A stretch of DNA of 64,000 bases. Origin: Acidaminococcus sp. Its GTDB lineage: Bacteria; Bacillota; Negativicutes; Acidaminococcales; Acidaminococcaceae. Under the pieces are notes generated by a model. The model saw only the letters and a list, made by a program, of their open reading frames with translations, ran no database searches and was not told the DNA's origin. A program made the position numbers and the translations under genes. The stretch spans positions 2,934,946-2,998,945 of the forward strand of contig JAKVOM010000001.1 in NCBI GenBank assembly GCA_022482815.1, read 5' to 3'. Positions 1 to 64,000 of this stretch are shown piece after piece (the stretch's first letter is position 1; each line of letters starts with the position of its first letter).

Positions 1-1
1 G

Positions 2-1306
2 ATGGGTATTCGTTCTTCCGCCACGGCAGAACTGATTTTCAACAATGTTAAAGTACCGCAGGAAAACCTGCTGGGACGTCTTGGCCAGGGCTTCAAGATT
101 GCTATGGCTACCCTCGACGGCGGCCGTATCGGTATCGCTGCACAGGCCCTCGGTATCGCCCAGGGTGCCTATGAAGCAGCCCTCAATTATTCCAAGGAAC
201 GTATCCAGTTTGGTCAGCCGATTTGCGCTCAGCAAGGCGTTTCCTTCAAACTGGCTGATATGGCAACAAGAATCCGTGCAGCCCGCTTCCTCGTGTACAG
301 CGCAGCTGAAATGAAGACGGAGCACATGGATTACGGCATGCAGTCCGCCATGGCTAAGATGTACGCTTCCGACGCAGCTGTTTCCATTACTAACGACGCC
401 GTACAGATTTTCGGCGGCAACGGCTACCTCAAAGGTATGGACGTGGAACGTATGTACCGCGATGCCAAGATTACGACGATTTACGAAGGCACCAACGAAA
501 TTCAGCGTGTCGTCATCGCTTCTCACATTACGGACAAGCTTTCTTCTCCGAAACATGCCGGCGGCTTTGCCAAGGAAAAGGCCATTACCGGTACGCGTAA
601 GAAGATGATTTTCAAAGACGGTACTCCGGAAGAACAAGTGGCTTCCCTGGTAGAAGCCCTGAAGGGTGACGGTTATGACTTCACGGTCGGCATTCCTATC
701 GATACGCCGATTGTCGACGCAGAGCGCGTAGTCAGTGCCGGTAAGGGTATCGGCGAAAAGGCCAACATGAAACTGATTGAAGACCTGGCTAAGCAGGCCG
801 GTGCCGCTGTCGGTTCCTCCCGTCCTGTGGCTGAAACGCTGCAGTACGTACCGATTGACCGCTATGTCGGTATGTCCGGTCAGAAATTCCGCGGCAACCT
901 GTACATCGCCTGCGGCATTTCCGGAGCTGTGCAGCACCTCAAGGGCATCAAGGATGCTACCACGATTGTAGCCATCAACACCAACGCCGGCGCTCCGATC
1001 TTCAAGAACTGCGACTACGGTATTGTCGGTGACGTCAAAGTCATCCTGCCGCTTCTCACCAAGGCACTGGATAACGGCGCACCGAAGAAACCGGCTCCTC
1101 CTATGGTCAAGATGAAGAGACCTCTCATCAAGAAAGAACTGCCGCCCGGCCTGTACGTATGCAACGGCTGCGGCTATGAGTATGATCCTGACAAGGGCGA
1201 TCCTGTTGCCGACGTAAAACCGGGAACGAAATTCGAAAACCTGCCGGAAGACTGGACTTGCCCTGAATGCGGCGAACCAAAGACAGGTTTCGTCAAAGAA
1301 TCCTGA
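2..1306 (+). CDS. Acyl-CoA dehydrogenase / ETF-alpha C-domain / rubredoxin fusion (5' truncated by window edge)
   Basis: The reading frame runs in from outside the window, so the N-terminal half of the dehydrogenase is missing. Visible codons 1-190 are the C-terminal half of a short-chain (butyryl-type) acyl-CoA dehydrogenase, including GGNGY and the IYEGTNEIQ segment that carries the catalytic Glu in this family. Codons about 205-360 match the FAD-binding C-terminal domain of ETF alpha ([25 protein letters not shown]). Codons about 380-434 are a rubredoxin with CNGCGY and CPECG, the four Cys that bind one iron. The fusion suggests electrons pass from acyl-CoA through two flavins to the Fe(Cys)4 site. 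The next gene is a flavodiiron protein, a known rubredoxin client in other anaerobes. The domain assignment is clear; the physiological direction is inferred. Confidence 0.93.
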
Positions 1307-1335
1307 TAAACTGACTGCGGTAACTTTGTGATGAT

Positions 1336-1360
1336 AAGGGGAGAAACCTCTTCTCCCCTT
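1336..1360 (+). terminator. Perfect hairpin between the dehydrogenase fusion and fprA
   Basis: A 10-bp perfect stem (AAGGGGAGAA / TTCTCCCCTT) with a 5-nt loop lies in the 76-bp gap and is followed by CTGCCC rather than a U-tract. It is more likely a processing or stability hairpin, or a leaky terminator, than a full terminator. The RBS of the next gene (AAGGAG) follows 8-9 nt later. Confidence 0.5.
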
Positions 1361-1382
1361 CTGCCCGAGAAGGAGAATCTAT

Positions 1383-2600
1383 ATGGAATGCGTAAGAAAA
1401 CTGACTAAAGATTTATATTGGGTAGGTGCTGATGACCGCCGTCTGGAACTGTTTGAAAATATTCACCCCATTCCCCGCGGTGTTTCCTACAACTCCTATC
1501 TGCTGCTGGACAAAAAGACTGTTCTTTTTGATACGGCTGACTGGTCCGTCTGCCGCCAATATCTGGAAAACGTGACTGCTGTCCTGAATGGCCGTCCCCT
1601 GGATTACCTGATTATCAACCACGTGGAGCCTGACCATGCAGCCAGCCTTGAAGAAGTGCTGATTCGTCACCCCGAAACAAAAGTCATCAGCAATGAAAAA
1701 GCTTTCACCCTGATGGCCCAATTCGGTTATGAAGTGACGGACCGTGCCATCGTCGTCAAAGAAGGCGATACGATGGACTTCGGCACCCATAAGATTGCCT
1801 TTGTAGCAGCTCCGATGGTGCACTGGCCGGAAGCTATGGTATCTTTTGATACAACAACGGGAACCCTCTTCTCCGCTGATGCTTTCGGTACTTTTGGTGC
1901 CCTGGGCGGCCGGATTTTTGCTGATGAAGTCAACTTTGAACGCGACTGGCTTGACGATGCCAGACGGTACTACACCAACATTGTTGGTAAGTACGGCCCT
2001 CACGTCATGGATCTCTTGAACAAAGCTTCCAAGCTTGATATCAAGATGATTTGCCCTCTCCATGGTCCGGTCTGGAGAAAAAACATCGCCTGGTTCCTGG
2101 ATAAATATATCCACTGGGCTTCCTATGAACCGGAAGAAAAAGGCGTGCTCCTGCTCTATGCTTCCATGTACGGCAACACTGAAAGCGCAGCCTCTGTCTT
2201 TGCGGCCGGTCTGGCTGAAAAAGGCATGACGAACATCGCCATGTACGATGTGTCCAAGACAGATACCTCCTATCTGATTTCCGATGCCTTCAAGTACAGC
2301 CACATCGTCCTCGCTTCGGTAACCTATAACCTGAACATCTATCCGAAGATGATGACTTTCCTGGATCACATGCGTATCCTCAACTTGCAGAACAGAATCG
2401 TCGGTATCATCGAAAACGGTTCCTGGGCCTGCACGGTTGGCACGCTGATGCATGATTACCTGGAAGACAAGATGAAAGGCATTACCATCCTGCAGGATGG
2501 CGTTACCATCAACTCCCGCATGACGGCCGGTCAGAACAGAACCATGAGCGACATGATCGATGCAGTTATCGACTCCATGAAAGAGCCTGATAAGAAGTAA
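1383..2600 (+). CDS. fprA: Flavodiiron protein (A-type flavoprotein, FprA family)
   Basis: 405 aa, the usual length for a two-domain flavodiiron protein. Residues 1-250 form a metallo-beta-lactamase-like diiron domain with HVEPDH near residues 80-85, later ligands in MVHWPEA, SADAFG and CPLHGPVW. Residues about 252-400 are a flavodoxin-like FMN domain (YASMYGNTES). Family members reduce O2 to water and/or NO to N2O in anaerobes, taking electrons from rubredoxin. AAGGAG precedes the ATG. The gene lies 76 bp downstream of a protein ending in rubredoxin, which suggests that protein as electron donor. A strong terminator follows. Confidence 0.94.
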   Translation: MECVRKLTKDLYWVGADDRRLELFENIHPIPRGVSYNSYLLLDKKTVLFDTADWSVCRQYLENVTAVLNGRPLDYLIINHVEPDHAASLEEVLIRHPETKVISNEKAFTLMAQFGYEVTDRAIVVKEGDTMDFGTHKIAFVAAPMVHWPEAMVSFDTTTGTLFSADAFGTFGALGGRIFADEVNFERDWLDDARRYYTNIVGKYGPHVMDLLNKASKLDIKMICPLHGPVWRKNIAWFLDKYIHWASYEPEEKGVLLLYASMYGNTESAASVFAAGLAEKGMTNIAMYDVSKTDTSYLISDAFKYSHIVLASVTYNLNIYPKMMTFLDHMRILNLQNRIVGIIENGSWACTVGTLMHDYLEDKMKGITILQDGVTINSRMTAGQNRTMSDMIDAVIDSMKEPDKK

Positions 2601-2637
2601 ACTCATTCAATAAACTCAAAAAGTAACCTCCGTTAAA

Positions 2638-2686
2638 ACGGGGCTGTGAAACAATGATTGCCCATTGTTTCGCAGCCCCGTTTTTT
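2638..2686 (+). terminator. Rho-independent terminator after fprA
   Basis: A 19-bp stem built on ACGGGGCTGTGAAACAATG with one mismatch, a short loop and TTTTTT. Near-identical GGGCTGTGAAA stems terminate unrelated genes at 38526 and 52580 in this window. Confidence 0.92.
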
Positions 2687-2690
2687 GAAA

Positions 2691-3130
2691 AAAGACGCTA
2701 TCCTCCACCGCACTTGTCAGCCCTTCCTACCGTCAGTGCTGACTGCGGTTCCCCTCTCCTTTCGAAGCCGCAAAGCGGCTTGAAAGGAGGTCCCACCTAA
2801 TTGGAGTTTTAGTTTGGATTTAACAGCGTTTCTATTGAACCAATTCCTGTTATCCTACTGAACACCCACCGCAAGCGGTTCCCCCTCTTATTTTCCGAAG
2901 GAAAACAAGAGGGCTGGTACAACTATTTTCCTTTTGTGGGAAAATAAAAGCCTTAAGACCAAAATAAAAACAAGAGCTGTGAAGAAAGTTCGTAATGAAA
3001 ACTTCTTCACAGCTCTCTTTGATTTTGGCATCAAGACCCACTCTTTGCGATATTTTCTTTTCTCACAACTCATAACTCAAAACTCATAACTTCTTAGGTA
3101 GGACAACCTTCTACTAAGAAGACTATACCC
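2691..3130. repeat. Intergenic mosaic repeat block 1
   Basis: No credible gene. The block contains three modules found elsewhere in the window: a CGTCAGTGCTGACTGCGG module (also near 19115 and, reversed, near 58290), a CCAATTCCTGTTATCC...CCACCGCAAGCGG module (also 19185, 30310, 35350), and an AACTCATAACTCAAAACTC tract. A hairpin around AAGAGCTGTGAAGAA / TTCTTCACAGCTCT lies at about 2970-3018. Confidence 0.75.
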
Positions 3131-3208
3131 TCATCCCACACCTCTTTTTTGGTTCTTCACGGAAATTTGTGGACTAAAAGACATTTGACTATTGAAAAAG
3201 GACATTAA

Positions 3209-3250
3209 CTCCTCCAAAATATAATCGTCGAAACCATACCTTGGGAGGAG
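3209..3250 (+). promoter_or_regulatory. RBS-sequestering hairpin in the transposase leader
   Basis: CTCCTCCAA at 3209-3217 can pair with TTGGGAGGAG at 3241-3250, which contains the transposase Shine-Dalgarno. Readthrough transcripts entering the IS would fold this stem and hide the RBS, a protection strategy known from other IS families. The pairing is seen; the role is inferred. Confidence 0.55.
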
Positions 3251-3253
3251 AAA

Positions 3254-4603
3254 ATGTCCTTTACTAATTACACTATTCAAAATAATGCAGAATGTCAAGA
3301 TGTCTTTTACAATGTCTTCATGCCGGAAGACCCTTTTGATGACAGCCAGGAGATTGTTATTTGCAGTGAAAAGAAATATACCGACTTCCGTTGTCCTAAA
3401 TGTGGTCAGAAAATGTATTCTTACGAGCCATTTTCCACCTACTTGAAAAGTTTTCCTGCGTATCCTGAGCATACCAGGATGATCCGCTTTGAAGGGCATC
3501 GCTTCCGTTGCTCCTGCTGCCATGCAACCATCACTGAGCCTATTCCCTTTAAATATCCAGGAACTCGCATTACCATGAGAGCTTCTCTCTGGATTGAGAC
3601 GCTGCTTCGTAATGGAATCCCTGCCAATGCAATTGCCAAGATGTCAGGAATTCACTGGAGCACGGTTCGCTATGTCCACAAACAGCTCATGGACGAATCT
3701 CTCGATAAATATGAAATGGAATTGGAGCTGACCTCTTACAAGCCCCGTTTCCTGGCCATCGATGAGTTTGCTATCCATAAGGGACACACCTATGCCACTT
3801 GCGTCATGGATTTAGCGACAGGTTATATTCTCTGGGTTGGCAGAGGTCGGGCGATAGCTGACTTCGAGCATTTCTTCAAGGAATATGATCAGACAAAGCT
3901 GACAGAGGTCAAGGCAGTCGCCATGGATATGAACGCTTCCTACAACAAGCTGGTACAAGAACATCTGCCGCAAGCTAAGGTCGTGTATGATCGTTACCAC
4001 ATGCAGGCTCAATTCGGGAAGGAAGTATTAGGTGTAGTAAGACTTGATGAGGCCAGAATGCATAGGGATAAAGCCAACGACATGCAAGAAGCATTAAAAG
4101 ACGCAAGTGCTGAAGACAAGCCGGCTTTGAAAGAGCGGATATCCGAGGAAAAGAAGAACTACCGCACATTGAAGAAAGTCCGCTGGCCGTTACTCACCAA
4201 TGAAGATAGGCTGAATCCTAAGAGCAAAGAAGCGTTGCAGGCCATCTTTGCAGAGCACGAGGATCTGGCAATATGTTATTCCATGAAGGAAGAGATGGTA
4301 GCCCTCTATGAATTAAGGGACTATGACAAGGCTCTTGCAGGATGGAAGCGCTGGTTTAAAGCTGCACTAGGCAGCGGGATTCCGGCCCTGGTTAGGTTTG
4401 CTAAGATTAAGCTGCCAAGGATAGACGGTCTGGTGAACCATGCCCTGTACCCGATAAACACAGGGAAGCTTGAAGGCTTCAACAACAAGATTAAAGTGGC
4501 CAAAAGAAGAGCGTACGGATACAGAGATGATGAGTACTTTTTCACGTTAATTCGCTACCTCTCAATTCCGACCGTAAGGGGTATACTCCCGAAAAAACCG
4601 TGA
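3254..4603 (+). CDS. ISL3-family transposase
   Basis: 449 aa. The N-terminal zinc-finger region (CPKCGQ near residue 40, then CSCC) and a helix-turn-helix region (NAIAKMSGIHWSTVRYV) precede the DDE catalytic domain. Candidate catalytic acids are Asp in AIDEFAIHKG, Asp in AVAMDMNASY and Glu in TGKLEGFNNKIK. The start is supported by GGGAGGAG just upstream. The frame is uninterrupted and fills the IS, stopping 6 bp from its right end. It mobilises the surrounding element. Confidence 0.96.
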   Translation: MSFTNYTIQNNAECQDVFYNVFMPEDPFDDSQEIVICSEKKYTDFRCPKCGQKMYSYEPFSTYLKSFPAYPEHTRMIRFEGHRFRCSCCHATITEPIPFKYPGTRITMRASLWIETLLRNGIPANAIAKMSGIHWSTVRYVHKQLMDESLDKYEMELELTSYKPRFLAIDEFAIHKGHTYATCVMDLATGYILWVGRGRAIADFEHFFKEYDQTKLTEVKAVAMDMNASYNKLVQEHLPQAKVVYDRYHMQAQFGKEVLGVVRLDEARMHRDKANDMQEALKDASAEDKPALKERISEEKKNYRTLKKVRWPLLTNEDRLNPKSKEALQAIFAEHEDLAICYSMKEEMVALYELRDYDKALAGWKRWFKAALGSGIPALVRFAKIKLPRIDGLVNHALYPINTGKLEGFNNKIKVAKRRAYGYRDDEYFFTLIRYLSIPTVRGILPKKP

Positions 4604-4617
4604 AGAACCTCTTTTTT

Positions 4618-4840
4618 AATTGTTTCTGATAGACTCTGCTGCAAGACGGCCTCAGATACGCGAAAGGTAGGCGTGGGGCCCGGAAGATGTACACAAATAG
4701 TACCTCGACGGGTCACACGCCTACCTGACAAAGTAGATGAGGTCGGATTCTGCAGAGGATGTCGGAAACTTCCTTAGAAAAAGCTCTGGGCAAAGCGGCG
4801 TCGGAGACATGTCGACGACCCGATTTGCCCAGGTGCCTTT
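4618..4840 (+). ncRNA. Structured RNA-like element, copy A
   Basis: Shares a conserved fold and core with copies at 44559 (minus strand) and 60790. Stem P1: ACTCTGC 4632-4638 / GCAGAGG 4752-4758. P2: GGCCTCA 4648-4654 / TGAGGTC 4738-4744. P3: GGTAGGCGTG 4666-4675 / CACGCCTACC 4716-4725, capped by the conserved core CCGGAAGATGTACACAAA... with GTAC/GTAC pairing. Then GGAAACTTCCTTAGAAAAA and a terminal hairpin CTGGGCAAA / TTTGCCCAG (4786-4832) followed by GGTGCCTTTA. On the minus strand this hairpin plus AGCTTTTTCT is a good terminator for the gene ending at 4843. Its 5' edge (about 3131-3150) was separated by the ISL3 insertion. Function unknown; not a family I can name. Confidence 0.72.
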
Positions 4841-4842
4841 AA

Positions 4843-6312
4843 TCAAGAATCAGACCTGGCATAAGCATTCTTCATCCCACAACTAGCCTCATACAACACC
4901 TTCCCCAGACAATCATCCGTCTCCTTCTGCGCCATGGCGGCAATGGTGTCATTGCACTTTTCAAGGAAGGTCTGGACAGAACCTTGATAAGAGGCCTTAT
5001 CAAATTGCTCAAGAAGTGCATGCGCCTGCGCTCCGACACTATTCTGGTAGCGTTCGATAATGGAGGCACAGCGCCCGTAGTGGGCGTCGGCAAGGGCGGC
5101 AATGAGACGATTAGCCCAATAGAATTGGTGCGTATCCGGTTCCTTGCCCGTTTCGGCAAAGTAGGCCGGCGTCTTTGTCACATTGGCATAGAATGGGACA
5201 AAAGCGTTAAAGACGTTGGAACTTTCGGCAATCCATTCGATAGCCATCCGCTCTTTATCCACATCCGGACGCAGCTGCGTCAGCGCAAGGAAATTATTCC
5301 GGTTGATACCGATAGCGCGATATTTTCCTCTGAGGCTGCTGTCTCCATACCGTCCGTAACAATCGTAGGGTGTGCCTTGATAATGGCCGCTAAGGGCATA
5401 TTTGACGTCCTCAGGCGTTATCTTTCTTTCGGGGATGAGCGACCAGGGAAGGTCATCATCCTCCGGAGTAAAATCGGCGTCCGGTCCGTCCCAGAGATAA
5501 GTCCGGGGATTCAGGTAGCGCAGCATGAACCAGGCACGCGGCGTGTTGTACGTATGGTCGGCGTCATCGTGGCTGCCAAAGGCAAGCCGTGCATTAAAGG
5601 CTCTGTCTTTCTTTAGGGAAGATGCACGCCCCGCTGCCGATGGCATAAGATCCAGATGGTGATCACGGATAAATTCTGCAAGGTCCGGAGAGCACATGTG
5701 CTCCTTTTGCTTACCCAGAGCGTCCTCCATATCAAAGCTGTCGATTCCCTGCTGATTCGGCATGACGACATAGCGGTCATCGGGCACTTTTCTGGCAATC
5801 CAGTGATGCCCGCCGATGGTTTCAAGCCACCAGACTTCCTGTGCATCCTGAAATCCGATACCATTCATTTCATAGGTCCCGTACCGTGCAAGAAGATCCC
5901 CCAGCCGCTTTACGCCTTCGCGGGCACTGTGAATATACGGCAGGACGAGAAGCAGCATATCCTCTTCACCGATACCCTCTTTGACGAGCGGATCGGCACC
6001 GAGCACGCGGTAATTAGAAGTAATCGTTTCCGTTTCGGACATAGCCACATTCGCTTCGTTGATGCCGGCTTCACCCCAGAAACCTTCATCTGGCAAAGCA
6101 TTCGGCATCGCCGTGTAGCGCATCGGTTCCTCTTTCAAATCGATGGAGAATTTGGAAAGTACGGACTGATAATGGCGGGGCTGATCCTTGGGATTCACAA
6201 CGATGAATTTTTTGGGAGTAAACTGTCCGGACGGAGAGTCCTCGTTGCGTGCCATCATCGTAGAACCGTCATATGTTGCTTTTCTTCCCACCAATAACGT
6301 TGTACAAGGCAT
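4843..6312 (-). CDS. C69-family dipeptidase (PepD-like)
   Basis: 489 aa. Starts MPCTTLLVGRKAT: after Met (and Pro) removal the Cys becomes the N-terminal nucleophile typical of C69 Ntn-hydrolases. The motifs GSTMMARNEDS and WGEAGINEANVAMSETET are characteristic. The ATG at 6312 is chosen over a TTG nine bases upstream because Cys must be near the N terminus and AGGAGG lies 11 nt away. The protein would hydrolyse dipeptides in the cytoplasm. The gene starts 27 bp after the amylase fusion stop, so it is probably the last cistron of the glycogen operon, an unexpected partner. Its transcript would end in the hairpin of structured element A. Confidence 0.93.
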   Translation of the reverse strand: MPCTTLLVGRKATYDGSTMMARNEDSPSGQFTPKKFIVVNPKDQPRHYQSVLSKFSIDLKEEPMRYTAMPNALPDEGFWGEAGINEANVAMSETETITSNYRVLGADPLVKEGIGEEDMLLLVLPYIHSAREGVKRLGDLLARYGTYEMNGIGFQDAQEVWWLETIGGHHWIARKVPDDRYVVMPNQQGIDSFDMEDALGKQKEHMCSPDLAEFIRDHHLDLMPSAAGRASSLKKDRAFNARLAFGSHDDADHTYNTPRAWFMLRYLNPRTYLWDGPDADFTPEDDDLPWSLIPERKITPEDVKYALSGHYQGTPYDCYGRYGDSSLRGKYRAIGINRNNFLALTQLRPDVDKERMAIEWIAESSNVFNAFVPFYANVTKTPAYFAETGKEPDTHQFYWANRLIAALADAHYGRCASIIERYQNSVGAQAHALLEQFDKASYQGSVQTFLEKCNDTIAAMAQKETDDCLGKVLYEASCGMKNAYARSDS

Positions 6313-6339
6313 AAAAATCAAATCCTCCTCTGTCCTTTT

Positions 6340-9300
6340 TCAGGCACAATTTCTATAGGTCTCGACGAGTTCTTTCAAAACAGCGGCAAGCTGGGGTGTC
6401 AAAACACCCTCCTTCATCTGCCAGTGCCAGTTGCCAGACGCCGTTCCGGGAAGATTCATGCGGCAGGATGACGGCAGTCCGAGGATATCCTGCATGGGCA
6501 CAATCACGGTACGCGCCCGGCGGGAATAGAGATACCCCAGGAACCGGCGCCGCAGCGTGTCTTCCTCATCGCTGCCGAATTCCCTGATGGAGCTTACCAT
6601 GCGCTTCATTCTCTCTCTTCCGGCGTCGTCAAGTTCTTCTTCGAACCATCCTTTCAGCGTGTTATTATCATGCGTACCCGTATAGGCGATGCAGTTTGGC
6701 TCCGTATCAAAGCTCGTTTCGCCGTCAGACCGCGTGCGGCAGTGAAATTCGAGGATGCGCATGCCGGGAAAACCGAAAGCATCTTTCAGCTGATACACAT
6801 CATCGGTGATGATGCCGAGGTCTTCGGCCACGAGCCGCAGTTCCGGCACCGTTTCCCGGATAGCTTTAAAAAGAGCTGCACCCGGCCCCGGTGTCCAGTG
6901 GCCTTTTCTGGCATCCCGTGTTTTGGCATCGACAGTCCAAACGGCGGCAAAGCCGCGGAAGTGATCGATACGGACGATATCAGCCTGTTCGGCGAGCGTA
7001 CGGAAACGTTCCCGCCACCAGCGCCAGTCATCTTCCTGCAGGGCGTCCCACTTGTACAGCGGGTTGCCCCATACCTGGCCATCCGCACTGAAGTAATCAG
7101 GCGGCACACCGGCGACAGCCGTGGGATATCCTGCCTTATCAAGTTCAAAAAATTCCCGGTGAGCCCAGGTATCCGCACTGTCCGGGGCCACAAAAATCGG
7201 CATATCCCCAAACAGCTTGATTCCCTTCTGATGAGCATACTCCTTGATGCCCTGCCAGGCTTTATAAAACCGGTACTGGCCGATCTTATATTTGCGGATT
7301 TCCTTTTCCAGCAAACGGCTGTACTGCTCCATAGCCAGTTTCTGACGGTTTCTGATGGGTGCCGGCCACTCCTGCCAGGGTCTCCCGTAGAAATAATCCC
7401 TGAGGGCCCGGAAGAGGGCATAATCATCCAGCCAGTAACTATGGGTACTGCAAAACGTCTCGAAATCGCGGGTTTCCTCTTCTGCCAGTTCTCCTTCTTC
7501 TGCAAAGAGCTCTTCATTACCGGCAAAGGCAGAAAGCGACAAGTAAGGAGAATCCCCAAGTCCCGGGGGATTAAGCGGCAGAATCTGCCAGACATTCTGC
7601 CCGGCCGCTTCCAGAAAATCAAGAAAAGCTCTTGCTGCTGCTTCCTTGTTCTTGCTGCCGGGAAGCGAAGTCGGATGCAGCAGCACGCCCGTTTCAAAAG
7701 GTGTACCCGGTTCCGGCAGCCGGTTATTTCTTTCCACGCAGTGGTAAATGATAGCTCCGTAGGGCGGAAGCGTCAGCGTAAAGCGTCCGTTCAGAACGGG
7801 TACCATTTCATCGGTCTGCGTTTCAGTCCCTTCGGTTTCATCATAAGGACCGAAGATACGATCCACGGACCACAGGGTTTCCAGTTCCCCGTACGCGAGC
7901 CCCTGCGTATCGATAGTCACCGTCTGCGACTTAGCACTCCTGTTAAGAGCAGTAAAGAAGACGCCATCTTCCGCAGTATCTCCGAATACGTCTCTGCAGC
8001 CCTCGATGAAGCGGGCAAAAACGTAGACATCGCCGTGCGCATAGACTGTACTGAAACGGCCTGTCTGCAGGGCGGGATACGTGTTCCGCAGCTGGTTCAG
8101 CGTGCGGCAGCACGTGGTAAGGCGCTTATTTTCATGTCCCCAGGGAAACGGCTTGCGATTCTGCGGATCCTTGCCGCCCGTAAGACCTGCTTCGTCCCCA
8201 TAATACAAAGTCGGAGCCCCGGGAAGCGAAAGCTGCCAGGCCCGCAGGAGCCCATCCATACGTTCTGCCACTTCTTCCGGATATTTGCCGGCAAGCACAG
8301 TCAGGATGCGCTCCACGTCGTGACTTCCCAGGAGGTTCATCATCGCGTACATGTGCTCGCGGGGATAATTTTCCATTTGCTGCCAGTACCGCTTGTCCGT
8401 ATCTTCCGCACTATCATTACCCAAAGCAAAGTCTACCATCAGGGCACGCAGCACATAGTTCATGACGCTGTCAAGTTTACCGCCGGACAGGTACTGACGC
8501 TGCACACCGTAGCTGACCTTGCGGGAGGCATCTTCCCAGACCTCACCGATGAGGGCCGCATCCGGATCTGTTTTTTTGAGTTCCTGATAAAAAGGTTCCA
8601 GGAAACCGTCCGGCAATTCGTCGGCCACATCGAGACGCCAGCCGCTGATGCCGGCTTTCATCCAGTGCTTCATGACACTGTCCTCATCGCGGACAATAAA
8701 GTCCAGATAGGACGGTTCTATTTCCTTGACTTCGGGGAGCGTCTTGTCACCCCACCAGCACTGATAATCGTTCGGATAGGTGCGGAACTGATACCATTTG
8801 TAATAAGGCGATTTCTCACTCTGGGCAGCCCCGACACTATGATAGTTGCCATACCGGTTAAAATAGCGGCTGTCCGCCCCGGTATGACTAAAGACGCCGT
8901 CCAGAATAATCCGTATACCCCGCTTACGTGCTTCCGCACACAGCTTTTTGAAAGTAGCTTCATCCCCGAGGAACGGATCGATAACTTTGTAATCACCGGT
9001 ATCATACCGATGGTTGCTGCGCGCCTTAAAAATCGGGTTGAGGTACAGGCAGGTCACACCCAGATCCGCGATATAGTCCAGTTTCTCAATGATGCCTTCC
9101 AGCGTTCCGCCATAAAAATCATAATACAGGACATTACCCCTGCTGTCCCTGCCGTAAGCCGGCTCACCATCCCAGGCGCTGTGCACGACGGCGCCCGACT
9201 TGCCGAGAAAACGTTCCGCCGGAACATCGCCTCGGTTAAAGCGGTCCGGGAAAATCTGGTAGATAATGGCATGCTTCAGCCAGTCCGGCGTCACAGCATC

Positions 9301-9753
9301 CGCGTCATAGACAGTAATCTGAAACGACGGCGGAGCTTCCCGTGAAAGATCTCCGACGCCTCCGAGCTGTGCCTTGTTATTGCCGTAATAAGTGACGGTA
9401 TTGTCCGTCTGTACGACGAAGTAATACCAGACAAGGCAGCCTTTGTCCGGGACGCGGAACGTCACTTCATAGCGGCGATTCCGGACGGAATCAGTTTCTT
9501 TTTCTTCTGTATCGGAATCACGGCATTCCGTTTTCTGCTCGTCAAGGGGACGCGCCGGATCAACAGGCGGCTCATCAGGGCAGGTCATGGGATACCGTAC
9601 TTCTTTGTCGTCAATCCATAAACGCAAAAAAACAGCTTCCGTTCCGTCACCCTGCACATCAAGGCGCAGGGTGACGGCAGTGCCCGCAGGTACTGCCCCG
9701 AAAGGGAAACGGTAAGCTGTATTGCGTGAATCATGATATAACAGTGTCTTCAC
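6340..9753 (-). CDS. GH13 alpha-glucanase fused to GH77 4-alpha-glucanotransferase
   Basis: 1137 aa, GTG start with a weak GGAAC RBS. Residues 1-140 are an N-terminal beta-sandwich like those of neopullulanases. Residues about 155-660 are a GH13 barrel: nucleophile Asp in GWRLDVADE (about 375), acid Glu in LIGEVWED (about 402), Asp in LLGSHDVER (about 476). Residues about 680-1137 are a complete MalQ/amylomaltase: VRIDHFRGF (about 929), VAEDLG (about 977), GTHDNNTLKGW (about 1026). Both active sites look intact. The enzyme could trim branches from phosphorylase-limit glycogen and disproportionate the released maltodextrins in one chain. It starts 12 bp after the glgA stop, so it is co-transcribed with it. 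Confidence 0.94.
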   Translation of the reverse strand: MKTLLYHDSRNTAYRFPFGAVPAGTAVTLRLDVQGDGTEAVFLRLWIDDKEVRYPMTCPDEPPVDPARPLDEQKTECRDSDTEEKETDSVRNRRYEVTFRVPDKGCLVWYYFVVQTDNTVTYYGNNKAQLGGVGDLSREAPPSFQITVYDADAVTPDWLKHAIIYQIFPDRFNRGDVPAERFLGKSGAVVHSAWDGEPAYGRDSRGNVLYYDFYGGTLEGIIEKLDYIADLGVTCLYLNPIFKARSNHRYDTGDYKVIDPFLGDEATFKKLCAEARKRGIRIILDGVFSHTGADSRYFNRYGNYHSVGAAQSEKSPYYKWYQFRTYPNDYQCWWGDKTLPEVKEIEPSYLDFIVRDEDSVMKHWMKAGISGWRLDVADELPDGFLEPFYQELKKTDPDAALIGEVWEDASRKVSYGVQRQYLSGGKLDSVMNYVLRALMVDFALGNDSAEDTDKRYWQQMENYPREHMYAMMNLLGSHDVERILTVLAGKYPEEVAERMDGLLRAWQLSLPGAPTLYYGDEAGLTGGKDPQNRKPFPWGHENKRLTTCCRTLNQLRNTYPALQTGRFSTVYAHGDVYVFARFIEGCRDVFGDTAEDGVFFTALNRSAKSQTVTIDTQGLAYGELETLWSVDRIFGPYDETEGTETQTDEMVPVLNGRFTLTLPPYGAIIYHCVERNNRLPEPGTPFETGVLLHPTSLPGSKNKEAAARAFLDFLEAAGQNVWQILPLNPPGLGDSPYLSLSAFAGNEELFAEEGELAEEETRDFETFCSTHSYWLDDYALFRALRDYFYGRPWQEWPAPIRNRQKLAMEQYSRLLEKEIRKYKIGQYRFYKAWQGIKEYAHQKGIKLFGDMPIFVAPDSADTWAHREFFELDKAGYPTAVAGVPPDYFSADGQVWGNPLYKWDALQEDDWRWWRERFRTLAEQADIVRIDHFRGFAAVWTVDAKTRDARKGHWTPGPGAALFKAIRETVPELRLVAEDLGIITDDVYQLKDAFGFPGMRILEFHCRTRSDGETSFDTEPNCIAYTGTHDNNTLKGWFEEELDDAGRERMKRMVSSIREFGSDEEDTLRRRFLGYLYSRRARTVIVPMQDILGLPSSCRMNLPGTASGNWHWQMKEGVLTPQLAAVLKELVETYRNCA

Positions 9754-9765
9754 GATAGATGTTCC

Positions 9766-11511
9766 TTATTTCTTTGTGCTTTCAGCGGCTTTTGGAGCCT
9801 TGGCACGAGTTGCGGTCTTGCGGGTCGATTTCGTTTTAGCGGCAGAAGCCGACTTTTTGCGGGGAGCCCGCTTATGGACGGTCTTCTTAGCAGCCGCTTT
9901 CTTGGCCGGTGCCATCTGAGGTTCGGCTTTCTCAGCGGTGTCTTTCGGAGCAGCAGCCGGTGCAGCCGTCTTCTCTGCGGCTTTCGGTGCAGCGGGTTCT
10001 GCTTTTTCTGCTGCCGGAGCCGTTTCTGCTTTAGCAGCAGTTTCCGCAGCCGGTTCAGCCTTCTTTTCGGCCGAAGTCTTTTTCAGAAGAGTTTCATACA
10101 GCGCTTCATAAGCCTGAGCCGATTTCGTCCAGCTGTTGTCAGTCATCATAGCGTTCTTCACGAGTTTTTCCCAAAGCTGGTCTTCTTCATAGAATCCGAG
10201 GCCCTTCTTGGCCGTGAAGAGCAGTTCATGGGCATTGAAGTTCGTAAACTTCAGGCCGTTACCCTCGCCACTGAACTTATCATAGTTCTGTACCGTATCT
10301 TTCAGTCCGCCAATATCGCGAACCACCGGCACCGTACCATATTTCATGGCAATCATCTGGCTGAGGCCGCAGGCTTCATAGCGAGACGGCATGAGGAACA
10401 TATCCGCGGCGGCATAGACCTTGTGGGCCAGTTCTTCGCTGAAGCGGATATTGACCGAGACCTTGTCCGGATAACGGTTGTCCAGAGCCTGCAGGGCCTG
10501 TTCATACTTCTGGTCGCCCGTGCCGACGACGACAAACTGTACATCTTCCTGCATGAGTTCGTCCATGATGAAGGTCACAAGATCCAGTCCCTTGGCTTCC
10601 ACCAGGCGGGAAATCATGGCAAACATCGGTTTACGGCGGTCCTGGGGCAGACCCAGTTCCTTCTGCAGGGCCTCCTTATCAAGCGGTTTCTGCGTAAAGA
10701 CGTTAGAAACATCATACTTGTAAGGAATATACGGGTCGGTAGCCGGATTATAGGTGTTTTCATCCATTCCGTTCACGATGCCGCTGAGTTTGCCGGCACA
10801 CATCCGGACAAACCCATCAAGGCCCTCGCCAAAATAAGGATACCGGATTTCTCCGGCATACGTCGGACTTACGGTCGTGATGTGATCCGCGTAATTCATG
10901 CCTGCTTTCAGGAAGTTCACGCAGCCGCTGTTTTCGATACGGCCGTCATCGAACAATTCCATCGGAAGTCCCAGTACATCTGCCACGACCTCGCGGCCGA
11001 AGATGCCCTGATATTTAATATTATGAATGGTAAATACACTCTTCATATCCGCATAGAACGGATCCTTCTGATAGACTTCCTTGAGGTAAACGCCGACAAG
11101 ACCGGTATGCCAGTCATTACTGTGAATAATATCCGGCTTGAAACCGATATGAGGCAGCATTTCCACGATTGCCTTGCTGAAGTAAGCAAAGCGTTCTGCA
11201 TCATCATAATACCCATAGAGTCCCGAGCGTTTGAAATAATACTCATTGTCAATAAAGTAGACCGGCACGTCGTTTACGACGATTTTCTGAACGCCCAGGT
11301 ACTGCTTACGCCAAGCCAGATCCACTTCACCGGTATAGACCGTTTCCATCTGGTCATCGTACTTTTCAGCAATCGCCTCATACTTAGGGATTACCAGTGC
11401 GGTCTCCACGCCCTGTCTGCGCAGCTGCGCCGGCAGTGCACCCATTACATCGGCCAGCCCTCCCGTTTTGATGAAGGGCGCGGCTTCAGAAGCTGCAAAC
11501 AACACTTTCAT
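9766..11511 (-). CDS. glgA: Glycogen (starch) synthase with Lys/Ala-rich C-terminal tail
   Basis: 581 aa; typical bacterial GlgA is about 480. Residues 1-475 are a GT5 glycosyltransferase: MKVLFAASEAAPFIKTGGLADV at the N terminus (KTGGL binds ADP-glucose in this family), HSNDWHTGLV, and MPSRYEACGLSQMIAM in the second Rossmann domain. Residues about 475-581 are an Ala/Glu/Lys/Pro tail ending strongly basic (KKSASAAKTKSTRKTATRAK), histone-H1-like and not part of the catalytic fold. The ATG at 11511 is preferred to a GTG 15 bases upstream because GTGAGG is then a correctly spaced RBS. It elongates alpha-1,4-glucan from ADP-glucose made by GlgC/GlgD. Confidence 0.95.
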   Translation of the reverse strand: MKVLFAASEAAPFIKTGGLADVMGALPAQLRRQGVETALVIPKYEAIAEKYDDQMETVYTGEVDLAWRKQYLGVQKIVVNDVPVYFIDNEYYFKRSGLYGYYDDAERFAYFSKAIVEMLPHIGFKPDIIHSNDWHTGLVGVYLKEVYQKDPFYADMKSVFTIHNIKYQGIFGREVVADVLGLPMELFDDGRIENSGCVNFLKAGMNYADHITTVSPTYAGEIRYPYFGEGLDGFVRMCAGKLSGIVNGMDENTYNPATDPYIPYKYDVSNVFTQKPLDKEALQKELGLPQDRRKPMFAMISRLVEAKGLDLVTFIMDELMQEDVQFVVVGTGDQKYEQALQALDNRYPDKVSVNIRFSEELAHKVYAAADMFLMPSRYEACGLSQMIAMKYGTVPVVRDIGGLKDTVQNYDKFSGEGNGLKFTNFNAHELLFTAKKGLGFYEEDQLWEKLVKNAMMTDNSWTKSAQAYEALYETLLKKTSAEKKAEPAAETAAKAETAPAAEKAEPAAPKAAEKTAAPAAAPKDTAEKAEPQMAPAKKAAAKKTVHKRAPRKKSASAAKTKSTRKTATRAKAPKAAESTKK

Positions 11512-11631
11512 AAAACTCAACCTCACTTTCCTTCATCTGCACAATGCCATTGAGGCCATTGTTGATCATTGGTAGTTTTACAGTGTCTTTAAAAACGTTG
11601 ATTCATTCGCCTTGCGAAGGAAATGACTGAC

Positions 11632-13698
11632 TCACTTCTCCTTCGCGGCAGCTTGTTTCGGTGCTGCCTTCTTTCGCGCTCCGGTCTTGCGGCGCGTTCC
11701 GGTTTTCCGTGCAGCTTTCGTCTTACGGACGACAGCTGCAGATTCTATATGCTCAGCCTTAGATGCGACCGGAGCTTTTTCGGCGTTTTCAGGCTGTAAT
11801 TGTTTGAGGTAAATCACGGCAAGCGGCGGCAGCGTCAGCACCAGTGACTGCTCACGCCCGTGCATAGCCACGTGCTCACTCTCTATCAGGACTTCTCCGT
11901 CTTTCTCAGTGCCCGAGCGAACTCCGCTTCCGCCGAATTCCTTGGCATCACTGTTCCAGACTTCGCGGTACGTACCGGGCTTATCGACACCGATGCGGTA
12001 GTCGTAGCGCACGACCGGCGTGAAGTTGCAGACAACAATCGTCCGCTCGTCCGGATTTTTGCCGCGGCGGATAAAGGCGATAACGCTGTTATCCGTGTCA
12101 TCGCAGCTGATCCATTCGAAGCCCTTCCAGTCATAATCGACTTCATAGAATTCCGGATGGTCCAGATAGTATTGGTTCAGCGCCTTCACATACTGCTGCA
12201 TCTGCGCATGCATCGGATAATCGAGGAGCAGCCAGTCAAGGCCCTCGGCAAAGCGCCATTCAATGAACTGCCCGAATTCACCGCCCATAAAGAGCAGCTT
12301 CTTGCCGGGATGGCTCATCCAATACGCATAGAAGGCACGCAGACCGGCGAACTTTTTCCAGTAATCTCCCGGCATCTTATCGAGCAGCGACTTTTTGCCG
12401 TGCACGACTTCGTCGTGAGAAAGCGGAAGGATAAAATTCTCCGAGAACGCGTAATACAGCGAGAACGTAATCAGGTTTTGGTTGTATTTACGATAAACCG
12501 GATCCATGGACATGTAACGCAGCATATCGTTCATCCAGCCCATGTTCCATTTGTAGTTGAAGCCCAGTCCGCCATCGCTGACCGGATGGGAAACGAGCGG
12601 CCAGGTTGTAGATTCTTCGGCTACCATGAGGGCCTGCGGTTCTTCTGCAAACACAGCCGTATTGAGCTGCTGCAGGAAAGCAACGGCCTCAAGATTTTCG
12701 CGGCCGCCGTTCTTATTCGGCTGCCACTCGCCGTCCTTACGCCCGTAGTCGAGGTACAGCATATTGGCCACGGCATCGATGCGCAGACCGTCCATATGGA
12801 ATTCCCTGAGCCAGAAGAGTGCACTCGAAATCAGGAAACTCCGCACTTCGGAGCGTCCGTAGTCAAAGTTCATCGTATCCCAGTCTTTGTTTTCCGCCAG
12901 CATCGGATTACCCGATTCATAAAGCGGCTCCCCGTCAAAATAACGGAGGCCGTGGGCATCGCGGCAGAAGTGACCGGGTACCCAGTCAAGCAGTACGCCG
13001 ATGCCGTTCTGGTGGCATTTGTCGACAAGATACATCAAATCTTCCGGTGCCCCGTACCGGCTCGTAGCGGCAAAATAGCCCGTTGCCTGATAACCCCAGG
13101 AGCCATCGTAGGGATATTCGCACAGCGGCATGAATTCCACATGGGTATAATGCATATCCACCAAATACGGTACGAGTTCATCCGCAAGCTCCCGGTACGT
13201 AAGAAGCGTGCCATCCTTATGGCGGCGCCAGGAACCGGCATGAACTTCATAGATGTTCATAGGCCCCGAATAGGAGCTCTTTGCGGCCTTCGCCTTACGC
13301 CACTTGCTGTCCTTCCATTTGTAACTCATGGATGCCACAACAGAAGCTGTGTTCGGCCGAACTTCGGCCTGGAACGCGTACGGATCGGCTTTCAGGATGG
13401 TTTCTCCTCCTGCCGTCTTGATGGCGTATTTATAGATTGTACCTTCCTTAAGACCCGGAATGAACGTTTTCCAGATACCGTTATCATCGGCGCGCTCCAT
13501 GGGATTTTTGGAAGCATCCCAGTCGTTAAAATCGCCGACGACACTGACTGCCTGAGCATGCGGTGCCCACACGGCGAAACGAACGCAGGACTTGTGCTGC
13601 CACACAGTCTTATGAGCCCCGAACAAACGGTAACTGTTGTAATTCGTTCCGTTATGGAACAGGTACATGCTGTATGTATCTATGGCATTCAGATGCAT
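11632..13698 (-). CDS. glgB: 1,4-alpha-glucan branching enzyme with basic C-terminal tail
   Basis: 688 aa. N-terminal CBM48-type domain (VRFAVWAPHAQAVSVVGDFN), then the GH13 branching-enzyme barrel with nucleophile Asp in DGLRIDAVANMLYLDY, Glu in LMVAEESTTWP and Asp in LPLSHDEVVHGKKS, and the C-terminal beta domain. Residues about 632-688 form an added tail (VRKTKAARKTGTRRKTGARKK) resembling that of GlgA. ATG with AGGAG 10 nt upstream. The gene starts 23 bp after the glgP stop; 120 bp separate it from the glgA start. It introduces alpha-1,6 branches into glycogen. Confidence 0.96.
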   Translation of the reverse strand: MHLNAIDTYSMYLFHNGTNYNSYRLFGAHKTVWQHKSCVRFAVWAPHAQAVSVVGDFNDWDASKNPMERADDNGIWKTFIPGLKEGTIYKYAIKTAGGETILKADPYAFQAEVRPNTASVVASMSYKWKDSKWRKAKAAKSSYSGPMNIYEVHAGSWRRHKDGTLLTYRELADELVPYLVDMHYTHVEFMPLCEYPYDGSWGYQATGYFAATSRYGAPEDLMYLVDKCHQNGIGVLLDWVPGHFCRDAHGLRYFDGEPLYESGNPMLAENKDWDTMNFDYGRSEVRSFLISSALFWLREFHMDGLRIDAVANMLYLDYGRKDGEWQPNKNGGRENLEAVAFLQQLNTAVFAEEPQALMVAEESTTWPLVSHPVSDGGLGFNYKWNMGWMNDMLRYMSMDPVYRKYNQNLITFSLYYAFSENFILPLSHDEVVHGKKSLLDKMPGDYWKKFAGLRAFYAYWMSHPGKKLLFMGGEFGQFIEWRFAEGLDWLLLDYPMHAQMQQYVKALNQYYLDHPEFYEVDYDWKGFEWISCDDTDNSVIAFIRRGKNPDERTIVVCNFTPVVRYDYRIGVDKPGTYREVWNSDAKEFGGSGVRSGTEKDGEVLIESEHVAMHGREQSLVLTLPPLAVIYLKQLQPENAEKAPVASKAEHIESAAVVRKTKAARKTGTRRKTGARKKAAPKQAAAKEK

Positions 13699-13721
13699 AA
13701 CTGTTTCACTCCTTTTACGAA

Positions 13722-16172
13722 TCAGATTTTCACAGGTTTGATATGCCAGATATCTTCGGCATATTTGGTCACCGTGCGGTCACTGGAGAAATATCCCGAC
13801 TGAGCGATGTTGACCGTGCTGGATTTGAGCCAGTTCATATGGTCAGCATAGCGCCGCAGGACCTCTTCATGAGCCGCGCAGTAGGACTTGAAATCCTTGA
13901 GGACGAAGAATTCGTCGTTTCTTGCGAGCAGTGCTTCATAGAGCTGTCCATACATCGGTTCTTCCTTGAGGACGTCCATGATCATGCGGATATCGGCATC
14001 ATTCCGGTACAAATCCCAGGAAGAATAACCGCCCTCATTGTAGTATTTCTGCACTTCATTTGCCCGCAGGCCAAAGATTACACAGTTCTCATCGCCTACA
14101 CGGTTATAGATTTCCACGTTGGCTCCGTCCAGCGTACCCAGGGTAATAGCGCCGTTCATCATGAACTTCATATTACCCGTGCCGGAAGCTTCCTTGCCGG
14201 CCGTAGAAATCTGTTCACTGACATCGGCTGCCGGGAAAAGACGCTGTCCGAGGGAAACATTGTAGTTTTCAAGGAAGATGACCTTCAGTTTGGCTCTGGC
14301 ATTCGGTTCCCGGTCGATAAGCCGTGCCACCGTATGGATCAGGCGAATGACAATCTTTGCTTCGCCGTAAGAAGCAGCTGCTTTGCCGCCGAAGATAAAC
14401 GTCTGCGGCGTTTCGATGAAATTAGGATCATCAAGCAAATGACGATACAAATAGTACACATGAAGGATATTCAAGAGCTGACGCTTGTACATGTGGAACC
14501 GCTTGACCTGGATGTCAAACACAGAAAGCGGATCGACCTTGATATCCTTTGTCTTAAAGAGCCATTCGGCCAGTGCATTTTTGCGGCCCTGCTTCACAAG
14601 ACCCAGCTTTTCAAGAAAGACCGGATCATCACGGAAATCCATCAATTCTTCCAAGCGGGACGGTTTTTTGATCCAGCTGGAGCCAATGGCATCCGAAATC
14701 AGGGAAGCCAGCGGCGGGTTCGATTCAAGGAGCCAGCGGCGGTGTGTAACCCCGTTCGTTTTATTACTGAAGCGCTCCGGATAGATTTCATAGAACTGCT
14801 TCAGCGTGCTTGTTTCAAGAATCTTTGTATGCAGTTTGGCCACGCCGTTCACACTATGGCTGCCGATAACAGCGAGGTTAGCCATGCGAACCTGTCCGCC
14901 CCACAAAATGGCTACAGAGGCCGCTTTGTCCTCGCGATTCGGAAACTTCTCACGGTATTTTTCAAGGAAGCGACGGTTCAGCTCATCCAGGATGAGATAG
15001 ATTCGCGGCAGCAGCGGCTGAAACATCGAAATCGGCCACTGTTCGAGAGCTTCCGGCATGACTGTATGGTTTGTATACGCCACAGAATTTTTGGTAATGG
15101 TCCAGGCTTCATCCCAGGAAAGGCCTTCCTCATCCATCAGGATACGCATCAGTTCCGGAATGACCAGAGCCGGATGTGTATCGTTGATGTGAATGGCATT
15201 GTATTTGTCAAATTCGCGGGGATCTCCGTGATGACTCTTAAAGTGCCGCATGATGCTCTGCACGCCTGCGGAAACGAGGAAATATTCCTGCAAAAGGCGC
15301 AGTCTGCGTCCCTCTATAGTAGAATCATCCGGATACAGGAACCGGGAAATCTGCTGCGTCACATCCTTGTAACGAAGGGCACGGCGGTAATCGCCATAGC
15401 GCAGCTGACTGTAGATACCTTCTGTCGTATACTCGGCTTTCCAGAGACGCAGGTTGTTGACCGTATGGTTGTGATACCCCGGAACGGGTACGTCATAGGG
15501 AACAGCCCGTACGGAATCAAACTTTTCATAGATGCATTCCAGATTGCCATCGCGGCCCGGGCGCATATACGCATTGCCGCCAAAGCGGACATAGACCGCC
15601 TTGTCGGAGCGCTTGGTTTCCCAAGGGAAACCGTCACGCAGCCAGGCATCCGGCAGTTCTACCTGCTGGCCGTCGATGATACGCTGGTCGAACAGGCCGT
15701 ACTGATAGCGGATGCTGCAGCCGTTCCCCGGGAGCTGCAGCGCAGCCATGGAATCGATGAAGCAGGCGGCAAGGCGGCCCAGGCCACCGTTGCCAAGCCC
15801 CGGGTCGGTTTCCATCGGCATGATTTCATCAAGGTCAAACCCCAGATCCTTCAGGGCACTGCGGGCCAGATCTTCCATGCCGCAGTTCAATAAATTGGCG
15901 TCCAGAAGACGCCCCAGCAGGAACTCGATGCAGAAGTAATAGACCTGACGCGTACCTTCGGCATCATAACGGCGTTCCGTCGCCATCCAGTCATCAAACA
16001 TCAAATCTTTCAGCATGTTAGCAAGAACGATGTACACATCCTTCTTGTCAAGTTCCTTGACTTCCTTATCAAACAAAACTTTTGCCTTTTGTATAAATAA
16101 GGTTTTAAACTCTCTCTTGCTCTTCCACTTTTTCGTAATAAACCCTACTTTCCATCCAAAAAAGACGCTCAT
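13722..16172 (-). CDS. glgP: Glycogen phosphorylase
   Basis: 816 aa, the normal length of bacterial GlgP. The PLP-lysine motif EASGTGNMKFMMNGAITLGT is present near residue 667, and the N-terminal half contains NGGLGRLAACFIDSMA. It releases glucose-1-phosphate from glycogen ends. Having synthesis and degradation in one operon implies control by allostery rather than transcription. The start is uncertain: the ATG at 16172 gives an extra N-terminal stretch of about 15 residues compared with common relatives, and no strong RBS precedes it. Confidence 0.95.
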   Translation of the reverse strand: MSVFFGWKVGFITKKWKSKREFKTLFIQKAKVLFDKEVKELDKKDVYIVLANMLKDLMFDDWMATERRYDAEGTRQVYYFCIEFLLGRLLDANLLNCGMEDLARSALKDLGFDLDEIMPMETDPGLGNGGLGRLAACFIDSMAALQLPGNGCSIRYQYGLFDQRIIDGQQVELPDAWLRDGFPWETKRSDKAVYVRFGGNAYMRPGRDGNLECIYEKFDSVRAVPYDVPVPGYHNHTVNNLRLWKAEYTTEGIYSQLRYGDYRRALRYKDVTQQISRFLYPDDSTIEGRRLRLLQEYFLVSAGVQSIMRHFKSHHGDPREFDKYNAIHINDTHPALVIPELMRILMDEEGLSWDEAWTITKNSVAYTNHTVMPEALEQWPISMFQPLLPRIYLILDELNRRFLEKYREKFPNREDKAASVAILWGGQVRMANLAVIGSHSVNGVAKLHTKILETSTLKQFYEIYPERFSNKTNGVTHRRWLLESNPPLASLISDAIGSSWIKKPSRLEELMDFRDDPVFLEKLGLVKQGRKNALAEWLFKTKDIKVDPLSVFDIQVKRFHMYKRQLLNILHVYYLYRHLLDDPNFIETPQTFIFGGKAAASYGEAKIVIRLIHTVARLIDREPNARAKLKVIFLENYNVSLGQRLFPAADVSEQISTAGKEASGTGNMKFMMNGAITLGTLDGANVEIYNRVGDENCVIFGLRANEVQKYYNEGGYSSWDLYRNDADIRMIMDVLKEEPMYGQLYEALLARNDEFFVLKDFKSYCAAHEEVLRRYADHMNWLKSSTVNIAQSGYFSSDRTVTKYAEDIWHIKPVKI

Positions 16173-16235
16173 TCATACAGGTACATACTTTTGCACCCGT
16201 TTTTTCTTCCTATCATTCGCATTGGTTCATAAGGC

Positions 16236-16328
16236 AGCCCGGATTTGCGCCACGTTCTCTTAAATCCGGGCTCCCGGATAAATCAAATCACTATGATGGG
16301 AAGGAGGACTGCCGAAGGCAGCCCTCCT
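16236..16328 (-). terminator. Two hairpins between glgD and glgP
   Basis: On the minus strand a stem AGGAGGGCTGCC / GGCAGTCCTCCT (16302-16328) with a UUCG-type loop is followed by AGCCCGGATTT / AAATCCGGGCT (16236-16272). Neither has a clear U-tract. They may attenuate or process the glg transcript and uncouple glgCD from glgPBA. No promoter for glgP was convincing. Confidence 0.5.
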
Positions 16329-16340
16329 CATCTATCCAGC

Positions 16341-17453
16341 TTACACAACTTCATACTTGGTAATGCAGACAGGAGCTTCCTTTGTTCCCCGCAGGCAGGC
16401 TTCCGGCTGCACTTCCTGGTTTTTATCGCAGATGACACCATCCACCCTGGCTTCTTCCCCGATTACAGAATTTTGCATGATGATGGAATTCCGGACGACT
16501 GCATTTCTCCCGACACGCACGCGGCGGAAGAGAATGGAATTTTCGACCGTTCCTTCAATGATGCAGCCATCACCGATCAGAGAGTTGGTCACACGGGCAT
16601 CGGCTTTGAACTTGGCCGGAGCCTCATCCTTGACCTTCGTGTAAATCTTGCGTTCCTGACGGAATACGGCTTTCCAGTTTTCGAGTTTCAGCATATCCAT
16701 ATTCGCTGCGAAGTAGCTCTTCAGCGAATTGATGCGTTTCGCATACCCCTTGTATTCATATCCGTAGACCCGGAGATGACCCACGTTACGGCTCAGCACA
16801 TCATTCAGATACTGATTCGGATTTTGCGCAAAAGCGCGCCGTACGAGGGCGATGAAGAGATCGCCGTCCATGAGCATACTGTCAAGATAGAGCTTATCGC
16901 CCTTCTTGGCATCCTGCACCTTGGAGAGTTTGGTTACATGATCGCCGCCGTCGACGTTCATGATATACCCTTCTCCGGGACTGTCTTCATCAAGCGTCTT
17001 ATAGACCAGCGTCACATCGGCGTTATGGGCACGATGATAATGCAAAACTTCGTCATAGTCAATATTATGAACCACATTACAGCTCGAAAGGAGCAGATAA
17101 TGGTTCATTTCACGCTGCACAAACTGCAGGTTCTTGTAATAAGTTCTCACATCGCCCGGCTGAGGATTCGTGATTTCCTTTTCCTCATCGACCGGCAGAT
17201 AGAACAGACCATGCTGTTTGCGAGCAAGGTTCCATTCCTTACCGGAACGAACGTGATCCAGCACGGAACGGCTGTGGAACGGAAGGATCAGTCCCACCGT
17301 ATCCACTCCGGCGTTCACCATTGTAGAAAGGGCGAAATCAATCAGACGGAATTTGCCAGCAAACGGCTGGGAAGCCATCGGGCGGGATTGGCTGAGTTCG
17401 GTCATAAAATTGGGATCGCGCAGATTGATGAGCCCAATGATATTGTTATCCAT
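16341..17453 (-). CDS. glgD: Glucose-1-phosphate adenylyltransferase, regulatory-type subunit GlgD
   Basis: 370 aa. Nucleotidyltransferase domain followed by a left-handed beta-helix ([17 protein letters not shown]). The N terminus is [20 protein letters not shown], lacking the GGKGSRL loop seen in GlgC, as expected for GlgD subunits of Firmicutes, which pair with GlgC. The ATG at 17453 lies inside the glgC stop (ATGGATAA overlap), giving translational coupling, with GGGAGAGG as RBS. Confidence 0.94.
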
Positions 17454-18660
17454 TGACAACCTCTCCCTTCTCTTTATCAGATTTAGCGCCCTTCAGAAGA
17501 GTTTCCGTCTTTTGCATGAATTCCGGTCCCGGAATAATGGCATCGTTGCCAAAGACTTTGATGGCACCGGCCTTTCCATGAATCTCGCATCCGGATTCCA
17601 CGAGACACCGCTCGCCTAAGATGCAGTGATCCACGACAGCGCCCTTCTTGACGACCGTGCCCGGCATCAGGACGGAATCAATGACTTCTGCGCCTTCCTC
17701 GATGACAACACTGTAGAAGACTACAGAATGATAGACTTTTCCTTCAATGACAGAACCTTCACCGGCAAGAGAACTGATAACCGATGCCTTCGGGCCTACA
17801 TAGTGAGGCGGCAGGGCCTGACTGCCCGAATAAATACGCCATTTCGGATTGTTCAGGCTGATTGGCGGGTTATCCGACAAGAGGTCCATATTGGCCTGCC
17901 ACAGGCTTTCAAATGTTCCCACGTCCTTCCAGTACCCTTCAAACGGATAGGCATAGACCGGGACATTGTCCTGCAGCAGACGCGGAATGATGTTCTTCCC
18001 AAAATCGTGATCCGAATCTTCACGGGCAGCATCCTCGACAAGATATTTTTTGAGGACATCTTTATCGAAGATATAAATCCCCATGGAAGCCAGGTCGCTC
18101 TTCGGGTGAGCCGGCTTTTCCTCAAATTCTTTGATGCGCATATTGTCACCGGCATTCATGATGCCGAAACGAGTGGCTTCGGACAATGGCACGCGCAGCG
18201 TGCTGACCGTCACTTTTGCCTTGTGTTTCTTGTGGAAGGCCAGCATCGTCCCATAGTCCATCGTATAAATATGGTCGCCTGAAAGAATAAGTACATACTT
18301 CGGATTGATCATGTCAAGAAAATTCAGGTTCTGGTAAATTGCATCAGCGGTGCCCTGATACCAGTTGGAAGAATCCTTATCATTCATGTACGGTGGAAGC
18401 ACAAACGTACCGCCATTGTCACTGTCAAGGTCCCAACTACTGCCGTTACCAATGTACCAATTGAGTTCGAGGGGCTGATACTGGGTCAGAATACCCACCG
18501 TATCAATCCCGGAATTGCGGCAGTTACTAAGGGTAAAGTCAATGATGCGGTACTTGGCCCCAAACTGAACCGCCGGTTTTGCCATATTCTTTGTCAACAC
18601 ACCGAGTCGACTGCCTTTTCCCCCGGCAAGGATCATGGCAAGACATTCAATCTTTCTCAA
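17446..18660 (-). CDS. glgC: Glucose-1-phosphate adenylyltransferase, catalytic subunit
   Basis: 404 aa. [23 protein letters not shown] is the nucleotide-binding loop; [12 protein letters not shown] and [13 protein letters not shown] are signature motifs; a C-terminal beta-helix follows. It makes ADP-glucose, the committed step of glycogen synthesis. The start is TTG at 18660: AGGAGG sits 9 nt upstream, and the protein then begins [14 protein letters not shown] as in homologues. First gene of the glg operon; its stop overlaps the glgD start. Confidence 0.95.
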
Positions 18661-18960
18661 AAGTAATCGCCTCCTGTTTTGGGTATGCTTATTGAAATAA
18701 TCCGCGCTGCCATCTGCGAAAGGAACCGAGAACCTGCAGCAAAGCCACCTGCTGCCTGTATTCCCGTTTTCTTTCTAAGACTGGACTTATGACGCTGAGC
18801 GATAACCTGAGTATGAAAAATTCTCGGCAAGGATCCGGAAACTCCGGACCGAATCCAGCACTCCGTTTCTTTTCGTGTTATTTCGCCGTAAAAGGCAAAA
18901 TTCCTTCTGTCCAAAACAGCTTATGCAATTATTTTATCACATTTATACTTGAATTAAATA
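18661..18960 (-). promoter_or_regulatory. Leader and promoter region of the glg operon
   Basis: About 300 bp without a gene upstream of glgC. The AT-rich stretch at about 18920-18990 on the minus strand contains TAAAAT with an upstream TTTAAT at 16-nt spacing, a weak promoter candidate. This would give an untranslated leader of about 250 nt. A short CCGGAGTTTCCGG dyad lies near 18833-18846. No known riboswitch was recognised. Confidence 0.4.
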
Positions 18961-19029
18961 AAATAAAGACAAAAAAAGGAAAAGTAAAATTCAGTTGTTT
19001 ATATTTGTTACGAGTGTAATGTTCTGTAG

Positions 19030-19290
19030 TGGGGAAAGTGGTGGTCAGTAAGTGATGAGTGGCCGCAATGAGGTCAGTACCCAGAAAAAGGAGCTATCTT
19101 CCACCGCAATCGTCAGCGCTTCCTACCGTCAGTGCTGACTGCGGTCCCCTTGAATTTCTATGCTAAAGTAGCCGTTCTATCGAAGCCAATTCCTGTTATC
19201 CGACTGAATACCCACCGCAAGCGGTCCCCCCTCTTATTTTTTATCAAAAAAACAAGAGGGCTGAGGGCTGGTGCAGCCACTTTTGATTCT
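19030..19290. repeat. Intergenic mosaic repeat block 2
   Basis: Contains the GTCAGTGCTGACTGCGG module (about 19115-19145) and the CCAATTCCTGTTATCCG...CCACCGCAAGCGG module (about 19180-19290) in the same order as at 2700-2935. No gene seen. Confidence 0.75.
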
Positions 19291-19314
19291 ACAAAAGCGA
19301 AGCGTCGGTGAAAA

Positions 19315-19362
19315 GAAAAAGGGGTTGTGAAAGATAAATATTTCCCCCACACCCCCTTTTTT
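19315..19362 (-). terminator. Terminator of the iron alcohol dehydrogenase gene
   Basis: On the minus strand AAAAAAGGGGGTGTG pairs with CACAACCCCTTTTT, immediately after the TAA at 19365. Confidence 0.85.
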
Positions 19363-19364
19363 GA

Positions 19365-20552
19365 TTATTTTTCTGCAGCGGCTTTATAAATGGCATACAT
19401 ATCCGCTTCGTGCAGCACTTTGGCAGACCCCAGATGATCATGGGCCGTCACACTGCAGCGGTGTGCCAGTTCGCGCAGCTGCTCTTCCGTCGGATGAATG
19501 CCGAGTTCATGGAAATTCAGCGGCATATCCATCGATTTAAAGAAATCTTCCATGGCACTGATGCCTTTAAGGGCAATCTCTTCATCCGTGCCATTTTCCG
19601 GAACGTCCATCACTTTCAGAGCAAAACGCTTAAAGCGCGGCAGACAGTCTTTGTAGACGTAACGGGCCCAGCTGCCCCACAGAGAAGTCAGGCCGGCGCC
19701 GTGCGCCACATCAAAAAGTCCGCTCACTTCATGTTCCAGGCGATGCGTCGCAAAATCCCGATTCGTATGGCCGCAGCCCGTAAGGTCATTATGGGACAAA
19801 CTGCCGGCCCACATGACTTCAGCACGGGCATCGTAATCGTCAGGATGTTCCTTCAAAATATGGCTTTCCTTCATGACAGTCCTCAGCAGTGCCTCTGCAA
19901 TCGAATCAGTCAGTTCCATTTGCCCGCCGTTGGTAAAATACCGTTCCAGCGTATGCATAATAATATCGCAGCAGCCGCAGGCCGTCTGATAAGCCGGCAG
20001 CGTCATCGTCAGTTCCGGGTTCATCACAGCAAACACAGGACGCCCCAGATCATTGTTATAGCTTCGTTTATCCAGAGTCTTGTCGTTAGTGATTACAGAG
20101 GAATCACTCATTTCACTGCCCGTTGCCGCAATAGTCAGCACCACACCGACCGGCAGGCAGGCCTTGGCCTTCCGTTTGAAATCATAAAAATCCCATACGT
20201 CGCCTGCATTGGCAAGGCCATAGCCGATAGCCTTGGAAGCATCAATGACACTGCCGCCGCCCACGGCAAGCAGCATCTCTATACCTTCAGCCCGGCCTTT
20301 TTCAATGCCTTTATACACAAAGGAAAGACGCGGATTCGGCGTTACTCCGCCTAGTTCCGTGTACTCAATTCCGGACGCGTCAAGCGACGCCCTCACGCGG
20401 TCCACGAGGCCGCTCCGGATGGCGCTGCCGCCTCCGTAAATAATCATCACCTTATGGATGCCCAATGCCTTAACGAGTTCCCCGGTGCGTTTTTCCGTAT
20501 CGCGTCCGAAGACCACCCGTGTCGGGGTATGAAATTCAAAGTTCTCTACCAT
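19365..20552 (-). CDS. Iron-containing alcohol dehydrogenase (BDH-like)
   Basis: 395 aa type III (group III) alcohol dehydrogenase. The NAD(P)-binding motif is in LLAVGGGSVIDASKAIGYG; iron-ligand regions are DIIMHTLERYF, GHTNRDFATHRLEHEV and VAHGAGL. The start MVENFEFHTPT at 20552 is preferred to a site 48 bases upstream because of its AAGGAG. Relatives reduce butyraldehyde or other aldehydes with NAD(P)H; the exact substrate cannot be read from sequence. It lies 80 bp downstream of ugd, with a GAGGCGC-T-GCGCCTC hairpin in the gap. Confidence 0.92.
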   Translation of the reverse strand: MVENFEFHTPTRVVFGRDTEKRTGELVKALGIHKVMIIYGGGSAIRSGLVDRVRASLDASGIEYTELGGVTPNPRLSFVYKGIEKGRAEGIEMLLAVGGGSVIDASKAIGYGLANAGDVWDFYDFKRKAKACLPVGVVLTIAATGSEMSDSSVITNDKTLDKRSYNNDLGRPVFAVMNPELTMTLPAYQTACGCCDIIMHTLERYFTNGGQMELTDSIAEALLRTVMKESHILKEHPDDYDARAEVMWAGSLSHNDLTGCGHTNRDFATHRLEHEVSGLFDVAHGAGLTSLWGSWARYVYKDCLPRFKRFALKVMDVPENGTDEEIALKGISAMEDFFKSMDMPLNFHELGIHPTEEQLRELAHRCSVTAHDHLGSAKVLHEADMYAIYKAAAEK

Positions 20553-20632
20553 GGTTTTCTTCTCCTTTGCGCTTTGGACAGTCGCTAGCTGCCGCTGCAT
20601 TTAATGAGGCGCAGCGCCTCGGCACCTTTCTC

Positions 20633-21865
20633 TTAATCCCGCTGGAAGAGGTCACGCGTATAGACTTTATCCTTCACATCATCCAGTACGTGTTCGAAGC
20701 GGTTGGCAATAATCACTTTGCTCCGCTTCTTGAATTCTGCCAAATCGTTGACAACAAGGCTGTTATAGAACCTGCTTCCGTCAGGAAGTGTAGGTTCATA
20801 GACAATGACCGGCACACCCTTTGCCTTGATACGTTTCATGATGCCCTGGATAGAGCTCTGCCGGAAGTTATCGCTGTGAGATTTCATGGTCAGTCGAAAG
20901 ACTCCGACGATATTGTCGCGGCTGTCCTTCATGGGGTCGTACCCAGCCTTTTTGAGTACCTGACTGGCGACATGATCCTTACGGGTCCTGTTCGAACGAA
21001 CGATAGCTTCAATCAAGTTCTCCGGTACTTCGGAATAATTAGCGAGGAGCTGCTTTGTATCCTTGGGCAGACAATATCCGCCATACCCGAAAGACGGGTT
21101 ATTGTAGTGCGTCCCGATACGCGGGTCAAGGCATACGCCTTCGATAATAGACCGCGTATCAAGGCCTTTTAATTCGGCGTACGTATCGAGCTCGTTGAAG
21201 TAAGCAACACGCAGTGCCAGATAGGTATTGGCAAAAAGTTTGACCGCTTCGGCTTCGGTCGTACCCATAATACGAACAGGCACATCCTGCTTGATAGCCC
21301 CTTCCTGCAGCAGTGAGGCAAACAGCTCTGCATCGGCTTTTCGTTCGGCGTTATTCATATTGGTACCAACAATAATCCGGCTGGGATACAGGTTGTCATA
21401 AAGGGCTTTGCCTTCCCGCAGGAATTCCGGGCTGAAGAGAATGCGCTCGTAACCGGTCTTTTCCCGCAGCTGGCGGGTGTATCCTACAGGCACCGTGGAT
21501 TTAATGATGATGAGTGCCTTGTCATTATACTTTCTGACCAGATCCACAACTGTTTCGACGGCTGACGTATCAAAGAAATTCCGTTCGGAATCATAGTCCG
21601 TCGGCACGGCAATCACAACGATATCTGCCTTGCCGTATGCTTCGGCGGCATCCGTGGTAGCCGTCAGCTTCAGCGGTTTTTCAGCCAGATAGTCTTCGAT
21701 TTCCTTATCGACAATGGGCGAAACATGATGATTAATCTTGTCGACTTTTTCAGGATTGATGTCGACAGCATATACAGGATGATGCTGTGCCAGGATAATG
21801 GACACGGATAATCCTACGTAGCCCGTTCCTGCCACTGCGATTGTTATTTTCTCTTTATCTTTCAT
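20633..21865 (-). CDS. ugd: UDP-glucose 6-dehydrogenase family protein
   Basis: 410 aa. Rossmann motif [16 protein letters not shown] at the N terminus, [19 protein letters not shown], and the catalytic Cys in [12 protein letters not shown] near residue 263. It oxidises a UDP-sugar (probably UDP-glucose) to the uronate in two NAD-dependent steps, for capsule or exopolysaccharide. ATG preceded by GGGGG. Neighbouring WbaP-like transferase supports a surface-polysaccharide role. Related UDP-sugar dehydrogenases cannot be excluded. Confidence 0.93.
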
Positions 21866-21884
21866 GATTCTGTTCCCCCACTAT

Positions 21885-22300
21885 AATAAAAAGCCTGATA
21901 AAAGACAGATCATCAATCAGATTGAACTGTTACTGTCTTATAGTATAACAAAAAACGACATCCGTTCACAGGATACAGGATATCGTAAAAAAAGTGAACA
22001 AAGGAGCCAGGAGCCGGAGGCAATACGAAAACAGCCGCCAGCGGCAAGCCTCCGGCAATCAGCAGCCAAAGCAGCACGATTCCACAGCTTGGCAGCCTCA
22101 GAAAGAGTAACCCGTAAGAGCTGCCAAAGCAGCACGTTTTCACAGTCTGGCAGCTTTGAAGCCAGTGGCCGGCAGCCGGCGGCTGACAATCAGCCACCGC
22201 AGCATAAAAGCCGGCAGTCAGCAGTCAATAAGCAAATTCACACAGCCGGTCAGCCCCTTTTTCCCAAGTGTATGGGAAATGAGGCTGAAGCTGTAAATTC
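21885..22300. repeat. Repeat-rich gap between ugd and the sugar transferase
   Basis: Contains a local near-direct duplication: AAAGCAGCACG-TT-CACAG-TTGGCAGC at about 22068-22097 and again at about 22122-22157, then GCCGGCAG/CAGCCGG-type short repeats to 22250. Open frames here are low-complexity and unconvincing. A possible minus-strand promoter for ugd (TATACT near 21935) lies in it. Confidence 0.55.
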
Positions 22301-22301
22301 A

Positions 22302-23762
22302 TCAGTAAGCGCCCTTATGATGTAAAACGACACTGAATGTCTTCCACAATAAAGACAAATCCAGCCAGACGGACCAGTTCCTGACATACCAGGAATCCAT
22401 CTGCACACGTTCTTCATACGTCGTGTCGCTGCGGCCATTTACCTGCCACATGCCTGTAATGCCAGGGCGAACCATATAAAAATCGGCAATGTAGTTGCCG
22501 TAGCGGGGAATTTCCGCCGTTACAATGGGGCGCGGCCCGACAAGACTCATTTCCCCCTTGAGCACGTTAAAGAGCTGCGGCAGCTCGTCAAGACTCGTTC
22601 TGCGCAGAACGCGGCCTACCCGCGTCACACGGGGATCATCCTTGAGTTTGAAATCCCGTTCCCATTCCTCCCGGGCTTCCGGATTGGCGGCCAGATATTC
22701 CTTTAATTTAACGTCAGCATCGACGCACATGGTCCTGAACTTATAGCAGGGAAATTCCTTGCCGTTTTGACCGATACGCCTGTGCGCAAAAATAATCGGT
22801 CCCGGCGAATCAAGACGAATCAAAATCGCAAGCAGCAATAAAATCGGGCTGATACAGATCACACCTATGGTCGTCAGCACCATATCAAAGATATACTTGG
22901 CAATTTTGTTATAACGGCGAGCCAGATTATTGCGAAGTCCCATTAAAAGGAGACGCTCATTAAACATACTTTCTACGGTAACGCCGTTCACAGGAAGACC
23001 GATGAGGTCCGGGACAAACGCCAGATTGCGGACAAGCGGCTGAATCCGGTAAATCAAGGAATCCAGCTTGTCCGGCGTCAGACCGGGTGTGGCAATAATG
23101 ACATCGTTGACCCGCGTATCGGCAATTACCTGCTCGATATTGTCAAAGGTGCCCAGATAGGGCAGCTCACCGACGTATTCTTTCCGTTCTCCGGCATCAT
23201 CGACGTATCCGACAAAATGGAAGTTCAGACCAATATCTTCCCTTACGCCGCGCAGCAGAAGCTGAGCAGTCTTGCCGGCACCCACAAGCAGCACCGGATA
23301 ATTTCCAACGCCCGCCCAGTTAAGGATTTTAGCGATAATAACACGGGACAGACAGAGGAACAAGAAGGCGAAAAAGGCCAGAAAGACGATAAAAAGACGT
23401 GATGTCGAATTAGCAATATGGGTTGCGTACACAAGAAAGACAATCAGGATCATCGCATAGACGGAACTCCAGAAAATCCGTTCCATCTTGATCCAGATTC
23501 CCATCGGTTTCTGGTAAACGCCGGAATGACGCAAAAACGCGATGAAAATCAAAGGAAATGCCAGGTACTGATTCGCCCATGCAATGTGAAGTGAAGTGTT
23601 TCCCGTCAGACAATTCCGAAGCACAATGGAAATATGTTCTGCCAACAGAATAAAAAGCCAGTCGGTAATCATGTAGATAGCCGGCAGAAAATAACTCATA
23701 TGATGTTCGATAAATCGCTTTTGATGATGCAGCGATGATCTGTTCGATATGTCAGATTGCAT
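22302..23762 (-). CDS. Undecaprenyl-phosphate sugar-1-phosphate transferase (WbaP-like)
   Basis: 486 aa. N-terminal half with several membrane helices and a CoA-binding-like domain (NYPVLLVGAGKTAQLLLRG), then one membrane segment (FDMVLTTIGVICISPILLL) and the catalytic bacterial sugar-transferase domain: CYKFRTM, RRTSLDELPQL, LVGPRPI, VRPGITGMWQVNGR, ending KGAY. This is the priming enzyme that loads the first sugar onto the lipid carrier for exopolysaccharide or O-antigen. The donor sugar is not certain. AGGAG lies 9 nt before ATG, and a near-consensus promoter sits about 75 bp upstream. No other glycosyltransferase is nearby. Confidence 0.93.
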   Translation of the reverse strand: MQSDISNRSSLHHQKRFIEHHMSYFLPAIYMITDWLFILLAEHISIVLRNCLTGNTSLHIAWANQYLAFPLIFIAFLRHSGVYQKPMGIWIKMERIFWSSVYAMILIVFLVYATHIANSTSRLFIVFLAFFAFLFLCLSRVIIAKILNWAGVGNYPVLLVGAGKTAQLLLRGVREDIGLNFHFVGYVDDAGERKEYVGELPYLGTFDNIEQVIADTRVNDVIIATPGLTPDKLDSLIYRIQPLVRNLAFVPDLIGLPVNGVTVESMFNERLLLMGLRNNLARRYNKIAKYIFDMVLTTIGVICISPILLLLAILIRLDSPGPIIFAHRRIGQNGKEFPCYKFRTMCVDADVKLKEYLAANPEAREEWERDFKLKDDPRVTRVGRVLRRTSLDELPQLFNVLKGEMSLVGPRPIVTAEIPRYGNYIADFYMVRPGITGMWQVNGRSDTTYEERVQMDSWYVRNWSVWLDLSLLWKTFSVVLHHKGAY

Positions 23763-23835
23763 AAATAAACGCTCCTTGATGCAACGTAAGATAGATGGGT
23801 AGACTCAGCAGCTGAATGACAAGTCAATTATTGAT

Positions 23836-23864
23836 ATTATACATAATCTTATGGTCAGAAACAA
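23836..23864 (-). promoter_or_regulatory. Promoter of the sugar transferase gene
   Basis: TTGTTT (23859-23864), 17-nt spacer and TATAAT (23836-23841), read on the minus strand. Confidence 0.7.
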
Positions 23865-23899
23865 TGAAAAAAGAAGGAACAAAATAGAAAAAACGGGAA

Positions 23900-24140
23900 A
23901 GGCGATTAAAAGCGGCGGCGCTTCGCGCGAAAAGAAAGCTGTGACGCTGTGGCCGCCTTCGGCGGCGAAGAAGAAAAAACAGTGGGTAGTGGATGGTGGT
24001 TAGTACAATCGTGCGGGCAGCTGCCTTGGCGGATTCTTGAGGAAGAAAGGACCTGGCAGTTAGTCACAGCCTTCGGCAGAGTGGTCCATCACCCATCGCA
24101 AAGCAGGCTGCGTTTTTTCGTCCCAGCCGCTCGATAAAAT
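23900..24140 (+). repeat. Intergenic mosaic repeat block 3
   Basis: Contains GGCGCTTCGCGCGAAAAGAAAGCTGTGACGCTGTGGCCG-type sequence (also 47150 and 49985) and a long copy of the AGTACAATCGTGCGGGCAGC...CGGATTCTTGAG module ending CCTTCGGCAGAGTGGTCCATCACC. No gene. Confidence 0.78.
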
Positions 24141-24145
24141 CTTTT

Positions 24146-25171
24146 CTATTTTTTCTCCGGTAATTCCTTATACGTTTCAATCTTGCTTCCATCACTAAAG
24201 ACAACTTTGGTGATTTTTCCTTCCCACGTCAGGTTTTTAGCCTGCATAACGGTAAGATCAGACTGCACGAAGGGGCTGAGCTCACGGGCCATATCCCATT
24301 TTACCGTCCCATTCGTCAGGCCCTCCATATGCTGCTCAAAGGAGGCCGCCACCGAAACACCCTCAGGGGTACTGGCCTTGACGTATCCGTCAATTTCTAC
24401 GACCGGCTTATCACTTTTGACAGTACCGGAGATGGCAAACCGCAGCTGCTGCGTAATTCCCAGTGCATCCGCCGGCTCAACCCGTCCGTTCAGGCTGTCG
24501 ATTTTGACGAGCTGAGACAGTTGATCTTCAATCGGTGCATTAAGGGAGGCCAGCGCCGTCTGTTCGGCTTCATGCCACTGCCTCATAAAATCACCGGCAT
24601 TCTCCCAGGAGACGGCTTTCCAGAAACCATCATCATTTTTCTTCATACGGATGACAATGGGAAAATCAGCGCCCACACGATCATCATGGATGGAGGTAGT
24701 CACAGTGGCGCCGTCGGCATCTTCTTTGGTTTCGAGTTTCCCCGTAAGGTGTGCCAGGCCGCCCAGCATCCGGTAAGGAATCGGATTGACGAGTGAGCCT
24801 TCCTGCTTGGGAACCACAGCTTCATTCACACTGCCCTGCTCCACATAGGTGCGCACCAGGTAATTCAAACTGTCAATGATGCGTGGTTTCAGCGAATCGG
24901 CCATCTGCAGGGCCACGCCCTGCATGGCCGGCGAAAAATCAGATTCACGCAGCGTCTCTTTGATGGCATCATAATAAAAATGATCCAGCACACTTGCCGT
25001 ATCCACGTACTTTTGAAAAGTATCCCAGTCATGTTTCTCCACAGCTTCGGCAGCCATCGTCAGGGAATAAGCCGGCGATTTGCGATAATGCAGGTACCAG
25101 CCGCCCAAAGCGCAGCAAATCACTACCACGACTGCCGCCACAATGGCGACTGCTTTCTTTCCTTTTGTCAT
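24146..25171 (-). CDS. Membrane-anchored DUF2939 protein
   Basis: 341 aa. A short basic N terminus and one hydrophobic helix (VAIVAAVVVVICCALGGWYL, residues about 7-27) anchor an extracytoplasmic domain. SPAYSLTMAAEAVEKHDW resembles the start of DUF2939, a domain of unknown function that begins right after a membrane helix. The start is the ATG at 25171 (AGGAGGG directly upstream) rather than TTG at 25186. It is 94 bp from the tsaD stop and may be read through from that operon. Function unknown. Confidence 0.8.
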   Translation of the reverse strand: MTKGKKAVAIVAAVVVVICCALGGWYLHYRKSPAYSLTMAAEAVEKHDWDTFQKYVDTASVLDHFYYDAIKETLRESDFSPAMQGVALQMADSLKPRIIDSLNYLVRTYVEQGSVNEAVVPKQEGSLVNPIPYRMLGGLAHLTGKLETKEDADGATVTTSIHDDRVGADFPIVIRMKKNDDGFWKAVSWENAGDFMRQWHEAEQTALASLNAPIEDQLSQLVKIDSLNGRVEPADALGITQQLRFAISGTVKSDKPVVEIDGYVKASTPEGVSVAASFEQHMEGLTNGTVKWDMARELSPFVQSDLTVMQAKNLTWEGKITKVVFSDGSKIETYKELPEKK

Positions 25172-25265
25172 ATGTCCCTCCTGCAAGAAAAAGAGTTCCT
25201 TCCCTTTTCAGAAGGAACTCCGAATTGATATGTGTTCTTCCCGATTTCTCCGAAAAACCACTTAC

Positions 25266-26285
25266 TTATTGAACCCCCAATTTCAAGTTCGGGTCGGCAT
25301 TCAGCGTAAGCTCGGCAAAATCATGGTTGAGGTACTGATAGTACCCGCGCACAGCGACCATCACCGCATTATCCGTGCAAAGAATCGGCGTCGGATGAAC
25401 AAGCTCCGCGCCCACGGCCTTCGCTCCTTCTGCCAGTGCTTCCTGCAGCCGCTTATTGGCAGAAACACCGCCGGCAAGAACAATTTTCTTAAGGCCCGTT
25501 GTCTTAAGCGCCTCTTTGCACTTGGTCACGAGCACATCTACGATGGCCTGCTGGAACGAAGCGGCGACATCGGCCCGATTCAGCTCAGCACCGCGCTGCT
25601 CTTCCGTGTGAACATAATTGATGACGGCAGATTTGAGCCCGCTGAAGCTGAAGTCAAAGCTATCAGGCAAGAGCGGACGCGGAAAATCAATAGCCTGTGC
25701 ATTCCCGTTAAGAGCCAGCTTTTCGATTTCAGGTCCGCCCGGATACGGCAGTCCCATAAAGCGGGCAATCTTGTCAAAAGCCTCTCCCGCAGCATCATCC
25801 CGCGTCTGTCCAAGCGGACGGAACGTGTTGTAATCTTCTACCACAAGAAGTGAAGTATGCCCGCCTGAAACGACAAGCGCCAAGAATGGCGGCTTCAGCT
25901 CCTTATCGGCAAGAAAATTGGCAAACACGTGCCCTTCCAGGTGATTGACGCCGATAAGCGGCTTTCCCGTCCCGAAAGCAAGTCCCTTGGCGGCGCTCAG
26001 TCCTACAAGAAGCGCGCCCACAAGGCCGGGTCCATAGGTTACGGCAATGGCGTCGATATCATCCAGGGAAAGCTTGGCATCCTTCAACGCCTTGTCAATG
26101 ACGGGCATGACATGCTCGATATGTTTGCGTGATGCAATTTCCGGCACAACTCCGCCAAACTTACGGTGAATGGCAATCTGTGTGGAAACCACATTGGAAA
26201 GCACATCCGTCCCGTTTCTCACGACGGAAGCGGCCGTTTCATCACAGCTGCTTTCAATTCCCAAAATGTTGATTTCTTTTTCCAT
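25266..26285 (-). CDS. tsaD: tRNA N6-adenosine threonylcarbamoyltransferase TsaD
   Basis: 339 aa, the usual length. ILGIESSCDETAASVV at the N terminus, metal-binding HLEGH (about residue 113), VVSGGHTSL and VLAGGVSANKRLQ. It transfers threonylcarbamoyl from TC-AMP to A37 of ANN-decoding tRNAs, with TsaB and TsaE, both encoded just upstream. The ATG has AGGA upstream. The gap to rimI is 15 bp. Confidence 0.97.
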   Translation of the reverse strand: MEKEINILGIESSCDETAASVVRNGTDVLSNVVSTQIAIHRKFGGVVPEIASRKHIEHVMPVIDKALKDAKLSLDDIDAIAVTYGPGLVGALLVGLSAAKGLAFGTGKPLIGVNHLEGHVFANFLADKELKPPFLALVVSGGHTSLLVVEDYNTFRPLGQTRDDAAGEAFDKIARFMGLPYPGGPEIEKLALNGNAQAIDFPRPLLPDSFDFSFSGLKSAVINYVHTEEQRGAELNRADVAASFQQAIVDVLVTKCKEALKTTGLKKIVLAGGVSANKRLQEALAEGAKAVGAELVHPTPILCTDNAVMVAVRGYYQYLNHDFAELTLNADPNLKLGVQ

Positions 26286-26300
26286 AGTATCCTTTCGTTC

Positions 26301-26753
26301 TTAAAGGGAACAGCGCATCAAAATAGCGTTTTCCCCTGTATCTTCATAGTAATGAGGCCGCATCCCGCATTCCGTAAGTCCCAGATGAAGATAGGTGCGG
26401 CGTGCCGGCGTATTGTGTTCGCGTACTTCAAGCGTAAGTTCCGCAGCTCCCAGTGCCTTAGCCTTCTGCATGAGCGTTTCCATGAGATAAATTCCCAGTC
26501 CCTCGCCTCTCCGCGTGGGAGAAACGGCAAGGCGCATAATCTGCGCTTCTCCTGCGACCAGCCAGAAACCACCGTAGGCAAAAGGCACATCTTCTTCCAA
26601 AAGAGCATAATAATGAGCCAGGCGTCCATGGAGCTCTTCCTGCCATACTGCTTTCGACCAGACTGTGGGAAAACTTGCTTCATCCATCGGCAGCAGCCAG
26701 GGAAGGTCACTTTCCGTCAGCGTCCGGACTGTTTTGGATGTCTCTTTTCCCAT
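26301..26753 (-). CDS. rimI: Ribosomal-protein-alanine N-acetyltransferase RimI
   Basis: 150-aa GNAT protein. MRLAVSPTRRGEGLGIYLME contains the acetyl-CoA-binding R/Q-x-x-G-x-G/A loop (RRGEGLG), and LEVREHNTPARRTYLHLG is the typical RimI C-terminal motif. Its start lies inside tsaB (37-nt overlap), indicating coupled translation. Position between tsaB and tsaD is the standard bacterial arrangement. Confidence 0.93.
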   Translation of the reverse strand: MGKETSKTVRTLTESDLPWLLPMDEASFPTVWSKAVWQEELHGRLAHYYALLEEDVPFAYGGFWLVAGEAQIMRLAVSPTRRGEGLGIYLMETLMQKAKALGAAELTLEVREHNTPARRTYLHLGLTECGMRPHYYEDTGENAILMRCSL

Positions 26754-27418
26754 AATTCCTCTGCCTCGCTGCGCCGGATATAATACGGTTCCATTCCGAA
26801 ATAATCATGCAGGTCCCCTGCTTCATAAGACTGAGAAGCAAGAATAGCAGCCGAACTGCCGCGCGGCATGCGGGCACTTTCCGGAGCCATCGCCACAAGC
26901 AGTCCTTCATGTTTCGGTACGCGCTGGCATTCGCCCATGAGGATGGAAGGCCACGGCTTCTTTTCAAGTTCCGCAATGAGCGTCTTCCCCGGTACAATGC
27001 TGACCGGTGCCGCTTCTTCAAGTCTTCCGTTCTCCCACAAATATTGCCCCAGATACAGGTTTCCCTTCTGCGCGTCTAGCACCGGTGCGAGCAGCACCCC
27101 GGCAACCGGCAGATTGTAGGCAATGACCTTGAGTGTATCCACCGCACGCAGAGGAATGTTCAGACTGTATGCCAATGCTTCAGCAGTGGCCATACCGATG
27201 CGCAGGCCTGTGAAGGAACCCGGTCCGCGGCTTACGGCGATCAGTTCCAAATCCTTTTTATCCACCCGGGACAACTTCAGCAGCGTATCCAGCTGCGGCA
27301 CCAGCCCTTCCGAATGGGTGAGCCCCACATTGATTTCCAGGGAGCCCAATATTTTTTCTCCGTCGCAGACTGCCACGGAACATACTTTTGTTGATGTATC
27401 AATCCCTAATGTCAGCAC
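26717..27418 (-). CDS. tsaB: TsaB, t6A biosynthesis partner of TsaD
   Basis: 233 aa. ASKHA-fold pseudo-kinase: LTLGIDTSTKVCSVAV, SRGPGSFTGLRIGMATAEALAYS and VLDAQKGNLYLG. The GTG at 27418 is chosen over an ATG 21 bases upstream because homologues begin at this LTLGIDTS segment; it overlaps the tsaE stop (GTGCTGA). TsaB dimerises with TsaD and is needed for t6A formation. Confidence 0.94.
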   Translation of the reverse strand: MLTLGIDTSTKVCSVAVCDGEKILGSLEINVGLTHSEGLVPQLDTLLKLSRVDKKDLELIAVSRGPGSFTGLRIGMATAEALAYSLNIPLRAVDTLKVIAYNLPVAGVLLAPVLDAQKGNLYLGQYLWENGRLEEAAPVSIVPGKTLIAELEKKPWPSILMGECQRVPKHEGLLVAMAPESARMPRGSSAAILASQSYEAGDLHDYFGMEPYYIRRSEAEELWEKRHPKQSGR

Positions 27419-27876
27419 TCTTTCTGCACCTTTCTGCATAGTTCTTCATAATGACTGCCGTGAGGAATAAACGTCATCTTGCGTCCGTCCCCCACTCTCT
27501 CGATTTTGATTTCCAGAGATTCTTCCGGCATATATTCCGTAAAAAGTTCTGCCCACTCGATAAACGTAATCCCATCATGGCCGGCATATTCCGAAAAACC
27601 GATATCTTCCAGTTCCTCGGGCCAGTTGATGCGGTACAAATCGAAATGTTTGATTTCGACTCCTTGGCCATGATACATATTAAGCAGGGAAAACGTCGGA
27701 GACGTCACTTCCTTCGGGTCGATTCCCAACGCGGAAGCGGCTGCTATCACAAGTGAAGTCTTACCGGTTCCCAGGTCGCCGTTCAAAAGAACCACGTCAC
27801 CGTCTGAAAGAACACCGGCAAGCACTTTTCCCACTCGTGCCGTATCCGCTTCGGTCGGACAGTTAATCGTAAACAT
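27412..27876 (-). CDS. tsaE: TsaE ATPase of the t6A system
   Basis: 154 aa. Walker A LNGDLGTGKTSL (about residues 32-43), SPTFSLLNMYHG and HFDLYRI signatures. First gene of tsaE-tsaB-rimI-tsaD, with overlapping or closely packed cistrons. GGAGG precedes the ATG. An extended -10 (TGGTATAAT) lies about 30 bp upstream. Confidence 0.95.
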   Translation of the reverse strand: MFTINCPTEADTARVGKVLAGVLSDGDVVLLNGDLGTGKTSLVIAAASALGIDPKEVTSPTFSLLNMYHGQGVEIKHFDLYRINWPEELEDIGFSEYAGHDGITFIEWAELFTEYMPEESLEIKIERVGDGRKMTFIPHGSHYEELCRKVQKEC

Positions 27877-27905
27877 TACTGTTACCTCCAGTCCATTGAA
27901 AATTT

Positions 27906-27914
27906 ATTATACCA
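27906..27914 (-). promoter_or_regulatory. Extended -10 promoter of the tsaE operon
   Basis: TGGTATAAT on the minus strand, TATAAT at 27906-27911. No good -35, as common for extended -10 promoters. Confidence 0.6.
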
Positions 27915-27939
27915 CAGGAAGGAAATTGATAGAAGGGAT

Positions 27940-28285
27940 GAGAGTGGTGAGTGGTTAGTTCATAGTGGTTAGTACACCCGTACGGGCAAATAGTCGGGTA
28001 AAATCCCAAGGCAGACAGCCGTTAGCAGTTGGCAGATAGCAGCAGATAGCGGAGAGGCGATAAAAAGACGCTTTCGGCCTTTAGTTTCAAGCATTTAGCC
28101 TCCGTTCTGAATTCAAGAAACTGTTTTTATAATTTCAAAGCCAAATTGCCATGGCAATTTGGCCTCCACGGGCGGACAACGGGCTGCGGGCGGCGGAAAG
28201 CGATTTTTAGGCTACCATCCACTGCAAAGCGGTTCCCCTTCCTCCGTCGCCGCATAGCGGCGAGGAAGAAGGTCCCAAGAAAAGG
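27940..28285 (+). repeat. Intergenic mosaic repeat block 4
   Basis: AGTGGTTAGTACACCCGTACGGGCA module with a CAGATAGCAGCAGATAGCGG tail, followed by the AAATTGCC-atgg-CAATTTGGCCTCCACGGGCGG module (palindromic arm, about 28140-28180) and a CCACTGCAAAGCGGTTCCCC segment. No gene. Confidence 0.75.
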
Positions 28286-28290
28286 CACAC

Positions 28291-28325
28291 AAAAAAACCG
28301 CCTGCCAGATGGCAGACGGTTTTTA
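28291..28325 (-). terminator. Terminator of pckA
   Basis: On the minus strand AAAACCGTCTGCC-atct-GGCAGGCGGTTTTTTT follows the pckA stop by about 10 bp. Confidence 0.93.
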
Positions 28326-28334
28326 ACACTCAAA

Positions 28335-29894
28335 TTAGTCCAGTTTAGGGCCGGCGGATGCGATATCGTCGGTGACTTTCCCGGCAAACTTCTTGAAGTT
28401 TTCGTTAAAGAGAACGGCCAGTTTGCGGGCGGTCTTGTCATAAGCGTCCTTATCTTCCCAGGTGTTTCTCGGGTTCAGGACATTGCTCGGTACGTTCGGG
28501 CAGGATTTCGGCACGGACAGGCCAAAGATGGACATCGTCGTCCAGCCTTCTTCACCCAGTTCGTTGTCCAGGGCGGCATGAATCATAGCACGGGTATAAT
28601 CCAGCTTCATACGCTTGCCGACACCATAAGGGCCGCCGCTCCAGCCGGTGTTTACAAGGTATACGTTCGTATCATGCTTAGCAATGCGTTCGCCCAGCAG
28701 CTTTGCATAAACCAGAGGCTGCAGCGGCAGGAACGGTGCTCCGAAGGCCGTGGAGAATGTAGCCTGCGGTTCGGTGATACCGCGTTCCGTACCGGCGACT
28801 TTACTGGTATAACCGGTCAGGTAATGGTACATAGCCTGTTCTTTCGTCAGTTTGGAAATCGGAGGCAGAACCCCGAAAGCATCAGCCGTCAGGAGAATGA
28901 TATTCTTCGGATGGCCTGCACGGCTCGGAATCTTGGCATTCGGAATATAGTTCAGCGGATAAGCCACACGGGTATTTTCCGTCAGCGTGCTGTCGGAAAA
29001 ATCAGGTACGCCGGTCTTCGGGTCAACAATGACGTTTTCCATAACAGCGCCGAATTTGATAGCGCCATAAATTTCCGGCTGGCTTTCTTCGGTCAGGTCA
29101 ATGCACTTAGCGTAGCAGCCGCCTTCCACGTTAAAGACGCCGCTGTCGCCCCAGCCGTGTTCGTCGTCACCGATCAGGGCACGTTTCGGGTCGGCGGACA
29201 AGGTCGTCTTGCCTGTACCGGACAGACCGAAGAACAAGGCTACATCGCCCTTAGGTCCTTCGTTGCAGGAGCAGTGCATGCTGAGGACGCCCTTCTGCGG
29301 CAGCAGATAGTTCATGACGGAGAAGATAGATTTCTTCAGTTCGCCGGCATAACGGCCGCCGCCAATCAGAATCAGGTTCTTATCGAAGTTCAGCAGGATG
29401 AACGTTTCGGAATTGGTATGATCCAGTGCAGGGTCGGCTTCGACATCCGGCAGGGAAATAACGGTAAAGTTTTCCTGTACTGTGCTCGGTTCATCCGTCT
29501 TGATGAAGAGCTGGCTGACAAAGAGGCTCTGCCAGGCCATCTGGTTAATGAATTTAACACGGATCTGGTTGTCAGGATCGGCACCAGCCAGCACGTTATT
29601 CACGTAAACCTTATGCGTCTTGATATAGGCTTCGCATTTTGCATAAATGCGGTCAAAGGTTTCTTCCGTGCAGGGCTGGTTGTTGTCCCAGTTTACAATA
29701 TCGTGGGTCAGCGGCGTATCAACGATGAACTTATCTTTCGGGGAGCGGCCCGTATGAGTTCCCGTCGTTACGCGCAGGGCGCCGCGGTCGGAGAAAGTCC
29801 CTTCGTGGTTGCGAATGGCTTCTTCGATGAGTTCCCGCACGCTTAAATCGCGTACTACTTCTTTTGCTTCTGCCAATAATTTCTCGCTGTTCAT
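28335..29894 (-). CDS. pckA: Phosphoenolpyruvate carboxykinase (ATP)
   Basis: 519 aa, typical for the ATP-dependent class. GTHTGRSPKDKF binds oxaloacetate in the family, P-loop GLSGTGKTTLSADP near residue 228, Mn/ATP site LIGDDEHGW, and GRYAGELKKSIFS. It interconverts oxaloacetate + ATP and PEP; in fermenters it may run either towards PEP or towards oxaloacetate. AGGAG precedes the ATG; monocistronic between its own promoter and terminator. Confidence 0.97.
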   Translation of the reverse strand: MNSEKLLAEAKEVVRDLSVRELIEEAIRNHEGTFSDRGALRVTTGTHTGRSPKDKFIVDTPLTHDIVNWDNNQPCTEETFDRIYAKCEAYIKTHKVYVNNVLAGADPDNQIRVKFINQMAWQSLFVSQLFIKTDEPSTVQENFTVISLPDVEADPALDHTNSETFILLNFDKNLILIGGGRYAGELKKSIFSVMNYLLPQKGVLSMHCSCNEGPKGDVALFFGLSGTGKTTLSADPKRALIGDDEHGWGDSGVFNVEGGCYAKCIDLTEESQPEIYGAIKFGAVMENVIVDPKTGVPDFSDSTLTENTRVAYPLNYIPNAKIPSRAGHPKNIILLTADAFGVLPPISKLTKEQAMYHYLTGYTSKVAGTERGITEPQATFSTAFGAPFLPLQPLVYAKLLGERIAKHDTNVYLVNTGWSGGPYGVGKRMKLDYTRAMIHAALDNELGEEGWTTMSIFGLSVPKSCPNVPSNVLNPRNTWEDKDAYDKTARKLAVLFNENFKKFAGKVTDDIASAGPKLD

Positions 29895-29923
29895 CTTGGT
29901 TCTTACACTCCTATTTTAAAATT

Positions 29924-29971
29924 AGAGACACGTTTCTCACCATACCCTGAGAGCAGAAAAACGCTGTCTCA
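29924..29971 (-). promoter_or_regulatory. Long imperfect hairpin in the pckA leader
   Basis: GAGACAGCGTTTTTC and GAGAAACGTGTCTC (minus strand) form an imperfect stem of about 14 bp around a CTCTCAGGGTATGG loop in the 5' UTR. It could stabilise or regulate the mRNA. It is not a terminator. Confidence 0.5.
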
Positions 29972-29993
29972 CTTATCAATATCCTTAAAAAAT

Positions 29994-30022
29994 ATTATAT
30001 GACAGAAATTCCCCCTCCGCAA
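29994..30022 (-). promoter_or_regulatory. Promoter of pckA
   Basis: TTGCGG (30017-30022), 17-nt spacer and TATAAT (29994-29999) on the minus strand; the leader would be about 95 nt. Confidence 0.7.
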
Positions 30023-30129
30023 CCGGGAAAAGACGCAATTTTCTTGCAAGAGTCTAATCAGACGGGCAATTCAGGCGCATGAGGAATATGAAACAGGCTA
30101 TGGTCGACTGCGTCGACAAGCCTGCGGCA

Positions 30130-30550
30130 GCATGGTAGAAAAAGTGGATAGTGGATAGTGTGTAGTGGCTAGTACAATCGTGCAGGCAGTTACCTTGTGG
30201 ATTCTAGAAATAGAAAATAGCTGGCAGTTAGTTCAGGCCTTCGGCAGAGAGGTCCATCTCCCACCACAAGCGGTTCCCCCTCTGACTTGGCATATTAAAG
30301 TAACGCTTTATCGAACCAATTCCTGTTATCCTACTGACCACCCACCGCAGAGAGGTCCCCCCCTCTAACTTACTTTCCTCCCCCCACTTCGTGGTCCTTC
30401 CTTCCTAAAGGACGGAGGTGGCAGAGGAATTCCAAACCTTACGGTTTGGCTTAACTAAGCAAATAAGAGGGCTGAGGGCTGGTACTGTTATTTTTGTTTA
30501 TTCAAAGCAAAATTGCGGAAGCAATTTTGCCTCCACGGGCGGACGGCGAC
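30130..30550 (+). repeat. Intergenic mosaic repeat block 5
   Basis: Ordered modules: AGTGGCTAGTACAATCGTGCAGGCAG, CCTTCGGCAGAGAGGTCCATC, CCAATTCCTGTTATCC, CCCCCACTTCGTGGTCC with CCAAACCTTACGGTTTGG hairpin, GAGGGCTGAGGGCTGGT, and AAATTGCggaaGCAATTTTGCCTCCACGGGCGG. The same order returns at 35105-35540. No gene. Confidence 0.8.
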
Positions 30551-30558
30551 CTGCGTAT

Positions 30559-30597
30559 AAAAAAACAGGCCATCGCCGAAGCGATGACCTGCGTTTT
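30559..30597 (-). terminator. Terminator of the acyl-CoA dehydrogenase gene
   Basis: On the minus strand CAGGTCATCGC-ttc-GGCGATGGCCTG is followed by TTTTTTT, directly after the stop at 30603. Confidence 0.92.
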
Positions 30598-30602
30598 TAT
30601 TT

Positions 30603-31736
30603 TTAGTAGAGAATCTTGTTTGCAATGACCATGCGCTGTACCTGGTTTGTGCCTTCGTAGATTTGGAGGATCTTGGCATCGCGCATTTTCTTTTCCAGAG
30701 GATAATCTTTCATGTAGCCGTAGCCGCCCATGATCTGGACAGCATCCGTTGCGACCTGCATGGCAACGTCAGAAGCAAAGCACTTACTCATCGCTGCTTC
30801 CTTGCCGAACTCCATGCCCTGATCACGCATCCAGCAAGCCTGCTGAACCATCAGACGTGCAGCGTTCACTTTCATAGCCATATCGGCTACCATTGCCTGA
30901 ATCATTTCGAAGGAAGCAATAGGCTGACCAAACTGTCTTCTTTCACGTGCATAATGCGCTGCAATGTCAAGGCAGGACTGCGCCAGACCCACAGAAACTG
31001 CCGCCACAAACGGACGAGCCGAATCCAGAGTCTTCATAGCGATACGGAAGCCGCCGCCTTCACGGCCGACACGGTTCTTTTCCGGAACGACGACGTCTTC
31101 CAGAATCAGTTCGCACGTATTGGAAGGACGGATACCCATCTTGTCTTCCTTACGGCCAACACGGAAACCAGGCGTGCCTTTCGGAACGATAAATGCCGTC
31201 AGACCGCGGATACCGCCGGTCTTACGGGTATTAGCAAAGATAAGGTAGCTGTCGGCAATACCACCGTTAGTGATAAAGACCTTGCTGCCGTTCAGTACGT
31301 AATGATCGCCGTCTTTCACAGCCTTCGTAGCTACGGCGCCTGCATCAGAACCGGCATTCGGTTCGGTCAGGGCAAACGCAGCGAGGCCGCCGCGGTTCAG
31401 CAGATCGCACTGATATTTTTTCTGTTCTTCATTGCCGGCAATCAAAATAGGATAAGAAGCCAGGGCGTTAGCAGCAATGGAGGTAGCCACACCGGCACAA
31501 CCCTTAGCAAGTTCTTCGTAAATCATTGCTACGGTAATGCTGTCGAGTCCGGGGCCGCCGTACTCTTCCGGTACGACCAGGTTCAGAAGACCCATATCTG
31601 CAGCCTTCTTAAAGATCTCCGGTCTGGTCTCATTCGCTTTATCCATTTCGTCGGTATAGGGAACAATCTCCTTATTTACGAAATCTCTCACCAGTGCCTG
31701 CAATTCGAGTTGTTCATCGGTCAATGCAAAATCCAT
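30603..31736 (-). CDS. Short-chain acyl-CoA dehydrogenase (butyryl-CoA dehydrogenase type)
   Basis: 377 aa, the standard single-domain length without fusion. LTEPNAGSDAGA binds FAD/substrate, VFITNGG, QIMGGYGYMKDYP, and the catalytic Glu in ILQIYEGTNQVQ near residue 364. It oxidises acyl-CoA to enoyl-CoA or, with bifurcating ETF, reduces crotonyl-CoA. No etfAB genes are adjacent. AGGAGG precedes the ATG. It probably shares a transcript with the thioesterase and glnA genes upstream. Confidence 0.94.
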   Translation of the reverse strand: MDFALTDEQLELQALVRDFVNKEIVPYTDEMDKANETRPEIFKKAADMGLLNLVVPEEYGGPGLDSITVAMIYEELAKGCAGVATSIAANALASYPILIAGNEEQKKYQCDLLNRGGLAAFALTEPNAGSDAGAVATKAVKDGDHYVLNGSKVFITNGGIADSYLIFANTRKTGGIRGLTAFIVPKGTPGFRVGRKEDKMGIRPSNTCELILEDVVVPEKNRVGREGGGFRIAMKTLDSARPFVAAVSVGLAQSCLDIAAHYARERRQFGQPIASFEMIQAMVADMAMKVNAARLMVQQACWMRDQGMEFGKEAAMSKCFASDVAMQVATDAVQIMGGYGYMKDYPLEKKMRDAKILQIYEGTNQVQRMVIANKILY

Positions 31737-31863
31737 AACATCCTCCTGGGTTTGGAATTTTTAATGACTTTAGGAATCCAAATTCAAAGAGCGCAAATAT
31801 TCTGACTCAAGAGACGAATGTCCATCTCTCTGGACATCCTCCCGGCCACATAGCAAACTAATT

Positions 31864-32301
31864 TTACCACTTTTGAGGAATCTCGTCAAAATGACCCAGG
31901 ACAAACATGGTACCTGTTACTTCAACCATCTTGCGTCCATCAGGTCCAAAGATTTCCACCCGGCAGACTATTGTAGACTTTCCGGCATGGACAAGACTTG
32001 CCTTGGCAAGAAGCTGTTCTTTTTCCTTCGTATTGCGAATGAAATTGATGGAAGCCGACAGCGTTACGACTTTAGCACCAATACTGTAGCAGACAGCGCC
32101 CATGGCTGTATCCGCCATGGTAAAAAGAGCTCCGCCATGTACGGCACCATAGCGATTACCGTGTTTTTTGGGATCCACATCCATCGTAAACTCAACATAG
32201 CCGCATTCTACTTTAGAAAGTTTAATATCGGCAAGTTTCATAAAAGGATTTTCTTCAAAACGATTGTACATCCATTCCCGGATTTCTTTTGCGGTTAACA
32301 T
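31864..32301 (-). CDS. Hotdog-fold acyl-CoA thioesterase (PaaI-like)
   Basis: 145 aa. GNRYGAVHGGALFTMADTA is the hotdog helix with the HGG motif; C-terminal strands follow. PaaI/YdiI-type enzymes hydrolyse acyl-CoA thioesters. The ATG at 32301 has AAGGAGTG upstream and matches family N termini; the upstream extension overlaps the previous gene and is rejected. Location just before an acyl-CoA dehydrogenase suggests a shared role in short-chain acyl-CoA metabolism. Confidence 0.88.
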   Translation of the reverse strand: MLTAKEIREWMYNRFEENPFMKLADIKLSKVECGYVEFTMDVDPKKHGNRYGAVHGGALFTMADTAMGAVCYSIGAKVVTLSASINFIRNTKEKEQLLAKASLVHAGKSTIVCRVEIFGPDGRKMVEVTGTMFVLGHFDEIPQKW

Positions 32302-32312
32302 AACTTCACTCC

Positions 32313-32891
32313 TTACAAGATATAGACACGTACGCGCCGGCGGCCCCACTGAAGGGCTTCTCTCCGGCTCATAAACGCCAGGTCAATATGGTTGCCTTTG
32401 ATGGCGCTGCCCACATCAGCAGCCACACCTTCCCCGTATCCCATAATGTAAAGTCGTGTCCCCAGGGGAATGATATACGGATCCACAGCAACAATGCCCC
32501 GTCGCATTACCCTTCCTGTCGACGTGATACCTGTCACGCCCGGGTCTGATGGACTGTAGCCGGTTGCTTCCATGGTCCATATCTTGCGATACTGACCGAA
32601 GCTAAGGCCGCTTTTCTTGCTCATCAGATTATACAAGGGCCAATCTACGGAGCCAGTAATTTTCTTTTTATTCTTTTTTTGGAACAAACTTACAGCTTTT
32701 CGGGTCTGTTTGCCATACTCCCCGTCAATCTCGCCGCGGTAATATTTCAACTTATACAGCATCGACTGTACTTCTTCCACGCGGCGCCCCTTGGACCCGT
32801 ACTTGGCCACCAGCTTGGCAGCAGATACGGTAAGGGGCGTGCACAGAAGAATGAGGAGTGCCAGCACAAGACTCAATGTCTTTCGGTGCAC
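32313..32891 (-). CDS. Secreted peptidoglycan-binding / 3D-domain protein
   Basis: 192 aa, GTG start with GGGAGG upstream. Residues 1-24 are a signal peptide (LALLILLCTPLTVSAA). Residues about 30-85 form a PG_binding_1 domain (GSKGRRVEEVQSMLYKL), and residues 105-192 a 3D domain with double-psi beta-barrel motifs (MEATGYSPSD, GIVAVDP, IPLGTRLYI, ADVGSAIKGNHIDLAF). The conserved Asp residues resemble lytic transglycosylases of the MltA/YabE type. Likely cell-wall turnover. It starts 28 bp after the glutamine synthetase stop. Confidence 0.9.
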   Translation of the reverse strand: MHRKTLSLVLALLILLCTPLTVSAAKLVAKYGSKGRRVEEVQSMLYKLKYYRGEIDGEYGKQTRKAVSLFQKKNKKKITGSVDWPLYNLMSKKSGLSFGQYRKIWTMEATGYSPSDPGVTGITSTGRVMRRGIVAVDPYIIPLGTRLYIMGYGEGVAADVGSAIKGNHIDLAFMSRREALQWGRRRVRVYIL

Positions 32892-32919
32892 AGCCTCTCT
32901 ACCTCCCTAAGCGGAAGGA

Positions 32920-34815
32920 TTAGATGATGTTGTCGGTATAGTCCGCATACAATGCTTCTAATTCTTCCATTTTTGCATTCAGCGTTACCTGGAGATCAGA
33001 AGCCTTGTCGAGATCGCCGTCGGCAAATGCCTTTTTAATCTGCGTGAACAGAGACGTGCTCGTATCAGTATCCTTGGCAATCATGACACGCAGTTCTTCC
33101 ACTCTCTGCCACATGCCGTCATCCCAGGCAGTGGAGGTTCCTTCAGCCGGTTTCATGGCCTTGATAGCCTTACGGTCTTTCGGAATGATGTGGGTCAGGA
33201 GCTCGGTCTTCCATCTGAGCAGGGCACCTTCCTTGAAGGATTCCAGGTAAACTGGCTTTAAGATGTCACTTGCGGTCAGAACGGCTACCTTTTCAGGATA
33301 CTTTTCCAGTGCTTTCATGTTCTCCCAAACAGTCGCCGGCGGTTTGCCAAAGTATGCGTCTCTTTCTTCCGGAGTAAAGTCTTCAAAGACGTCGACTTCA
33401 GAGCGGTAGGCTCTGTCTTTTTCCAGATAGGAAGCATCTTCGCCCGGCTTCTTGGAAATCTCCGCTTCCAGTTCCTTCGTGGATTTACCGGACGCGAGGA
33501 CAGCCTTGACGCCGTCGAGAGCAGCCAGATAGAACCCTGCCAATGCCATGTAGGTGTTGGTGAAGGGGTTCGGGGCACGCATCTCGATACGCGTTGCCAT
33601 CGGGTTATCAACGTCACGAATGAGGCCGGCCAGGACGGTTCTGTTACGCGTAGGTACAGCACTCGTCTTGCCAAGACTCGTTACGATGCAGACAGGAGCT
33701 TCAAAACCAGGTCTCAGACGGTTGAAAGCATCGGTCGTGCAGGACACAATCGGATTCAGCACTTCATAGTTCTTCAGGATACCCATCAGTACGCCATAAC
33801 CGACGGCGGATAAATAGTCGTTCTTCATATCCGCAGGGGACATGATATTTACTATTTTACCATCTTTCATTTTTGCTGCAAGACCTACGTGGGTATGTTC
33901 ACCACTTCCTGCTACACCAAAGATCGGTTTTGCCAGGAAGGAAACTTCGAGGCCGTTGCTGCGGAAGATTTCCTTTACAAGAGAACGTACCAGGATTTCA
34001 TTATCAGCTGCCTGGAGGGATTCATCGAATCTCCAGTCGATTTCAAGCTGTTCATTGACATGGGTCATATTGCCGTTGGCATCGAGCTGGCCGCGGACAC
34101 CGCCGACTTCCTTGTGCCCCATTTCCGGATGCAGACCATACAGGCCAAGCACTTCAACGGCTTGTTCCAGAGAAGTACGGACATTGCCGCGCGTGCGCTG
34201 CCAATACTGTTCCTGCATAACCTGAGAAGAGGACAGGTCAGTTCTGGACACGTTTTCACGCGGGGTCTTGACCCAGAATTCCAGTTCCGTAGCACTGGTG
34301 AAAACAATCTTTTCGATATCTTTCGGATCAACGGCAAGACCGGGAACCGTACCGGCGCTCTTCATAGCTGCCAGGCATTCCTTGGCAAAATATTCCAGCG
34401 TGGATTTCAGGATGTAACGGGAGTCCACGAATTCATTATTGTGCTTCAGGAAGCACGGAATACGCAGGGTGCCGATCATTTTGCCCGATTCTTCATCAAA
34501 GTTTTCATGGTTGTAATCGACAAACCAGTTGACGCTGCGGTCAGCTACCATGTCGACACGCGCATCAGAAAGCGATGCTACGCCCGGCAGTACAACGGAA
34601 GAACCGTCGGTCTGTGCCGTATGGTCGTAGAGCATCTTATCCATATCGTCCAGCAGGGCGCTGATAGGAACTTTTTCATCCGTGTCATTGCCGGCAAAGT
34701 CAATACCCATAAAGGACACAAATTGTACTTCCGGATGCTGAAGCAGCAGGGCACGCAGAGTGTCCGGCGTCAGCTGGCTGGGTTTAATAACGTAAAGCAG
34801 GTCCTTTTCATACAT
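32920..34815 (-). CDS. glnA: Glutamine synthetase, long (about 630 aa) form
   Basis: 631 aa, against about 445-470 for GSI and about 700 for GSIII. Recognisable GS motifs: TELEFWV, AGSGEHTHVGL (glutamate/metal), NRTVLAGLIRD and TRIEMRAPNPFTNTY. The C-terminal 130 residues form a predicted helical extension (VEELRVMIAKDTDTSTSLFT...). This variant is found in anaerobic Firmicutes. It should ligate ammonia to glutamate with ATP. AGGGG precedes the ATG. Regulation may involve the extended -10 promoter and a leader hairpin upstream. Confidence 0.92.
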   Translation of the reverse strand: MYEKDLLYVIKPSQLTPDTLRALLLQHPEVQFVSFMGIDFAGNDTDEKVPISALLDDMDKMLYDHTAQTDGSSVVLPGVASLSDARVDMVADRSVNWFVDYNHENFDEESGKMIGTLRIPCFLKHNNEFVDSRYILKSTLEYFAKECLAAMKSAGTVPGLAVDPKDIEKIVFTSATELEFWVKTPRENVSRTDLSSSQVMQEQYWQRTRGNVRTSLEQAVEVLGLYGLHPEMGHKEVGGVRGQLDANGNMTHVNEQLEIDWRFDESLQAADNEILVRSLVKEIFRSNGLEVSFLAKPIFGVAGSGEHTHVGLAAKMKDGKIVNIMSPADMKNDYLSAVGYGVLMGILKNYEVLNPIVSCTTDAFNRLRPGFEAPVCIVTSLGKTSAVPTRNRTVLAGLIRDVDNPMATRIEMRAPNPFTNTYMALAGFYLAALDGVKAVLASGKSTKELEAEISKKPGEDASYLEKDRAYRSEVDVFEDFTPEERDAYFGKPPATVWENMKALEKYPEKVAVLTASDILKPVYLESFKEGALLRWKTELLTHIIPKDRKAIKAMKPAEGTSTAWDDGMWQRVEELRVMIAKDTDTSTSLFTQIKKAFADGDLDKASDLQVTLNAKMEELEALYADYTDNII

Positions 34816-34896
34816 GATAATTACCCCTTTCCTATCTATCGCCTTTTACTATCTTTACTATGAACCGCAGCAGCGAAACTGCCGGATTCATTAGCT

Positions 34897-34950
34897 GCCC
34901 TATTTGTTTTATAAATAGGGGTCATTTAAATTACATGGCTTATTATAGCA
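34897..34950 (-). promoter_or_regulatory. Extended -10 promoter and leader hairpin of glnA
   Basis: TGCTATAAT on the minus strand (TATAAT at 34942-34947), with no good -35, followed within about 20 nt by the stem CCCTATTT-ataaaac-AAATAGGG (34898-34920) in the leader. The lack of a -35 may mean an activator is needed. Confidence 0.55.
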
Positions 34951-35094
34951 CAACCTTTTCATGTCGGCTAGTGTTTTTTATCATTTTTACGAACAATTTA
35001 TTTTTTATATTTTTATCTGTTCGATTTTTAACCATTTTTTAAATGATTTACGGGATTTTTACATTAATAAAGCGGGAAGTTTCGAGTTTCGTCC

Positions 35095-35560
35095 GAACAT
35101 TGGAGTGGTGGCTAGGTGATAGTGGATAGTACTGTAGTGCGGGCAACTACATTGGCGGATTCTTGAGATAGATTATTGCTGGCAGTTAGTCTCAGCCTTC
35201 GGCAGAGTTGTCCATCACCCACCGCTTTCCGGAAGGCCCGATACTATCGGGCCTTCCTGCGGTCCTCCCTCTTCAATGTCGCGCAGCGACGTCGAAGAGG
35301 GTCACTACTGCCCCGATTGGGGTGTTAGTGTAGATTTAACAGCGTTTCTATCGGACCAATTCTTGTTGTCTGACTGACCACCCACCGCAAGCGGTCCCCC
35401 TTAACTTACTTTCCTCCCCCACTTCGTGGTCCTTCCTTCCTAAAGGACGGAGGTGGCAGAGGAATTCCAAACCTTACGGTTTGGCTTAACTAGCAAATAA
35501 GAGGGCTGAGGGCTGGTGCTGTTATTTTTGCTTCCACGTGCGGATAATGGCATGCGACAC
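35095..35560 (+). repeat. Intergenic mosaic repeat block 6
   Basis: About 465 bp of the same ordered modules as block 5, with an additional CTTTCCGGAAGGCCCGATA / TATCGGGCCTTCC palindrome (about 35222-35258) and CTTCAATGTCGCGCAGCGACG / GTCGAAGAG hairpin (about 35271-35303). No gene. Confidence 0.8.
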
Positions 35561-35573
35561 GCGGCCAGCGGTT

Positions 35574-35882
35574 TTATAATCCCAATTGTTTGTAACGCTG
35601 CAGAGCATCATGATAGGCGGCAATGATGGCTTTAGATGAAGTTCCGAAATAACGGGCATTGATATCTGCTTCAATCTGGGCGTTTTCCGTAAATTTATGG
35701 GCCATAAAAAGTTTCTTGATGAAATTACGCGTCAGCGAAAGGGTCGCATTGCAGTCGACATCCACGATTTCCCCATCCTTGGTAAGCTCGAAGGCAATAT
35801 AGAATATGCCATAGATTCGAGTGATGGCATTATCCAGGCTGGTACGCGCCTCACCGGTCAAATAAATTGTCCTCTTGTCCAT
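35574..35882 (-). CDS. DUF3870 domain protein
   Basis: 102 aa, a single small domain. IYLTGEARTSLDNAITRIYG, VDVDCNATLSLTRNFIKKLF and ARYFGTSSKAIIAAYHDALQRY match the conserved features I associate with DUF3870, a family without known function. The start is 6 bp from the upstream stop, so it is co-transcribed with the beta-lactamase-like gene. Confidence 0.85.
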   Translation of the reverse strand: MDKRTIYLTGEARTSLDNAITRIYGIFYIAFELTKDGEIVDVDCNATLSLTRNFIKKLFMAHKFTENAQIEADINARYFGTSSKAIIAAYHDALQRYKQLGL

Positions 35883-35888
35883 TCACAT

Positions 35889-36671
35889 TCACCCTTTCAT
35901 CACTTGCTGATAAACCAGAAGGGAAAGTTTCCCGATAATTTCTTTTCCCGCAGCCGGAGAAGGCTGATTGCTTGTGAGCGCCACGAGAATGTAAGGATGG
36001 TCCGGAAAAAGAAAAATTCCCGCATCATTTTCAACACCCGTAAGATCCCCGCATTTATGAGCAAGCGGCACATCTTCCGGCAAATAGCGCTGCAGCCTGT
36101 CGCCCTGCTGCTGGCGTTTCAAAATATCCAGCATCAGAGCCGAAGCTTCCTTACTGACCAGGCTGCCCTCGTAGACTTTCTGCAGAATCTGCGCCGCATC
36201 ATCCGAACTGATAAAATTATCCCGCCCTTCCTGCAGCGCTTTTGCGTCCATCATCCGGCGTCCCAGTCGGGCAGCTTTGAGACCGAGACGGCGGCCCATC
36301 CGGTTAATGTTATCCATGCCCAATAGACCAATGAGAAGGTTCGCTGCTTCATTATCGCTCACAATGATCATGAGCGTGGCCAGTTCTTTCAGGGTAAACG
36401 TATGCCCGGGAGCCAGCTCCTTAAGCACGCCGTCCCCGCCGGTCCAGTCTTTTTCCGTAACCGTAACTCTCTTATTGAGGGACATTTCGCCTGCGTCCAC
36501 TCTGCGCAGCAATTCGGCCAGGATCAGCAATTTGATGATGCTGGCTGAAGGTACAGTCTTGTCACCGAACACGGAAAAATGAATTCCTGTTTTTAGATCT
36601 ATAAAAGAAAGGCAAACATTCCCTTGTCCGTTTTCTTCTATCATTTGTTCAACCCGATGCTGCAGTTCCAT
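35889..36671 (-). CDS. Class A beta-lactamase-like serine hydrolase without signal peptide
   Basis: 260 aa. SxxK in PSASIIK (about residues 42-48), SDN in IVSDNEAAN, and a KCGD box replacing KTG near residue 208. The fold matches the beta-lactamase2 family. There is no signal peptide or lipobox, so the product appears cytoplasmic, and the omega-loop Glu166 equivalent is not obvious. Both points argue against a true drug-hydrolysing enzyme; a peptidase or esterase-like role is more likely. Paired with DUF3870. Confidence 0.85.
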   Translation of the reverse strand: MELQHRVEQMIEENGQGNVCLSFIDLKTGIHFSVFGDKTVPSASIIKLLILAELLRRVDAGEMSLNKRVTVTEKDWTGGDGVLKELAPGHTFTLKELATLMIIVSDNEAANLLIGLLGMDNINRMGRRLGLKAARLGRRMMDAKALQEGRDNFISSDDAAQILQKVYEGSLVSKEASALMLDILKRQQQGDRLQRYLPEDVPLAHKCGDLTGVENDAGIFLFPDHPYILVALTSNQPSPAAGKEIIGKLSLLVYQQVMKG

Positions 36672-36718
36672 GTTGTTCTAACCCCTTCTTTTTTTGATGC
36701 GCTAAATTTCCAAAAACA

Positions 36719-36727
36719 TGATAGCAC
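36719..36727 (-). promoter_or_regulatory. Extended -10 candidate for the beta-lactamase-like gene
   Basis: TGCTATCAT on the minus strand about 50 bp before the ATG; no clear -35. Confidence 0.4.
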
Positions 36728-36764
36728 AAAAGGCATGAGAATCGCATCAAAGAATTAAGAACCA

Positions 36765-36985
36765 GCAGAGTGGCTAGTGAGTAGTGGATAGTACTGTAGT
36801 GCGGGCAGATTGTTGGGAGAAATTAAAAGTCAGATAGCAGATGGCAGTTAGCAGATAGCTTCAGATAGTAAAGCCTTCGGCAGAGGGGTATGCCTACGGC
36901 TTTTGATTAAACTTTCCTCTGACCTGAATTCAAGAAACTGCTTTTATAATTTGGCTTTCACAGACGGATGGCGGGCAGCAATATT
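36765..36985 (+). repeat. Intergenic mosaic repeat block 7
   Basis: AGTGGATAGTACTGTAGTGCGGGCAG module with CAGATAGCAGATGGCAGTTAGC tail, CCTTCGGCAGAGGGGTATG and a TTTATAATTTGGCTTTCACAGACGGATGGCGGGCAGC segment. No gene. Confidence 0.72.
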
Positions 36986-37039
36986 TTTCTATTATAAAAA
37001 ATGAATATGATAAATATAATAATTCTTTACAGTTTTTCA

Positions 37040-37067
37040 TTGTTTCTTCATTTTTCATTGCTATACT
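37040..37067 (+). promoter_or_regulatory. Promoter of the first Lys/Pro-rich secreted protein
   Basis: TTGTTT (37040-37045), 16-nt spacer, TATACT (37062-37067). The second gene has the same ATTGCTATACTGTG context at 37811-37824. Confidence 0.65.
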
Positions 37068-37096
37068 GTGTTCAACATCTCAAGGAGGGATACACC

Positions 37097-37405
37097 ATGA
37101 AATATAGTGTGGATACCATTTTAAAGTCTATGAAAAAAACTGCTGCTGTGCTGGGCGTTTTCACGCTGATGACCGGTATTTGCGGAGCAACCCTGTCTCA
37201 AACGGAAGCCGCAGACCGTAAGGACGGCCGTCCGCCTATTGTGGAAAACAAGAAGAAACCGGACGCTCCTAAGAAAATCAAGGAAAAGAAGCCGGCTCCT
37301 CCCAAGAAGGTAAAGAAACAAGCTCCTCCCAAAAAGGCAAAGAAGCAGGCCCCTCCCAAAACGGAGGAGAAGAAACCGGCTCCTCGCATCAATTTTGATA
37401 AATAA
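37097..37405 (+). CDS. Small secreted Lys/Pro-rich repeat protein, copy 1
   Basis: 102 aa from the ATG with AAGGAGG upstream. Residues 1-43 look like a signal peptide (KKTAAVLGVFTLMTGICGATLSQTEAA). The mature part is almost only Lys, Pro, Ala in repeats of the type KKPAPPKK/KKQAPPKK, ending RINFDK. Highly basic and probably extended; it could bind the anionic cell surface, capsule or nucleic acid. Paralogue of the next gene; the upstream regions are duplicated too. No family recognised. Confidence 0.82.
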   Translation: MKYSVDTILKSMKKTAAVLGVFTLMTGICGATLSQTEAADRKDGRPPIVENKKKPDAPKKIKEKKPAPPKKVKKQAPPKKAKKQAPPKTEEKKPAPRINFDK

Positions 37406-37459
37406 AAATACCGCGCCGGAGCGCTATGATTTAGATTAAAAAAACAGATGTTCCGGATT

Positions 37460-37506
37460 CCGCCGCCTTATGGTCCTGTTTGGTGCCATTTGGCGGCGGT
37501 TTTATT
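37460..37506 (+). terminator. Terminator after copy 1
   Basis: CCGCCGCC (37460-37467) pairs with GGCGGCGG (37492-37499), then TTTTATTTTA. Confidence 0.85.
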
Positions 37507-37850
37507 TTATGAAGTCGTTTGCAGGAACCGGCTGAAAGGTTAAAAGGGAGAATATAATTCGGGAACAATGAAGACATGATAGTTCTTTCTTTAATGCTCC
37601 TTTTTTCACTTACAAGCTGCCAACCACCACAATGGAGCTCTTCTCCTCTCAATGCCACAAGGCGGTGTAGAAGGAAGCTGATGAAGAATGCCAAACCTAA
37701 CGGTTTGGTTTCATTAAGGCGACACGCGGCCAGCGTTTTTCCCAGACATAAAAAATAACTATGGAAAATATAATGATTATTTACAAATCTTCATTTTTTC
37801 TTCATTTTACATTGCTATACTGTGCTCAACATTTCAAGGAGGGATACACC

Positions 37851-38198
37851 ATGAAATATGAAATGGACAAAATCTGGAGTTCTCTGAAGAAAACAGCTGC
37901 CGTGCTGGGCGTTTTCACGCTGATGACCGGCGTCTGCGGAGCAACTCTGTCTCAGACGGAAGCTGCAGACCGTAAGGACGGTCGTCCTCCTATCGTAGAA
38001 AACAAGAAGAAACCGGACGCACCTAAGAAAATCAAAGAGAAGAAACCGGCTCCTCCCAAGAAGGTAAAGAAACAGGCTCCTCCCAAGAAAGCCAAGAAGC
38101 CGGCTCCTCCCAAGAAGAAGATCAAGAGAGACGAAAACCGCCGCGGTAACAAGAATGTAAAGCCGCCAATGGCGCCTCGCTTCAATTTTGATAAATAA
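37851..38198 (+). CDS. Small secreted Lys/Pro-rich repeat protein, copy 2
   Basis: 115 aa. The signal-peptide region and the first half of the repeats are nearly identical to copy 1. It has extra KIKRDENRRGNKNVKPPMA before the shared ending FNFDK, and a different number of KKPAPP units, as expected for repeat slippage. Same RBS (AGGAGGG) and promoter context. Tandem duplication with divergence in the repeat region. Confidence 0.82.
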   Translation: MKYEMDKIWSSLKKTAAVLGVFTLMTGVCGATLSQTEAADRKDGRPPIVENKKKPDAPKKIKEKKPAPPKKVKKQAPPKKAKKPAPPKKKIKRDENRRGNKNVKPPMAPRFNFDK

Positions 38199-38255
38199 GA
38201 ATACTGACCGCGCTGGAGCGGTATAGTTTAACTTAAAAATCAGATACTCCAGATT

Positions 38256-38318
38256 CCGCCGCCTTGATACATTCAGTCCTCGTTGGTGCTGAGTGTGTTA
38301 GGAGTGGCGGTTTTATTT
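38256..38318 (+). terminator. Terminator after copy 2
   Basis: CCGCC / GGCGG outer stem with an inner ACATTCAG / CTGAGTGT stem, then TTTTATTTAT; homologous position to the terminator of copy 1. Confidence 0.75.
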
Positions 38319-38525
38319 ATGCAGCGACCGGCGTAAAAGGGGCCGTGACAAAATAAAAAGCGCTTTTGGCCTATGGCATATAGCCTCGTCTGCAGCAGTG
38401 TAGTAAGACTTTTAAGCAAAATAAAAACCTGAAATTTAGCAGATAACCCAAATTTTAGGTTTTATTTTTATAAGTTCGTAGAAAAATGCCCTGGCAATTT
38501 TTCTTCCACGGGCGACCGGCGTAAA

Positions 38526-38575
38526 AAGGGGCTGTGAAATAATGCGCAAGTATTATTTCACAGCCCCTTTTTTAA
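38526..38575 (-). terminator. Terminator of the epimerase-DUF819 operon
   Basis: GGGGCTGTGAAATAATGC / TATTATTTCACAGCCCC followed by T-runs on both strands. Same GGGCTGTGAAA stem family as at 2638 and 52580. Confidence 0.9.
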
Positions 38576-38606
38576 TTATGAGCGCAATTTTTAGTTACAT
38601 CTATGC

Positions 38607-39785
38607 TTACAAATTGCTCAGCACAGCGCCGCAGATCATACCTGCGAAGTTACCGATAGCCGCACCCAAAACGCCCATCAGTACACCGATACCGGCGTAA
38701 GAGGCATCATAAGCAGAAGCCACAATCGGTGCAGAAGCAGCGCCGCCGATATTGGCGAGGGATGCCGTGGAAACCATGCACAGATCCCAATGGAAGATCT
38801 TCGACAGGATGAACATAAGAACGACGTGAACGGCCAGAATGAAGAAGCCGTAAACAACCCACATCGGTGCAGACAGCAGATCCGTGACGGATGCCGTAGA
38901 AGCCAGGAGGGAAACAACGGCGTACAGATATACGCTGGAAAGTTCTTCCACAGCCGGCACTTTGCCAAGCGGGGTCATGGCGCAAATCAGGCCAAGAATC
39001 GTAACAAACAAGGTCGTCATGGAACCTTTATCAAACATAGCAAGGCCCACAGATTTCAGCATGGTGTTCAAAGAAGCACCGACGCTCTGGGAAATTGCAG
39101 AAACAACGAGAGAAATACCAATCAGGAAGATCCAGTCGGTACCCGTAGCCTTTTTCTTTTCCTTGGCTACTTCGGCAGCAGCAGCATCAGCTACAGCCTG
39201 CAGTTTGGAAGTATCGGCTTTCGTCGCGTTATTCCATTTGGAAGCATAGCGCACCATGAGGAGCAGCAGGGCAATCCATACAGAATAGCAAACCGTATCG
39301 AGGGCCAGGGCGCAGCTGTAAGCACCGGCATCTACCGGCAGTGCAGCCTGCATAGCGGCCATGTTGGCGGAACCGCCGACCCAGGAAGCATAGAGGGCAG
39401 CCACGGCACCCCAGGTATCTTTCCCGAGGAAACCTTTGAAAATCGGATAACCGACTACAAAGCCGACGAACAAGGTCAGTGAACAGCCGAGGAAGATAGC
39501 TACCATGCGTCCGCCCAATTTAGCAAGTTTGCGGAAGTCGCAGCGCAGCAGCATAACAAAAATCATGGCATAAAGCAGATTGTTCTTCAACGCTTTATAA
39601 GCTGCCGAAACTTCCTTGGAATGATACAGGCCCATAGTGCAGAAGACCATGTTCAGCACGTAAATCCACACCAGAGGCGGAACAATATTGAAGATTTTCC
39701 ACTTCGTGTACTTTTCCAGAGCCAGCAAGATACCGGCAAGGCACATCAAGAAAGCGATGTACGTAAAACCATTGGTAATAACCAT
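38607..39785 (-). CDS. DUF819 family membrane protein, probable transporter
   Basis: 392 aa with about 10 hydrophobic helices and repeated Gly-rich motifs (SWVGGSANMAAMQAAL in the first half, SLANIGGAASAPIVAS in the second), giving the two-repeat look of DUF819/YjcL proteins. A hydrophilic loop (AAAAEVAKEKKKATGT) sits mid-protein. It starts 32 bp after the dipeptide epimerase stop in one operon, which suggests uptake of cell-wall dipeptides or a related amino-acid compound. Substrate not proven. AGGGGAG precedes the ATG. Confidence 0.88.
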   Translation of the reverse strand: MVITNGFTYIAFLMCLAGILLALEKYTKWKIFNIVPPLVWIYVLNMVFCTMGLYHSKEVSAAYKALKNNLLYAMIFVMLLRCDFRKLAKLGGRMVAIFLGCSLTLFVGFVVGYPIFKGFLGKDTWGAVAALYASWVGGSANMAAMQAALPVDAGAYSCALALDTVCYSVWIALLLLMVRYASKWNNATKADTSKLQAVADAAAAEVAKEKKKATGTDWIFLIGISLVVSAISQSVGASLNTMLKSVGLAMFDKGSMTTLFVTILGLICAMTPLGKVPAVEELSSVYLYAVVSLLASTASVTDLLSAPMWVVYGFFILAVHVVLMFILSKIFHWDLCMVSTASLANIGGAASAPIVASAYDASYAGIGVLMGVLGAAIGNFAGMICGAVLSNL

Positions 39786-39817
39786 AATACCACTCCCCTT
39801 TTTCGCTCGAACCTTTC

Positions 39818-40918
39818 CTATTCATCCAGATATTTAATACCGCGGACACCCGTGACACCAAGGCCCGGTGCATCAGAAACCGTGATTTCCTTTTCATTGA
39901 AGACAGCGCCGCCTTCGACCGGATCTTCCGTGCAAAGTACCGGACCATCGAGGTCGACGCGGGTAATGACTTTGCGGGCACAAGCCAGATGAACGGCCGC
40001 GTTGACACTGACTTTAGCTTCCAGCATGCAGCCAATCATGCACTCGACACCGCAGACATCGGCCAGCGTAGCAATTTTCAGTGCGTTTGTCAGGCCGCCG
40101 CATTTCATCAATTTGATATTGATGAGGTCTGCCGCCTTCATTTCAACGACTTTAAGAGCATCTTCCACACTGAATACGCTTTCGTCGGCAAGTACCGGTA
40201 CATAGGAGCGTTCCGTAACATATTTCAGACCTTCCAGATCGTGCGCTTTAACCGGCTGTTCAACGAGTTCGATATCAAGGCCCTGTTCCTGCATCTGGTT
40301 CAGCAGCCGAACCGCCTGTTTCGGGCTCCAGGCCTGGTTGGCATCAATACGGATGCGCGGCTTATCGCCGACAGCCTTACGGATAGCGACGAGCCGGGCC
40401 ACGTCAAGCGTCGGATCAATACCGACTTTGACTTTCAGCGTATCATAACCGCGTTCAATGGCATTGATGGCATCGCGGGCCATCTCTTCCGGCGGATTCA
40501 CGCTGATGGTAATATCCGTCACAATCTGATGGCGGGCACCGCCGAGCATCTTATACACAGGAATGCCGTATTTCTTACCGTACAAATCCCACAGGGCAAT
40601 ATCGGCAGCCGCCTTGGCGCTCGTATTCTTGACGATACATTTCTGCAGATCCTTGGTCAGATCTTCAAAATCATCGACATCGCGGCCGACCAGTGTCTTG
40701 CTGATATGGTCCTGAAAGGCACCGATGATGGCGCCCGTCGTATCACCCGTAATGGCACCCGTAGGAGGCGCTTCACCAAAACCGACTTCTCCCGTGTCGG
40801 TGTGAATTTCGACAATAATGTCCTCCACGCTGTCCACGCTTCTGAGTGCTGTCTTGAAGGGAACCCGGAGCGGGACCGAAATTCTTCCCAGTCTGACCTT
40901 TGTAATTTTCATTTTCAC
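39818..40918 (-). CDS. Dipeptide epimerase (L-Ala-D/L-Glu epimerase family)
   Basis: 366 aa of the enolase superfamily, muconate-lactonising subgroup. KVKVG (Lys near 160), RIDANQAW (Asp near 190), VEQPV (Glu near 218), LADES (Asp near 241) and INIKLMKCGG (Lys near 268) are the acid/base and metal ligands. It epimerises the second residue of dipeptides such as L-Ala-D-Glu from murein recycling; other dipeptides are possible. The GTG at 40918 overlaps the stop of a leader ORF (GTGA); an ATG two codons later (40912) with GGAAGG upstream is an equally good start. Confidence 0.9.
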   Translation of the reverse strand: MKMKITKVRLGRISVPLRVPFKTALRSVDSVEDIIVEIHTDTGEVGFGEAPPTGAITGDTTGAIIGAFQDHISKTLVGRDVDDFEDLTKDLQKCIVKNTSAKAAADIALWDLYGKKYGIPVYKMLGGARHQIVTDITISVNPPEEMARDAINAIERGYDTLKVKVGIDPTLDVARLVAIRKAVGDKPRIRIDANQAWSPKQAVRLLNQMQEQGLDIELVEQPVKAHDLEGLKYVTERSYVPVLADESVFSVEDALKVVEMKAADLINIKLMKCGGLTNALKIATLADVCGVECMIGCMLEAKVSVNAAVHLACARKVITRVDLDGPVLCTEDPVEGGAVFNEKEITVSDAPGLGVTGVRGIKYLDE

Positions 40919-40995
40919 CCTTCCTCTCTGCTACCTGGAAAATAAAAAAGCCCCAGCAGGACACACGTCGCCGTGTACCAGCTGGGACTCATCAT
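40915..40995 (-). CDS. 26-codon leader ORF before the dipeptide epimerase
   Basis: Reads MMSPSWYTATCVLL... and ends SREEG. It has its own AAGGAG RBS 3-6 nt before two ATG codons. Its stop TGA overlaps the epimerase GTG by the GTGA arrangement. The middle of the ORF is the hairpin of an intrinsic terminator (next entry), so ribosomes translating it would melt or cover that hairpin. This is the layout of a translation-dependent attenuator, or of a coupled small protein. Too short for homology. Confidence 0.6.
   Translation of the reverse strand: MMSPSWYTATCVLLGLFYFPGSREEG
40940..40988 (-). terminator. Intrinsic terminator inside the leader ORF (attenuator candidate)
   Basis: On the minus strand CCCAGC-TGG-ACACG pairs with CGTGT-CC-GCTGGGG, followed by CTTTTTTATTTT, about 25 bp before the epimerase start. 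It sits between promoter and structural gene, so it must be regulated or leaky. Confidence 0.75.
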
Positions 40996-41046
40996 GCTCC
41001 TTGAACTGTGGTGCAGTCCACACAAAATGAAGCAGCTCTTTATTAC

Positions 41047-41075
41047 AGGATAGTACGAAATTGTTTCCATGTCAA
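41047..41075 (-). promoter_or_regulatory. Promoter of the epimerase-DUF819 operon
   Basis: Consensus TTGACA (41070-41075), exact 17-nt spacer, TATCCT (41047-41052). The transcript would carry a leader of about 120 nt with a TGTGG-actgca-CCACA hairpin (about 41008-41023), then the leader ORF. Confidence 0.78.
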
Positions 41076-41149
41076 TCAAATTATCAAATTATTTAGCATA
41101 TTGTGTATTTTGTATACAGGATGTATGGTAAAGTGTTTCAGTATCATAA

Positions 41150-41645
41150 AAAAGCTGTGGCGCTTCGCGCAGAAAGAAGAAAGTGGGTAGTGGATAGTGG
41201 AGAGTGGTTAGTACACCCGTGCGGACAGCTGCTTTGGCGGATTCTTGAGATAGAATGCGAATAGCAGGAAGTTTTTTCTTTACTGCAAACTGCTTGTCAG
41301 TTTGCCTCCTCCAGTGGCGACCTGCAACCAGCGACGCGCGACCGGCGGTTTTAAATGGCAGATAGCCGATAGCAGTTAGCAACAGTTAGCGAAGCCTTCA
41401 GCATTGACAATTTTATTCTGGCCATATAAAAGTAGTTTCCTAAATTTCCCTTACACCTGCCTTTTAGCCGGCCGCCAACGGTGGCCGAAGCCTCACCGCC
41501 GGTTGCCGAAGGCAACCTCAGCAAGCCGCCATGGGCGGCTCAAGCCGAAGGGCGCAGTCGACCAAAGCCTTCCCATCAAACCGCTCGTCGGTTTGTTTCC
41601 TCCATTGCGACCGGCGACACGCGACACGCGACCTGCGTTTTCTCT
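41150..41645 (+). repeat. Intergenic mosaic repeat block 8
   Basis: GGCGCTTCGCGC, then AGTGGTTAGTACACCCGTGCGGACAG with CGGATTCTTGAGATAG, then a second unit from about 41404: ATTGACAATTTTATTCTGGCC, GCCGGCCGCCAACGGTGGCCG, GCCGGTTGCCGAAGGCAACC, GCCGCCATGGGCGGC, AAACCGCTCGTCGGTTTG. The second unit recurs at 42750. No gene. Confidence 0.78.
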
Positions 41646-41646
41646 C

Positions 41647-41676
41647 TTGACAAGCACTTTTTTCGCAAGCTACGAT
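41647..41676 (+). promoter_or_regulatory. Promoter of the AEC transporter gene
   Basis: TTGACA (41647-41652), 18-nt spacer, TACGAT (41671-41676). Confidence 0.68.
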
Positions 41677-41707
41677 AAGAGCAATATTTAAAATGGGGGT
41701 AAGGAAC

Positions 41708-42628
41708 ATGGAATTACTGCTGGCAAGGACGCTGCTGCACCAGGTCATCATTATGTTTCTGCTTGTCGGAGTCGGCTATCTGCTGACAAAGGCTGGTAAA
41801 ATCACAGATGCCGGCAGCAAAACGCTGGGAAATATCCTAATCTACATTTCTCTCCCCTGCGCTATCATCCGGGGATTCCAGGTACCTTATTCAGAGCAGA
41901 CACTCTTCCATCTCGTGCTGAGTACGGTACTCGCGGCAGTCATTCTGGCGCTCTCCATGATCATTGCCCGCCTGACGGCTCGCGGGGATGCCATTGCGGC
42001 ATTTGCCGGTGCTTTTTCCAATCCCGGCTTTTTCGGGATTCCCATTATCACGGCGAGCTTTGCCGAAAGTACCGTATTTTATATAGCGCCTTTCATCGCC
42101 CTCCTCAATATGTGCCAGTGGACGTACGGAGTGAGTCTCCTTGTCGGAGAAAAAACCTCCCTCACGCCGAAGAAAATTCTGACGGCGCCCTTTATGATTG
42201 CCATCATCATCGGTTTATTTTTCCTTTTCACGGGGCTGCCCATGCCCAGTCTTGCAAAGCAATGCGTCGGCTATCTTGCCGGCATCAATACACCGCTTGC
42301 CATGTTTACTATCGGTGTCTATATGACCAAGGTGAATTTTCTCAGCATGTTCCGCCGCGTTCGGCTCTATCTGATTTCACTGACCCGTCTCATCTTGATT
42401 CCGGTATGCTCCTTCGTGATTCTTTCCCTCCTCCCGCAGTGCCCGCTTGAGATGCGCCTTGCTCTCCTTATCGCATCAGCCTGCCCGGTAGGTTCCAACA
42501 TTGCGGTCTACGCCGATCTGCACAATAAGGATTATCCCTATTCTGTCCAGACGGTTGTGATTTCCACGCTGCTGTCTATCATAACAATACCTATTATCGT
42601 GCAAATTGCCGAAAATCTATGGAAATGA
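41708..42628 (+). CDS. AEC (auxin efflux carrier) family transporter
   Basis: 306 aa, about 10 membrane helices. GNILIYISLPCAIIRGFQVPYS and AGAFSNPGFFGIPII are typical first-half motifs; INTPLAMFTIGVYM and ASACPVGSNIAVYADLHNKD typical of the second. Bacterial AEC proteins export or import organic acids such as malate; the substrate here is not predictable. An ATG 15 bases upstream (41693) is possible, but 41708 has GGGGG at better spacing. Confidence 0.88.
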   Translation: MELLLARTLLHQVIIMFLLVGVGYLLTKAGKITDAGSKTLGNILIYISLPCAIIRGFQVPYSEQTLFHLVLSTVLAAVILALSMIIARLTARGDAIAAFAGAFSNPGFFGIPIITASFAESTVFYIAPFIALLNMCQWTYGVSLLVGEKTSLTPKKILTAPFMIAIIIGLFFLFTGLPMPSLAKQCVGYLAGINTPLAMFTIGVYMTKVNFLSMFRRVRLYLISLTRLILIPVCSFVILSLLPQCPLEMRLALLIASACPVGSNIAVYADLHNKDYPYSVQTVVISTLLSIITIPIIVQIAENLWK

Positions 42629-42635
42629 GAGAGTG

Positions 42636-42965
42636 ATTAGTGGGTAGTGGGAAGTGGTTAGTACACCCGTGCGGACAGGTTGTTGGGTAAAGCCCGAGGC
42701 AGATAGCAGATAGCATTTAGCCGATAGCAGCAGTTAGCGAAGCCTTCGGCATTGACAATTTTATTCTGACCATAAAAAAGTAGTTTTCTAAATTTTAATT
42801 ACACCTGCCTTTCAGCCGGCCGCCATTGGCGGCCGAAGCCTCACCGCCGGTTGCCGAAGGCAACCCGAGCAAGCCGCCAAAGGCGGCGCACGCCGGGCGA
42901 CGCAGTCGCCCCAAAGCCTTCCCGTCAAAGCGGCAAGCGCTTTGACGGGGTCCATTTTGCTTTCT
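42636..42965 (+). repeat. Intergenic mosaic repeat block 9
   Basis: AGTGGTTAGTACACCCGTGCGG module, CAGATAGCAGATAGC tail, then a second copy of the unit at 41404 (ATTGACAATTTTATTCTGACC, GGCCGCCATTGGCGGCCG, GCCGGTTGCCGAAGGCAACC, GCCGCCAAAGGCGGC, AAAGCGGCAAGCGCTTT). Loop bases differ between copies while stems are kept. No gene. Confidence 0.78.
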
Positions 42966-43019
42966 TTTTTCAAATCGGTATAATAGAGGGCAGATATGAA
43001 CGAAGGAGGATTTTCTTTT

Positions 43020-44543
43020 ATGTTTCATTCCAGCTTGACCCGCGGCGTTCTTATTGCCGCGTTATCTTTTGCATTTGCGCTGCCGGCGTTTGGGCCTTCC
43101 ATTTCTGCGGAAGCAGCCACCAAGGCCGCAGCCACTACGACCGCCAAAAAGACAGTAAAGTCGACGGCTAAGAAAACCACTAAAAAGACTGCCAGAAAAA
43201 CAACAAAGGCTAAAAAGACGACCAAAAAGCCGGTGAGTGCCGTCAGCCCCATTAAAGGCGGCGTACCTTCCCAGGCTTCCAAGGCAGCCCTCACCAAAGA
43301 ACTCAACGCCATGATTGGCAATACGGGCACCCACGTACCGGGGCTCGGCGTCATCGCCTTCAAGGACGGCAAAGAAGTCTACAGCCATTTTGCCGGACGC
43401 CGTCATATCGGAGCCAGTTCCGGCGGCAGCGACCTGCCGATTACGCGGGATACGCGCTTCCGGGTAGCATCCGTCTCGAAGATGTTCACGGGCTTTACGA
43501 TCATGCAGCTCGTCGACCAGGGCAAGATTGACCTTGACGAAGATATCAGTCATTACCTCGGCTATACACTGCGCAACCCGAATTTCCCAAACACCCCGAT
43601 TACGGTACGGATGCTCCTTTCCCACACGTCGTCCCTGCGTGACGGCAGCTACTATTCTTTGCCGCCTTCCGTCTCCATTCGGGAATATTTCCGTCCCGGC
43701 AGCGACTACTACAGCAGTAACCACTTCGGTTCCAAATGGCAGGCACCGGGAAAGTATTTCGTCTATGCCAATATCAACTTCGGTGTCCTCGGCACCATCA
43801 TTGAACGCGTCACGGGACAGCGTTTCGATAAATACCTGAAGTCCCATATCCTGACCGACCTCGACACGGAAGCCAGCTTCTTTACGGCAACGCTGTCGCC
43901 GCACGCTTTCTCTAACCTCGGCACCATCTACCGCAAGAACAAAGGCTCCTACTGGAATGAAACGGGTCCCTGGATTCCGCAGTGCGATGACTTCCGCGGC
44001 AAGCAGCCCACGCCCTGGACTTCCCCCAGCGGTTACAGCCTGAGTAACTACCGCGTCGGTACGAACGGCACGATTTTCGCGCCGCAGGGCGGTCTCCGTA
44101 TTTCCTACGAAGAATTGAGCCATGCGCTGCGCCTCCTCATCAACAAAGGTGTCTTCAACGGCCGCACCGTCGTTCGTCCCGATCTCATGAAAGAAATGAT
44201 GACGGAACAATGGCGCTATACGCCGGCCCATAAGAACGGCGATACCTACGGCGGTTCCATCGAAGGCTACGGTCTTTCCCTCTACCCGATTTACGGCAAA
44301 GGCACAAGCCGCGTCGTCAAAGACCATGTGCTCAACCTGTGGGGACACACCGGTGAAGCCTATGGCCTCCTCTCCGGCGTCTTCGTTATCCCCGGCACGA
44401 AGGACGGCTTCATCTACATCATGAATGGCGAAGCTGTTGCCGAAGATACGGATTCCCGCAGCGCCGGTAAATTCAGCGGCAACTATATTTGGGAAGAGAA
44501 TATTATGAATGCGATTTGCAGGCATTTGTATTTCGGTGAATAA
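43020..44543 (+). CDS. Secreted serine hydrolase, class C beta-lactamase / penicillin-binding-protein-like
   Basis: 507 aa. Signal peptide residues 1-33 (GVLIAALSFAFALPAFG). Residues about 35-75 are a Lys/Thr/Ala-rich linker (KKTVKSTAKKTTKKTARK). The catalytic domain has SxxK in VASVSKMFTG, YxN in FVYANINFG and HTG in LWGHTGEAYG, so all three active-site boxes are present. Family members are D-Ala-D-Ala peptidases, esterases or beta-lactamases. The basic linker may attach it to anionic wall polymers. ATG at 43020 with AAGGAGG. Terminated by the hairpin of structured element B. Confidence 0.9.
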   Translation: MFHSSLTRGVLIAALSFAFALPAFGPSISAEAATKAAATTTAKKTVKSTAKKTTKKTARKTTKAKKTTKKPVSAVSPIKGGVPSQASKAALTKELNAMIGNTGTHVPGLGVIAFKDGKEVYSHFAGRRHIGASSGGSDLPITRDTRFRVASVSKMFTGFTIMQLVDQGKIDLDEDISHYLGYTLRNPNFPNTPITVRMLLSHTSSLRDGSYYSLPPSVSIREYFRPGSDYYSSNHFGSKWQAPGKYFVYANINFGVLGTIIERVTGQRFDKYLKSHILTDLDTEASFFTATLSPHAFSNLGTIYRKNKGSYWNETGPWIPQCDDFRGKQPTPWTSPSGYSLSNYRVGTNGTIFAPQGGLRISYEELSHALRLLINKGVFNGRTVVRPDLMKEMMTEQWRYTPAHKNGDTYGGSIEGYGLSLYPIYGKGTSRVVKDHVLNLWGHTGEAYGLLSGVFVIPGTKDGFIYIMNGEAVAEDTDSRSAGKFSGNYIWEENIMNAICRHLYFGE

Positions 44544-44558
44544 AGAAAAGCTGTAGTT

Positions 44559-44795
44559 AAAGGCACCTGGCCAAATAGAGTCCTCGACTTGTCTCGGACG
44601 TCTATTTGGCCAGAGTTTTTTCTAAGGAAGTTTCCGCCGTCCTCTGCAGAATCCAACTCCATCTGCTTTGTCAGACCGGATTGTGACCACTCGACGTACG
44701 TCTTTTGTACGACTTCGTGGCCCCAATCCAGTCTTTCGCGCATATGGAGCTGTCTTGCAGCAGAGTCCATCAGAAACAAAAGTAAAAAGACAACG
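44559..44795 (-). ncRNA. Structured RNA-like element, copy B
   Basis: Minus-strand copy. Same order of stems as copy A with compensating changes: P1 GACTCTGC / GCAGAGG, P2 AGCTCCAT / ATGGAGTT, P3 ACTGGATTG (44725-44733) / CAATCCGGT (44675-44683), apical CCAC / GTGG and CGTAC / GTACG, then GGAAACTTCCTTAGAAAAA and terminal hairpin CTGGCCAAATAGA / TCTATTTGGCCAG (44567-44613). Read on the plus strand, the terminal hairpin plus TTTTTTCT terminates the serine hydrolase gene 15 bp upstream. Open frames through it are artefacts. Confidence 0.72.
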
Positions 44796-44799
44796 TGAA

Positions 44800-44905
44800 A
44801 TCTAAGCGTATGCTCCAAAAGAAAAAGGCTACCATCCATCGCAGCGATTCTAATTTTATCAATGCTGTTTGCAGTGAATGGTAGCTTTTATTTATTTTTC
44901 TATTT
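44800..44905. other. Palindromic stretch between element B and the SH3-like gene
   Basis: AAAAAGGCTACCATCCATCGCAGCG and CTGCAGTGAATGGTAGCTTTT-type arms form a long imperfect inverted repeat (about 44820-44892), flanked by A- and T-runs, so it could terminate on either strand. No gene. Confidence 0.45.
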
Positions 44906-44937
44906 TGTTTCGTATTTATACAGCCAGTAGATATGTT

Positions 44938-44991
44938 GTCTTTAGTCAGGCGAGATGCTTTAGCCAGGCGAAACACCTTGGCCAGGTGCCT
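44938..44991 (+). repeat. Three short tandem degenerate repeats ending GGTGCCTTTA
   Basis: TTTAGTCAGGCGAGATGC, TTTAGCCAGGCGAAACACC and TTGGCCAGGTGCC follow one another, and the last ends in the CCAGGTGCCTTTA that also ends the structured elements. It directly precedes (in plus coordinates) the stop of the minus-strand gene. On the minus strand GGCACCT / AGGTGTT forms a small hairpin. Confidence 0.55.
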
Positions 44992-45957
44992 TTATACTTC
45001 TTCGGTCTTCACAGTATGAAAAATACCGTTTTTACTTCTCACCCAATCATTCTGGTTTTCAAACTTCACCCAACCTTCAACTCCGTTGGCATTTCTTACG
45101 CAGAGCCAAAGATCAGAGTGTGTATAAATCTGGTTTGAATTCGTCCGGAGGAGACCGATCCGTCCGCCTTCCGCGATGACGGAATAGACGCCTTCGCCCC
45201 GATAAGCGAGGAATCCATAGAGTTTACCTTCATAGGAGTAGAGATATCTGCGCGGATATGTATGAAGTTCGTAATCCACAATCCGGGCTGAGAAGCCCGC
45301 ACTGATGACGCCAAGAGGATAACTGTCACTGCGCGGTTCGGCGAGAATGACCTTATCCTGCCGCGGAATCACGCTGCACTCCAGCGGACTGACGGGCAGT
45401 TCTCCGTTCACGGCGTGGTGCAGTACATAAACGGGCGGGAAACTGCCATAAGGATAGTACCCATCTGCTGTTCTTTTCTCAGCGCCCAGTCTTTCCACGG
45501 CCGCCGTTCCGACCTGGGCAAGGACCTGCCCCTTGGCCGAATGAAGCAGTTCGTCTTCTTCGATTTTTTCGCCGTCATAGTAGATATCAAAGGTAAGCTG
45601 ACGGTCCCCCTGCCGCTTTTTCAGGTACAGACCGTGATACTCAAACGGTGTCTGCGCCGGCATTTCGGCACGATCTGCCTGTACGTCACTTTCGGAAAGG
45701 GTATATGTTTTAAACTGTACTGTAATTCCCTCGCTATCTACGTCAATGGCACGGGCCGAGCTGAGATCGGCAAAGGTTCCCTGCTGCGCATTCCGGGATA
45801 AATAAGGATAATTCGAGTTATTATGCCACCGCAGCACTTCTTCCGTTGCGGCAGCAGCCGGCTGAGCGTTTGTACTGACCGGTGCCGCCCCGGCCGCAAG
45901 GGGCATTCCCAGCACGGCAAAAAGAATCAGATAGCGTGTGAATGTATGAATGAACAT
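44992..45957 (-). CDS. Secreted protein with C-terminal SH3-like segment
   Basis: 321 aa from the ATG with AAGGAG six bases upstream. Signal peptide residues 1-25 (YLILFAVLGMPLAAGAA). The middle part is not recognised (VLRWHNNSNYPYLS, FDIYYDGEKIEEDE). The C-terminal part (GRIGLLRTNSNQIYTHSDLWLCVRNANGVEGWVKF) resembles a bacterial SH3-like wall-binding domain. Likely exported. No enzymatic motif seen. Confidence 0.65.
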   Translation of the reverse strand: MFIHTFTRYLILFAVLGMPLAAGAAPVSTNAQPAAAATEEVLRWHNNSNYPYLSRNAQQGTFADLSSARAIDVDSEGITVQFKTYTLSESDVQADRAEMPAQTPFEYHGLYLKKRQGDRQLTFDIYYDGEKIEEDELLHSAKGQVLAQVGTAAVERLGAEKRTADGYYPYGSFPPVYVLHHAVNGELPVSPLECSVIPRQDKVILAEPRSDSYPLGVISAGFSARIVDYELHTYPRRYLYSYEGKLYGFLAYRGEGVYSVIAEGGRIGLLRTNSNQIYTHSDLWLCVRNANGVEGWVKFENQNDWVRSKNGIFHTVKTEEV

Positions 45958-46043
45958 AACAATCTCCTTTGGGTTTGATAGGAACATTGTACCATATTGC
46001 CGCCCATTTTGACGAAATGACGTGAAGGGCAGGTCAAAAGCGC

Positions 46044-46072
46044 TTTTATTCTTCTCTATAGCTGGAGTACAA
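46044..46072 (+). promoter_or_regulatory. Promoter candidate for the first DNA-binding-like paralogue
   Basis: TTTATT, 17-nt spacer, TACAAT, about 30 bp before the ATG at 46104. Confidence 0.5.
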
Positions 46073-46103
46073 TGGTAGTATCAATGCTAAAGGCGGTGGC
46101 TGT

Positions 46104-47141
46104 ATGTTAAATCGTGAAAAGTGGGATGCTTATCTGGCATCCGGCGGCAAGGGGCTGGCGGCACTTTTTGAAAAAAGCCTGACCGGGTTGTGCGAAAAGC
46201 GTTATGCCAAGAAAATTCTCGCGCTGTATAAGCGTTTTTGTCCCAGTGAAGCCTTACAAGAGCTGATTTACGAGCAGCTTATTGATTTTATAGATGACGC
46301 TGGCTATGAAGAAACTTTCGAAGAAGTCGACGAACTCTGCGTCGCGGCGGATCCGAAAACCGATTTTATGGAGATGCTGAGTCTTTTCATATATGGCGAA
46401 GACGGTGAGCCGGCAAGTGACCGGGAATTTTTCAAAGAATTTGAAGACGCTCTTGCCTATACGACAACGTACCTGGCTTCGCGTGCGCCGGAGCGTTTTA
46501 TTCCCTATTATTTTTACTGCACATTTAATATTCTTACTTCCATTGCAGCGCACTTTGAGATTTCCCTGCCTCCCCTGCCGGAAGAAACAGATTTCCGCGG
46601 CCGCATTCGCTACTATGAAGCCCTTTCTGCCGCGCTGCTCAAGTTCGGCAGGGAAAACGGCATGACGCCTTATGAACTCCACGCCTTTCTCTATGACTAT
46701 GCGCCCAAAACCTGCAGTGCCCGCAAAAAGAATTTCAAGTGGCAGGCAGCAAAATCGCAGACCATTTACCTGATGAGCATGGAACGGTACGATGATTTCT
46801 TCAGTGACAAATCGGATGCGGTCATTCCCTGGCACTGTGCGCCTGAAACCCATCCCGGCGACAGTGTACTTCTCTATCTGAGAACACCCGACAACGCGCT
46901 TCATTCTCTCTGGAGCTGCCTGTCAGACCCCTTTATCGACCCCTTTTATTATCCCTGGTACTGCGCCTATGCCGGAAAGCCCGAGCTTATCAAAACCATT
47001 TCTCTCCGCTGGCTGCAGAAGGATAAAATCATGTGCCATAATCCCCTCGTTCACCGGAATATGGAAGGGTGTGACGGCAAAGCTTTGACGGAGGAAGAGG
47101 TCGAGCGGTTGAGAGAGATGGAGGAGGAGAAAGAGAAGTAA
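46104..47141 (+). CDS. Unknown protein with helical N-domain and EVE/PUA-like C-domain (paralogue of the next gene, no nuclease)
   Basis: 345 aa. Residues about 110-215 are a helical module with APERFIPYYFYCTFNILTSI and GMTPYELHAFLYDYAP. Residues about 235-335 (VIPWHCAPETHPGDSVLLYL, DPFYYPWYCAYAG, NPLVHRNMEGCDG) look like an EVE/ASCH/PUA-type beta-barrel: W near the first strand, PGD, then NMEG near the end. Barrels of that class read modified bases or nucleotides. It ends in an acidic Glu/Lys helix exactly where the next gene's nuclease begins. The start is supported by shared N termini (MLNREKW / MFNQYQW). Function unknown; the fold assignment is tentative. Confidence 0.72.
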   Translation: MLNREKWDAYLASGGKGLAALFEKSLTGLCEKRYAKKILALYKRFCPSEALQELIYEQLIDFIDDAGYEETFEEVDELCVAADPKTDFMEMLSLFIYGEDGEPASDREFFKEFEDALAYTTTYLASRAPERFIPYYFYCTFNILTSIAAHFEISLPPLPEETDFRGRIRYYEALSAALLKFGRENGMTPYELHAFLYDYAPKTCSARKKNFKWQAAKSQTIYLMSMERYDDFFSDKSDAVIPWHCAPETHPGDSVLLYLRTPDNALHSLWSCLSDPFIDPFYYPWYCAYAGKPELIKTISLRWLQKDKIMCHNPLVHRNMEGCDGKALTEEEVERLREMEEEKEK

Positions 47142-47149
47142 GCTGTGGC

Positions 47150-47440
47150 GCTGACGCGCGCAAAGAAAGCTGTGACGCTGTGGCCGACTTTGTCGGCGGG
47201 CCTGCGGCAGCAGGGAAGAAAAAATAATAAGTGGCTAGTGGGAAGTGGCTAGTACACCCGTGCGGGCAGATTGCTAGGCTGAAGCCTAAGGCAGATAGCC
47301 GATAGCAGTTAGCAGATAGCGGAAAAGAAAAGCACTTTTGGCTTATAGTATTCAACCTCGTTTGCAGTAGTGTGGTACGGCCTGATGACCGGAATGGAAT
47401 GAAAAGCGTTCTGCCTTTTGACAAAAAAACTTTGACAATG
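47150..47440 (+). repeat. Mosaic repeat block 10 between the paralogues
   Basis: GGCGCTGACGCGCGCAAAGAAAGCTGTGACGCTGTGGCCG, then AGTGGCTAGTACACCCGTGCGGGCAG and CAGATAGCCGATAGCAGTTAGC. The same sequence in almost the same order lies at 49985-50170, on the other side of the nuclease gene. Confidence 0.78.
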
Positions 47441-47454
47441 AAAAGAGGGTTGAA

Positions 47455-48999
47455 ATGTTCAATCAGTATCAATGGAGTTTGTACCTTAAATCCGGTGGAC
47501 AGGATGTTGTCGACTTTTTTCGAATCAATCTGGAAAAAACATGCACCGATAATTATGTTTATGGAATAGCAGATCTACACGACTACTATTGTCCAGTTAT
47601 GACTATAACAAAAGATTTATGCGAAGAAATACTAGGACTTAATGTTTACCAGGATGATGATAGTGAAGAATATTTGCATCTGCTGGAAGAAACAAAAAAT
47701 TCCAATGAGCCATTAGAAAATATTTTATTTAAATTTGACCATCTTGATGACAATATTTCTGGAACATATGCTTCTGAACAAGAAACAATGAATTCATTTT
47801 TAAGTTATATGGCTTCTTTTACTACCTTTCTTGCTCAAGTAAACCCAGAAAAATATATTCCCTATTATTTTCAACGTAATTTCAATGTTCTCTCGAAGAT
47901 TGCTGAAACTTTTAATATCGAACTTCCATCAGTGCCACTCAAAAAAGAAAGTTTAAAGAGAGTTCTATACTATAGCCAGCTTTGTGAAACCTTCCACCAA
48001 TTTCGAAAAGAAAATAATCTGACTCCCTATGAATTGTACGCATTTCTCTATGATTACGCCGTAAAGGTTATCGGCGGCAAAGACAGCTATATTATGCAGG
48101 ATATTCCTGCTCCGCAAAATGCCTTTTTTATCGGTTCAAGCAAAAAAGACCTTTTCTACAGTGAAGATCCTGGTACAGTCACTGCATGGCAGTGCAGCCC
48201 GTACACGCAGCCTGGAGATTATGCAGTCATGTATTTGAAAACTCCCGACAGTGCTGTAGGTTCTGTCTGGCGCTGCGTTTCCGAAGGTTTCATCGACCCA
48301 TTTTTCTATTATTATCGTTGTGCCTATATAGCCAATCCCATTCAAGTACACCATGTTACACTGAAACAGCTTCGTGCTGATAAAATTTTTAAAGGGCTCA
48401 CTTTAGTCAGGAAAAACATGGAAGGTGTTAATGGTACACATTTGCTCCCTTCCCAATTCAATCATCTCATGGATATGGCAAATTCGGATTTACCACGCCT
48501 TACTTACACGGAATCAATAAGCGGAACAGAATTGACAATTGAGAAAAATGTGGAAGAAGAGCTAATTAAGCCATTATTAAAGCGTCTTGGCTATGAAGGA
48601 GACTACGAGCAGCAAGTTCGGATTAAGGCTGGCAATCAGGAAGAATCAAAAGAGTGGATTATTCCTGATTTTCTAATTCATATTAATAGGGATCTCAGCA
48701 ACTTACGTGCGTTTGCAGTCGTTGAAGCAAAATTTGCAATTACGCAGGATGCTGACCTGGAAAAAGCATGCATTCAGGTCAGAAGTTATGCGAGACAGGT
48801 TCTGGCCCGCTTTGCTATGATTGCTTCGAAAGATTTCCTTTGGCTCTATTCTGCGGAGGATGATTTCACTGAACCTATATCGAAACTTTCCTGGGCTGAT
48901 ACAGTGGACGATGATACTTTTAATGCCCTTAATCAGCAAATCGGCAAAAAAGGCAGGATTGCCAAAGAGTATTTTAAAGTTGAAAAAACTTGGAAATAA
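47455..48999 (+). CDS. EVE/PUA-like protein with C-terminal HsdR_N-type PD-(D/E)XK nuclease domain
   Basis: 514 aa. Residues 1-335 are collinear with the preceding paralogue (NPEKYIPYYFQRNFNVLSKI, NLTPYELYAFLYDYA, TAWQCSPYTQPGDYAVMYL, RKNMEGVNG). Residues about 355-475 form a restriction-type nuclease: helix Glu in NVEEELIKPLLKRLGY (367-369), Asp405 in IIPDFLI, Glu424 and Lys426 in VVEAKFA, then a helix with QVRSYA, the pattern of the HsdR N-terminal nuclease superfamily. The base composition is visibly AT-richer than neighbours, and mosaic repeats lie on both sides, suggesting transfer. A modification-sensing endonuclease is plausible. Start ATG with AGAGGG. Confidence 0.78.
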   Translation: MFNQYQWSLYLKSGGQDVVDFFRINLEKTCTDNYVYGIADLHDYYCPVMTITKDLCEEILGLNVYQDDDSEEYLHLLEETKNSNEPLENILFKFDHLDDNISGTYASEQETMNSFLSYMASFTTFLAQVNPEKYIPYYFQRNFNVLSKIAETFNIELPSVPLKKESLKRVLYYSQLCETFHQFRKENNLTPYELYAFLYDYAVKVIGGKDSYIMQDIPAPQNAFFIGSSKKDLFYSEDPGTVTAWQCSPYTQPGDYAVMYLKTPDSAVGSVWRCVSEGFIDPFFYYYRCAYIANPIQVHHVTLKQLRADKIFKGLTLVRKNMEGVNGTHLLPSQFNHLMDMANSDLPRLTYTESISGTELTIEKNVEEELIKPLLKRLGYEGDYEQQVRIKAGNQEESKEWIIPDFLIHINRDLSNLRAFAVVEAKFAITQDADLEKACIQVRSYARQVLARFAMIASKDFLWLYSAEDDFTEPISKLSWADTVDDDTFNALNQQIGKKGRIAKEYFKVEKTWK

Positions 49000-49036
49000 A
49001 AAATCCCGTACCGGAATGGACACGGAATATGAACAA

Positions 49037-49068
49037 ACCCCACGGAAAGGGCTCCGTGGGGTCTCTTT
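49037..49068. terminator. Bidirectional terminator between convergent genes
   Basis: ACCCCACGG-aaagggct-CCGTGGGGT followed by CTCTTTATTTTATTT on the plus strand. Confidence 0.8.
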
Positions 49069-49071
49069 ATT

Positions 49072-49887
49072 TTATTTCAGTCCTTCAATAAACTCCGTTA
49101 CAGCCTTATTGAACTGTTCCGGTTTCTCCCAGAAGAGCATGTGGCTGCAGTCTTCAAAATACTCAATTTTAGCACCGGGAATGTGTTCGCCTACCCAGGC
49201 ACTGCCGTGGTAGTCAAAAACGCGGCTTTCCTTGGCTACGCACACCAATGTCGGCAGGTCGATATGAGGAATGAAGTCGCGCCAATCAAGGTTCGTATGG
49301 TCACGCATGATTTCAATGCGTACATAGGGCGGGCATTTGCAGATTTCATCAACAAGCATCTTATGATCTTCCGGTGAATCATCATGTTTCAGGCAAGCGC
49401 CCATGAGTCCCTCGGCAGCACCCCGCGGATCGGATTTGGCAGCGAAACAAGTTTCCATAAAAGTTTCAACGTCAAAGCAGGCTTTTTGTCCCCACGGCCA
49501 ATCAGGTTTTACATATTGTGCCGGCGATTGATCTACACAGATGAGGCTATCAATGCGGTGATGCCCGAAAAGTTCAATATAGCTCCAGAGGATGGACGCA
49601 CCCATGGACCAGCCCAGTACAGTCACGTGTTCCAGATTCAGTGCATCCAACAGGTTTTTCACGTCCATGGCATAACGAGAGATACGGTGACTGTACAGGA
49701 CTTTTTCCGATTCACCGTGGCCGCGCATATCCATCAGTACGACCTTGAAATGCTTGGACAGTTCGCCTACATTATGCTTCCAGAATTTAGTCGAGCAAGT
49801 CCAACCCGGCAGCATGAAAAGCGGCTTTCCTTCTCCATGGATTTCATAGTAGATGTTGACGTTGTCGTTTGTTTTGATAAATGGCAT
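49072..49887 (-). CDS. Alpha/beta hydrolase
   Basis: 271 aa. Oxyanion region FMLPGWTCSTKFW, MDMRGHGES, nucleophile Ser in VLGWSMGASI (about residue 97) and catalytic His in EDCSHMLFWEKP near the C terminus. Resembles esterases, haloperoxidase-like and lactone hydrolases of the alpha/beta superfamily; the substrate is unknown. The ATG at 49887 is chosen because of AAGGAG upstream; a start 21 bases earlier lacks an RBS. Confidence 0.88.
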   Translation of the reverse strand: MPFIKTNDNVNIYYEIHGEGKPLFMLPGWTCSTKFWKHNVGELSKHFKVVLMDMRGHGESEKVLYSHRISRYAMDVKNLLDALNLEHVTVLGWSMGASILWSYIELFGHHRIDSLICVDQSPAQYVKPDWPWGQKACFDVETFMETCFAAKSDPRGAAEGLMGACLKHDDSPEDHKMLVDEICKCPPYVRIEIMRDHTNLDWRDFIPHIDLPTLVCVAKESRVFDYHGSAWVGEHIPGAKIEYFEDCSHMLFWEKPEQFNKAVTEFIEGLK

Positions 49888-49984
49888 GGTAATTTCTCCT
49901 TTCCGCAATAGGCTAAATAATTTGTCAATTTCAGTATATCATAAACGCGGAAGGAAAATGATAAAAGCACTCCGGCATTTGGCT

Positions 49985-50372
49985 GTAAAAGCTGTGGCGC
50001 TTCGCGCGAAAAGAAAGCTGTGACGCTGTGGCCGACTACGTCGGCGGGCCTGCGGCAGCAGGGAAGAAAAAATAATAAGTGGCTAGTGGGAAGTGGCTAG
50101 TACACCCGTGCGGGCATCTGCTTTGGCGGATGCTTGAGAAGGATTGCAACGGGCAGTAAGAAATAAGCCTTCGGCAGAGTGGGACATCATCCACCGCTTT
50201 CCGGAAGGCCCGATGGCGGCCTTCGGCCGAATAGGAAGCTCACGCAGCTCCTCCTCGTCGCTGCTTCTGAGAAACTTCGCGACGACAACTCCCACTTCAC
50301 TTCGTTCGTGGATCGTTGGCGCTCAGTTCCGTTCCCCCTTCTTCAATGTCGCACAGCGACGTCGAAGAAGAC
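49985..50372 (+). repeat. Intergenic mosaic repeat block 11
   Basis: GGCGCTTCGCGCGAAAAGAAAGCTG unit, AGTGGCTAGTACACCCGTGCGGGCAT module, CCTTCGGCAGAGTGGGACATC, the CCGGAAGGCCCGAT / CGGCC palindrome, CTCCTCGTCGCTGCTTCTG, and CTTCAATGTCGCACAGCGACG / GTCGAAGAAG hairpin, where the block stops at the IS110 boundary. No gene. Confidence 0.78.
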
Positions 50373-50378
50373 TAACTA

Positions 50379-51623
50379 TCATATGTCAAGTACAATGTCC
50401 TGTGAATCGGAGCTAGTATTTATCTGCTTTTGAAGCATTAATTGAGCAGATGTTTTGTATGTATTTCCTGTTGTCTGAAGTGCATAAATTAACCGTACCA
50501 ACTTTTTGGCTGCATGAGAGATTGCTATGTAGTAATGCTTGCCTTCGTTTAGTTTCTTAGCTAAATATTCCCTGTAGGCTGGTTCGTACCGGCAGACGAA
50601 TATCGCTGCGTTAAAGAGCGCAAATCGTAGATAACGTGACCCTCTTTTCTCCATGTGGGCGCTTCGACCTATCCCACTTCGGCGTCCTGATTGGTTCCTG
50701 GACGGTGCAAGCCCGGCATAAGCTAGAACTTTGTCAGGAGAAGAGAACTTGGAAAAATCCCCGACTTCCGCTAAAATTGCGGCTCCTGTGACGGCACCAA
50801 TCCCAGGAATTGTAAGTAAAGGTTCCGGATGCTCGCTCAGCAGCTCCTTTTCCTCAGCCTCGATTTTGCGAATTTCTTCATCATAGTCCTCAAGAATCCG
50901 GATGTTCGCCCGCAATTCATGTTCATTGCCCAGATTGTTGTGTTTACCGATAGATTTTTTTGCCTCGTCACGAATTTGTTCAGCCAAATCCTCATTTAAG
51001 CTGCCTCTGGATGCCTTGTGAATAATGTTTTTCAAGTGTTTCAAGTTGGCGTTTGCCAGCTCCTCGGGAGTAGGATATTCCATGAATATAGCGTGAGCAG
51101 TAGCAGAATTCAGGTTCATATATTTTCCTAGTTCAGGGAAGTTGAGAACCACAAGCCGATCCACGTCTTGTTTAATCTTTGTTCTTGCCTGAACCATTCT
51201 GAACCGAGATCTGGTAAGTGACATGAGACGTTCATTGTGGTATTCTTTAGGAACGTAGGGTTTGAGATCCAAATCGGACATGAACATACAGGCTATGAAA
51301 TGAGCATCAATGCGATCGGTTTTAGTTTTGCGAAGGCTATGACTCTTTTTGTATTGATCTGTCATCATGGGATTGAAGACATAAGTTGGTAGCCCGTTAT
51401 TCAGCAGGAATCTGGTGATATTCTCGCTGTAAGGTCCGGTGGCTTCAAGCCCTACTTTTATGTTTTCTGCCGGTTGTTTGTAAGAGCATATCTGCTTCAG
51501 CAGAAAGTCAAAGCCTTCCCAATCATTGGTAATAGTAAATTGCTTGTACCTGGACTTATGCTCTGGGTCAAGAATGCAGCAGTCATGTTTGTCTTTGGAC
51601 ACATCAATTCCAACGTAGATCAT
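50379..51623 (-). CDS. IS110-family DEDD transposase/recombinase
   Basis: 414 aa. N-terminal RuvC-like DEDD domain (MIYVGIDVSKDKHDCCIL, VGLEATGPYSENITRFL, KTKTDRIDAHFIA) and C-terminal transposase_20 domain (LLTIPGIGAVTGAAILAEVGD, GLAPSRNQSG, MEKRGSRYLR) containing the serine-recombinase-like catalytic Ser region. The frame is open over the whole length. RBS AGGAGG 9 nt before ATG. Confidence 0.96.
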   Translation of the reverse strand: MIYVGIDVSKDKHDCCILDPEHKSRYKQFTITNDWEGFDFLLKQICSYKQPAENIKVGLEATGPYSENITRFLLNNGLPTYVFNPMMTDQYKKSHSLRKTKTDRIDAHFIACMFMSDLDLKPYVPKEYHNERLMSLTRSRFRMVQARTKIKQDVDRLVVLNFPELGKYMNLNSATAHAIFMEYPTPEELANANLKHLKNIIHKASRGSLNEDLAEQIRDEAKKSIGKHNNLGNEHELRANIRILEDYDEEIRKIEAEEKELLSEHPEPLLTIPGIGAVTGAAILAEVGDFSKFSSPDKVLAYAGLAPSRNQSGRRSGIGRSAHMEKRGSRYLRFALFNAAIFVCRYEPAYREYLAKKLNEGKHYYIAISHAAKKLVRLIYALQTTGNTYKTSAQLMLQKQINTSSDSQDIVLDI

Positions 51624-51635
51624 AATATAAAACCT

Positions 51636-51830
51636 CCTAAAAAATATGATGCTGAAACCACAGACTCTCTGCTATGTATCCTTGTTCTATATAAACCGTC
51701 TGGCGGTATCTAACTAATTAACATCGCTGCAAAGAGCTGTGGTTGGAGTCTTCTTCAAACCGTTAATCGGTAGGTCCTAAAACCAATCCACAGCATCTTT
51801 TACAGTGTAGCACTTTCCCCCAAAAAGAGG
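51636..51830 (-). ncRNA. Bridge-RNA candidate in the IS110 leader
   Basis: The region 5' of the transposase folds into two internal-loop hairpins. One is GCTGTGGTTGG (51736-51746) with CCAATCCACAGC (51783-51794) closing a large loop that contains ACCG-ttaat-CGGT. The other is centred on ACCG-tctgg-CGGT (51695-51707). IS110-group elements are known to encode a bridge RNA here whose loops pair with target and donor DNA. Position and shape fit; the guide bases cannot be assigned without the donor and target ends. Confidence 0.55.
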
Positions 51831-51855
51831 GTTAAAGTCCCAATACATATGATAC

Positions 51856-52575
51856 AAGGTCTCTACTATGAACTGCAGGCCTGCTATATTTTGTAGCGGT
51901 GAAACACTACAAAAGATTTGAAAGTCTTTACGTAGCCAGTGTTTTGCTTAAAGAAAATATAGAACACCTGCAGTATATTCTTTAGGGACCTTCCTCGACG
52001 TCGCTGCGCGACATTGAGGAAGGGGACCCGCTTGCGGGGGATGATGACCCTTAAATTTATTTTTTCTATATTGATTTGCTAAACAAAAATCCAGCACTCC
52101 TACAGTTTATATTCGCAGCTCTTTGTTAGGTATTCATTCAGAACTCAGGAATGGGTACGATCATGGGGCGACTTAATTTAATTGAGCCAAATGTTCCATT
52201 TGGCTGCCTTCAGGAGTGCTGCTGTTTTCTCCAGCCCTCTAATTTACCCTTACTTGTTATCTAACTGAATATCCACCGCAAGCGGTTCCCCTCTTCTTCC
52301 TCGCTGACGCTCGAAGAAGGCACGGATATAGTCGCCAAAGCTCCGCTTTGGCAAAATATAATAAAAGAATAAAAGAAGCTATCCATCCATCGCAAGCGAT
52401 TCTCCTCCTTTCGACGCCGCTCCGCGTCGTGAAAGAAGGCTCCCCGTAGCCAATGCTTCGCATTGCCCGAATGAAATAAAAGAGGGCTGATGCTTCTATT
52501 TTCGTTTATTCGTGGCCAAATTGCCTCAGCAATTTGGCTTCCACGGGCGGGCGGCGGACGGCGGGATACGGGCAG
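51856..52575. repeat. Repeat-rich gap beside IS110
   Basis: About 700 bp without a credible gene. It holds TTTTGTAG / CTACAAAA (51889-51914) and GCAGGCCTGC palindromes, a pair of related CTGC..TATATT.TTTAG segments (51880 and 51968), CCTCGACGTCGCTGCGCGAC, GACCCGCTTGCGGGG, CACCGCAAGCGGTTCCCC, CGACGCCGCTCCGCGTCG and the AATTGCCTCAGCAATTTGG module. The first 130 bp may belong to the IS. Confidence 0.65.
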
Positions 52576-52579
52576 CGAA

Positions 52580-52625
52580 AAAGGGCTGTGAAGCAATGAA
52601 CATTCATTGTTTCACAACCCTTTTA
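52580..52625 (-). terminator. Terminator of the His-rich repeat protein gene
   Basis: On the minus strand AAAAGGGTTGTGAAACAATG pairs with CATTGCTTCACAGCCCTTTT; GGGCTGTGAAA stem family. Confidence 0.88.
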
Positions 52626-52630
52626 TATCT

Positions 52631-53623
52631 TTACTCTACGCTTTCGCTCTTTTTCTTATAATCTTCGTCATCGGTCAGGTCATAAAGCTGACGATACAGG
52701 TCTCTTTCGATGTCCTTTTCTCCCATTTCATGGGCCTTTTTTGCCCCGTCAAGGAAGAAGGCCGTGACTTTGGGTGCCGGTCCCGGGACAAAGCCGAATT
52801 CGGCCAGGGTCTCGCGCAGGTCGGTGCGTTCGATATCCTTAAGTACTTCCTTAAAAATTTGGGCCCTTTCGCCATAACGTTCAACTATTTCCGTCTGAAA
52901 AACAGGTTTATCAGCTATAAGATCCAGCACGACAGCGGCTTTGGCATATTGATGTTCCCTTATAAGATACTCGGCAAGATGATAGAATACATCACAAAGC
53001 GGTCCTCTTTCCACAGCGACACTATATTCTTCTTTGATAAGCTCAAGAGCAAGATCCATGTCTTCCTTTTGAATACAATGCTCGATCATATCCCCGTAAA
53101 TCATGGTATTGAGGGGATTCCATTCAAGAGCAATCTTGAATTTTTTAAAGGAGTCCTCTTCTTTGCCAAGGTCGTGAAGAATCATCCCCCAAAGATGATA
53201 CATATTGTCAATGGGAAACGGCACCGGTTCAATCGGCAGATTTTTCCGTTTTTCATCAATGAGCTGCGAGAAAAGCACTACTTCATAATCCGAATCGACA
53301 GCCAGTTGATAGGTTTCCTGGTCCGGATTCTTTTCTGTTAGAGGACGGGTATTGTTAACCAGTTTCCGAATTCTGCGTTCTGCCTTCTGCAGCTTCCCAT
53401 CTGCGGCCAACTCCAGGATTTTGTCCATTTGATTTTCCATATCGTCACGGATGTTGCCAACAAACTCATCGACTTCCTCCTCGGACAGCTGAAGGTCATC
53501 TTCCTCATCGGGGATTGTCAGCATTTTTCCTTTGCCGTGATGGTGATGAGCATGGTTTCCCTCTTCATGAACGTGCTCATGTTTAAACGCATCAAAATCA
53601 AGAATGTGATCGTGGTCAGTCAT
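52631..53623 (-). CDS. Tandem paralogue 3: helical repeat protein with His-rich N terminus
   Basis: 330 aa from MTDHDH (AGGGAG upstream). The N terminus is dense in His (FKHEHVHEEGNHAHHHHGKG), a likely metal-binding segment. The rest is helical with TPR-like units (MYHLWGMILHDLGKEEDSFKKFKIALEWNPLN; YHLAEYLIREHQYAKAAVVLDLI) and a C-terminal signature EFGFVPGPAPKV...LYDLTDDEDYKKK shared with the next two proteins. No enzyme motif. Separated from its paralogues by a mosaic repeat. Confidence 0.8.
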   Translation of the reverse strand: MTDHDHILDFDAFKHEHVHEEGNHAHHHHGKGKMLTIPDEEDDLQLSEEEVDEFVGNIRDDMENQMDKILELAADGKLQKAERRIRKLVNNTRPLTEKNPDQETYQLAVDSDYEVVLFSQLIDEKRKNLPIEPVPFPIDNMYHLWGMILHDLGKEEDSFKKFKIALEWNPLNTMIYGDMIEHCIQKEDMDLALELIKEEYSVAVERGPLCDVFYHLAEYLIREHQYAKAAVVLDLIADKPVFQTEIVERYGERAQIFKEVLKDIERTDLRETLAEFGFVPGPAPKVTAFFLDGAKKAHEMGEKDIERDLYRQLYDLTDDEDYKKKSESVE

Positions 53624-53659
53624 AAGAATCTCCCTTTCATAATTTGGCTTGCTCAATAA

Positions 53660-53795
53660 AAGTGGTTAGTGGTCAGTGGCGAGTGGTTAGTACACTCGTG
53701 CGGGCAGCACCTTTGGCGGATTTCTGAGCCAGGGTGCAGATATTTTTTTGCTTCCTACAGTGCGGCCGGCGACCCGCGGCCAGCGACCTGCGGCC
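53660..53795 (+). repeat. Intergenic mosaic repeat block 12
   Basis: AGTGGTTAGTACACTCGTGCGGGCAG module with CGGATTTCTGAGCCAGG, then GCGGCCGGCGACCCGCGGCC. No gene. Confidence 0.72.
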
Positions 53796-53797
53796 TT

Positions 53798-54739
53798 TTA
53801 CTCTTCCGCTTCATCGGCTTGTTTGGCTGCTTCTTCCGCCTTCGTTTCGTAATTGGCATCATCGGTCAGTTCGGCGAGAAGTTCATACGTTTCCTCGGCC
53901 GTATCCCAATCTTTTTCCTTTTCCGCCGCAGCGGCCACGTCCTGCAGTCCTTCAATGACTTTGGGATTCGGTCCCTCAGAGAGGCCAAATTCCCGGCAGA
54001 CCGCGGAAAAATCAGCCGGTACCGGATCGTCAGATTTTTCTTCTATCGTTTCCAAAAGATCCGCGTAGTCGTCCGGTGTTTCGTCCTCAATCGTATGTTC
54101 CAGCACGTACTTCATGCAGGCATGTGCTTTCGTGTAGGCACCGCGGTTTACGAGGTACCGCGCCAGCTCGGCAAACGCCTCCAGAACGCAGCTCATATAG
54201 ACAGAATTTGCTTCATCACGGATATTCTGCAGCCATTCGTTCCATTTTTCATGCGCTTCATAATACCGGTTCAAGTAGGCAAAGGGCAGCTGCGAAAAGG
54301 GATTCAGCCTGTGCGCTTCCAAAAACGCTTCAAATCCCTCATCGTCCCGGCCCAAAGCCGTCAGAATCTGACCTTCCAGCGCGTACATAACATCAAGCGG
54401 TACGGGCAGGACACTGAGCTTGCGGAACTTCAGTTCCTCCTGGTGGAGCCGGCGGTAAACCGGCACTTCAAAATTCAGTCCCAGGCTGAGCTCCATGACT
54501 CCTGGATTGTCCTGCAGATAGCCTTCACTGGCTTCAATCAGCTTCTGGACATGGTTTAAGGCCCGTTCCTTTTTCCCCGCTTCAAAAAGCTGTTCGATTT
54601 CAAAAATTTTGTTCAGGGCATCCCGATACACGGTAGCAATCGTTGCTTCCACTTCCGCTTCGGAAAAGCTGCCTTCCCGCAGCTCTTCTTCCTGAAGCTC
54701 TTCATCGGCATGCACATGTCCTCTTTCATCAATGCTCAT
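53798..54739 (-). CDS. Tandem paralogue 2: acidic helical repeat protein
   Basis: 313 aa from the ATG at 54739 with AAGGAG. Acidic N terminus (GHVHADEELQEEELREGS), TPR-like helices (MYALEGQILTALGRDDEGFEAFLEAHRLNPF; ELARYLVNRGAYTKAHACMKYVL) and C-terminal signature REFGLSEGPNPKV...LAELTDDANYETK. Its ATG overlaps the end of paralogue 1 by 11 bp, so translation is coupled. Function unknown; scaffold or protein-interaction role is only a guess. Confidence 0.82.
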   Translation of the reverse strand: MSIDERGHVHADEELQEEELREGSFSEAEVEATIATVYRDALNKIFEIEQLFEAGKKERALNHVQKLIEASEGYLQDNPGVMELSLGLNFEVPVYRRLHQEELKFRKLSVLPVPLDVMYALEGQILTALGRDDEGFEAFLEAHRLNPFSQLPFAYLNRYYEAHEKWNEWLQNIRDEANSVYMSCVLEAFAELARYLVNRGAYTKAHACMKYVLEHTIEDETPDDYADLLETIEEKSDDPVPADFSAVCREFGLSEGPNPKVIEGLQDVAAAAEKEKDWDTAEETYELLAELTDDANYETKAEEAAKQADEAEE

Positions 54740-55658
54740 GAGCCGCTCCTTTTTCCAGTGCATCCGCTTTGACCTCATAGGATGCGTCTCCCGTCAGACG
54801 GTACAGCTGGTGGTACATGGCCGCAGCACCTTCATTCCCTTCATTGGCTTCCTGCTGCCCGGCAGCTTCCGTAATAGCAGACACAACGTGTACGTCCGGC
54901 CCTTCATCAATGCCATACTCCCGACAAATCTCGGCAAAGGTCTTGTCCGTCTTTGCCTCCGCATAATCCGAGAGTTCCTTCTCCATTTCTGCATCTAGTG
55001 CTTCTGGCTTGAAATCATCCCCGGCAAGCGTTTTAGCATGGGCGATGACCACGGCCGCTTCCGCAGGCTTATCCTGACGCATCAGGTACCGGCCCAGTTC
55101 AGCGTATGCCTCTGAAAGATTCCGTACGTAAAGTGCATTGTGGTATTCCTGCTGAATGTTGGAAAGCCATCCTTCATAATCCTTTGTATCCTCGCAGTAG
55201 CGGTTCAGGTACACGTAATTGAGGCGCGTAAACGGGTTCCATTCAAGGCTCTGGCGGAACCGCTTCTGGGCATCCGCTTCCTTTCCCAACGTGCAGAGAA
55301 TGAGTCCCCACAGATGGTAAGCCAGTCCCATCGGAACGGGAGCCGGAAAATACCGTTTACCCTGGATTTTTTCCTTCATAAGAAGCGGGTACACGAGTAC
55401 TTCAAACGTCACGTCAAGACTTGGGCACACCCAGTCCGGCTGCTCGGGAGGCGCCGATTTTTCCACAAAACGGCGTACCCGGCGGAGCGCTTTTTCACTT
55501 TTGCCGGAACGAGCCAGCGTATAAATATTGTCAAGCTGCTTCACGGCCTCCTTCCGGACAGCCGTCATTGCCGATTTCATTACATCATTATTGACATTTT
55601 CACTTTCCACCAAAGAAGCAAGCGCATCTTTGACCAAGTGCTGCATTCTGTTAGGCAT
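54729..55658 (-). CDS. Tandem paralogue 1: helical repeat protein
   Basis: 309 aa from MPNRMQH (AAGGAG 11 nt upstream). Basic N-terminal third (RRVRRFVEKS), TPR-like units (YHLWGLILCTLGKEADAQKRFRQSLEWNPF; ELGRYLMRQDKPAEAAVVI) and signature REYGIDEGPDVHV...LYRLTGDASYEVK. First gene of the pair, behind a near-consensus promoter. The three proteins align along their whole length, so they arose by tandem duplication. Confidence 0.82.
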   Translation of the reverse strand: MPNRMQHLVKDALASLVESENVNNDVMKSAMTAVRKEAVKQLDNIYTLARSGKSEKALRRVRRFVEKSAPPEQPDWVCPSLDVTFEVLVYPLLMKEKIQGKRYFPAPVPMGLAYHLWGLILCTLGKEADAQKRFRQSLEWNPFTRLNYVYLNRYCEDTKDYEGWLSNIQQEYHNALYVRNLSEAYAELGRYLMRQDKPAEAAVVIAHAKTLAGDDFKPEALDAEMEKELSDYAEAKTDKTFAEICREYGIDEGPDVHVVSAITEAAGQQEANEGNEGAAAMYHQLYRLTGDASYEVKADALEKGAAHEH

Positions 55659-55698
55659 CGTACATGAGACTCCTTTGTTCAAATTCGCATACGCAAAT

Positions 55699-55727
55699 AT
55701 TGTACCATAGTGCGCGTCACGTAGCAA
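55699..55727 (-). promoter_or_regulatory. Promoter of the tandem paralogue operon
   Basis: TTGCTA (55722-55727), 17-nt spacer, TGG-TACAAT (55699-55704) with extended -10. Confidence 0.7.
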
Positions 55728-55774
55728 AACGACATACTTTCATTCATTTTCTGACGAAATGACTGCAGCGCGCG

Positions 55775-55822
55775 AAAAAACGCCGCCGAAACCACCTGTT
55801 ACCGGTGCAAGTTTCGACGGCA
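55775..55822 (-). terminator. Terminator of the que operon
   Basis: On the minus strand GCCGTCGAAACTTGCACC pairs with GGTGGTTTCGGCGGC, followed by GTTTTTTCGC. Confidence 0.88.
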
Positions 55823-55845
55823 TCATCATTTTCTGATTTGTGTTC

Positions 55846-56502
55846 TTATACACCCCTCCGGTCCGGCTCCCAAATAACCTTGTGGAGCTGTACCTGCACG
55901 CAGACGCTGCCGAGCTTGTGTGCTCTCACAAACTCCACCAGACTTGCCGGTGCAATTTTTCCGAATACGGGCGACACATAAATCTGCGCGGGAATATCGT
56001 AACTTTTGAGGATTTTTTCCATGTCGAGAAGGTCGGCTTCATTACCGACGACGAACTTCACGACATCGTCCCCGTTCAGTTTCTCCAGATTTTCCATGCG
56101 CATTTTGTTCCGTTCCCCGGAAGAAGGGGACTTGATGTCCATGGTATAAAAAAGGCCCTGCGGGCGCTCGTCAAAGAGCGGCACGGCCCCGTTCGTTTCA
56201 ATATTGACGTCGTAGCCTTCGCCTCCAAGGACGCGGCACAAATGCTCGATGGGCTGCAGCATGGGCTCGCCGCCTGTCAGCGTAATGCGCTTCCAGGGAT
56301 AAGCGTGAATACGCGTGAGGAGTTCTTCTTCCGTCAGGTGCTCTTTCGCATCCGCCGCGGTCCAGGCATAAGCCGTATCGCAGTAAGAACAGCGCAGATT
56401 GCAGCCGGCAAAACGCACGAAGATGGCCATGTAGCCCGTGCGCTTCCCTTCCCCATCGATGGAATCAAAGAGTTCGACTACAGGAAACGTTTCAGTCTTC
56501 AT
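55846..56502 (-). CDS. queE: 7-carboxy-7-deazaguanine synthase
   Basis: 218 aa radical-SAM enzyme. Cluster motif CNLRCSYC (C-x3-C-x2-C) near residue 32, ITLTGGEPMLQP, and YDVNIETNGAVP. It converts 6-carboxytetrahydropterin into 7-carboxy-7-deazaguanine. The start MKTETFPVVELFDSIDGEG at 56502 overlaps the queD stop by 11 bp; a longer upstream frame is not homologous. Last gene of queF-queC-queD-queE. Confidence 0.95.
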   Translation of the reverse strand: MKTETFPVVELFDSIDGEGKRTGYMAIFVRFAGCNLRCSYCDTAYAWTAADAKEHLTEEELLTRIHAYPWKRITLTGGEPMLQPIEHLCRVLGGEGYDVNIETNGAVPLFDERPQGLFYTMDIKSPSSGERNKMRMENLEKLNGDDVVKFVVGNEADLLDMEKILKSYDIPAQIYVSPVFGKIAPASLVEFVRAHKLGSVCVQVQLHKVIWEPDRRGV

Positions 56503-56818
56503 AAGTCGCCGTATTCCCTTCCGATTCCTGGACAGACACCTTTGTGCAGTACGGAATCTGGTCGTGGATCCACTTAGCAATATTTTCCGCCGTAGGGTTT
56601 ACGTGGACAACGTCGTTGATAAAGGTGTGGTCGAGCTGCTTCACAACGTCCTTAATCTTCGTAAAGTCCACGACCATACCATTCTCGTCCAGCGTCTCCC
56701 GTTTGCATGTCACCTCGATGACCCAGTTGTGGCCATGCAGACGTGTGCACTTGCTTTCATAGGGAAGGCTGAGGCTGTGGGCTCCGCTCACTTCCAGTCG
56801 TTTTGTTACGGTATACAT
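56492..56818 (-). CDS. queD: 6-carboxytetrahydropterin synthase
   Basis: 108 aa. Zinc ligands and active site in VSGAHSLSLPYESKCTRLHGHNW (His near 13, then HGH), VVDFTKIKDVVKQLDHTFIND, and NPTAENIAKWI. Acts on dihydroneopterin triphosphate, the GTP cyclohydrolase product. No folE is in the window. Its ATG shares a base with the queC stop. Confidence 0.95.
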   Translation of the reverse strand: MYTVTKRLEVSGAHSLSLPYESKCTRLHGHNWVIEVTCKRETLDENGMVVDFTKIKDVVKQLDHTFINDVVHVNPTAENIAKWIHDQIPYCTKVSVQESEGNTATYED

Positions 56819-57519
56819 TACTTTCCCTCCAATGCCGGATCGGGCACGCCGTTAGCCGCAAAAGCCTTTGCCCGGTCGATACAGGTTCCGCAGGTGCCGC
56901 AGGGTTTGTCTCCGCCTTCGTAGCAGCTCCAGGTGAGTTCATAAGGCGTACCGAGTTCCAGCCCTTTTTTGACGACGCCTGCTTTATTGATACCGACAAA
57001 AGGTGCCACGATATGGCACTGATGATATGTCCCGATGGCAATGGCCTGCCCCATGGCGTCGGTAAAGGCCTTGCTGCAGTCCGCGTAGGCATTGCCTGCC
57101 GCGTCGTCGGCATGGGCCCCGATATAGATGGATACATCATCCTTTTCGTAAATGCTCATGGCAAGGCTCGCCACGGCAGAAAGCATCAGTCCATTGCGGA
57201 AAGGCACATAGGTTGCGACCTTGCCTTCACCGTTTTTGGCAATCTGCTCAGCATAGCTTTCGTGAACGATTTTTTCCGTCGAATGAGCGAGCAGCGAGCA
57301 GTTCGAATACTTAAAAATCGCGGAAAGATCGAGCTCATAGTGCGGCACATGGTAGTACTCCGCTACCTTCTTTGCGCATTCCAGCTCCTTGCGGTGCTTC
57401 TGACCATAGTAAATCGACACGGTCGATACATTCTCGCGGCCAAACTCGGCGATGGCAACGGACAGGCATGTCGTCGAATCAACGCCGCCGCTCGAGAGTA
57501 CGAGTGCTTTCTTACTCAT
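56818..57519 (-). CDS. queC: 7-cyano-7-deazaguanine synthase
   Basis: 233 aa. PP-loop [15 protein letters not shown] at the N terminus and the zinc site C-x8-C-x2-C-x2-C in [16 protein letters not shown] near the C terminus. It makes preQ0 from carboxydeazaguanine with ATP and ammonia. The ATG at 57519 overlaps the queF stop. Confidence 0.96.
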
Positions 57520-57976
57520 TGACAAAAGCCTCCATTCTGCGCTGGGCCATGTCCTTGTAGGCGTCCTTGTAATAGACGGCAAACGGCAGAATGCTGATGC
57601 CGCCGCGGGGATTGAAGTATCCTCTCACTTCAAGGTACAGCGGATCAAGGAGCTTGACCAGATCATTTTTAATGATGTTAACGCAGTCTTCGTGAAAATC
57701 GCCGTTGTTGCGGAAAGAGAACAGGTACAGCTTCAGGGACTTGCTCTCCACCAGTTTATGATTCGGAATATAGCTGATGACAATGCGTCCGAAATCCGGC
57801 TGCCCCGTCTTCGGGCACAGACTCGTGAATTCCGGGCAGTTCAGCTTGACCATGTACGGTGCCTCTTCATGCTTATTGGGGAAGCATTCGAGAACCGTGG
57901 GGTCGTATGTGCTTTTATAAACAGTGTGGCCGCTGCCTAATTGCGTGACACCGGCTAGTTCTTCTTTTGTTCTCAT
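57512..57976 (-). CDS. queF: preQ0 reductase (NADPH-dependent 7-cyano-7-deazaguanine reductase)
   Basis: 154 aa, the short unimodular type. [19 protein letters not shown] carries the nucleophilic Cys and Asp, and [14 protein letters not shown] the NADPH-binding motif. It reduces preQ0 to preQ1 for queuosine. The ATG at 57976 has AAAGGG about 9 nt upstream; the frame continues further upstream through repeat sequence, but that part is rejected. First gene of the operon. Confidence 0.95.
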
Positions 57977-58010
57977 AGTGTTAGCCCTTTCTTCTTGATT
58001 ACAAATGAAT

Positions 58011-58040
58011 ATTATATAGCATAAAAGGAAGATGTTGCAA
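58011..58040 (-). promoter_or_regulatory. Promoter of the que operon
   Basis: TTGCAA (58035-58040), 18-nt spacer, TATAAT (58011-58016). The leader to queF would be only about 30 nt, too short for a preQ1 riboswitch. Confidence 0.7.
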
Positions 58041-58069
58041 GAAAACGACGAATAGCACTTGAACTGGGC

Positions 58070-58480
58070 TGAAAAGTTGTGAGTCATGAGTTGTGAGTTA
58101 TGAGTTGTAGGATAACAGGAATCAGTCCGACAAAGCACCTGTAAAATCCAAACTAAACCCCAATCGAAGCAATAGAGACCTTCTTCCACGCCGCCCAAGT
58201 TAAGCCAAACCGTTAGGTTTGGAATTCCTCTGGGACCTCCTTTCAAGCCGTTCTACGGCTTCGAAAGGAGGGGGCCCGCAGTCAGCACTGACGCTAAGTC
58301 AGGGCTGACGATTGCGGGGGAGGATAGATTCTTTTCTTTCGGTGCTTGCGGTAGGTGATGGACCACTCTGCCGAAGGCTATTAATTACAGCCTTTCTCAA
58401 GAATCCGCCAATGTAGCTGCCCGCACGATTGTACTAGCCACTACCCACTAACCACCATCCACTCTTTTGGCTCGGCCAAA
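58070..58480 (-). repeat. Intergenic mosaic repeat block 13, reversed
   Basis: Same modules as blocks 2, 5 and 6, but in opposite orientation: GAGTTGTGAGTTATGAGTTG, GGATAACAGGAATC, CCAAACCGTTAGGTTTGG, CCGCAGTCAGCACTGACG, GGACCACTCTGCCGAAGG, CAAGAATCCGCCAA and GCCCGCACGATTGTACTAGCC. No gene. Confidence 0.8.
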
Positions 58481-58608
58481 AGCCATATGCCAAAAGCGCC
58501 TTTTTTCAACGTTTTCCATCATTGAACTTCACACTTCAGTCACATCCCTATGGTAAAATGGGCTCCATATCATACCAGCGCGCTGTCAGCGCAGAAAGGA
58601 AGGTTCCT

Positions 58609-60222
58609 ATGACGCTTTCTATCCTCCTTACGGGATCGGTGATTCTTCTTTCTCTTATAATCCGTAAAGTTCTCAAGAAGACGCCGCTTCCTTCCCTCCT
58701 TATTTTTATTCTTCTCGGGATGCTCTTTGGCGAAAATGGCCTTTTCCACATCCCCTTCGATAACTACGTGCTGGTAGACCAGATCTGCAGCAGCGCCCTT
58801 GTCATCATCATGTTTTACGGTGGTTTCGGGACAAGCCTCAAAGCGGCCCGTCCCGTTCTCAAAGCATCGGCCCTTCTCTCAACGGCCGGGGTTGCCCTGT
58901 CAGCCCTCTTTCTCGCTTTACTGGCACACAAAGTCCTGGGATTTTCCTATCTGGAATGTCTCCTGATTGGTTCCGTCATCTCATCGACGGACGCAGCCTC
59001 GGTCTTTTCCATCCTGCGGACAAGCCATCTCTCCCTGAAATACCACACGGACTCCCTCCTCGAAGTAGAATCCGGTTCAAACGACCCGATGGCCTTCATG
59101 CTGACATCGGTGACCGTTTCCCTTCTTTTAGGGTCACCCGTTTCTGTGCCGATTCTTATGGCGGAGCAGATTATTATCGGCAGCGTCATCGGACTCTTGA
59201 GCGGTTACCTTGCCATCAAGATTCTTCACAGGAATCTTCTGTCCGGCAGTGAAGCGCGGACACTTTTTCTTCTGTCCGTGATGCTCCTGTCCTATGCTGT
59301 GCCGCTCGCTTTGGGCGGCAACGGGTACCTTTCGACGTACCTCTGCGGCATCTACATCGGGAACGCACCCATGATCCAGAAACGTCACCTGGTTCATTTC
59401 TTTGACGTTATGACCCAGGTAGCTCAGGTCATGATTTTCTTCCTGCTCGGTCTCGTCGTGACACCCGTAACGCTCCCGAGTGTCGTAGTCCCGGCACTCA
59501 TCCTGACACTTCTTTTGACGTTTATCGTACGGCCGGCCGTTGTTGCACTGCTGCTCCTGCCTTTCCGGGCACCACTTTCGCAGATTCTTCTCACAAGCTG
59601 GGCCGGACTTCGCGGAGCCGCGTCCATCGTGTTTGCTATTACGGCTATTCTGTCCGGTATCAACCTTTCCTTTAACCTCTTTAACCTGATTTTCTGCATG
59701 GTGCTCCTGTCCATCTCGATTCAGGGAACGCTCCTTCCCGCCGTGGCAAAACGCCTTTCCATGATTGATGCCACATCCGACGTTGGAAAGACCTTTACGG
59801 GCTATGCAGAGGATACAAACGTCACCTTCGGAAAAGTCCATATAAATGACAGCTGCGGCTGGGCGGGCAAGACCCTGCTCGAACTCAATTTACCGACCGA
59901 CCTCATTGTCGCCATGATCCTGCGGCGCGGCGGCATGGTCATCCCTACAGGCGCCACAAAACTCGAACCCGGCGACACCTTGATTCTCGGTACTCATGAT
60001 TTTCAGGGCGGCAGCTGGACCTTGGAAGAAGAAATCGCGACAGAGGGAACCTATCCCCTCAATACGCCCCTTGCTGAACTTTCTCTCGGCAAAAACCAGC
60101 GCATTCTCCTTATCCGCCGCGGTCCCCTTGCCCTCATTCCTTCAGGTACCAGCGTCCTTAAAGAAGGAGATATCCTCGTGCACTTGAAGGAGAATGAAGA
60201 GCATTCCGGGGAAAATGCGTAA
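58609..60222 (+). CDS. Cation/proton antiporter with RCK_C (TrkA_C) domain, NhaP2/CvrA-like
   Basis: 537 aa. About 12 membrane helices (residues 1-390) of the CPA1 type: VISSTDAASVFSIL with the ion-binding Asp, VESGSNDPMAFML and WAGLRGAASIVFAI. Residues about 410-500 are soluble and match RCK_C (GKTLLELNLPTDLIVAMILRRG, LEPGDTLILG), which binds a regulatory ligand. Likely K+/H+ or Na+/H+ exchange. ATG at 58609 with AAGGAAGG. Stand-alone gene between mosaic repeats. Confidence 0.9.
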   Translation: MTLSILLTGSVILLSLIIRKVLKKTPLPSLLIFILLGMLFGENGLFHIPFDNYVLVDQICSSALVIIMFYGGFGTSLKAARPVLKASALLSTAGVALSALFLALLAHKVLGFSYLECLLIGSVISSTDAASVFSILRTSHLSLKYHTDSLLEVESGSNDPMAFMLTSVTVSLLLGSPVSVPILMAEQIIIGSVIGLLSGYLAIKILHRNLLSGSEARTLFLLSVMLLSYAVPLALGGNGYLSTYLCGIYIGNAPMIQKRHLVHFFDVMTQVAQVMIFFLLGLVVTPVTLPSVVVPALILTLLLTFIVRPAVVALLLLPFRAPLSQILLTSWAGLRGAASIVFAITAILSGINLSFNLFNLIFCMVLLSISIQGTLLPAVAKRLSMIDATSDVGKTFTGYAEDTNVTFGKVHINDSCGWAGKTLLELNLPTDLIVAMILRRGGMVIPTGATKLEPGDTLILGTHDFQGGSWTLEEEIATEGTYPLNTPLAELSLGKNQRILLIRRGPLALIPSGTSVLKEGDILVHLKENEEHSGENA

Positions 60223-60234
60223 GTATTCCTTCGT

Positions 60235-60780
60235 GGTTCAAAGTTAAAAGTTGTGAGTTGTGAGTTGCGCAAACAAAAATTATTGCCAGAGCATAAGGCA
60301 GATAGCAAGTAGCAGTTAGCCGATAGCTGCAGATAGCGGAAAAGCGCCTTTGGCATGTAGCTTTTGGCACTTAGCCGAGCCTACGGCAGCGAGGAAGAAG
60401 GGGCAAAAGAGCTACAGAGATTAACCATAGCAATACTTTATTTTGTTATAGCAAAATGACACAAAAGGTTTGAAAAATAAATATTAAGGGTCGTCACCCA
60501 CTGCAAGCGGTTCTCCCCTAACTTACTTTCCTCCCCCACTTCGTGGTCCGTCCTCCTTCCAGCGGAAGGAGGTTGTAGAGGAATTCCAAACCTTACGGTT
60601 TGGCTTAACTAAGGCGACGTCGAAGAGGGTCTCTAAAAAATTTATCGCAACGATTTTTTAATTTTCTTTTAGGCAAACCGACGCAAGGAGGTTTGGCTTC
60701 GGAAGGAGGAGAATCGCTTGCGATGGAGGGATAGCTTCTTTCAATAAAAAATAAGGCATACGCCCCATATAGGAACGTAT
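60235..60780 (+). repeat. Intergenic mosaic repeat block 14
   Basis: AGTTGTGAGTTGTGAGTTG, CAGATAGCAAGTAGCAGTTAGC, CCCCCACTTCGTGGTCC, CCAAACCTTACGGTTTGG, ACGTCGAAGAGGGTC and TCGCTTGCGATGGAGGGATAGC modules, ending with GGCATACG / CGTATGCC (60753-60780), a hairpin. No gene. Confidence 0.75.
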
Positions 60781-60789
60781 GCCCCAATG

Positions 60790-61028
60790 CCACACCTCTT
60801 TTTAATTTTCTTTTTATGAACGGCACAGAAGATAAGCCCAGATGCAAGGAAGACGGGCGCGGGGCCCAGAAGATGTACACAAATAGTACCTCGATGGGTC
60901 ACGCGCCCGTCTGACACAGCAGATGGGTTTATATTTCTGCGCCGGGCAGAAAAAGTTTCCTTAGAAAAAGCTCCGCAGCCGACAGCGCTCGAAACCAGTC
61001 GAGAACCTGGCGGCTGCGGGTGCCTTTA
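60790..61028 (+). ncRNA. Structured RNA-like element, copy C
   Basis: P1 GGCACAGAA (60822-60830) / TTCTGCGCC (60935-60943), P2 ATAAGCCCA (60832-60840) / TGGGTTTAT (60924-60932), P3 GACGGGCGCG (60852-60861) / CGCGCCCGTC (60902-60911). The apical core CCAGAAGATGTACACAAA...GTACCTCGA is nearly identical to copy A, although P1-P3 sequences differ, so the stems are conserved by covariation. Terminal hairpin CCGCAGCCG / CGGCTGCGG (60973-61019), then GGTGCCTTTA. CCACACCTCTTTTTAATT at its 5' edge matches the flank of copy A. Confidence 0.72.
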
Positions 61029-61029
61029 A

Positions 61030-61102
61030 ATGCAGTAACTCAATGATAAGAACCATCCTAGCGTGCGAGGTCCTACCGAGCACCAGATTATCTGAGGTGC
61101 CT
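61030..61102 (+). other. Spacer ending in a second GGTGCCTTTA
   Basis: About 70 bp between copy C and the LysR stop. It ends GAGGTGCCTTTACTCA, repeating the element's 3' end, so a second, mostly lost copy or a nested insertion is possible. Confidence 0.35.
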
Positions 61103-61984
61103 TTACTCACTCTGCCTGCTCAGTTCCCTATAAAACCGAATCAACTCCCTCATCCCCTCCGACCTATACTGCTGCCTCCTCCAGATAAGGCTCAGGCTGA
61201 TTTTCATCGGTTCCTGAAAAGGCAGGAACCGGAGATTCGCGTCATGCGAAACCAGTTCCTTGTAAAGGAACCCCACAGCCTGCTGTTTCCTGACAAGCTG
61301 GAGCATTGTATAGAGCTGGGATGTACGGCACAGGATGTGGGGCTTCTGCCCCGCCCTGACAAAACGCTCCTGCAAAAGTTCCGACTGAAAGAAAAGTTCC
61401 GGCATCATGACCAGCTTTTCATTTCTCAGGTCTTTAGCCTGCACGGCCTCCCGTTCTGCCAGCGGATGGGTCCGGCTGACAATCGCGCCGGATTCCAGGA
61501 TAGTTACGGGCACCGACTCAAAACCGTTCGGCACGGGCTGAGTATGAATGACAAAGGCCAGATCCAGAAGCTCGTGTTCCAATTCCTGTTCGACGACCGC
61601 CCTCCGGTTTTCTGTGACTTCAAGGCGCAGCTCCGGATGATCACTTAAAAAATTTGCGTAAAGACTGGGTAAAAGCCATCCTCCCAGAATCGGTGGCACG
61701 CCCAGCCGAATAGAATGCCGTTTAGCGCCGAGATCCTGCATGATGCTTACGAGCTTATCCGCATTTTCAGTGAGAGCACGGGACATTTTCAGGAGTCTTT
61801 CGCCCTCCGCCGTGAGTTCCATGCCCCGATACTGGCGGACAAAAAGCCCTACGCCGAATTCCTTTTCCAGCGCCCGGATTGCACTCGAAAGTGACGGCTG
61901 AGAAACGTGGAGAGCTTCTGCGGCCTGGGTCAAGTTGCCGCAGGCACAAACGGTCTGAAAATAACGCAGCTGTGTCAGATTCAT
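61103..61984 (-). CDS. LysR-family transcriptional regulator
   Basis: 293 aa. N-terminal winged helix (MNLTQLRYFQTVCACGNLTQAAEALHVSQPSLSSAI) and a C-terminal effector domain starting near residue 90. Divergent from the DUF1275 gene with a 204-bp shared region that contains a dyad, so it probably controls itself and that gene. Effector unknown. AGGAGG precedes the ATG. Confidence 0.93.
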   Translation of the reverse strand: MNLTQLRYFQTVCACGNLTQAAEALHVSQPSLSSAIRALEKEFGVGLFVRQYRGMELTAEGERLLKMSRALTENADKLVSIMQDLGAKRHSIRLGVPPILGGWLLPSLYANFLSDHPELRLEVTENRRAVVEQELEHELLDLAFVIHTQPVPNGFESVPVTILESGAIVSRTHPLAEREAVQAKDLRNEKLVMMPELFFQSELLQERFVRAGQKPHILCRTSQLYTMLQLVRKQQAVGFLYKELVSHDANLRFLPFQEPMKISLSLIWRRQQYRSEGMRELIRFYRELSRQSE

Positions 61985-61997
61985 AAAAGCCTCCTTA

Positions 61998-62020
61998 TGA
62001 TATAGATTTATCTTATATCA
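61998..62020. promoter_or_regulatory. Candidate LysR operator
   Basis: TGATATAGAT-tt-ATCTTATATCA is a near-perfect inverted repeat starting 14 bp upstream of the lysR ATG. A related ATATCTTATATCC occurs at 62944-62956. Confidence 0.6.
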
Positions 62021-62037
62021 TTGTAGATAAAATATAT

Positions 62038-62066
62038 TATACAAATTCCTTTTTTCATTCTATACT
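62038..62066 (+). promoter_or_regulatory. Promoter candidate for the DUF1275 gene
   Basis: TATACA (62038-62043), 17-nt spacer, TATACT (62061-62066). The leader would be about 115 nt. Confidence 0.5.
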
Positions 62067-62188
62067 AAGAATCGAAAAAAGGAAGCCCCTTTTTCAAAAG
62101 TACTTCAAGATTCCGGTTCCCTTTGAGGGGGAACCGGACTGCGAAGCCAAAAAAATTATTCGAACTATCTTATTGAAAAGGAGTGAGG

Positions 62189-62887
62189 ATGATGACAATG
62201 TGCACGACAACCGAGACGCTTCATAGCGCAAGAAAGTACGTATCGATCGGCCTGCGTTCTGATTCCTGGCCCCTGCTGTTTCTTATGACCTCCGTCGGCG
62301 GTTTTTCCGCTTCCTACAGTTTTCTGTCCCGCGGCGGCGTATTCGCCTTCGCTCAGACCGGTAACATCATCTACTCGGGACAAGTGATGGCAAGCGGTCA
62401 CTTCATGCAGGTACTGACTTTCCTCTGCCCCGTCCTTTCCTACATGTTCGGGCTCTTTTTCTCCCAACAGCTGGAAAGCCGCTGCCAGGGTAAAGTCTCC
62501 TTCCAAAAGGCCATCCTTCTCCTTGAAAGCCTGCTAATGACCGTGACGGCGCTGCTTCCCGCATCCTACGCGAGTATCCGCCTTTCCCTCTGCCTGTTGG
62601 GTCTGGCATCAGGCCTTCAGATGGAAACCTTTCACCGGGTAAACTCCTGTGAATATACAAGCATCATGGTTATGGGCAATATGAAGCGCACTGTGGAAGC
62701 TTTTGGCGCTTATCTGACAGATCACCGCTCCGCTTCTCTTACAAAAGCCCTGATGTACGTTGTCATCAACGCCATCTTCTGTCTGGGCTCCGGCTGGGGC
62801 TTTGTCGTCACACGGGCACTGGGAGATAATGGTATCCTGCTTCCCGCCCTGCTGCTGGCATCAGCCGCCCTGATCCTGAGGGACTAA
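62189..62887 (+). CDS. DUF1275 (YoaK) family membrane protein
   Basis: 232 aa, about six membrane helices. FLMTSVGGFSASYSFL, FAFAQTGNIIYSG and GLASGLQMETFHRV fit DUF1275, a transporter-like family without a known substrate. AAGGAG lies before two consecutive ATGs (62189, 62192); either may be used. Divergent from the LysR gene, its likely regulator. Followed by a good terminator. Confidence 0.87.
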   Translation: MMTMCTTTETLHSARKYVSIGLRSDSWPLLFLMTSVGGFSASYSFLSRGGVFAFAQTGNIIYSGQVMASGHFMQVLTFLCPVLSYMFGLFFSQQLESRCQGKVSFQKAILLLESLLMTVTALLPASYASIRLSLCLLGLASGLQMETFHRVNSCEYTSIMVMGNMKRTVEAFGAYLTDHRSASLTKALMYVVINAIFCLGSGWGFVVTRALGDNGILLPALLLASAALILRD

Positions 62888-62969
62888 CGCAAAACCGAAA
62901 GAATATTCTGAGGCCTTTGCCGAATCCCTCTTCTAAAAATGCATATATCTTATATCCACCCTTTCCCTA

Positions 62970-63007
62970 GGGCACCGTCTGTTATTCCGTGGGCGGTGCC
63001 CTTTTTA
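62970..63007 (+). terminator. Terminator after the DUF1275 gene
   Basis: GGGCACCG / CGGTGCCC stem followed by TTTTTAG. Confidence 0.9.
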
Positions 63008-63009
63008 GT

Positions 63010-63245
63010 TAAAAGAAGTGGTTAGATGTTAGTGTCTAGTGGGTAGTACACCCGTGCAGGCAGGTTGTTTGGGCAAAGCCCAAGGCAGATAGCAGATGGC
63101 AGTTAGCAGATAGCTGCAGTTGGCATAAAAGCGCTTTTAGCCGCTAACCTTAATGCAGAACACATTTTTTTATAATTTCAGAGCCAAATTGCTGCAGCAA
63201 TTTGGCCTCCACAGGCGGACGGCGAGCTACGGGCGGTCGGCGGCT
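63010..63245 (+). repeat. Intergenic mosaic repeat block 15
   Basis: AGTGGGTAGTACACCCGTGCAGGCAG, CAGATAGCAGATGGCAGTTAGC, and AAATTGCTGCAGCAATTTGGCC with TCCACAGGCGGACGGCG. No gene. Confidence 0.75.
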
Positions 63246-63269
63246 TTCAAGGTAGGTGTGAGGCAATTT

Positions 63270-63365
63270 TTCGTACGAAAAGAAGCGCCGACAAAACTAC
63301 CTTATTCAGGTTAGCGTTTTATCAGCGCAACAGCTACATTATTTGGCCTTACTTTTATTTTCGTC
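63270..63365 (-). repeat. Duplicated gene-end/terminator segment, distal copy
   Basis: About 90 bp closely matching 63755-63853, which holds the end and terminator of the minus-strand gene at the window edge. The copy keeps GCGCCGACAAAAC / GTTTTATCAGCGC and GGCCTTACTTTTATTTTCGTC. It looks like the leftover 3' end of a duplicated gene. Confidence 0.6.
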
Positions 63366-63399
63366 TCGAGTGTAAGTCAAGCTTTTGTCAACAACGAGA

Positions 63400-63485
63400 G
63401 ATCAGCGCAGATGCGTGAAGATGGCACGTTGAATTAGTCATCGGTTCCCTTATATCTGCGCCCATCTTCTGTGCCGTCCATAAAA
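63400..63485 (-). ncRNA. Possible fragment of the structured element (minus strand)
   Basis: The minus strand reads ATGGACGGCACAGAAGATG, like the 5' part of copy C (ATGAACGGCACAGAAGATA), followed by GCGCAGAT / ATCTGCGC and GGCAC / GTGCC pairings. The conserved apical core is missing. Low confidence. Confidence 0.35.
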
Positions 63486-63639
63486 AGATGTTGTGAGATG
63501 GAGTGAAGTGTGATGAATGTTACCTGAGAAAAAAATAACGCCGCTTTTGGCGGCTGTTTGTAATACATTAACACTTTATGAGAATTTTGCGTCTAATTGC
63601 AGTAAGCGAATAATATTACCTGCCATTTCCATTGTCGAT

Positions 63640-63750
63640 TTTGTGGATTGCTGCAAGACGGGTTCAAGCACAAGGAAGAAAGGATTGCAGCCAGGAGGCG
63701 TACGGTTTTGGGTACGTCGACTGGATTGCAATTCTTTCTGACACAGTGAT
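63640..63750 (+). ncRNA. Structured RNA-like element, copy D (truncated)
   Basis: GATTGCTGCAAGACGGGTTC matches the 5' part of copy A. P3 GAAAGGATTGCA (63678-63689) / TGCAATTCTTTC (63727-63738) with apical CCAG / CTGG and GCGTAC / GTACGTC retains the fold, then TGACACAG. The P1/P2 3' strands and the usual terminal hairpin are absent; a different terminator follows directly. Confidence 0.55.
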
Positions 63751-63760
63751 TACGAAAAGA

Positions 63761-63805
63761 ATCGCCGACAAAACAACCTAGTTCAAGTTAGTGTTTTGTC
63801 GGCGC
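63761..63805 (-). terminator. Terminator of the partial gene at the window end
   Basis: On the minus strand GCCGACAAAACACTAAC pairs with GTTGTTTTGTCGGC, followed by GATTCTTTTCG, starting about 10 bp after the stop. Confidence 0.75.
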
Positions 63806-63815
63806 AATAGTTACA

Positions 63816-64000
63816 TTATCTAGCCTTACTTTTGTTTATTTTCGTCTGCTTGACGGCATCCTCCCAAAGGCTCTTTCCCACAGTCTCTTTTACCAAATCC
63901 TTGGCATATTGGACAAGGGTCTTGGACCAGGGTGTCCGCAGATATTTCGTATCGAGGGCTGTCGGAGAAATGCGCCAGCGGTCAAGGGCGTCGGCGTCCT
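63816..64000 (-). CDS. C-terminal end of an unidentified protein (continues beyond window)
   Basis: 61 codons before a TAA at 63816-63818. The peptide contains LDRWRISPTALDTKYLRTPW and ends SLWEDAVKQTKINKSKAR. Coding character is supported by the frame staying open to the window edge and a terminator just after the stop. The family is not recognised from this piece; a 90-bp duplication of its 3' end lies at 63270. Confidence 0.6.
   Translation of the reverse strand, partial: DADALDRWRISPTALDTKYLRTPWSKTLVQYAKDLVKETVGKSLWEDAVKQTKINKSKAR

Follow-up and report, generated by a model that had tools for sequence, protein, structure and literature searches.

The locus analyzed here raised the question of whether a repeated hairpin, whose arms differ between copies and still pair, is the gene of a structured RNA or a mobile piece of DNA. 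The window, i.e., the whole stretch of 64,000 nucleotides under analysis, corresponds to positions 2934946-2998945 of a 3.06-Mb single-contig Acidaminococcus genome, which supports the Negativicutes host implied by the original prediction. That prediction described three near-complete copies and one truncated copy of the element, and the four were found, three of them in full. Copy 1, composed of the P1-P2-P3 core and a right-hand hairpin, was placed by direct reading, blastn, and alignment at 4618-4840 on the plus strand, and its core, equivalent to positions 1-133 of the covariance model R1, was matched at 4630-4762 (plus strand, 148.9 bits). The same three approaches located copy 2 at 44559-44781 on the minus strand, a detail missing from the original prediction, with the core at 44637-44769 (minus strand, 145.5 bits). 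Copy 3, identified by direct reading and alignment, covered 60805-61027 on the plus strand (core at 60817-60949, plus strand, 129.7 bits), and the truncated copy 4 was matched by the model at 63644-63776, also on the plus strand (45.9 bits). The P3 stems previously quoted were present in all four copies, with one G.T wobble in two of them, and no protein gene was found inside the element, as had been proposed. The gene for an ISL3-family transposase (PF01610, 3254-4603) ended directly left of copy 1; another copy of the element adjoined the end of the same transposase at locus L044 (8558-8783), and this transposase end was observed with no element copy at locus L026 (4568-4678). Left of copy 4, inspection by eye showed further degraded hairpin remnants that retain parts of the loop motif (63160-63520).

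The element proved to be highly repeated in its own genome, where a blastn search with window positions 4600-4860 matched 51 places (second-best E value, 1.4e-68) and model R1 recognized at least 42 copies, 42 being the number scored out of 824 candidates. At the DNA level, only one of 61 genomes, its own, was matched. The core is one long interrupted hairpin of 133 nt, and most whole own copies showed the same order: the P1-P2-P3 core follows a T run, which a small hairpin often precedes, and to the right of the core comes the right-hand hairpin, named D. The latter is a separate module (about 4785-4832 in copy 1), and seven places with D and no neighboring core were found among the matches listed. 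On the opposite strand, a T run follows D, and the gap between D and the stop of the right-hand gene is usually a few bases. D of copy 1, delimited by eye at 4785-4832 on the minus strand, leads into a T run and looks like a terminator for the gene at 4843-6321, and D of copy 2 (44567-44613, plus strand, by eye), followed by TTTTTT on the plus strand, looks like one for the gene at 42996-44543. The remnant of a second D-type hairpin was seen by eye between copy 3 and the LysR gene at 61103-61984 (61050-61104, minus strand). Several types of P1, of the P3 apex, and of D were distinguished by eye in an alignment, reassorted from one own copy to the next. Some copies, also by eye, contain further hairpins of similar design. 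In three own copies (L031, L035, and L041), the apical part was replaced by another repeat (GGCGGAACTGAGCGCCAACGATCC...), a nested insertion into the hairpin. Half copies were observed in congeners: at L078 (G006:C31), 5' halves cut near the apical loop stood in series left of full copies (3938-4062 and 6108-6233), and a rough count in eight congener loci gave 11 cases with the 5' half only and 6 with the 3' half only, figures that include some full copies whose variant arm escaped the pattern. Other copies had lost P3 and kept the loop motif alone, GCGAA-NNN-CGACAAAG (L081, 1550698-1550772 and 8734; L077, 10204), and look as if the inner hairpin were precisely deleted.

The fold is a rod of about 130 nt made by one strand, with short GA-rich internal loops, AGAT/AGAT, GCGAA/GACAAA, and GGAG/CGA, the last one under a GTAC apical hairpin. 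Beside the three loops, nearer the hairpin base, a G.A mismatch was found. Among the 31 uninterrupted own copies, G16.A121 was present in 30, G26.A111 in 29, A35.G101 in 31, and G54.A81 in 30; position 27.110 was A.G in 21 and G-C in 8, and position 47.89 was G.A in 20, A.G in 8, and G-C in 3. With the structure named by hand, 93.1% of the 1240 cells of these 31 copies paired, compared with 76.1 in shuffles, and changes on both sides were found in 221 cells, compared with 70.6; the covariation score was 0.501 against 0.186. None of 500 shuffles reached any of these three values. Both sides changed in 26 of the 40 pairs, and pairing dropped to 26-40% when the 3' partner was slid by 1-3 columns. 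The measure of further pair types was unexceptional, being equally high in 71 of the 500 shuffles.

Next, the fold was followed into other genomes with covariance models, as the original prediction had recommended, and counting the centre genome each time, R1 matched 25 of 80 relatives, and R2, at an E value of 1e-4 or less, matched 29 of the 398 genomes from the phylum. With model R3, matches were obtained in 28 of the 286 genomes from the phylum of MAG nzgw469 (taken as a Patescibacterium on size and sequence similarity), in 29 of the 274 from the class of a Chromatiales MAG, and in 113 of the 247 from the phylum of a Desulfobulbaceae MAG, where many genomes had at least 13 copies. By these models, the fold extends to other Bacillota, Desulfobacterota, Patescibacteria, and Gammaproteobacteria; in 13 R3 matches that were inspected, the loop motif was clear in ten and partial in L252, L253, and L287. 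A strict pattern found 113 stretches in the genome collection, where a hand estimate expects about 0.1 by chance. The carriers of 80 of these 113 stretches included Acidaminococcus, Phascolarctobacterium, Christensenella, Peptococcaceae, Oscillospiraceae, Desulfobulbaceae and other Deltaproteobacteria MAGs, Syntrophobacterales, Bradymonadales, Chromatiales, and Patescibacteria lineages (Nomura-, Kaiser-, Zambryski-, and Gracilibacteria, and Paceibacterota). At loci L152 and L161, a contig of MAG AS02xzSISU_80 equaled in length (5678) one of the Acidaminococcaceae member G015, so the Acholeplasmataceae label of this MAG is probably wrong. Searches at the sequence level gave no blastn match to copy 1 in plasmids and phages and no exact pattern match in viral contigs.

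When 83 diverse sequences from several phyla were aligned, all 40 pairs showed two-sided changes, 89.8% of the cells paired, a figure not reached in 500 shuffles, and the covariation score was 0.817 against 0.180; this alignment was fitted to the structure and includes one antisense row (L033 +). The GA-rich loops were conserved across phyla, and the stems varied freely yet stayed paired. The claim that compensating changes keep the fold was borne out by these covariation statistics, in both the 31-copy and the 83-sequence alignments. The isolated mismatches indicated which strand folds: on the strand carrying AGATGC-GCGAA / GACAAAGC-AGAT, GT exceeded AC and GA exceeded TC. The respective ratios were 61:15 and 56:11 in own copies (n = 31), 54:15 and 34:1 in genus-mate copies (n = 28), 27:9 and 29:4 in copies of other families (n = 19), and 16:8 and 21:4 for P3 only in 60 distinct wide-range copies. 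In the 83-sequence alignment, GT:AC was 194:74, but by column the GT excess was smaller, 19 pairs versus 12. Moreover, the predicted RNA energy was lower for this strand in 59 of 60 distant copies. The folded form is a single strand, and RNA and single-stranded DNA are alike compatible with it, as the original prediction had left them. It could be argued that nothing selects the fold, and that gene conversion together with quasipalindrome correction keeps the arms paired; the own copies, which exchange stem types in a mosaic fashion, would fit, and so would one site (site 3, below) where two species have different but paired stems. This is highly improbable, since the loops are conserved across phyla while the stems change, and such correction is not expected to bias the mismatches of one strand toward GT and GA.

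The position of the element relative to genes was analyzed in 104 copies, 35 from the own genome, 25 from the genus, 16 from the family, and 28 from the phylum; the 35 include four with nested insertions, and the set excludes the remaining nested or partial copies of the own genome. A codon-based caller placed the right-hand gene on the minus strand in 83 of the 90 copies having one, and the stop codon of this gene was at most 100 nt away in 65 copies, compared with 7 for a left-hand gene on the plus strand. In the 71 pattern copies from outside Acidaminococcus (11 Acidaminococcus loci were left out, and L174 and L194 were not re-found), the right-hand gene was on the minus strand in 54 of 68, with the stop within 30 nt in 39 of those 54, and the right gap was shorter than the left one in 39 of 48. 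Most copies, then, adjoin the stop of a right-hand gene that is directed toward them, a rule that those of the MAG DBS2-1.bin13 fitted poorly. No shared neighbor gene emerged, as the commonest Pfam family was present in 5 of 101 flanking proteins (taken from 113), among the 25 of 127 families listed. The preferred strand is opposite to the mRNA of the right-hand gene, and because this gene transcribes the other strand, the preferred fold is absent from its mRNA.

This arrangement bears on whether the element is a cassette that terminates transcription in both directions and is retained for ending the neighboring transcripts. The D hairpin and T run that adjoin the stop codon in own copies, and the A/T-flanked stems of several Acidaminococcaceae copies, point that way; against it, the base of the hairpin showed by eye no clear T run on either strand in A. 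fermentans and several small-genome MAGs, and terminators do not need the conserved internal loops. A simple terminator is quite unlikely because clear T runs were not found outside the D module of the own genome. A cellular regulatory RNA would be transcribed from the motif strand, antisense to the 3' end of the neighbor, acting in mRNA decay or protein binding, with its spread being secondary. The strand-specific wobble and the GA loops would suit such an RNA, as would the many housekeeping families among the flanking proteins (25 of 127 families listed) and seven copies that on inspection lay in sense orientation beside rRNA or tRNA genes (L070, L108, L117, L120, L123, L284, and L286). Two of these seven are in apparent rRNA spacers (L070, 1501-1627; L120, 291-418), and the other five adjoin tRNA genes. 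Section 10 of PMC2229807 adds that the effects of the enterobacterial repeat ERIC on mRNA stability depend on its orientation. However, the presence of the element was patchy, some genomes having many copies while their close relatives yielded none, and in the own genome, terminator-like T runs flank most cores on both sides. We thus regard a cellular RNA as unlikely, and strong covariation alone is no proof of one because it is coupled here to a mobile element.

The evidence for mobility came from two sources. First, three sites were compared in five Acidaminococcus genomes, and the presence of the element differed between species. At site 1, it was found in G006 and G002 and was absent from G007, G004, and G008; at site 2, it was found in G006 only; and at site 3, it was in G006 and G007, with the different but paired stems referred to above, and absent from G002 and G004 (G008 was unreadable). 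Read by eye, the insertions fell within about 12 bases of the ancestral stop codon, and the right flank, GGCTAACGCATAACC, has stop codons in two frames; the left flanks could not be aligned to read a target duplication. Second, the element in MAG DBS2-1.bin13 measures 153-155 bp and has GTAACTATCCA ends, with the hairpin as its right end, and a perfect 8-bp duplication of the flanks was found in all 13 measured copies (CCGATGGC was common to two). UBA11700 provided one further copy with an 8/8 duplication, and three other copies with the distal repeat had flank matches of 0, 5, and 6 of 8. Altogether, 14 of the 17 copies with the distal repeat showed 8/8 flanks, in Desulfobacterota only, and shuffled flanks reached 7/8 in 2051 of 34000 trials; the same test included nine more copies without the distal repeat and two without a clear right end. 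The terminal inverted repeats and target duplication of a MITE were, therefore, found in Desulfobacterota only. The species-level differences and the 8-bp duplications, taken together, show that the element is mobile. It is mobile DNA and not a demonstrated RNA gene.

We then considered enzymes that could mobilize it. Inverted repeats starting with GTAA and 8-bp duplications, which we take to be the signature of IS66, make the DBS2-1.bin13 copies resemble an IS66-type MITE, a likeness not seen in Acidaminococcus. An IS66 partner was rejected, as the transposase was detected in 2 of 11 genomes, with only a weak fragment in DBS2-1.bin13. The hairpin might also be a single-stranded DNA site recombined like an integron attC, or one mobilized by a Y1 enzyme of the REP/RAYT type. 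attC sites lie at gene ends in a fixed orientation and fold on the strand opposite to the mRNA, and the element resembles them in all three respects. The attC reading raised by this resemblance was dropped, since the end boxes GTTRRRY / RYYYAAC were absent and, by eye, the left ends of the P1 types differ, and the copies share no conserved end sequence. The Y1 transposase was present in 43 of 80 relatives, with six matches in the own genome; it had no match in the element-rich G006 (13 copies) and G063 (9 copies), and 12 of the 27 carriers searched gave none, many of them being incomplete MAGs. A Y1/RAYT partner was rejected on the basis of these element-rich genomes. REPs themselves are 20-40 bp long and carry GTAG or CGTC tags, according to PMC3733652, which also argues against this explanation, and we consider it very unlikely in either form.

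The comparison with known families began with Rfam. At the gathering cut-off, the window gave no match, and 20 other loci gave tRNA, tmRNA, and T-box only. At a relaxed E value, the matches were low-scoring, the best being mir-988 with 25.7 bits against a cut-off of 72, and further comparisons of this kind gave one match at 12.9 bits and, in another case, none. Distant gammaproteobacterial members suggested a likeness to ERIC, also named IRU or RU-1, which PMC2759123 and PMC2229807 describe as an intergenic, multi-copy 127-bp palindrome forming a stable stem-loop. Two 40-kb E. coli stretches, each centered on an ERIC copy, were searched, with all filters off, using R3, whose seed contains no ERIC. 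The two best matches in the 80,088 bases were the two ERIC copies, each 127 bp and covering the full model length; the scores were weak, 15.0 and 13.6 bits (E values of 0.45 and 1.1), with the next match at 11.7 bits, and both count as one observation because the two copies are near-identical. The E values alone are not significant, but the ranks and the exact ends are telling. The conserved arms matched ERIC at 21 of 27 positions, compared with at most 20 for the 400 base shuffles and at most 19 for the 84 neighboring E. coli pieces; the ERIC arms are AGTTGCAGGAAGGC / GACGCAGCACATG, and those of the element family are such as AGATGCAAGGAAGGC / GACACAGCAGATG. Kinship to ERIC is likely, although the model score behind it is weak. 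The view that the family was not a recognized one, thus, stood insofar as no Rfam family was reached at the cut-off, and it was weakened by the probable kinship to ERIC. A match to a described MITE family, named in advance as a refutation, was encountered in part: ERIC ranked first and second in register, but with a weak score that leaves kinship unproven.

The best explanation, to which we give a probability of about 60%, is a mobile palindrome of the ERIC kind, non-autonomous and under selection for folding on one strand. A trans-acting factor would recognize the folded single strand by its loops and not by the stem sequence, and would copy the element to new sites. Because it carries stop codons itself, the element would be tolerated when inserted at, or shortly before, the stop of a gene. 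That the folded strand would serve mobility rather than a cell function is the least certain of these steps. More tentatively, ERIC may be one twig of an ancient, cross-phylum mobile superfamily defined by its fold, in which a GA-loop rod of DNA or RNA would be read by a factor, and which would home to stop codons in a fixed orientation and supply a new stop; this is possible rather than probable. Bacterial typing, including the fingerprinting of E. coli, has used ERIC repeats for decades. If ERIC belongs to a structure-defined family of Bacillota, Desulfobacterota, Patescibacteria, and Gammaproteobacteria, the conserved loops would point to the recognized part, and the factor could be sought where copies are numerous. 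The host range and fold conservation exceed what we found described: in the open-licence literature, we found no description outside enterobacteria and Vibrio, a weak negative, and PMC8040213 reports many candidate RNAs that may include the element. With a covariance model now in existence, the family can be annotated.

The likeness to ERIC extends to several traits and stops at others. ERIC, an imperfect palindrome of about 127 bp, is similar in length to the 133-nt core, and both are long interrupted hairpins. De Gregorio reportedly noted in 2005 that ERIC occurs in one preferred orientation next to stop codons, as does the element (right-hand gene on the minus strand in 83/90 and 54/68, as given above). 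One of the two E. coli ERIC copies combined a stop codon with the expected orientation: L293 ends 5 bases from the ybhI stop in the orientation of the Acidaminococcus element, and L292 lies in sense between pgk and fbaA. Delihas (PMC2759123) described an RU-1/ERIC at a gene 3' end that apparently removed the normal stop codon, much as seen for the Acidaminococcus element. In contrast, a TA target duplication is reported for ERIC, unlike the 8-bp duplications in one deltaproteobacterium; the hosts belong to other phyla, Acidaminococcus being neither an enterobacterium nor a relative of one; the stems are unrelated; and the element in Acidaminococcus is a composite with D hairpins, unlike ERIC. 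REP, REPIN, and BIME sequences, according to PMC3733652, are palindromes found mostly downstream of genes, with sub-families that have alternative complementary stem bases, and the element resembles them in both position and complementary stem variants. It differs from REP by its 133-nt core and, by eye, by the lack of a shared end tetranucleotide in the alignment, and from REP/REPIN by having no obligatory resident Y1/RAYT (none in G006 and G063). By description, it can also be likened to the Rickettsia palindromic elements (RPE), which are 105-146 bp in length, form long stem-loops, and occur inside genes.
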